24,761 nucleotides of DNA from assembly GCA_015231715.1 (NCBI GenBank), contig JADGBB010000022.1, positions 1 to 24,761 on the forward strand. The letters are read 5' to 3'. The stretch comes from Candidatus Omnitrophota bacterium (lineage in GTDB: Bacteria; Omnitrophota; Koll11; Tantalellales; Tantalellaceae). A model generated the notes under the pieces. The model was not told the DNA's origin and did not search any database. It was given only the letters and a program-made list of their open reading frames with translations. A program made the translations under genes and the position numbers. Within the stretch, counting starts at the first letter, position 1. Each line of letters starts with the position of its first letter. Positions 1 to 24,761 of the stretch are shown here, piece after piece.

Positions 1-154
1 GTGTATGATATGCTTCGCTCTGTTTACTAATCGCTGAATATCTTCCGGTTCTTTTGCACAGCCAACAGTTTGAGTAACTTTATATCCACCGCTTTTATTT
101 ATTATCTGTACACTGATGGAACCACTTTTATTTTTCTTTTTTCGCATAAACATG
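1..154 (-). CDS. Transposase N-terminus, IS1634/IS4-like, cut by window edge
   Basis: An open frame runs on the minus strand from ATG at 154 to the window edge, 51 codons without a stop. It begins MFMRKKKNKSGSISVQIINK and continues with a GGYKVTQTVG stretch and an EDIQRLV helix. That start (basic KKNKSG, then a VQII-K-GGYKV-TVG hairpin) is what I recognise from the N-terminus of IS1634-type DDE transposases of the IS4 superfamily. Only this fragment is visible, so catalytic residues cannot be checked. A small hairpin, CGGGACACCCG at 171-181, lies just upstream and may belong to the element end, but no terminal repeat can be confirmed. The 155-345 gap holds nothing else I can support. The family assignment is from recall. 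Confidence 0.6.
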
Positions 155-345
155 CAGATATTTTACTAGCGGGACACCCGAATGAAAAGAAAATTCCGGA
201 TTTTTGTGCTTGATTTTAATAGCTTTGAGTAAATTTTAAAATTTTGCGGAAGTCAGGAAAATATGTACATTTTGCAGATGGGAGAGGTTTTTATTCTTGA
301 CATGCTTTTTCATAGATGACGAGGGCAATATCAACTCAGGATAGT

Positions 346-1008
346 CTAAAAGATTACTGTGAATTCGCCTCTGGGTTTTGATTGTTTGAAGTGTTCTTTT
401 ATTTCTTCTGCTTTTCCTCTTAGGATCTCTTCGAATTTTTTTGTTAGTTCTCTTGCGACTATGATCTCTCTTTCCGGTTCTAGGGCGGCTAGGTCTTCTA
501 GAAATTTTTCTATTCTGTGCGGGGATTCGTATAGTATGACCGTTCTTTTTTCTTCTAGAAGTTTTGTCAGTTGGTTTTTTCTTTTGGCGCCTTTGTTGGA
601 TAAAAATCCTTCAAAGATAAATGCGCTTGTGTCTTTGCCGGATACTGTCAAAGCCGCAATACAGGCGCATGCTCCGGGGATGGAGATGATGTTTATTTCG
701 TTTTCAATGCATGTTCTTATCAGAGGGGTTCCCGGATCTGAGATTCCCGGAGTTCCTGAATCTGATACAAGGGCAATGTTTTGTCCTTCTAGGATCCTGT
801 CTGCTAAACGGTCCTTTTTCCCGCCGGATGAGTATGAATGATAGCTTGTACAATGTGTTGTTATTCCATAATGGTCTAATAAAACTTTTGTTCTTCTTGT
901 GTCTTCACAAGCAATGAGGTCTACTTTTTTTAGCGTTTCTACGGCTCTAAATGTTATATCTTCAAGGTTCCCGATAGGCGTGCTGACTATGTACAGATTC
1001 CCTTTCAT
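346..1008 (-). CDS. rsmI: 16S rRNA (cytidine1402-2'-O)-methyltransferase RsmI
   Basis: RsmI uses S-adenosylmethionine to 2'-O-methylate C1402 in the decoding centre of 16S rRNA. The protein (220 aa) starts MKGNLYIVSTPIGNLEDIT, the family signature, has EDTRRT at about 35-40 and the SAM-binding loop VSDSGTPGISDPG at 81-93, followed by an IPGACA segment and an YESPHR motif. E. coli RsmI is about 286 aa; this one ends right after GEFTVIF and lacks the C-terminal helical extension, as shorter family members do. The start has an AAAGGA ribosome binding site and lies 15 bp after glmS, so it is probably the last gene of the glmS unit. The stop is TAG. No clear terminator follows before the transposase fragment. 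Confidence 0.93.
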   Translation of the reverse strand: MKGNLYIVSTPIGNLEDITFRAVETLKKVDLIACEDTRRTKVLLDHYGITTHCTSYHSYSSGGKKDRLADRILEGQNIALVSDSGTPGISDPGTPLIRTCIENEINIISIPGACACIAALTVSGKDTSAFIFEGFLSNKGAKRKNQLTKLLEEKRTVILYESPHRIEKFLEDLAALEPEREIIVARELTKKFEEILRGKAEEIKEHFKQSKPRGEFTVIF

Positions 1009-1023
1009 TTTTTCCTTTTAGGG

Positions 1024-2880
1024 TTATTCTACTGTAACTGACTTTGCTAAATTTCTAGGCTGGTCTATGTCATATCCGAATTCTCTTGCAATATGATATG
1101 CTAATATCTGCAGCGGCAGTACAACTAATATCGGAGAGAAAAGTTCTTCAATGTCCGGTATTTCTACTATGTAGTCTATGGATTTATCTTCTTTTAAGCT
1201 GTCACCTTCTGTGATAACCGCTAGAACTATTCCTCCGCGCGCTTTGATCTCCTGTATGTTTGAATGCATTTTATCTTTTGTTTCAGATCGTGGGGCTATG
1301 CATACTACCCATGGGTTTTCGTCTATTAAAGCTATCGGCCCGTGTTTCATTTCGCCAGCCGGGTATCCTTCGGCGCTTATATACGATATTTCTTTCAGCT
1401 TTAGCGCGCCCTCAAGAGCATTAGGAAAATTTATATTTCTGGCTAAATATAAAAAACAGCTTTTATTGTTCCTTGTAAGATAAAACTTATGAAAGATCGA
1501 AGCATATGTTTGCAGCTTGTTTGTATTTTTAGAATATTTTTCCAAGAACTTTGCCGCAAGAACTGGAATTTTTGCTATCTCTTTCTGCCAGGCTTCTTTT
1601 TCGTCTGAATTTATTTTTTTTATTTCCGCGAGATAATATGTAAAAAGATACAATGTCATTATTTGTGCGGTATAAGCTTTTGTTGATGCTACGGCTATTT
1701 CTGGCCCTGCATAAGTATAAATAACTCCGTCAGATTCTCTGGCTATAGTGCTTCCTAAAACATTACAGATCGAAATAACGCTCGCCCCTCTTTTTTTTGC
1801 TTCTCTTAAAGCGGCTAATGTATCTGCTGTTTCTCCGGACTGTGAAATGCATACAACTAATGTTTCATTGTCAACCAGGGGGTCTCTATATCTGAATTCG
1901 CTTGCCTGATCAACCCATACGGGGATCCTTGCAATTTTTTCTATCATGTATTTCCCGGTAAGACCTGCGTGATAAGCGGTTCCGCACGCTATTATAATTA
2001 TTTTTTTTATCTTTTTGATTTCTTCTTTTGATACTGTCAGCTCGTCAAACACTACTTGATTTTTCTTTATTCTTTTTTTTATTAATTTTTTCAGGATCTC
2101 AGGCTGTTCGTATATTTCTTTTAACATGAAATGTTCGAACCCGCCTTTTTCGGCCTTAGAAATATCCCACTCTATCGTTTGTGTTTTAATCTTTTTATTT
2201 TCCCCGTTTGACGCGTATACGGTCATTCCTTTTTCGTTCACGTCTACTATGTCTCCGTTTTCCAAATAGATGACTTCTCTCGTATAATCAAGTATCGCTG
2301 GGATATCACTGGCAATAAAAAATTCTCCTTCCCCTATTCCTGCTATCAGCGGACTATCTTTTCTTACGCCGATTATTCTGTTAGGCTCATCTTTATGTAT
2401 AATACATAAAGCATACGATCCTTCGAGCACTTTGATGGATTTTTTTACGGCTTCATACAGATCCCCTGAATAGTTATTCTCTATTATGTGAGCTATTATT
2501 TCTGAATCTGTTTCTGATAAAAAAATATGTCCTTTTTTCTGTAAGCTGTTTTTAAGTGTTTGATAATTTTCGATTATTCCATTATGTACTATGGCTATGT
2601 TTTTTTTTGGTCCTAAATGGGGATGTGAATTTATATCGTTAGGGACACCATGTGTTGCCCATCTGGTATGACCTATTCCAACGGTTCCTTTTAAATGGCC
2701 TTTGGCTAGCTCTTCGCGTAAAACCGCGAGCTTTCCCTGTTTTTTCTTTACATTGATCTCACCGTTTGAAATTACTGCGACCCCTGCTGAATCGTATCCT
2801 CTATATTCCAGCCTGGAAAGGCCTTTGGTAAGAACTATATCTGTTTCTCTTTTTCCTATGTAACCTATGATCCCGCACAT
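1024..2880 (-). CDS. glmS: Glutamine--fructose-6-phosphate aminotransferase (isomerizing)
   Basis: GlmS makes glucosamine-6-phosphate from fructose-6-phosphate and glutamine, the entry step to UDP-GlcNAc for peptidoglycan and lipopolysaccharide. The 618-aa protein starts MCGIIGYIG, so Cys2 becomes the N-terminal nucleophile of the class II glutaminase domain; GHTRWATHG and the HNGIIENY segment follow. Two SIS sugar-isomerase domains form the C-terminal half, with CISQSGETADT in the first, and the protein ends in PRNLAKSVTVE, the usual tail. Length is typical (about 600-610). The start lies 3 bp after the preceding gene, with its GGAG inside that gene's end, so there is no room for a glmS ribozyme; expression should be coupled to the upstream gene. 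Confidence 0.97.
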   Translation of the reverse strand: MCGIIGYIGKRETDIVLTKGLSRLEYRGYDSAGVAVISNGEINVKKKQGKLAVLREELAKGHLKGTVGIGHTRWATHGVPNDINSHPHLGPKKNIAIVHNGIIENYQTLKNSLQKKGHIFLSETDSEIIAHIIENNYSGDLYEAVKKSIKVLEGSYALCIIHKDEPNRIIGVRKDSPLIAGIGEGEFFIASDIPAILDYTREVIYLENGDIVDVNEKGMTVYASNGENKKIKTQTIEWDISKAEKGGFEHFMLKEIYEQPEILKKLIKKRIKKNQVVFDELTVSKEEIKKIKKIIIIACGTAYHAGLTGKYMIEKIARIPVWVDQASEFRYRDPLVDNETLVVCISQSGETADTLAALREAKKRGASVISICNVLGSTIARESDGVIYTYAGPEIAVASTKAYTAQIMTLYLFTYYLAEIKKINSDEKEAWQKEIAKIPVLAAKFLEKYSKNTNKLQTYASIFHKFYLTRNNKSCFLYLARNINFPNALEGALKLKEISYISAEGYPAGEMKHGPIALIDENPWVVCIAPRSETKDKMHSNIQEIKARGGIVLAVITEGDSLKEDKSIDYIVEIPDIEELFSPILVVLPLQILAYHIAREFGYDIDQPRNLAKSVTVE

Positions 2881-2883
2881 ATA

Positions 2884-3414
2884 TTAATCATCTCCGTTTA
2901 TTTTCTCCAGGAGACTCATTATATCTGTTCTTGCGCATCTCCCTGCAAGAGTTGCGACATAAATAAGCATTGAAAGCTGCCAGCACTCTTCCGGCCCTAC
3001 AACTAAAGCGGTCGAGGTGTTCTCTTGCTGCTCCATCTTTTTTTTGTATTTAATAATTGTTTGACTAAGCGAATCATCGCTGATGTCCAGCTCTGAAACT
3101 GTGTTATTGTATTTCAAAGAAGGGAATCTTATTCCTCTCATTAAAAAAAATGTCTGAACTAACTCTTGGCTTAACCCTAGGTCTTCTTCAAAATCAAATC
3201 CGTCAAACTGGGGAGAGTCCTGGGGCAATACTATCATCGGTTTTTCTACGATGATCTTTCCTTTTCGAATAACTGTACTTCCTTCGTTAACTGATGATTC
3301 AGCTAGAAAGTAATAGGGTACAACTGTAGCCGAAAAAGCGGATAACCCTTTTATCCTGCCTCTTATTATTTCTGTTTTTTCTCTGGCTTTTTCCCAAAGT
3401 TGCTCTATATCCAT
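2884..3414 (-). CDS. Unknown conserved-looking protein upstream of glmS
   Basis: I do not recognise this 176-aa protein. The start chosen is ATG at 3414 (MDIEQLWEKAREKTEII...) because AGAGGA sits just upstream; a longer frame begins at 3465, but those extra codons overlap the hairpin at 3443-3511 and have no ribosome site. The protein is soluble by eye, with no signal peptide or membrane segment. It has an N-terminal basic amphipathic helix, a beta-rich middle (VIRKGKIIVEKPMIVLPQ), an acidic DGFDFEEDLGLS segment, and a C-terminal helical part containing VVGPEECWQLSML and AGRCARTDIMSLLEKI. It is 3 bp from glmS, so it is probably cotranscribed with an enzyme of cell-envelope precursor synthesis; no function follows from that. 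Confidence 0.8.
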   Translation of the reverse strand: MDIEQLWEKAREKTEIIRGRIKGLSAFSATVVPYYFLAESSVNEGSTVIRKGKIIVEKPMIVLPQDSPQFDGFDFEEDLGLSQELVQTFFLMRGIRFPSLKYNNTVSELDISDDSLSQTIIKYKKKMEQQENTSTALVVGPEECWQLSMLIYVATLAGRCARTDIMSLLEKINGDD

Positions 3415-3435
3415 TTTTCCTCTTAATCTTGATCT

Positions 3436-3511
3436 AAAAAATATAGGGCATAGAGGAAAGCACATAGTTACGTTATATTTGTTTTTCTATGCTCTATGCT
3501 CTATGCCCTAT
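3436..3511 (-). terminator. Long-loop hairpin with U-tract after tRNA-Glu
   Basis: On the minus strand ATAGGGCATAGAG (3511-3499) is followed by its exact complement CTCTATGCCCTAT (3455-3443) and then ATTTTTT (3442-3436). The 13-bp stem plus U-tract has the form of a rho-independent terminator for the tRNA-Glu transcript, with an unusually long 43-nt loop. The loop can itself pair partly (GCATAG with CTATG). It lies just upstream of the start chosen for the unknown gene before glmS, so it could also act as a leader structure for that gene. Confidence 0.55.
3484..3511. repeat. Tandem heptamer GCTCTAT
   Basis: The 7-bp unit GCTCTAT occurs at 3491-3497 and 3498-3504, preceded by the variant TTTCTAT (3484-3490) and followed by the variant GCCCTAT (3505-3511). 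The last copies form one arm of the hairpin described at 3436-3511. It is a short simple repeat between the tRNA and the next gene. Confidence 0.75.
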
Positions 3512-3519
3512 GCATAAAT

Positions 3520-3596
3520 TGGCGACCCCACGGGGATTTGAACCCCGGTCGTCAGAATGAAAATCTGATGTCCTGACCAGGCTAGACGATGGGGTC
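3520..3596 (-). tRNA. tRNA-Glu (anticodon UUC), CCA encoded
   Basis: On the minus strand the sequence folds as a cloverleaf. The acceptor stem GACCCCA pairs with TGGGGTC, followed by discriminator G and an encoded CCA (TGG at 3520-3522 on the plus strand). The D arm contains AGCCTGGTCAGGA. The anticodon arm TCAGA-TTTTCAT-TCTGA reads anticodon TTC (3561-3559). The T arm is CCGGGG-TTCAAAT-CCCCG. The length is 77 nt. The UUC anticodon decodes GAA and GAG. It is a solitary unit with its own promoter and terminator-like hairpin between gyrA and the glmS unit. Confidence 0.97.
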
Positions 3597-3647
3597 GCGA
3601 ATGTTTCTTTTCAACTTACTTTGACCACTCAAGATCAAAGTCTCAAT

Positions 3648-3676
3648 ATTCTACAAAATAGATGTTGGTTTTGCAA
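3648..3676 (-). promoter_or_regulatory. Promoter for tRNA-Glu
   Basis: On the minus strand TTGCAA (3676-3671), a 17-bp spacer and TAGAAT (3653-3648) form a sigma70-type promoter. Transcription would start near 3641, about 45 nt before the tRNA 5' end. The predicted leader begins with a 7-bp hairpin, ACTTTGA with TCAAAGT (3641-3618). The promoter lies between the gyrA stop and the tRNA, so the tRNA need not depend on gyrase transcription. Confidence 0.6.
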
Positions 3677-3695
3677 CTCTTTTTTTACAATATTT

Positions 3696-6131
3696 TTATT
3701 CTTCTTCTTCCGCTGCTACAAAGCTTGCAATAGCGATCAGCTGATCGTCGTCTTTTAGCCTAATTGCTCTAACCCCTTGAGTTGATCTTCCGATTTTGCT
3801 GATCCCTTTTACTTCTACTCTAACAAGCATCCCGCTTTTTGTTATCAGCATTATCTCGTCTTCGTCTTTTACGGTTTTGATACCCACAACTCTGCCGTTC
3901 TTTTCGGTGACTTTCATATTGATTACGCCTGATCCTCCGCGTCCTTGTAATCTATATTCATCAAATGCTGTTCTTTTTCCGTATCCCTTTTCAGTGACGG
4001 TCAAGATACACGCTTCTGGTTCGCTTTTCACCATACCTACTATGATATCATCTTTTTTAAGGCTAATCCCTTTTACTCCTTGCGCTGTTCTTCCCATGCA
4101 TCTTATGTCTTTTTCTTTAAATTTTATTGATTTGCCTGCCCTGGTTGCTAAGCACACTTCATTCGTTCCGTCTGATAGAATGGCTTCTATAAGGCTGTCA
4201 TCTTTTTCAAGTGTTATTGCTATGATCCCGCCTTTTCGCGGATTGCTGAACGCTTTGAGGTCGGTTTTTTTTACTTTTCCTCTTTCTGTTGCCATTACTA
4301 CAAATTGTCCGTCCTCAAACTTCCGTATCGGCAATATTGCGGATACTGTTTCTCCGGTATCAACTCCCAGAAGATTAACTATCGGCCTTCCTTTAGTTCT
4401 TCTTCCTGCTTGCGGCAATTCATGTACCTTTATCCAATAAAGTTTTCCCTTGGTTGTAAAGTTCAAAATATAATCATGGGTTGAAGCAATGAATAAATGT
4501 TCGATAAAATCTTCTTCTTTAGTTGTTGCTCCTGCTACTCCGGTTCCCCCTCTTTGCTGTTTTTTGTACGTGCTTACGGGGCATCTTTTGATATATCCTT
4601 CATGTGAAAGAGTGATAACCATATCTTCTTCGGCTATTAAGTCTTCTAAGTCAAGCTCTCCGGCTTCAGCTGTTATTTCTGTTCTTCTTGCATCGCCGAA
4701 TTTTTCTTTAATATCAGCTGTTTCTTGTTTTATTATGTCAAAAACTTTCCTTTCGCTTGCTAAAATCCCTTTTAACATTTCGATCAGCTTTATCAGTTCT
4801 TTGTATTCGTCTTCTATCTTTTTTGTTTCGAGGTTTGTTATTTGCTGGAGCCTCATTGCTAAAATTGCTAATGCCTGTTTCTCGGAAAGTTTGAACTTTT
4901 TCATTAAAGCTAGTTTCGCAACTTCAGGATCTTTGGAGCTTTTTATTGTTTTTATAACTTCGTCCAAATTGTCCAGAGCGATTTTCAATCCTTCAAGGAT
5001 ATGCGCTCTTTCTTCGGCTTTTACCAAGTCATATTTTGTTCTTCTTATTATTGTTTCTTTTCTGTGGTCTATAAAATACTTCAGCATTTGTTTTAGATTA
5101 AGAACTCTTGGCTGGTTGTTTACAAGCGCCAACATAATAACGCCGAAAGTGTCTTTCATTTGCGTGTGCTTATACAAAAGGTTTGTTACAACTTCCGAAT
5201 TGAACCCTTTTTTCAGATCTATCGATATTCTTAGCCCGTCCCTGTCAGACTCGTCTCTAAGGTCTGATATGCCGTCTATCTTTTTATCTTTAACAAGGCT
5301 GGCAATGCTTAGAATTAATTTACTTTTGTTTACTTGGTAAGGTATCTCCGTCACTATGATGCTTTCTCTGCCGTTATTTTTTTGTTCTATATGCATTTTC
5401 GCATACATTTTAAGGCTTCCTCTTCCTGTTCGATATGCTCTTTTTATTTCTTCTATCCCGCAAATCATTGCACCCGTAGGAAAATCCGGCCCTGTGACTA
5501 TTTTCATTAGATCTTCTATCGTACATTCCGGATGATCCACTAAGTAGCAAATTGCATCGGCGATCTCTGTTAAGTTGTGAGGGGGTATGTTTGTTGCCAT
5601 GCCGACGGCAATTCCGCTTGAACCGTTCAGCAAAAGATTCGGCAGAACTGACGGCAATACTTTCGGCTCGTTTAGGGACCCGTCAAAATTTGGCTGCCAC
5701 TCTACCGTATCTTTTTCAATATCTTGCAGTACAAGGTTTGTTATCTGATGCATGCGAGCTTCGGTATACCTCATAGCTGCCGCAGAATCTCCGTCGACGG
5801 AACCAAAGTTTCCCTGGCCGTTTATCAGCGGATATCTCAAAGAAAAATCCTGGACCATTCTCACCATTGAATCATATACTGCAGTGTCTCCGTGCGGATG
5901 ATACTTACCCAAAACTTCTCCGACGATCCTAGCGCATTTTTTGTATGGTTTATTATATACAATTCCCATGTCTTTCATGGCATATAGTATTCTTCTGTGT
6001 ACCGGCTTTAGTCCGTCTCTTACGTCGGGAAGCGCTCTTCCTACAATTACGCTCATCGCGTAGTTGATATATGCTTGTTTCATTTCGTCTTCGATATAGA
6101 TAGGTACTACTTTTTCATTTCTAGTGTACAT
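3696..6131 (-). CDS. gyrA: DNA gyrase subunit A
   Basis: GyrA is the DNA breakage-reunion subunit of the A2B2 gyrase that introduces negative supercoils. The protein is 811 aa. The catalytic Tyr is Tyr122 in MRYTEAR, and the quinolone-determining segment GKYHPHGDTAVYD has Thr at the position of E. coli Ser83 and Asp at the position of Asp87. A coiled-coil tower follows the winged-helix/tower region, then a C-terminal beta-pinwheel built of repeated blades (for example RCMGRTAQGVKGI and KIGRSTQGVRAI). The GyrA box is QQRGGTG, one of the looser versions of QRRGGKG. The acidic tail ends AAEEEE. The start has AGGAG 5 nt upstream. It lies 41 bp after gyrB in the same direction and is probably cotranscribed. 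Confidence 0.98.
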   Translation of the reverse strand: MYTRNEKVVPIYIEDEMKQAYINYAMSVIVGRALPDVRDGLKPVHRRILYAMKDMGIVYNKPYKKCARIVGEVLGKYHPHGDTAVYDSMVRMVQDFSLRYPLINGQGNFGSVDGDSAAAMRYTEARMHQITNLVLQDIEKDTVEWQPNFDGSLNEPKVLPSVLPNLLLNGSSGIAVGMATNIPPHNLTEIADAICYLVDHPECTIEDLMKIVTGPDFPTGAMICGIEEIKRAYRTGRGSLKMYAKMHIEQKNNGRESIIVTEIPYQVNKSKLILSIASLVKDKKIDGISDLRDESDRDGLRISIDLKKGFNSEVVTNLLYKHTQMKDTFGVIMLALVNNQPRVLNLKQMLKYFIDHRKETIIRRTKYDLVKAEERAHILEGLKIALDNLDEVIKTIKSSKDPEVAKLALMKKFKLSEKQALAILAMRLQQITNLETKKIEDEYKELIKLIEMLKGILASERKVFDIIKQETADIKEKFGDARRTEITAEAGELDLEDLIAEEDMVITLSHEGYIKRCPVSTYKKQQRGGTGVAGATTKEEDFIEHLFIASTHDYILNFTTKGKLYWIKVHELPQAGRRTKGRPIVNLLGVDTGETVSAILPIRKFEDGQFVVMATERGKVKKTDLKAFSNPRKGGIIAITLEKDDSLIEAILSDGTNEVCLATRAGKSIKFKEKDIRCMGRTAQGVKGISLKKDDIIVGMVKSEPEACILTVTEKGYGKRTAFDEYRLQGRGGSGVINMKVTEKNGRVVGIKTVKDEDEIMLITKSGMLVRVEVKGISKIGRSTQGVRAIRLKDDDQLIAIASFVAAEEEE

Positions 6132-6172
6132 GTTGCTCCTTGCTTATTATCTTTAATCTTAATCTTTAATTT

Positions 6173-8671
<2,499 letters not shown>

Positions 8672-8977
8672 CTACGTTATCTCTCCGACTCTTACTCTTA
8701 TCTCTTTTAGTTTTTGTCTTCCCGTATATGTTTCATTGAATTTTTTTATTATTTCTCTTTTTTGCATCGTTATCTCGTACAGCCAGTTTGAGTTTTCGGT
8801 GATTATCATCATCACTCCTTTTTTCATGCTGACCGGCTGCGCGTGTTCACATATTTTTTCGTTTACCGCTTTTCTCCAGGCTTCCCCGACTGCGTTTGCT
8901 CTTTTTATTTTTCTGTTCTCTATTTCTCGTAGTATGTCCCCTACGATACTATCTATATGTTCCGGTTTTCTATTCAT
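8672..8977 (-). CDS. DciA-like protein (DUF721)
   Basis: This 101-aa protein matches the DUF721/DciA pattern. A helical N-terminus (IDSIVGDILREIE) leads to VGEAWRKAVNEKICEHAQPV and a beta segment GVMMIITENSNWLYEITMQK, and it ends with a helix and REIRVRVGEIT-type strand. DciA proteins assist loading of the replicative helicase DnaB in bacteria that lack DnaC/DnaI, and DUF721 genes often sit between dnaA/dnaN and gyrB. The start is 2 bp downstream of the dnaN stop with no good ribosome site, so translation is probably coupled to dnaN. The residues named are seen; the helicase role is from the family and its neighbours. Confidence 0.85.
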   Translation of the reverse strand: MNRKPEHIDSIVGDILREIENRKIKRANAVGEAWRKAVNEKICEHAQPVSMKKGVMMIITENSNWLYEITMQKREIIKKFNETYTGRQKLKEIRVRVGEIT

Positions 8978-8979
8978 AT

Positions 8980-10083
8980 TTATGATGCTATCTGCATCGG
9001 TAAAACTACATATACGGCTTCTTTTTCTTTTCTTATAACTCCGGGTTTATTGTATCCATTTATCTCCATTTCTATGTTTTCCATTTCTATGTTTTTTAAT
9101 ACATCAATCAGATATTTAGGATTAAACCCTATTTCTATTTCTGTTTCTCCTTTATAGTCAGCATTTACTTCTTCTCTAGCTTTTTCCAGGTATGGTTTGT
9201 TTTTAGAAATGGTTATTTTTTTATTTTGAATATTTATTTTTATCGCTTGTGAATCTTGGTCTGTTAATATGCTTACTCTTTTCAGCGCATCTAAAAATTC
9301 GTTTTTATCCACTTTTATAGTGTTCTCTATTTTTGCCGGTATTACTTTTTCATAGTCCGGATACTCTCCTTCTATTAATCTTGATATGATAAAACAGTTA
9401 GACAAATTAAATATTATTTGATTGTCATTAAATTGAAGCTTTGCTTCTCCTTCGTCTTTTAATAATCTTTTTACTTCTTGTATTGTTTTTGTAGGTATTA
9501 CCATTTTTTTATCTACTAAGGTTTTTTTGCTCATTTTTTTTGTTACTAAAGACATTCTTCTTCCGTCTGTTGTAACCATAGTGAGCTCATCTTCTTTTAT
9601 TACAAAAAGAACACCCGTTAAAATATGTCTCGCATCGTCTTTGCTGCTTGAAAAATCTACTGCTGTTATCATATTTTTTAAGTCTTTTTGCTCCACCATG
9701 ATCGAATCTTTATCTTCAAACATCGGGAGTTCCGGAAAATCTTCTTTTGGAAGGCCTATTATTTTAAACATAGCTTTTCCGGCTCTTATAGATATCGAGT
9801 TATTTTTCTTTATAGCGATATTTACATCACTGTTTTCTTGAAGAGACTTAATAATGTCAAAAAATTTCTTTGCCGGAATTGTTATTGCCCCAACATCTCC
9901 TGAAACTAAAGGAACCCTGGCTGATATTCCCATATCTAGGTCTGTTGCAATCAGAGTGACGCTTGTCGGAGACACTTCCATTAAAATGTTTGAAAGAATA
10001 GGTAAACTGCTTTTCTGTGTTATTGCATTTTGTACTATCTGTATTCCATTAAGTAACGCTTCTCTTTGAATTGTGAACTCCAT
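8980..10083 (-). CDS. dnaN: DNA polymerase III beta subunit (sliding clamp)
   Basis: DnaN forms the ring-shaped dimer that tethers DNA polymerase III and other partners to DNA. The protein has 367 aa, the usual length, and is made of three repeated clamp folds. It starts MEFTIQREALLNGIQIVQNA and includes LPILSNILMEV, VTTDGRRMSLV in the middle domain and the C-terminal VVLPMQIAS, close to the usual LPMR-type end. AGGAGG precedes the ATG. It follows dnaA by 235 bp of sequence with a consensus DnaA box, and is read with the DciA-like gene and probably gyrB. Confidence 0.97.
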   Translation of the reverse strand: MEFTIQREALLNGIQIVQNAITQKSSLPILSNILMEVSPTSVTLIATDLDMGISARVPLVSGDVGAITIPAKKFFDIIKSLQENSDVNIAIKKNNSISIRAGKAMFKIIGLPKEDFPELPMFEDKDSIMVEQKDLKNMITAVDFSSSKDDARHILTGVLFVIKEDELTMVTTDGRRMSLVTKKMSKKTLVDKKMVIPTKTIQEVKRLLKDEGEAKLQFNDNQIIFNLSNCFIISRLIEGEYPDYEKVIPAKIENTIKVDKNEFLDALKRVSILTDQDSQAIKINIQNKKITISKNKPYLEKAREEVNADYKGETEIEIGFNPKYLIDVLKNIEMENIEMEINGYNKPGVIRKEKEAVYVVLPMQIAS

Positions 10084-10318
10084 ACATCCCTCCTAAAATA
10101 ATTCTGTTATAAGTATGTTATGATATAGAAAAATAGTCGTAGTCTTCGTATTAGGCGGCACAAATTTTTGTGGATAACCTAACAACGTATTTAAAATCAA
10201 TAAGATATCAAAAAACAAACCTGTTTACAACTCATTAATAAACAGCCTAAAACCAATTGTTTAAAAAAAAGATATCAACACAAAAATAGGATAACAAACA
10301 AAACCAAAAAAAAACCCG
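10084..10318 (-). promoter_or_regulatory. dnaA-dnaN intergenic region with DnaA box
   Basis: This 235-bp AT-rich gap has a perfect DnaA box, TTATCCACA on the minus strand (10177-10169), overlapping the palindrome CACAAATTTTTGTG (10160-10173). A hairpin CTGTTTA/TAAACAG (10221-10245) is followed on the minus strand by a T-rich run and could weakly terminate dnaA transcription. The AGGAGG for dnaN lies at the left edge. It is a plausible site for DnaA control of dnaN, or a part of the origin; one good box is too little to call a second origin region. Confidence 0.5.
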
Positions 10319-11695
10319 TTAATTATTCACTTTTATCAAAAGAAGATCAACAAGTTTTCTCGTCTTTTCCACAGACAAAATTTCTTTCTTTATTTTCTCG
10401 CAACCATGAAGGACAGTGGTATGGTCCTTTCCCCCAAACTGCTCTCCTATATAAGGGAAAGAAGCATCGGTTAAAGTCCGAGAAAGATACATTGCAATTT
10501 GACGTGGAAAAGCAATAGACTGTGTTCTTTTTTTTGATTTTAATTCCAGAATAGAAAGACCAAAATAATCAGAAACCACCTGCTGTATAAGAGGAATGGT
10601 TATTTTCTTTTCTTCTTCTGTTATCATTCCTTTTAAAATGGTTTCGGTCATAGCACGGCTTAATGGACAACCTGTAAGTTTTGATTGTGCCACAACCCTA
10701 ATTAATGCGCCCTCAAGTTCTCGTATGTTTGTTTTAATTTTTTCAGCTAAAAAGGATAAAACCTCTTGAGGAACAGGAACTTCAGCATGTTCGCTTTTTT
10801 TTGCCAGAATAGCCATACGGGTTTCAAAGTCAGGAGCCTGCACGTCGGCAACCAAACCCCAAGAAAAGCGAGTGATAAGACGCTCTTCAAGAGAAGCTAT
10901 TTCTTTCGGCGGCCTGTCGCTTGTTAAAATAATTTGTTTATGGGAATCATACAGCTTGTTAAATGTGTGAAAAAATTCTTCTTGTGTAGCATCTTTGCCG
11001 GCAATAAACTGTATATCGTCGATCAAAAGAACGTCTATATTTCTATACATAAGACGAAACTGTTCAGTCGAGCGTGTTCTTATAGACTGTATCAATTGAT
11101 TTGTAAACTCTTCGGAAGAAATAAAAAGCATTTTCTTTTTAGGGTGATGCTCCATGACATAATGTCCGATAGCTTGAAGTAAATGAGTTTTTCCAAGACC
11201 AACCCCGCCGTACAGAAAGAAAGGATTGTATGTTTTTGCCGGATTTTCACTAATAGCTAAAGCGGCAGCATGCGCAAATCTGTTCCCGGGGCCAACAACA
11301 AAATCATCAAAAGTATAGCTTTTATTAAGACCTATTTTTTGATAAGAACTTTCCGGCATGGTTTTGGTTGGAGTAGTAAACATATTTTTCAACCAGGAAA
11401 AAGATTCTGTTTTTTTTTGATCCGGGTTGTCTTGTTCTGCTAGGCTGGGAATAGAAATATCATCCAAGGCGAATTCAACAATAAATTCTTTATTACTGGC
11501 CATTAAAATAGAGGACTTAATCATCTCTATATAATTGTCACGAATCCAATTAAGGAAAAAATCATTAGGGACAGACAAAGTAATAGTAGTTTCAGACAAA
11601 GAAGCTTCTTTTATTGGCGCAAACCAATTGTTATAGGTTTGATCCGTTACTTTCTCTTTTAATATCTTTAAGGTTTTATTCCAGACAGAATCCAT
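10319..11695 (-). CDS. dnaA: Chromosomal replication initiator DnaA
   Basis: DnaA is the AAA+ ATPase that binds DnaA boxes at oriC, opens the duplex and recruits helicase. The 458-aa protein has domain I (VWNKTLKILKEKVTDQTYNNWF), a variable linker to about residue 110, then the AAA+ domain. That domain shows Walker A GGVGLGKTHL, Walker B DVLLIDDIQF and a sensor/arginine-finger region LITRFSWGLV. The C-terminal DNA-binding domain IV contains the signature GGKDHTTVLHGCEKI. Length is typical. It is the first gene of the minus-strand arm; a DnaA box at 11733-11741 lies about 40 bp upstream, which suggests autoregulation. Confidence 0.98.
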   Translation of the reverse strand: MDSVWNKTLKILKEKVTDQTYNNWFAPIKEASLSETTITLSVPNDFFLNWIRDNYIEMIKSSILMASNKEFIVEFALDDISIPSLAEQDNPDQKKTESFSWLKNMFTTPTKTMPESSYQKIGLNKSYTFDDFVVGPGNRFAHAAALAISENPAKTYNPFFLYGGVGLGKTHLLQAIGHYVMEHHPKKKMLFISSEEFTNQLIQSIRTRSTEQFRLMYRNIDVLLIDDIQFIAGKDATQEEFFHTFNKLYDSHKQIILTSDRPPKEIASLEERLITRFSWGLVADVQAPDFETRMAILAKKSEHAEVPVPQEVLSFLAEKIKTNIRELEGALIRVVAQSKLTGCPLSRAMTETILKGMITEEEKKITIPLIQQVVSDYFGLSILELKSKKRTQSIAFPRQIAMYLSRTLTDASFPYIGEQFGGKDHTTVLHGCEKIKKEILSVEKTRKLVDLLLIKVNN

Positions 11696-11994
11696 ATAGT
11701 TTTTAAAGGCAAATAGCTAGGATATCAACAACTTATCCACAAACAAATCAGCTCAATTCAGTGGCCCTTTCCACTTTGCTCCGGGCATGTGCCCAGTTGC
11801 ATTTTTAAGAAGTTTTTATTATATACATAAGCCGGGGGATATGCAAGAAAAATAAAGCAAAGAAAAGGGCTTGGAGTGCGGAGAAAGACAATAAACAAAA
11901 AAACGGGAACAGTGCCTCGAGGCAAAGAAAAAAGATCTCTAAAAAGAACAGAGGAAAGAGAGAAATAAATACATTAAAAAAGAAACTAAAGTAC
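11696..11994. other. Putative oriC / dnaA upstream region
   Basis: This is the gap between the divergent dnaA and the insertion sequence in front of rpmH. It contains one perfect DnaA box TTATCCACA (11733-11741), a GGGCATGTGCCC palindrome (11783-11794), a TGCCTCGAGGCA palindrome (11913-11924) and a purine-rich, AT-rich stretch (about 11840-11994) that could serve as an unwinding region. Gene orientation flips here, as at an origin. Only one consensus DnaA box is seen on this side, so the assignment rests mostly on context. The insertion sequence may have displaced the rest of the region. Confidence 0.55.
11818..11846 (-). promoter_or_regulatory. Possible dnaA promoter
   Basis: On the minus strand TTGCAT (11846-11841), 17 bp and TATAAT (11823-11818) resemble a sigma70 promoter reading toward dnaA. 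The -10 is perfect and the -35 matches poorly. The DnaA box at 11733-11741 would lie in the 5' leader, between this promoter and the dnaA start. Confidence 0.4.
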
Positions 11995-12010
11995 GATGCC
12001 TAAAAACCGC
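11995..12010. repeat. Left target-site duplication of the IS
   Basis: GATGCCTAAAAACCGC here is repeated exactly at 13487-13502, immediately outside the two ends of the insertion sequence. It is a 16-bp direct repeat; a 17th base (T) is ambiguous because the element itself begins with T. Confidence 0.9.
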
Positions 12011-12057
12011 TGTAACACCAATGTGATAATGTCCTCTTTTACCAAAGTTAAAATGTC
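12011..12057. repeat. Left terminal inverted repeat of the IS
   Basis: Compared with the complement of 13440-13486, this end matches across most of its length. Differences cluster at positions 4-7 and 15-19, and a one-base gap lies before the TTTTACC segment. The inner 19 bp TTACCAAAGTTAAAATGTC are identical in both ends, probably the transposase binding part. Confidence 0.85.
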
Positions 12058-12098
12058 CGGTAACCCTGTTATAATTGTAACTCCAAAAGGAGGACAAT

Positions 12099-13421
12099 AT
12101 GATGGGAAAGGACATGATAACAATGAAGCAAAAAGAATTAAAACAGCTGCACATAATTCGCGAAGTATTGGAGAAGAGAATAAAGCAAAAAACCGCGGGA
12201 AAGATAGCGGGCTTAAGTGTAAGGCAATTAAGAAGGAAGCAGAAACGGGTACAAGTAGAGGGGAACAAGGGAATAATCCACAGATCGAGAGGGATGCCTA
12301 CGCATAATGATAGATTGAAAGGACAAAAAGAAAAGACAATACAGATATATCGAGATAAATACTGGGATTTTGGACCGACATTAGCGAGTGAGAAGCTTTT
12401 AGAGATAGATGAGATAAAAATAAGCGATGAAACGTTGAGGTTATGGTTAATAGAGAGTGGCGATTGGAAAAAGAGAAGAAAAGGAAGAAAGCATCGCAAC
12501 TGGAGAGAAAGAAAGGCACATTATGGAGAGATGGTGCAAGCGGACGGATCACATCATGAGTGGTTTGAAGATCGGGGGGATAAATGCGTTTTGATGGGAT
12601 ACATAGATGATGCTACAGGACGCACATATGGGAGGTTTTACGAGTATGAAGGCACAATTCCCGCGATGGATAGTTTTAAGAGATACATAAAGAAGTATGG
12701 CATACCGCAAAGTATATACATGGATAAGCATCCTACATACAAGAGCACAAAAAAACAGACAATAGAAGATGAGCTAGCCGATAGGAATGCGCTTAGCCAA
12801 TTTGAAAGAGCTGTAGAGGAGCTGGGAGTAGAGTTTATTCATGCGAATTCAGCACCGGCAAAAGGCAGGATTGAAAGGTTGTTCAAGACATTTCAAGATA
12901 GGCTCATAAAAGAGATGAGGTTAGCGGGTATAAGTTCGATAAAAGAAGGCAATGAATTTTTAGAGGAATACTTACCCAAATACAATAAGAGATTCGGAGT
13001 AGAAGCAGAAAAAGCACTGGATTTACACAGAGCAGTGCCGGAAGACATGAAACTTGACGCCATTCTATGCATCAAGGAACAAAGGGTCTTAAGGAACGAC
13101 TACACTGTATCATATAAAAACAAGTTCTATCAGGTATTGGTCCGGACAAATGCCAAGAAAGTAACAGTTGAAGAACGGATCTCTGGGAAGATTCACATAA
13201 GTTACAAAGGCAAATTGCTAAAGAGCAAAAGGATAGCTCAGCTACCTAAAAAAGAGCAAGCTGAGGTGAAGAAGGAATATAAAACGAAGGCACATATGCC
13301 GGCAGAGGGACATCCTTGGACGAAGTGGATAGATAGAGGTTATCCACAGAATTTAAGTTATTCACAAAGAAAGAAAAAAGAAGCAAAAAAGAAAGAAAAG
13401 CTACTACTACTAGTTCATTAA
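12099..13421 (+). CDS. DDE transposase of ISNCY/IS1202-like element
   Basis: This 440-aa protein catalyses movement of the surrounding insertion sequence. ATG 12099 has AGGAGG six bases upstream. The N-terminal third is a basic helix-turn-helix region (AGKIAGLSVRQLRRKQKRVQ). The catalytic RNase-H-like core has GEMVQADGSHHEWF (first Asp), MGYIDDATGRTYGRFY, SIYMDKHPTY (second Asp) and PAKGRIERLFKTFQDRL (Glu). DGSHHEWF and the IDDATGR motif are typical of ISNCY/IS1202-type enzymes. The C-terminal part is a beta-rich, lysine-rich region. The frame is intact and the D-D-E residues are present, so it may be active. Confidence 0.92.
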   Translation: MMGKDMITMKQKELKQLHIIREVLEKRIKQKTAGKIAGLSVRQLRRKQKRVQVEGNKGIIHRSRGMPTHNDRLKGQKEKTIQIYRDKYWDFGPTLASEKLLEIDEIKISDETLRLWLIESGDWKKRRKGRKHRNWRERKAHYGEMVQADGSHHEWFEDRGDKCVLMGYIDDATGRTYGRFYEYEGTIPAMDSFKRYIKKYGIPQSIYMDKHPTYKSTKKQTIEDELADRNALSQFERAVEELGVEFIHANSAPAKGRIERLFKTFQDRLIKEMRLAGISSIKEGNEFLEEYLPKYNKRFGVEAEKALDLHRAVPEDMKLDAILCIKEQRVLRNDYTVSYKNKFYQVLVRTNAKKVTVEERISGKIHISYKGKLLKSKRIAQLPKKEQAEVKKEYKTKAHMPAEGHPWTKWIDRGYPQNLSYSQRKKKEAKKKEKLLLLVH

Positions 13422-13439
13422 TATCAACAAAAAAAGAAG

Positions 13440-13486
13440 ACATTTTAACTTTGGTAAAAACCGGACACTTTAACATTGGCTTGACA
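13440..13486. repeat. Right terminal inverted repeat of the IS
   Basis: The complement of this end begins TGTCAAGCCAATGTTAAAG and includes the same inner TTACCAAAGTTAAAATGTC as the left end. The terminal three bases TGT/ACA match at both ends. Confidence 0.85.
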
Positions 13487-13502
13487 GATGCCTAAAAACC
13501 GC
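13487..13502. repeat. Right target-site duplication of the IS
   Basis: Exact second copy of the 16-bp sequence at 11995-12010. It abuts the rpmH -35 box, which starts at the next base. Confidence 0.9.
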
Positions 13503-13530
13503 TTGACTTAAAAATGACTTGTGTTATAAT
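13503..13530 (+). promoter_or_regulatory. rpmH: rpmH promoter
   Basis: TTGACT (13503-13508), 16 bp and TATAAT (13525-13530) form a strong sigma70-type promoter ahead of rpmH. The upstream boundary is the target duplication of the insertion sequence, so any A-tract UP element or operator further upstream in the ancestral sequence has been moved about 1.5 kb away. Confidence 0.75.
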
Positions 13531-13566
13531 CGTTGGGTTCTATTATTATAAAAAAGGAGTATTCTC

Positions 13567-13704
13567 GTGAAAAAGAATCTTAGAAATAAATCTAATACAA
13601 AAAGAACTCGCAAGCATGGTTTTATGAAAAGGAACGAAACCAAGTCCGGGCAGGAAATTCTTAGAAGAAGACGAAACAAAGGGCGCAAAGTTCTTTCCGC
13701 GTGA
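13567..13704 (+). CDS. rpmH: 50S ribosomal protein L34
   Basis: L34 is a small 23S rRNA-binding protein of the large subunit. The 45-aa product starts at GTG with AAGGAG upstream and shows the family pattern TKRTRKHGFMKR, then SGQEILRRRRNKGRKVLSA. The LSA end is the usual L34 C-terminus, so its TGA is a true stop, which matters for the in-frame TGA in parA. The TGA overlaps the GTG start of rnpA (GTGA), the standard rpmH-rnpA arrangement. It is too short for most ORF cut-offs. Confidence 0.96.
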   Translation: MKKNLRNKSNTKRTRKHGFMKRNETKSGQEILRRRRNKGRKVLSA

Positions 13705-14060
13705 GTAACTACATAAAAAGTGTACGTAAAACAGCAGAATTTAAGGAAGTATTTTCCCGTGGGAAAAAAATAAAAGGGAACCTATTTTCATTGTTTTACC
13801 TAGATAGCCACCAAACAGAAACATTTGACCTAGGAATAGTAACAAGGAAAAAATTATCAAAAAACGCTACACAGAGAAACTATTTAAAAAGGATAATAAA
13901 ATAGCATGTCAGGAAACAAGCAGACAAACTAAAGAAAAGAAAAAAAGCGGTTTTTTTACTGATAACTGATGTTAAAAAGATAAAAAAGAAAGAAATAGCA
14001 AAAACCACAAGAGAAGACATAGATATCTTGCTGGATAAAGCGGCTTTGATCACAAAATGA
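13701..14060 (+). pseudogene. rnpA: Ribonuclease P protein component, interrupted by in-frame TAG
   Basis: RnpA binds the RNase P RNA and helps 5' processing of tRNA precursors. The frame opens at GTG 13701 (VSNYIKSVRKTAEFKEVFSRG), continues with LGIVTRKKLSKNATQRNYLKRIIK, then hits TAG at 13902-13904. After it the same frame carries HVRKQADKLKKRKKAVFLLI and stays open to TGA 14058-14060, which overlaps the yidD start. The total, 119 codons, is the normal RnpA length. The TAG falls in the RNR-motif helix at the position usually held by Glu (R-E-x-F/Y-R), so GAG to TAG would explain it. The 67-aa product would lack the end of the RNA-binding helix and the last strand and helix. Sequencing error, recent mutation or suppression are all possible. 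Confidence 0.88.
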
Positions 14061-14263
14061 AAAAGCTAATAATATCGAGTCTCAAATTTTACAAAAGAAA
14101 CATAAGTCCTTTATTTATAGGGACTTGTAGGTTCTACCCAAGCTGTTCAGCCTATGCAATAGAGGCAATTGAAAGGCAAGGGATAACTAAAGGTGGGTTT
14201 AAGGCAATGAAAAGGGTGCTTAGGTGTCACCCTTTTTCAAAAGGCGGATACGACCCGGTTTAA
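14057..14263 (+). CDS. yidD: Membrane protein insertion efficiency factor YidD
   Basis: YidD is a small peripheral inner-membrane protein that assists YidC-dependent insertion. The 68-aa protein has an amphipathic N-terminus (LIISSLKFYKRNISPL) and the family core GTCRFYPSCSAYAIEAI with the paired cysteines, then GGFKAMKRVLRCHPFSKGGYDPV, the usual ending. The ATG overlaps the rnpA stop (ATGA), so it depends on translation of rnpA and could be affected by the TAG there. yidC starts 13 bp later. Confidence 0.95.
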   Translation: MKKLIISSLKFYKRNISPLFIGTCRFYPSCSAYAIEAIERQGITKGGFKAMKRVLRCHPFSKGGYDPV

Positions 14264-14276
14264 AAAGAAGGAAAAA

Positions 14277-15869
14277 ATGGAAAAAAGACTACTAATAGCG
14301 ACAGTTTTATCTTTGGCAATACTTTTGTTTTTTAACAACAATATTATAAAAAAACCTGTACAAGAAACACAGGAAATGCCCCAACAAATAATATCTGAAA
14401 GCACTCAGCAAGCCATAGAAAAAGAACAAGCGCCAGTCTCCACCCAAAAAAGCGAACTAAGCGTTTTTCAGGGAGAAGAAACTTTTTTTGAAGCAGAAAA
14501 GTATAAAGTTGTTTTTTCAAACGTCGGAGCTTCAATTAAAGAGATTCTAGTGATAACAAACGGGCAAGTTGAAGAGCTAACTAAAGCAAGTATCCAAAAT
14601 GAAGCTATTTTTGGGATTGAAGGAATAAAATATGGAACGATCGATACAAGCATTTATTCAGTTGAAAAACAAGGAAATTATATTCTTTTTACTACAAAAA
14701 CACCGGAAGGATTAAAAATAGAAAAAAAATATGTTTTTGATGAAAGAAAAAATCAGGTTGTTCTTAATCTGAGGATTAGCAACACAACAGAAAATATAAT
14801 TAATCTTAAATATGATATAGTAGGACCAGCAGAAATGAAAGAAATAGGCTTTATTAAAGGAAGAAGTTTTTTAGAAGCGGCAATTTCATTGACAGATGAT
14901 TCTTTGATCCGCAAGACAAAGGTTAAGGGAGATTTTAAAGTAACCGAACCTGTCAATTTTGCTGCAATTTCAAATAGGTATTACTCAGTAATAGTGAAGC
15001 CATTTGACGCAGAAAAGGGAATAACGTTAACAGGAGACGGCAAAGAGGGACAAAAAATAGTTTTCAACGGATTCGAAGCAGGGCTAGCCCCTTCAGAGAG
15101 CGTTTCAAATGAACTTTTTATGTATTTTGGACCTACAGTTGATAACGAATTAAAAGAATATGGCTATGGGTTTGAAAAAGTTGTCAACTACGGAATATTC
15201 AGTCCGATAAGCATAGGGTTGGTTAAAATGTTAAGGTTTTTTCATAAGGTTACCAATAATTGGGGAGTTGCGATTCTTCTTCTTACTTTTGTTGTAAACG
15301 TTATATCCTTCCCTTTGACAAAGAAAAGTTTTACGTCATTAAATAAAATGAAAACTCTTCAGCCTCATATGGAAAAACTTAAGAAACTACACAAGGACAA
15401 TCCTCAAAAATTAAACAAAGAAATGATGGAATTATATAAGAAATATAATGTAAATCCATTCGGCGGATGCTTGCCAATGTTATTGCAAATACCAATCTTT
15501 ATTGCCTTGTATCAAGGTCTTATAAAAGCGGTTGAACTTAAGGGAGCATCATTTTTATGGATAAAAGACTTGTCAGGACCCGAAGCCGTACATATACCAA
15601 TGACTCTCCCTTTTATAGGTAACAGCATTAATGTTTTACCATTACTCATGGTTGTAATGATGTTTTTTCAACAAAAAATACAGGGAGCCCAGCAAGTCGG
15701 GGCAACATCGGACGAACAAGCCCAACAGCAAAAAATGATGATGACCATAATGCCTGTCTTTTTTGGATTTTTGTTTTATAGCATGCCATCAGGGCTTGTG
15801 CTCTATTGGCTCACAAATACTACACTTATGACGCTGGAGCAAATATATCTTAAAAAAACAGCCAATTAA
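14277..15869 (+). CDS. yidC: Membrane protein insertase YidC (diderm type)
   Basis: YidC inserts and folds proteins in the inner membrane, alone or with SecYEG. The 530-aa protein has an N-terminal membrane segment (LLIATVLSLAILLFF) and a periplasmic beta domain at about 60-300, as in diderm YidC. The conserved membrane core from about 328 includes NWGVAILLLTF, FPLTKKSFTS, the helical C1 hairpin LQPHMEKLKKLH, NVNPFGGCLPMLLQIPIF and PSGLVLYWLTN. Aligned with E. coli, the groove Arg366 position is Asn341 here. AAGGAA lies just upstream of ATG. It ends TAA at 15867-15869, immediately before the Jag-N frame. Confidence 0.96.
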   Translation: MEKRLLIATVLSLAILLFFNNNIIKKPVQETQEMPQQIISESTQQAIEKEQAPVSTQKSELSVFQGEETFFEAEKYKVVFSNVGASIKEILVITNGQVEELTKASIQNEAIFGIEGIKYGTIDTSIYSVEKQGNYILFTTKTPEGLKIEKKYVFDERKNQVVLNLRISNTTENIINLKYDIVGPAEMKEIGFIKGRSFLEAAISLTDDSLIRKTKVKGDFKVTEPVNFAAISNRYYSVIVKPFDAEKGITLTGDGKEGQKIVFNGFEAGLAPSESVSNELFMYFGPTVDNELKEYGYGFEKVVNYGIFSPISIGLVKMLRFFHKVTNNWGVAILLLTFVVNVISFPLTKKSFTSLNKMKTLQPHMEKLKKLHKDNPQKLNKEMMELYKKYNVNPFGGCLPMLLQIPIFIALYQGLIKAVELKGASFLWIKDLSGPEAVHIPMTLPFIGNSINVLPLLMVVMMFFQQKIQGAQQVGATSDEQAQQQKMMMTIMPVFFGFLFYSMPSGLVLYWLTNTTLMTLEQIYLKKTAN

Positions 15870-15879
15870 AGAAAATGGT

Positions 15880-16068
15880 ATAGATAATAACAAAACCATT
15901 GAGATCGAAGCAAAAACTATCTCTGAGGCTATTAAAAAAGCTATATCACTTTTTCATGCTGATAAAGATCAGCTTGATATTCACGTTGTCAAAGAAGAAA
16001 AAAGAGGCTTGTTCGGCATGAACGGATCAGAACAAGCCAAAATTCGCGTAAAAAAGAAGCAAATCTAA
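15880..16068 (+). CDS. Jag N-terminal domain protein, no canonical start
   Basis: Downstream of yidC an open frame encodes KTIEIEAKTISEAIKKAISL, then DQLDIHVVKEEKRGLFGM and QAKIRVKKK, ending at TAA 16066-16068. This matches the Jag-N domain (Jag/KhpB, also called SpoIIIJ-associated protein), including the GLFG turn. Full-length Jag adds KH and R3H RNA-binding domains, which are absent: the next 350 bp are noncoding. The frame has no ATG, GTG or TTG; it is open from about 15830, and only ATT (15865) or ATA (15880) could start it. ATG 15875 is in another frame and stops two codons later. I use 15880 as a nominal start. It may be a remnant or a small standalone protein. Confidence 0.6.
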   Translation: MDNNKTIEIEAKTISEAIKKAISLFHADKDQLDIHVVKEEKRGLFGMNGSEQAKIRVKKKQI

Positions 16069-16170
16069 ATACTTATCCCCTATTTGTGCACAACCTGTGG
16101 AAAAGATACCCCAAAACTACCATTTAAGGTTATTTTAATCAAAAAAACAACAATCAACCAGCAACAACAA

Positions 16171-16186
16171 GTTTCCACGTGGAAAC
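16171..16186. promoter_or_regulatory. parS-like site 1
   Basis: GTTTCCACGTGGAAAC is a perfect 16-bp palindrome sharing the CCACGTGG core and flanking TT/AA of known chromosomal parS sites (TGTTCCACGTGGAACA type). It lies 232 bp before parA. ParB bound here would load as a CTP-dependent clamp and organise the origin region. Confidence 0.85.
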
Positions 16187-16355
16187 CATCAAGACCCTTT
16201 ACCTCAACCCCCAATCACATCCGTCCTCCTGAAGATCAAAGCAACCATCATCCTAAGGAGCAAAGCGACGAAGGACCGCAGCCCAACTAACCCTAGATTT
16301 TTTGCCACGAACAGAACCTCATAAATACGTCAAAACAACAACAAGCAACCAACAA

Positions 16356-16383
16356 CAACAAGTTTCCACGTGGAAACTTGTTG
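16356..16383. promoter_or_regulatory. parS-like site 2, extended 28-bp palindrome
   Basis: The same 16-bp palindrome GTTTCCACGTGGAAAC occurs at 16362-16377, here extended by CAACAA on the left and TTGTTG on the right into a perfect 28-bp palindrome. Its right end overlaps the -35 of the parA promoter by three bases, so ParB binding would be expected to repress parAB. The shared left extension with site 1 (CAACAA) suggests duplication. Confidence 0.85.
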
Positions 16384-16409
16384 ACGAGCAAAAGCGCTTA
16401 TGTTATATT
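16381..16409 (+). promoter_or_regulatory. parA promoter, near-leaderless
   Basis: TTGACG (16381-16386), 17 bp and TATATT (16404-16409) form a sigma70-type promoter. A start about seven bases after the -10 would be at 16416-16417, adjoining the parA ATG at 16418, and no Shine-Dalgarno is present before that ATG. The message would be leaderless or nearly so. Confidence 0.6.
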
Positions 16410-16417
16410 CATACACT

Positions 16418-17179
16418 ATGAAGAAGATAGCCATATGTAATCAAAAAGGCGGAGTTGCAAAAACAACTACTGCTATCAATCTTTCAGCATATCTAGCCAT
16501 AAAAGGCAAGAAAACGTTATTGATAGATATGGATCCTCAGTGAAATGCAACAAGCGGTGTTGGAATAGAAAAAGAAAGTGTAGAAAACAGTGTGTATGAT
16601 GTGCTTCACGAACATATTGATATTAAAGAAGCAATTCTTAAAACTAAAATAGAAAACCTCTATGTCTTGCCGTCAGAGATTGGCCTAGCAGGCGCTGAAG
16701 TAGAACTAGTCAGCGCTATGGGAAGAGAATATAGGCTTAAAAAGGCAATAAGCTCTATGAAGGAACAATATGATTTTATCATAGTGGATTGTCCCCCATC
16801 TTTAGGTTTATTGACATTAAATGCTTTAGCTATGGTAAATAGTGTTATTGTTCCTGTTCAATGTGAATATTATGCTTTGGAAGGATTATCACAACTGATT
16901 AGCACAATTAATTTGATTCGGGATAATTTGAATAATTCTTTAGATATTGAAGGAATTCTTTTTACAATGGCAGATTTCAGGACTAACTTAACAAAAGAAG
17001 TTATTTCCGAAGTACGGAGTCATTTTAAAGATAAAGCTTATGAAACAGTAATTCCAAGAGCAATAAAACTAACCGAAGCACCAGGGTTCGGCCAACCAAT
17101 AGCAACATATGATCAAGCTTCTTTGGGAGCGATAAGATACAATGAATTGACCGAAGAGCTGTTAAGAAAACAAAAATGA
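16418..17179 (+). pseudogene. parA: Chromosome partition ATPase ParA/Soj, interrupted by in-frame TGA
   Basis: ParA is the Walker-type ATPase that positions origins with ParB. The frame from ATG 16418 reads [20 protein letters not shown] (deviant Walker A, with Ala in KGGVAKTT), then [11 protein letters not shown] (16541-16543), NATSGVGIEKE. It continues with FIIVDCPPSLGLLTLNALA (Walker B region) and VPVQCEYYALEGLSQL, and ends TGA at 17177-17179. The total is 253 codons, the usual Soj length. The TGA replaces the Gly of DPQGN, so GGA to TGA would explain it. Without readthrough the products are a 41-aa piece and a C-terminal piece from ATG 16592 at best, which lacks the ATP-binding loop. It is followed by intact parB. 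Confidence 0.9.
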
Positions 17180-17240
17180 AAACTTTAATCTCAAGCATAA
17201 AGCCTTGTGAATAAAAAACTTATAGAAGCGGAGGATGACA

Positions 17241-18089
17241 ATGGCAAAAAAGTTAGGTAAGGGAATTGGCGCCTTAATACCAAATGATAAAACTGACGGG
17301 AAAGAAAAACTAAGCATGATTAGGGTAATAGACATTAAGCCCAACAAATTGCAACCAAGAACAGACTTTTTGGAAGACAAACTAGAGGAATTAAAGCAAT
17401 CTATAAGAGAAAAAGGGATAATACAGCCTGTACTTGTTAGAAAAGTCGAGGATCAATATGAATTAATAGCCGGTGAAAGAAGGTGGCGAGCCGCAAAAAG
17501 CCTAAAAATGGAAGAAATACCGGCGATAATAAAAAAAGACATTGATGATGTTTCTAGCCTTGAACTGGCATTAATTGAAAACATTCAAAGAGAAGATTTT
17601 AATCCTATAGAAGAAGCAAGAGCATATGAAGAACTGGTCAATGACCATAAATACACTTTAGACAAAATCGGACAATTTGTAGGAAAAGATAAAACAACTA
17701 TCTCTAATAGCTTGAGACTGTTGAACCTGCCGGCTGAAATAATTACAATGGTTAAAGACGGGAAGCTTTCTGTCGGTCATGCTAAAGTCATATTGTCTAT
17801 TCCAAGTGACCAAAAAAAATTGAGTATCGCTAATACCGTTGCAGAACAGGGGTTTTCGGTTAGACAGCTGGAACAGATCATTAAAAGCAAGTGTGAAGTA
17901 AAAACAAAACATAAAAAAGATATTGATCCGGAAGTTCAGAGGATTGAAGAGGAATTGCAGCATACATTGGGGACAAAAGTAACAATTCATTCCGGACAAA
18001 AAAGAGGAAGAATAGAAATACAATATTATTCAAACGATGATCTTCAAAGATTATTAGGGCTAATTATGCCTAACAACAATGAAATATAG
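17241..18089 (+). CDS. parB: Chromosome partitioning protein ParB
   Basis: ParB is the CTP-dependent clamp that loads at parS and works with ParA. The 282-aa protein starts MAKKLGKGIGALIP, the usual opening; ATG 17241 is preferred over 17235 because GGAGG (17230-17234) would leave no spacing for the latter. The N-terminal domain has IKPNKLQPR, IIQPVLVRK and the CTP-binding GERRWRAAK motif, then ENIQREDFNPIEEA. The helix-turn-helix region includes LDKIGQFVGKDKTTISNSLRLL. The C-terminal dimer part begins after about 200 and ends HSGQKRGRIEIQYYSNDDLQRLL. The stop is TAG. It lies 61 bp after parA. Confidence 0.96.
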   Translation: MAKKLGKGIGALIPNDKTDGKEKLSMIRVIDIKPNKLQPRTDFLEDKLEELKQSIREKGIIQPVLVRKVEDQYELIAGERRWRAAKSLKMEEIPAIIKKDIDDVSSLELALIENIQREDFNPIEEARAYEELVNDHKYTLDKIGQFVGKDKTTISNSLRLLNLPAEIITMVKDGKLSVGHAKVILSIPSDQKKLSIANTVAEQGFSVRQLEQIIKSKCEVKTKHKKDIDPEVQRIEEELQHTLGTKVTIHSGQKRGRIEIQYYSNDDLQRLLGLIMPNNNEI

Positions 18090-18127
18090 AAATAAAATAT
18101 CAGGAAAACCAGAAAATCCTATTATTC

Positions 18128-18155
18128 TTGACATATTGATGTAAACACATATAAT
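18128..18155 (+). promoter_or_regulatory. pyr operon promoter
   Basis: TTGACA (18128-18133), 16 bp and TATAAT (18150-18155) match the sigma70 consensus exactly. Transcription would begin near 18162, shortly before the PyrR-binding hairpin. It lies after the parB stop and 152 bp before pyrR. Confidence 0.85.
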
Positions 18156-18170
18156 GTAACAAGATATTAA

Positions 18171-18203
18171 CCTTTTAACTTGGTCCTGAGAGGCTGAAAA
18201 AGG
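18171..18203 (+). promoter_or_regulatory. PyrR-binding hairpin (anti-antiterminator)
   Basis: CCTTTT (18171-18176) pairs with AAAAAGG (18197-18203). The loop and upper stem contain GGTCCTGAGAGGCTG (18182-18196), which matches the known PyrR-binding consensus (A/G-TCC-n-GAGAGG-C/T-T). In Firmicutes, PyrR with UMP stabilises this hairpin and so favours the downstream terminator. The presence of pyrR 100 bp downstream supports the call. Confidence 0.88.
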
Positions 18204-18211
18204 AGAAAAAA

Positions 18212-18241
18212 ATGAAAATTATTGAAAAGACCTTCTTGTAA
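18212..18241 (+). CDS. Putative 9-aa leader peptide in pyr attenuator
   Basis: ATG 18212 with AAGGAG (18200-18205) six bases upstream opens a frame reading MKIIEKTFL and stops at TAA (18239-18241). The Shine-Dalgarno lies in the 3' strand of the PyrR hairpin, and codons 5-10 make up the 5' arm of the terminator, so a translating ribosome would block terminator formation. It may be a fortuitous ORF; its good ribosome site and placement argue for a second look. Confidence 0.45.
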   Translation: MKIIEKTFL

Positions 18242-18265
18242 CTCGAACAAGAAGGTCTTTTTTTT
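18225..18265 (+). terminator. pyr attenuator terminator
   Basis: AAAAGACCTTCTTGT (18225-18239) pairs perfectly with ACAAGAAGGTCTTTT (18247-18261), with a 7-nt loop and eight U residues (18258-18265). It is a classical intrinsic terminator between the PyrR hairpin and pyrR. CCTTCTT in its 5' arm can pair imperfectly with AAAAAGG of the PyrR hairpin, a weak candidate antiterminator. Confidence 0.92.
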
Positions 18266-18307
18266 GCCCTTGTCTAGCAATTAAAGACAATAGAAAGGAG
18301 AGATAAA

Positions 18308-18850
18308 GTGAAATCACTATCATTAGATAAAGACGGAATAAAAAGAACGTTAAAACGAATGGCTCATGAAATAGCCGAAAAAAATCCCGGACTTGAAAAA
18401 GTCGTCATAATCGGGATTAAAACAAGAGGAGCTTTTCTGGCAGAAAGAATAGCAGCTGAATTAAAAACGATAGAAAAAATAACAATTCCGATAGGGGCAA
18501 TTGATATAACTCTTTACAGAGACGACTTGACAGAAATTGCCGAACAGCCTGTTGTGCACGGAACAGAAATAGATTTTGACATAACAGACAAAAAAGTAAT
18601 TTTAGTTGATGATGTTCTATTTTCAGGAAGAACAGTAAGATGCGCTTTGGATGAACTCATAGATTTCGGGAGGCCCGCATGCATACAGCTAGCAGTGCTG
18701 ATAGATAGAGGCCACAGAGAACTGCCGATAAGACCCGATTATGTCGGAAAAAATGTTCCGACCGCAAAAAAAGAAAGAGTCGAAGTAAGACTCAAAGAGC
18801 AAGACGGGATAGAGGAGGTTGTGATACTGCCAAATGAAAAAGAAAAATAA
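18308..18850 (+). CDS. pyrR: PyrR, pyr attenuation regulator / uracil phosphoribosyltransferase
   Basis: PyrR binds the pyr leader RNA when UMP is high and promotes termination; many also have uracil phosphoribosyltransferase activity. The 180-aa protein has a PRT fold with [28 protein letters not shown], the PRPP loop [17 protein letters not shown] and [20 protein letters not shown], the family signature. The start is GTG with GAAAGGAGA upstream. It is the first gene of the operon and overlaps pyrB by 17 bp. The leader RNA signal upstream indicates autoregulation. Confidence 0.96.
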
Positions 18851-19790
18851 TAAAATAAAATGGACAAAAAAACATTTGTTGGGGATTGAAGACCTAACTC
18901 AAGATGAAATAACGATGATCCTAGATACTGCAATAGGATTCAAAGAGGTTATTAAAAGGCCTATCCCAAAAGTACCGACATTAAGAGGAAAAACTATTTT
19001 TAATCTTTTTTGTGAGCCGTCGACTAGAACCCGCACATCATTTGAATTAGCGGCCAAACGCTTAAGCGCTGACACAGTAAATTTAGCAACGACAGCGTCT
19101 AGCTTTATTAAAGGAGAGAGCTTAAAAGATGCGGCAAAAAACATAGAAGCAATGAATATCGACATGATTGTAATGAGGCACTCGTGTGCAGGAGCATCAC
19201 ATTTTTTAGCAGACCATGTAAAGTCCTCAATAATCAATGCAGGCGACGGAGCCCATGAACACCCGACTCAAGCTCTATTGGATGTTTATACGATAAGAGA
19301 AAAAAAGGGCGACATAGCAAAATTAAAAGTATGCATCATTGGCGACATAGCCCATTCCAGAGTTGCGAAAAGCAATATATGGGCATTAAAAAAATTGGGA
19401 GCTGAGGTAACTGTTTGCGGTCCCAGCACAATGATACCCGTTAAAATAGAAGAAATGGGAGTGAAAGTAGAATACGATGTAAATAAAGCAATGGCAGAAA
19501 ACGATGTAGTAAACGTTCTAAGAATACAGCTTGAAAGACAGGAAGCGCCATGCTTCCCTTCAACAAGAGAATATATAAAAATGTTCGGAATAACAAAAGA
19601 ACGAATAAAAAAATATGCCAAGAAAGATCTAATAATAATGCACCCGGGCCCTATAAATAGGGGCGTAGAACTCAGCCAAGATGCCGCAGACAGCACACAA
19701 TCTGTTATCCTTGACCAGGTAACGAACGGAGTAGCAATCAGAATGGCAGTAATGTTTTTACTAAGCACATATAAAGAAAGAACCGGATGA
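18834..19790 (+). CDS. pyrB: Aspartate carbamoyltransferase, catalytic subunit
   Basis: PyrB joins carbamoyl phosphate and aspartate to carbamoyl-aspartate. The 318-aa protein has [18 protein letters not shown] (carbamoyl phosphate loop), [42 protein letters not shown] and [10 protein letters not shown], the active-site segments of the family. AGGAGG lies inside the end of pyrR, and the ATG overlaps it, so translation is probably coupled. No pyrI regulatory subunit follows. The stop is TGA, confirming TGA as a terminator in this genome. Palindrome copy 1 lies after it. Confidence 0.97.
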
Positions 19791-19818
19791 AGAACGTCTT
19801 AAAAACTAGTGAGAAGCG

Positions 19819-19918
19819 AAGGGATAAAAAATTTCGGGTCCTGCCATCGTTCCAACTTTGTGTGTTTTTGCAAAACACACAAAGTTTCCACCATGTCACC
19901 CAAAATTTTTTACCCCTT
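19819..19918. repeat. Nested palindromic element, copy 1 (pyrB-pyrC)
   Basis: A 66-bp core (19836-19901) starts GGGTCCTGCCATCG and ends CACCC. It has a perfect inner stem AACTTTGTGTGTTTT/AAAACACACAAAGTT (19854-19868, 19872-19886) and looser outer arms. Beyond the core, AAGGGATAAAAAATTT on the left (19819-19834) faces AAATTTTTTACCCCTT on the right (19903-19918), complementary at 15 of 16. Copies 2 and 3 share the core but not these outer arms. It could be a small non-autonomous mobile element, an mRNA stabiliser or a weak bidirectional terminator. Confidence 0.9.
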
Positions 19919-19956
19919 TTGACTAAAGGAATAGAAAAATAAAATAAAGGAAACCG

Positions 19957-21237
19957 ATGAAGATACTTATTAAGAATGGTGAGATTATTGATCCGTCACA
20001 AAAAATGGATCTTGTGAAAAAAGATATTTTAATTGAAAGCGGGAAGATCATTAAAATTGCCGCTTCAATTACTGATGACAAAGCCAAAGTTATTGATGCA
20101 AAGGGTAAATATGTTACACCCGGATTCATTGATATGCACACACACTTAAGAGAGCCCGGACGAGAAGACAAAGAAACAATTGAAACAGGATTGAGGGCAG
20201 CCGTAAAAGGCGGATTTACAACGGTTTGCGCAATGCCGAACACACAGCCCGCCTGCGATACGGCGTCAGGCGTTAAGTATGTTATCTCACGAGCAGAAGA
20301 ATTAAAAAGCGCTAATGTTTATCCGGTCGGTACGATCACTAAAGAAAGAAAAGGTAAAGAGATCTCCGAGATGTCAGATTTAAAAGAGGCCGGAGCAAAA
20401 GCAGTAAGTGACGACGGCTCAAGCGTGGAAAACGCAGAGCTTATGAGAAAGGCAATGGAATACGCGAGAATGTTAGACCTTTTGGTTATTTCTCATGCGG
20501 AAGTTGAGTCACTTGTAGCAAACGGGGTTATGCATGAAGGATATTATTCGACAGTGTTAGGGTTAAAGCCAATCCCGTCATTGTCTGAAAGCATTATGGT
20601 GGAAAGGGACATAGAGCTAGCGGCCTTGACCGGGGCGAGATTGCACATAGCTCATGTCTCAGCAAAGGAAAGTGTCGAAGCGATAAGAAAAGCGAAAAAA
20701 AATAAAATTAAAGTTACAGCCGAAACAACTCCGCATCACTTAACGCTTACAGATGAATCACTGAAAAACTATGACACCAATAAAAAAGTAAACCCGCCGT
20801 TAAGAAGCAAAGAAGACAGAGATGCTTTAAGAAAAGGAATAAAAGACGGAACCATTGATGTAATAGCTACTGACCACGCGCCGCACATGGAAAATGAAAA
20901 AGAACAGGAATTTGACAACGCTCCTTTTGGAATGATAGGGCTAGAGACAGCACTGCCATTGTGTGTTAGAAGCCTTATTGCAACAGGCTATCTCGAATGG
21001 TACGGCCTAATAGAGAAATTGACATTAAATCCAAAGCAGATCCTTGGATTGGAAGAAGAAGGAACCTTACTAGAAGGAACAAAAGCCGACATAACTATAA
21101 TTGACCCGACAGCAGAATGGGTGTATACAAAAGAAGAAATAGAATCCAAATCCAGTAACTCTCCTTTCATCGGAGCTAAAATGACATCAAAAGTAGTAAC
21201 GGTTATCGCCAATGGGAAAATAGTTTATGGGAACTAA
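19957..21237 (+). CDS. pyrC: Dihydroorotase (class I)
   Basis: PyrC cyclises carbamoyl-aspartate to dihydroorotate. The 426-aa amidohydrolase starts MKILIKNGEIIDP and has the metal-binding GFIDMHTHLREPGREDKE, ISHAEV, HIAHVSAKES, AETTPHHLTL and VIATDHAPH motifs, with a small beta domain at both ends. The length fits bacterial class I enzymes. AAAGGA precedes the ATG. It lies 38 bp after the right arm of palindrome copy 1, and overlaps pyrK by 11 bp. Confidence 0.96.
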   Translation: MKILIKNGEIIDPSQKMDLVKKDILIESGKIIKIAASITDDKAKVIDAKGKYVTPGFIDMHTHLREPGREDKETIETGLRAAVKGGFTTVCAMPNTQPACDTASGVKYVISRAEELKSANVYPVGTITKERKGKEISEMSDLKEAGAKAVSDDGSSVENAELMRKAMEYARMLDLLVISHAEVESLVANGVMHEGYYSTVLGLKPIPSLSESIMVERDIELAALTGARLHIAHVSAKESVEAIRKAKKNKIKVTAETTPHHLTLTDESLKNYDTNKKVNPPLRSKEDRDALRKGIKDGTIDVIATDHAPHMENEKEQEFDNAPFGMIGLETALPLCVRSLIATGYLEWYGLIEKLTLNPKQILGLEEEGTLLEGTKADITIIDPTAEWVYTKEEIESKSSNSPFIGAKMTSKVVTVIANGKIVYGN

Positions 21238-22021
21238 AAAACAAATAGTTACGGGAACAATAAAAGAGAATATAGAAATATCCCCGAACCTTTTTATAAT
21301 GAAGATCGAAGAAACAAAGATCTGCAAAGAGGCTAAGCCCGGGCAATTCGTTAACATAAAACTAACAGACAGCGGAAGCGACCCCTTACTTCGAATACCA
21401 TTAGGAATTTACAACTGTGAAAAAAACGGATTAAGCCTTATGTATAAAGTTGTAGGAGAAGGAACAACGATCCTTTCAAAAAAGAAAAAAAATGAAACAA
21501 TAAATATTTTAGGCCCGATCGGCAACGGATTTAACATCCGGGAAAAAACCAAAAACTCGCATGCAATACTAGTAGCAGGAGGCTGCGGTTTCCCTCCTTT
21601 ATCATTTTTAGCGAATGAGCTGAAGAAAAAAAGAATAAAAACAACTTTTCTAATGGGAGCAAGCGGCAAAGACCACATAAGCTGTTGCCTGCCGTTAGCC
21701 GGAAAAGAAACAGATGTATACATATCAACAGACGACGGATCCATAGGAAAAAAAGGAACAGCAGTAGATCTGCTAAAAGAAATCCTAGCAAACAAAAAAA
21801 ACAATGGAACCGAAACAATTATATACGCCTGCGGCCCGGGGAAAATGCTGGAAAACGTAAGCAAAACAGCCAAGGCGCACAACATACAAACACAAATATC
21901 AGTAGAAGAATACATGGCCTGCGGAATAGGCGCCTGCAAAGGCTGTGCAATAAAAACAAAACAAGGAATAAAACTAGTCTGCAAAGACGGCCCAGTATTC
22001 AACGCGGAAGATATTTATTAA
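21227..22021 (+). CDS. pyrK: Dihydroorotate dehydrogenase electron transfer subunit
   Basis: PyrK carries FAD and a [2Fe-2S] cluster and passes electrons from dihydroorotate, through PyrD, to NAD. The 264-aa protein has a ferredoxin-reductase-like FAD domain (LLRIPLGIYNCEKNGLSLMY, VVGEGT), a nucleotide domain (AILVAGGCGFPPLSFLA, YACGPGKML), and a C-terminal cluster segment EYMACGIGACKGCAI with a fourth Cys in LVCKDGPVF. Its ATG overlaps the end of pyrC. Palindrome copy 2 separates it from pyrD. Confidence 0.95.
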   Translation: MGTKKQIVTGTIKENIEISPNLFIMKIEETKICKEAKPGQFVNIKLTDSGSDPLLRIPLGIYNCEKNGLSLMYKVVGEGTTILSKKKKNETINILGPIGNGFNIREKTKNSHAILVAGGCGFPPLSFLANELKKKRIKTTFLMGASGKDHISCCLPLAGKETDVYISTDDGSIGKKGTAVDLLKEILANKKNNGTETIIYACGPGKMLENVSKTAKAHNIQTQISVEEYMACGIGACKGCAIKTKQGIKLVCKDGPVFNAEDIY

Positions 22022-22053
22022 AGAAGGAAGTGCGTTTTTTAAAAGATGAAGAG

Positions 22054-22151
22054 CGCTAAAAAATTTGTGGGTGACATGGTGTAAACTTTGTGTGTTTTGC
22101 AAAAACACACAAAGTTGGAACGATGGCAGGACCTACAAATTTTTCGTAGCG
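22054..22151. repeat. Nested palindromic element, copy 2, inverted (pyrK-pyrD)
   Basis: The core (22069-22134) is the reverse complement of copies 1 and 3 with only a few changes. Its outer arms are different again: CGCTAAAAAATTTGT (22054-22068) faces ACAAATTTTTCGTAGCG (22135-22151), complementary apart from a 2-nt bulge. The pyrD ribosome binding site begins five bases after the right arm. Confidence 0.9.
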
Positions 22152-22168
22152 AGCTAAAGGACTTATAA

Positions 22169-23095
22169 ATGAATTTAAAAATAAATATTGCCGGAGTAAC
22201 CTTTAAGAACCCCGTTTGGCCAGCTTCAGGCACCTTCGGCCACGGAGAAGATTTCACAGACTTTTTCGACATAAACAAACTAGGCGCAATAGTAACAAAA
22301 ACAATCACGCTAAACGAAAGGGTCGGCAACCCAACTCCAAGAATAGTAGAAACTCCATCAGGAATGCTAAACGCTATAGGCCTTGAAAACAAAGGCCTGA
22401 AGGGTTTTATTAACGAAACCGCTCCATTTTTAAAAAAAGTTAAAACAAGGATTGTTATAAGTGTTGCAGGCTCAACACAAACCGAACTAGAAGAATGTGT
22501 TTTGGAATTATTAAAAAATTATATACCGGACGCAATAGAGATAAATCTGTCATGCCCTAATGTTCAGCACAAAGGAACAAAAACAAGACTTTTTTCCCAA
22601 GATGCAGATACCGTAAAAACAATAGTAAAAAGCATAAAGAAAAAAACAAAAGAAAAATGTTTACTAATAAGCAAACTAACACCGAATGTGACAGACATAT
22701 CAGCAATAGCCCAAGCAGCAGAACAAGGCGGAAGTGATGCCGTTAGCCTTGTGAACACATACCTAGGAATGAAAATAGACATAAACAAAAAGAAACCTTT
22801 TCTAGGAAACATCCAAGGCGGATTATCAGGCCCCGCAATAAGACCAATGGCCGTAAGAGCAGTATGGGATACATACAAAACAATAAAGATCCCAATAATA
22901 GGAATGGGCGGAATAATGACAGGTCCCGACGCCCTAGAATTCATCCTAGCCGGCGCAACATCAATCCAAGTAGGCACCGCCAACTTCATAAACCCCACAG
23001 CAACAATAAATGTGCTTGAAGGGATAGAAGAATATTTGAAAGGAAACAAAGAAAAGAATATAAAGACACTTGTTGGAGCAGCACAAAATATATGA
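22169..23095 (+). CDS. pyrD: Dihydroorotate dehydrogenase, catalytic subunit (class 1B)
   Basis: PyrD oxidises dihydroorotate to orotate with FMN. The 308-aa barrel protein has FKNPVWPASGTFGHGEDF near the N-terminus, a long MLNAIGLENKG loop, EINLSCPNVQHKGT with the catalytic Cys of class 1 enzymes, LISKLTPNVTD, and the FMN phosphate site IPIIGMGGIMTGPDALEFI with AGATSIQVGTANF. The adjacent pyrK supports class 1B (NAD-linked). AAAGGA precedes the start; the stop is TGA. Palindrome copy 3 follows. Confidence 0.96.
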   Translation: MNLKINIAGVTFKNPVWPASGTFGHGEDFTDFFDINKLGAIVTKTITLNERVGNPTPRIVETPSGMLNAIGLENKGLKGFINETAPFLKKVKTRIVISVAGSTQTELEECVLELLKNYIPDAIEINLSCPNVQHKGTKTRLFSQDADTVKTIVKSIKKKTKEKCLLISKLTPNVTDISAIAQAAEQGGSDAVSLVNTYLGMKIDINKKKPFLGNIQGGLSGPAIRPMAVRAVWDTYKTIKIPIIGMGGIMTGPDALEFILAGATSIQVGTANFINPTATINVLEGIEEYLKGNKEKNIKTLVGAAQNI

Positions 23096-23117
23096 TTTTG
23101 AGAGAGGGAGACTAGAA

Positions 23118-23219
23118 GAGGCAAGAAAATTTTTCGGGTCCTGCCATCGTTCCAACTTTGTGTGTTTTTACAAAACACACAAAGTTTCCACCATGTCACC
23201 CAAAAAATTTTCTTACCTC
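23118..23219. repeat. Nested palindromic element, copy 3 (pyrD-pyrF)
   Basis: The core (23136-23201) differs from copy 1 by a single base in the loop (A for G at 23170). The outer arms are GAGGCAAGAAAATTTTT (23118-23134) and AAAAATTTTCTTACCTC (23203-23219), complementary except one position and unrelated to copy 1 beyond A/T tracts. pyrF starts 41 bp downstream. Confidence 0.9.
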
Positions 23220-23259
23220 AAGAAGGTAGAATAAGTTTTAATGTAGGAGGAATGAGAAG

Positions 23260-23964
23260 ATGAGAAGTAAGATAATTGTGGCACTGGACATACTGGACAA
23301 AAATAAATGTTTTGAAATGATAGATCTTTTGTCAGATGAGATTGATATTTTTAAAATTGGATTGGCCCCGTACTTAAGTTTTGGTGAAGAGATCCTTGCG
23401 GTTCTGGAACAAAAAAACAAAAAGGTTTTTCTTGATCTGAAATTCCACGACATCCCTAACACCGTAAAGAATGCCGCATCTATAGCAACAAGAAAAAATG
23501 TCTTCATGATGAACTTTCATTGTTTAGGCGGAGCGGAAATGCTTTCACAAGCAAAAGAGGCCGTTAATGAAGCTGTATCGGCAGGTTGCCAAAAACCAAT
23601 ACTTTTAGGAGTGACCATACTAACAAGCATGAATAGGGATGCATTAAAAAGTATAGGGATGACCGACGATATGGAAGAAGCCGTAGCCAATTTAGCAATA
23701 TTAGCAAAAAAGAACGGGATGGACGGAGTGGTTGCCTCGGCACAAGAAACAAAAATGATAAAAGAACTATGCGGAAAAGATTTTATTGTAGTAACTCCCG
23801 GAATTAGACCATTATGGTCGGCAAAAGGAGATCAATCCCGTATAGTTACGCCTAAACAAGCATTTCAAGACGGATCAGACTACATAGTTATCGGCAGGCC
23901 AATTATTGCAGCCGATGATCCCCGCGAAGCAACAAAAAAAATCCTTGAAGAAATAGACGAATAG
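23260..23964 (+). CDS. pyrF: Orotidine 5'-phosphate decarboxylase
   Basis: PyrF decarboxylates OMP to UMP, the last step of the pathway. The 234-aa barrel protein shows IVALDILDKNK, IFKIGLAPYLSFG, and the catalytic D-x-K-x-x-D in VFLDLKFHDIPNTV, then LGVTILTSM, GVVASAQE, VTPGIRP and IVIGRPIIAADDP for the phosphate site. GGAGG lies 10 nt upstream of the ATG. The stop is TAG. pyrE begins 68 bp later. Confidence 0.97.
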   Translation: MRSKIIVALDILDKNKCFEMIDLLSDEIDIFKIGLAPYLSFGEEILAVLEQKNKKVFLDLKFHDIPNTVKNAASIATRKNVFMMNFHCLGGAEMLSQAKEAVNEAVSAGCQKPILLGVTILTSMNRDALKSIGMTDDMEEAVANLAILAKKNGMDGVVASAQETKMIKELCGKDFIVVTPGIRPLWSAKGDQSRIVTPKQAFQDGSDYIVIGRPIIAADDPREATKKILEEIDE

Positions 23965-24032
23965 GTTTATATTAAAACAAATAATTTTAAAAGAATTTGA
24001 AAAAACTGTAAAACTAGTACCAATGGTGATAA

Positions 24033-24608
24033 ATGACAAATGAAGAAGTGATGAATATTTTCACTAAAACAGAAGCATACAAGAAAGGACATTTTAAACT
24101 TTCTAGCGGGCTGCATTCGGATTCTTATCTGCAGTGTGCGCTGGTTCTACAGGACCCTAAAACGGCAGCTCCTTTATGCGAGGCGCTAGCTGTTAAGATA
24201 AAAGATCTAAACCCAACAGTTATATTGGGACCTGCAATGGGTGGAGTTGTTTTTGCTTATGAAATGGCCCGTTCAGTTGGAGTAAGATCGATCTTTTCCG
24301 AACGAAACGATGAAGGGAAAATGGCTTTGAGAAGAGGTTTTAGCGTATCTAAAGAAGATAGAATTGTAATTGCAGAAGATGTTTTAACAACTGGGAAATC
24401 GGTAAAAGAAGTTATATCGCTGCTGGCTGAAAACGGAGTAGCTCCGGTAGGGGTGGTTAGTTTAGTTGACAGATCAGGCGGTAAATGTGAATTTGGAGGG
24501 ATACGAGTAGAAAGCCTCTTAAAAGTAAATGTTCCAACTTTTGACCCGGCAGATTGCCCCCTCTGCAAAGAAGGGAAGCCAATAGAAAAACCCGGATCAA
24601 GAAAATAA
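24033..24608 (+). CDS. pyrE: Orotate phosphoribosyltransferase
   Basis: PyrE converts orotate and PRPP to OMP. The 191-aa protein has HFKLSSGLHSDSYLQCAL, LGPAMGGVVFAYEMARSVG, and the PRPP loop VIAEDVLTTGKSVKEVI, then VVSLVDRSGG and a cysteine-containing C-terminal stretch FDPADCPLCKEGKPIEKPGS, which is typical of this branch of PyrE. The ribosome site is weak (GGTGA). It is the last pyr gene before a hairpin terminator at 24693-24730. Confidence 0.96.
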   Translation: MTNEEVMNIFTKTEAYKKGHFKLSSGLHSDSYLQCALVLQDPKTAAPLCEALAVKIKDLNPTVILGPAMGGVVFAYEMARSVGVRSIFSERNDEGKMALRRGFSVSKEDRIVIAEDVLTTGKSVKEVISLLAENGVAPVGVVSLVDRSGGKCEFGGIRVESLLKVNVPTFDPADCPLCKEGKPIEKPGSRK

Positions 24609-24692
24609 AAAACCCGACAAGCATCCGAACGACGAACGACCGTCGAACGAAAAAGAACAAAGCCGTTCAAGCTATTAATTTTGGAAAAGAAC

Positions 24693-24730
24693 ACACAAGG
24701 CGAAGCTACACCCTTGTGTATTTATTTTTT
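24693..24730 (+). terminator. Terminator after pyr operon
   Basis: ACACAAGG (24693-24700) pairs with CCTTGTGT (24712-24719), followed by ATTTATTTTTT. The 8-bp stem with an 11-nt loop and U-rich tail fits an intrinsic terminator about 85 bp after the pyrE stop. The gap before it has CGAACGA repeats (24616-24650) and no gene. Confidence 0.65.
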
Positions 24731-24761
24731 GTGTTTTATAATACAAATTAGATTTTGTACG

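What the first reader, a model, noticed from the sequence alone, without database searches (positions are those of the whole stretch)
19819..23219. Nested palindromes: one 66-bp core inside three different self-complementary frames
Three gaps in the pyr operon (19819-19918, 22054-22151, 23118-23219) carry a nearly identical 66-bp core, inverted in the second. The flanking 15-17 bp differ among copies (AAGGGAT..., CGCTA..., GAGGCAAG...) yet each left flank pairs with its own right flank. Ordinary target duplications are direct, not inverted, so this is not a simple insertion scar. Either the core inserts at the centre of existing hairpins, or the outer stems covary to keep a long RNA or DNA hairpin. 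Both would make it an undescribed MITE-like or structural family.
Basis: partly seen in the sequence, partly recalled or inferred. Interest (0 to 1): 0.85.

Follow-up and report, generated by a model that had tools for sequence, protein, structure and literature searches.

The report
Flavo-1-like palindromic repeats in pyr operon
Three near-identical hairpin-forming repeats sit between pyrimidine-synthesis genes of an uncultured bacterium; they resemble a high-copy hairpin repeat known from Bacteroidota (Flavo-1), and each copy's stem tends to match itself rather than its sister copies.

Summary
Three copies of a 66-67 bp quasi-palindromic core (1-3 differences pairwise) lie in three pyr-operon gaps, the middle one inverted, each inside self-complementary arms. 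The inner 9-10 bp of the arms is an A-run/T-run alike in all copies; only the outer 5-8 bp is copy-specific, with modest support (two of three copies). 'Undescribed' is unlikely: the core is a strand-specific, divergent relative of Rfam Flavo-1 (RF01705), a high-copy hairpin repeat of Bacteroidota. It scores below Rfam's cut-off, but a model built here from 15 Flavo-1 copies ranks exactly these three first in the window (E 1e-4 to 2e-3), and pair-preserving shuffles of copy 1 never reach its similarity (0 of 1500); some other tests failed. By its proteins the contig is Omnitrophota. In Bacteroidota relatives, stems at one orthologous site are replaced by unrelated self-complementary sequence, once by another dispersed palindrome, and counted stem changes are nearly all two-sided. 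Best reading: a REPIN/MITE-like dispersed palindrome whose arms are rewritten together at DNA level (template switching), perhaps with selection. Insertion into existing hairpins is not excluded. No Omnitrophota genome could be searched, so copy number, empty sites and arm covariation there are untested.

The parts
19819..19918 (-). copy 1 of the element (hairpin with arms), pyrB-pyrC gap; strand = core orientation (GGGTGACATGG...)
19836..19902 (-). core of copy 1 (67 nt compared; the Rfam Flavo-1 match spans 19833-19928)
19819..19825 (+). copy-specific outer arm AAGGGAT of copy 1, pairs with 19912-19918 (6 of 7; the seventh is G-U on the core strand)
19912..19918 (+). partner outer arm of copy 1
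22054..22151 (+). copy 2 (inverted relative to copies 1 and 3), pyrK-pyrD gap
22068..22134 (+). core of copy 2 (Rfam Flavo-1 match 22063-22137)
22054..22058 (+). outer arm CGCTA of copy 2, pairs with TAGCG 22147-22151 across a 2-nt bulge (CG, 22145-22146)
   Evidence: not supported by the scoring
22147..22151 (+). partner outer arm of copy 2
23118..23219 (-). copy 3, pyrD-pyrF gap
23136..23202 (-). core of copy 3 (best Rfam Flavo-1 match, 23133-23207, 27.8 bits)
23118..23125 (+). outer arm GAGGCAAG of copy 3, pairs with CTTACCTC 23212-23219 (7 of 8; the eighth is G-U on the core strand)
23212..23219 (+). partner outer arm of copy 3

Best explanation
The three copies belong to a dispersed, non-coding palindromic repeat related to Bacteroidota Flavo-1, here in an Omnitrophota genome (relationship: shown by tests below the Rfam cut-off, with some failed tests; Omnitrophota: inferred from two proteins). 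It behaves like a REPIN/MITE: it spreads in either orientation and survives in gaps between operon genes (position between stop and next start codon: shown; mobility: inferred). The conserved part is the hairpin shoulder with its internal loops (GGA opposite GGA or GNA around a GT/AC step). Stem sequence is free, but the two arms of one copy stay complementary to each other. The most likely cause is DNA-level template switching: the nascent strand folds back at the hairpin and copies one arm into the other, sometimes extending into the flank, which makes each copy self-complementary and unlike its sisters (inferred). The inverted middle core needs no more than insertion in the other orientation; flipping by template switching is possible, but documented only for much shorter spacers in what I read. 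Selection on the hairpin may help. If transcribed with the operon, each copy would put a hairpin of about 40 pairs between pyr cistrons, a plausible RNase III or stability site (inferred, untested).
For: Identity: Rfam RF01705 matches all three copies over the full model and only on the core strand: 27.8, 25.9 and 22.8 bits, E 0.0057, 0.019, 0.14 over 3.5 kb; the opposite strands, which make much the same hairpin, give no Flavo-1 match at E<=1 there or in the 271-base search around copy 3. Model R2, built from 15 Flavo-1 copies (several from one orthologous site), ranks the three copies first to third in the window, E 0.00012, 0.00056, 0.0017, core strand only. Best similarity of copy 1 to 89 Flavo-1 copies is 29 against 16.2+-2.1 in pair-preserving shuffles (0 of 1500); loops-only shuffles give P 0.0013 and 0.0007; the reverse complement scores 15.5. 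Genuine multi-copy relatives in genome G131 (57 matches at E<=0.1) score 28.1-36.6 bits in the rows printed, also below the 42-bit cut-off. Behaviour: 39 of 41 genomes of one genus have matches, up to 87 each, which is the number scored; sense/antisense indifference is published (PMC9723704, passage). At one orthologous site apical stems are unrelated between species yet self-complementary: in ten tips that I picked from 25 gaps, own arms pair at 56/74 and cross arms at 209/580 positions beyond the first four. At another site a stem differs by several complementary pairs while flanks align at 92.5% and 79%. Counted stem changes are mostly two-sided: 20 cells against 2 one-sided (24 of 40 fetched copies of one genome) and 33 against 3 (14 distinct copies). 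Published precedents, passages read: template switching homogenises inverted-repeat arms (PMC8604942) and can create and maintain hairpins (PMC8794818).
Against: The score is under Rfam's gathering cut-off. Sequence-only profiles of the two shoulders did not find the element: the right model gives E 42 at the element sites, rank 7 to 9, and the left model does not list them among the 12 rows printed. The model from our three copies found 3 of 29 Flavo-1 loci (E 0.0015, 0.062, 0.4) plus one unrelated hairpin at E 0.05, and nothing at E<=2 in 69 further sources, 58 of them single Flavo-1 loci. MicroRNA families match the same hairpin by shape, so E-values of hairpins are optimistic. The Flavo-1 CCTG/CAGG helix is absent here. 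In the relatives the most variable part is the apex, here the apex is constant and the outer arms vary, so the analogy is imperfect. No transposase linked to the element, no target duplication and no clean empty site was found; one copy missing from a sister contig is replaced there by another palindrome. PMC8794818 reports compensatory changes with loop inversion as extremely rare, and the spacer inversions in the passages of PMC8604942 are of a few bases, far from 67. With three copies, selection, template switching and target choice cannot be separated.
Confidence: 0.5

Rival explanations
1. The core is a mobile palindrome that inserts at the centre (apex) of existing short palindromes or hairpins, so the outer arms are the pre-existing target.
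For: Outer arms differ among copies, and those of copies 1 and 3 match their own partner. In a relative a second dispersed palindrome (24 places with up to 2 mismatches in genome G328, reversed-pattern control 0) sits in the apex of one Flavo-1 copy, while orthologous copies carry other tips.
Against: No empty palindrome of this type elsewhere in 24.8 kb: the list holds the three cores, the PyrR-site hairpin, a parS-like palindrome and two weak ones. The AAATTT next to the core sits at mirror-like offsets on both sides (sequence), not as a flush target duplication. The A/T part of the arms is alike in all copies.
Confidence: 0.2
2. A selected RNA (or single-stranded DNA) hairpin whose outer stem covaries: an intercistronic processing or stability element of the pyr mRNA, or an RNA made from the core strand.
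For: Three copies in three of four non-overlapping gaps from pyrB to pyrE and none elsewhere in the window. Strong folding. The outer stems run through on the core strand with 2, 1 and 2 G-U pairs, while the opposite strands are interrupted and 13-15 kcal/mol weaker; with about four independent positions this bias is not significant. Strong covariation in relatives.
Against: Core orientation is antisense in two gaps and sense in one, so no single mRNA motif is shared. The relatives are reported as indifferent to orientation (PMC9723704, passage). G-U cells are rare in the counted relatives (2 of 528 and 3 of 275), which is fewer than I would expect of ordinary RNA stems (general knowledge, no control run). 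A single transition in a DNA palindrome gives G-U on one strand anyway.
Confidence: 0.18
3. One longer MITE of about 100 bp whose arms are homologous in all copies and have simply decayed, with the pairing left over from its original terminal inverted repeats.
For: Inner arm tract alike in all six arms; the outer parts of the left arms of copies 1 and 2 are weakly alike (P 0.035, best of 12 cross-copy comparisons).
Against: The core has 1-3 changes in 67 while the outer arms show no significant likeness between copies; decay would break pairing, not preserve it.
Confidence: 0.12

Closest known systems
Flavo-1 RNA motif (Rfam RF01705; Weinberg et al. 2010, PMC2864571, passages seen)
   Same: strand-specific sequence of both hairpin shoulders (GTGGAAA ... 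TTGnAACGA..GC), hairpin with small internal loops; high-copy and orientation-indifferent in the relatives
   Different: below gathering score; lacks the CCTG/CAGG helix and part of the second internal loop; apex constant and outer arms variable (apex is the variable part in the relatives compared); Omnitrophota instead of Bacteroidota
REPINs / REP (GTAG, CGTC) repeats (PMC3116915, PMC3733652, passages seen)
   Same: short dispersed extragenic palindromes; conserved shoulders with a variable, pairing spacer and common compensatory changes
   Different: no GTAG or CGTC tag shared by the copies, no RAYT among the window proteins scanned; longer unit
MITEs such as ERIC or Correia elements (review PMC10969869, passages seen)
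   Same: intergenic, quasi-palindromic, tolerated inside an operon, both orientations
   Different: no target duplication and no parent insertion sequence identified; arms differ from copy to copy
Template-switch-maintained inverted repeats (PMC8794818, PMC8604942; nematomorph mitochondrial palindromes PMC6649704; passages seen)
   Same: arms of one palindrome match each other but differ between homologues
   Different: there inferred with phylogenies, and spacer inversions are of a few bases; here inferred from three copies plus distant relatives

Membership tests
Flavo-1 (RF01705) | score at or above the Rfam gathering cut-off (42 bits) | tested here: not met
   best 27.8 bits; not listed in the window search at gathering threshold
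Flavo-1 (RF01705) | full-length match to the model on one strand, beyond hairpin shape | tested here: met
   1-76/76 in all three copies, core strand only; pair-preserving shuffles of copy 1 0 of 1500, loops-only P 0.0013/0.0007; R2 model E 1e-4 to 2e-3 over positions 10-73 of 82
Flavo-1 (RF01705) | reciprocal recognition by a model of the new element | tested here: inconclusive
   E 0.0015, 0.062 and 0.4 for 3 of 29 loci plus one unrelated hairpin at 0.05; 0 matches at E<=2 in 69 further sources
Flavo-1 (RF01705) | shoulder motifs found by sequence-only profiles | tested here: not met
Flavo-1 (RF01705) | outer CCTG/CAGG-type helix | tested here: not met
   GGGT/ACCC pairs instead and CAGG is unpaired
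Flavo-1 (RF01705) | dispersed high copy number in the host genome | not testable with these tools
   no genome held for the window; three copies in 24.8 kb
REP/REPIN | terminal GTAG or CGTC tetranucleotide | tested here: not met
   no tag shared by the three copies; GTAG occurs in the right outer arm of copy 2 only; definition from PMC3733652 (passages)
REP/REPIN | associated RAYT (Y1) transposase | tested here: inconclusive
   none among the 19 window proteins scanned; rest of genome not held
MITE | terminal inverted repeats | tested here: met
MITE | target-site duplication | tested here: not met
   no flush direct repeat above chance at the outer edges (P 0.80, 0.052, 0.14)
MITE | parent autonomous element | not testable with these tools
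   one ISNCY transposase in the window; its ends, read by eye, show no evident likeness to the core (not scored)

The most novel reading that the evidence does not exclude
Flavo-1 and its Omnitrophota relative are not RNAs selected for structure but DNA palindromes that rewrite themselves. Template switching at the hairpin repeatedly copies one arm, and adjoining flank, into the other, so each copy becomes self-complementary with its own sequence, and foreign palindromes are accepted into stems. 'Covariation' as used to call structured RNAs would then arise without RNA selection.
Probability: 0.25. Interest if true: 0.75.

Novelty: new variant of a known kind. Interest (0 to 1): 0.46.

Why it matters
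It extends a poorly understood high-copy hairpin family (Flavo-1, described in 2010, with no function given in the passages I read) to another phylum. It also makes testable whether compensatory changes in such families come from RNA selection or from DNA template switching: few one-sided (G-U) intermediates among many copies of one genome is a checkable signature. If it is template switching, covariation alone is weak evidence for calling such repeats RNAs.

Tried and rejected
Known RNA families at curated cut-offs: only a PyrR site and a tRNA. PyrR-type regulation as explanation of the repeats: the PyrR site is a separate element at 18167-18265. Phage and plasmid records: no match to copy 1 and copy 2 respectively. 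Exact patterns of the core: 2 viral and 5 GTDB stretches, judged unrelated by eye because the letters between the two halves form no such hairpin; none; one hit whose context lacks the second half. PyrD relatives in viral contigs: none. Spurious ORFs across the core among 5.8 billion proteins: nothing at E<=10. Intrinsic terminators: none called at the copies. A shared left frame on the + strand with the core flipping inside it: no support (P 0.40-0.80). MIR2670 and other miRNA matches on the same hairpin were taken as hairpin likeness. Flavo-1 in other phyla: 0 of 119 and 0 of 120 genomes of the phyla of G001 and G005, and 0 of 14 control genomes; strict filters, so a copy as divergent as ours could be missed. 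A 17-letter piece of the core in the PMC library: 0 papers; a 20-letter piece of the nested GTCATTG repeat: 0 papers. The term Flavo-1: 4 papers; passages of three read, the fourth (PMC8210090) seen in the listing only. Omnitrophota with repeats or RNA motifs: listings only; PMC12306157 on REPs: passages, term 'omnitroph' absent.
Full report
What is there. The window is one whole contig of 24,761 bases (its own proteins are listed with that contig length) carrying rsmI, glmS, gyrA, gyrB, dnaN, dnaA, yidC, parA/parB and the pyr operon pyrR-B-C-K-D-F-E. Among the 120 best relatives listed, the organism names given for its DnaN are all Omnitrophota and those for its PyrD nearly all (exceptions: one Gammaproteobacteria, one Elusimicrobium). 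Three copies of one element lie in the pyrB-pyrC, pyrK-pyrD and pyrD-pyrF gaps. In 'core orientation' (GGGTGACATGGTG...GGAACGATGGCAGGACCC) copies 1 and 3 are on the minus strand and copy 2 on the plus strand. The cores differ at 1-3 of 67 positions, and no other copy is in the window. Apart from the three, the strong palindromes found (stem of 9 or more after penalties, loop up to 8) are the PyrR-site hairpin, a parS-like palindrome and two weak ones.

Checking the nested arms. Each copy folds into one long hairpin (39, 38 and 40 Watson-Crick plus 2, 1 and 2 G-U pairs). Outside the core the first 9-10 bp of both arms is an A-run followed by a T-run in all six arms, so this part is alike across copies. 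Only the outer 5-8 bp are copy-specific. Their pairing with their own partner is beyond chance for copy 3 (P 0.004-0.005) and copy 1 (P 0.013-0.03), not by my scoring for copy 2, which needs a bulge; jointly P = 0.0025. Cross-pairing between copies is poor in the outer part. No flush direct repeat exceeds chance at the outer edges. Outer-arm likeness between copies is not significant: the best of 12 cross-copy comparisons has P 0.035.

What it is related to. A relaxed Rfam scan matched RF01705, Flavo-1, over the full model in all three copies and only in core orientation, at 27.8, 25.9 and 22.8 bits against a cut-off of 42 (E 0.0057 for the best over 3.5 kb, which I scale to about 0.04 for the whole window). 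MicroRNA families also match the hairpin, by shape, so I tested further. Flavo-1 copies were collected from genomes reached through an earlier Bacteroidales locus: 21 of 148 genomes of that phylum have matches at E<=0.001, 16 over the cut-off, and 39 of 41 in one genus, with up to 87 (the number scored). Against 89 copies (29 loci, 40 of G131, 20 of G143) the core of copy 1 scores 29 (best) and 22.1 (mean of ten best); 1500 shuffles that keep every base pair and the loop composition give 16.2+-2.1 (maximum 24.5) and 13.5+-1.4 (maximum 20.6). Shuffling the loops alone gives P 0.0013 and 0.0007. Its reverse complement scores 15.5. The closest copy, L013, shares TTGGAAC-GAT-GCAGGA on the 3' shoulder and GTGGAAA on the 5' shoulder. 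A covariance model built here from 15 copies (R2; 14 distinct, several from one orthologous site) puts the three window copies first, second and third in the window with E 0.00012, 0.00056 and 0.0017, next best 0.03. Pooled with 19 other loci (302 kb) their E-values are 0.0014, 0.0068 and 0.021.

Results against. Sequence-only profiles of the two shoulders failed to pick the element. The model built from our three copies recognised 3 of 29 Flavo-1 loci, weakly, plus one unrelated hairpin, and nothing at E<=2 in 69 further sources, 58 of them single Flavo-1 loci (L145 and L146 were left out) and 11 contig stretches that hold copies too. One Flavo-1 helix is missing. I therefore call it a divergent relative, not a certified member. 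Multi-copy relatives in genome G131 also score only 28.1-36.6 bits in the rows printed, so the low score alone does not exclude it.

How such elements behave. A gap that holds a copy in G073 was followed through congeners and 25 orthologous gaps were printed. By eye, 16 have both shoulders, 4 have remnants or altered shoulders (L046, L049, L050, L052; L049 looks like an internal deletion) and 5 have no recognisable element (L055, L062, L065, L067, L068; too diverged to define an empty site). Among the 16, the apical stem is A/T-rich in some, CTCGTT/AACGAG in others, deleted in L044, and in L054 a different dispersed palindrome, GTCATTGCGAGGAACGAAGCAATC. That repeat occurs 24 times in its genome with up to two mismatches (reversed control 0); in the 23 distinct places printed, none is seen inside a Flavo-1 apex and 5 have an inverted partner nearby (by eye). 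For ten tips that I picked (near-duplicates, deleted and altered tips and two more, L051 and L053, left out), own arms pair at 56 of 74 positions beyond the first four, cross arms at 209 of 580 (ungapped). Comparing contigs of three close genomes (7, 4 and 2 copies found by a strict home-made search; R2 later found more in one of them), one stem differs by several complementary pairs between species whose flanks align at 92.5% and 79%, small foreign palindromes have entered one shoulder, and one copy is replaced in a sister by another palindrome; no clean empty site with a target duplication was seen. In 24 of the 40 fetched copies of G131 (copies with long tips or a different outer frame were left out of this alignment) 99.6% of cells are standard pairs, with 20 two-sided, 2 one-sided and 2 broken cells; in 14 distinct diverse copies 97.1%, 33, 3 and 8 (cells count sequences, not events). 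Shuffled controls never reached these covariation scores (0 of 500 each).

Mechanism. Two-sided changes with few G-U intermediates point to correction of one arm by the other at DNA level. Template switching in inverted repeats is reported to homogenise arms and to invert spacers (PMC8604942, passages; the inverted spacers shown there are of a few bases), to create and maintain hairpins (PMC8794818, passages; compensatory change with loop inversion was extremely rare) and was proposed for palindromes that change in concert (PMC6649704, passages). Applied to the window: a recently spread core with arms that match their own partner is expected; the inverted middle copy is explained as easily by insertion in the other orientation. 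On the plus strand the left outer arms of copies 1 and 3 are purine-rich like the neighbouring sequence (0.875 against 0.125 for the right arms; flanks 0.65-0.78), which would fit copying from left to right; copy 2 shows no such skew (0.625 and 0.625). This step is inference. Insertion into existing hairpins remains possible, since nesting of one palindrome in another is seen in a relative. REPINs show the same mix of conserved shoulders and variable pairing spacers (PMC3116915, passages).

Limits. No Omnitrophota genome could be searched, so copy number, empty sites and covariation in the home lineage are untested. Flavo-1 is listed for Bacteroidetes only in the original table (PMC2864571, passages); I found none in 119 and 120 genomes of two other phyla but cannot exclude records elsewhere.

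Noticed in passing
16418-17191: A parA-like frame opens at 16418 but has an in-frame TGA (16541) where a glycine is usual after DPQ (recalled motif); the called ORF starts only at 16592. Sequencing error, pseudogene or recoding is open.
   Followed up: partly
13701-14060: A small frame after an rpmH-like ORF looks like rnpA (both names recalled, not searched) and carries an in-frame TAG at 13902; with the parA stop it makes two interrupted housekeeping-type genes within 3 kb.
   Followed up: partly
11995-13503: An ISNCY-type transposase (12099-13421) is flanked by a 17-bp direct repeat GATGCCTAAAAACCGCT (11995 and 13487), apparently its target duplication, about 300 bp upstream of the dnaA start.
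   Followed up: partly
16139-16377: Two copies of a 48-nt repeat, each ending in the perfect palindrome GTTTCCACGTGGAAAC (16171, 16362), resembling parS (recalled), next to parA/parB.
   Followed up: no
L054 and loci L185-L214: GTCATTGCGAGGAACGAAGCAATC is a dispersed repeat in all four genomes tested (24, 16, 8 and 17 places); at 5 of 23 printed places an inverted partner lies nearby (REPIN-like); no paper in the held library has a 20-letter piece of it.
   Followed up: partly
L148-L162 (G073:C14) against G385:C26 and G181:C5: Gaps of close sister species can hold different palindromic repeats at the same place (a Flavo-1 copy against GAGACAAGTCGCGACTTGTC), as if some gaps or hairpins were landing places for palindromes.
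   Followed up: partly
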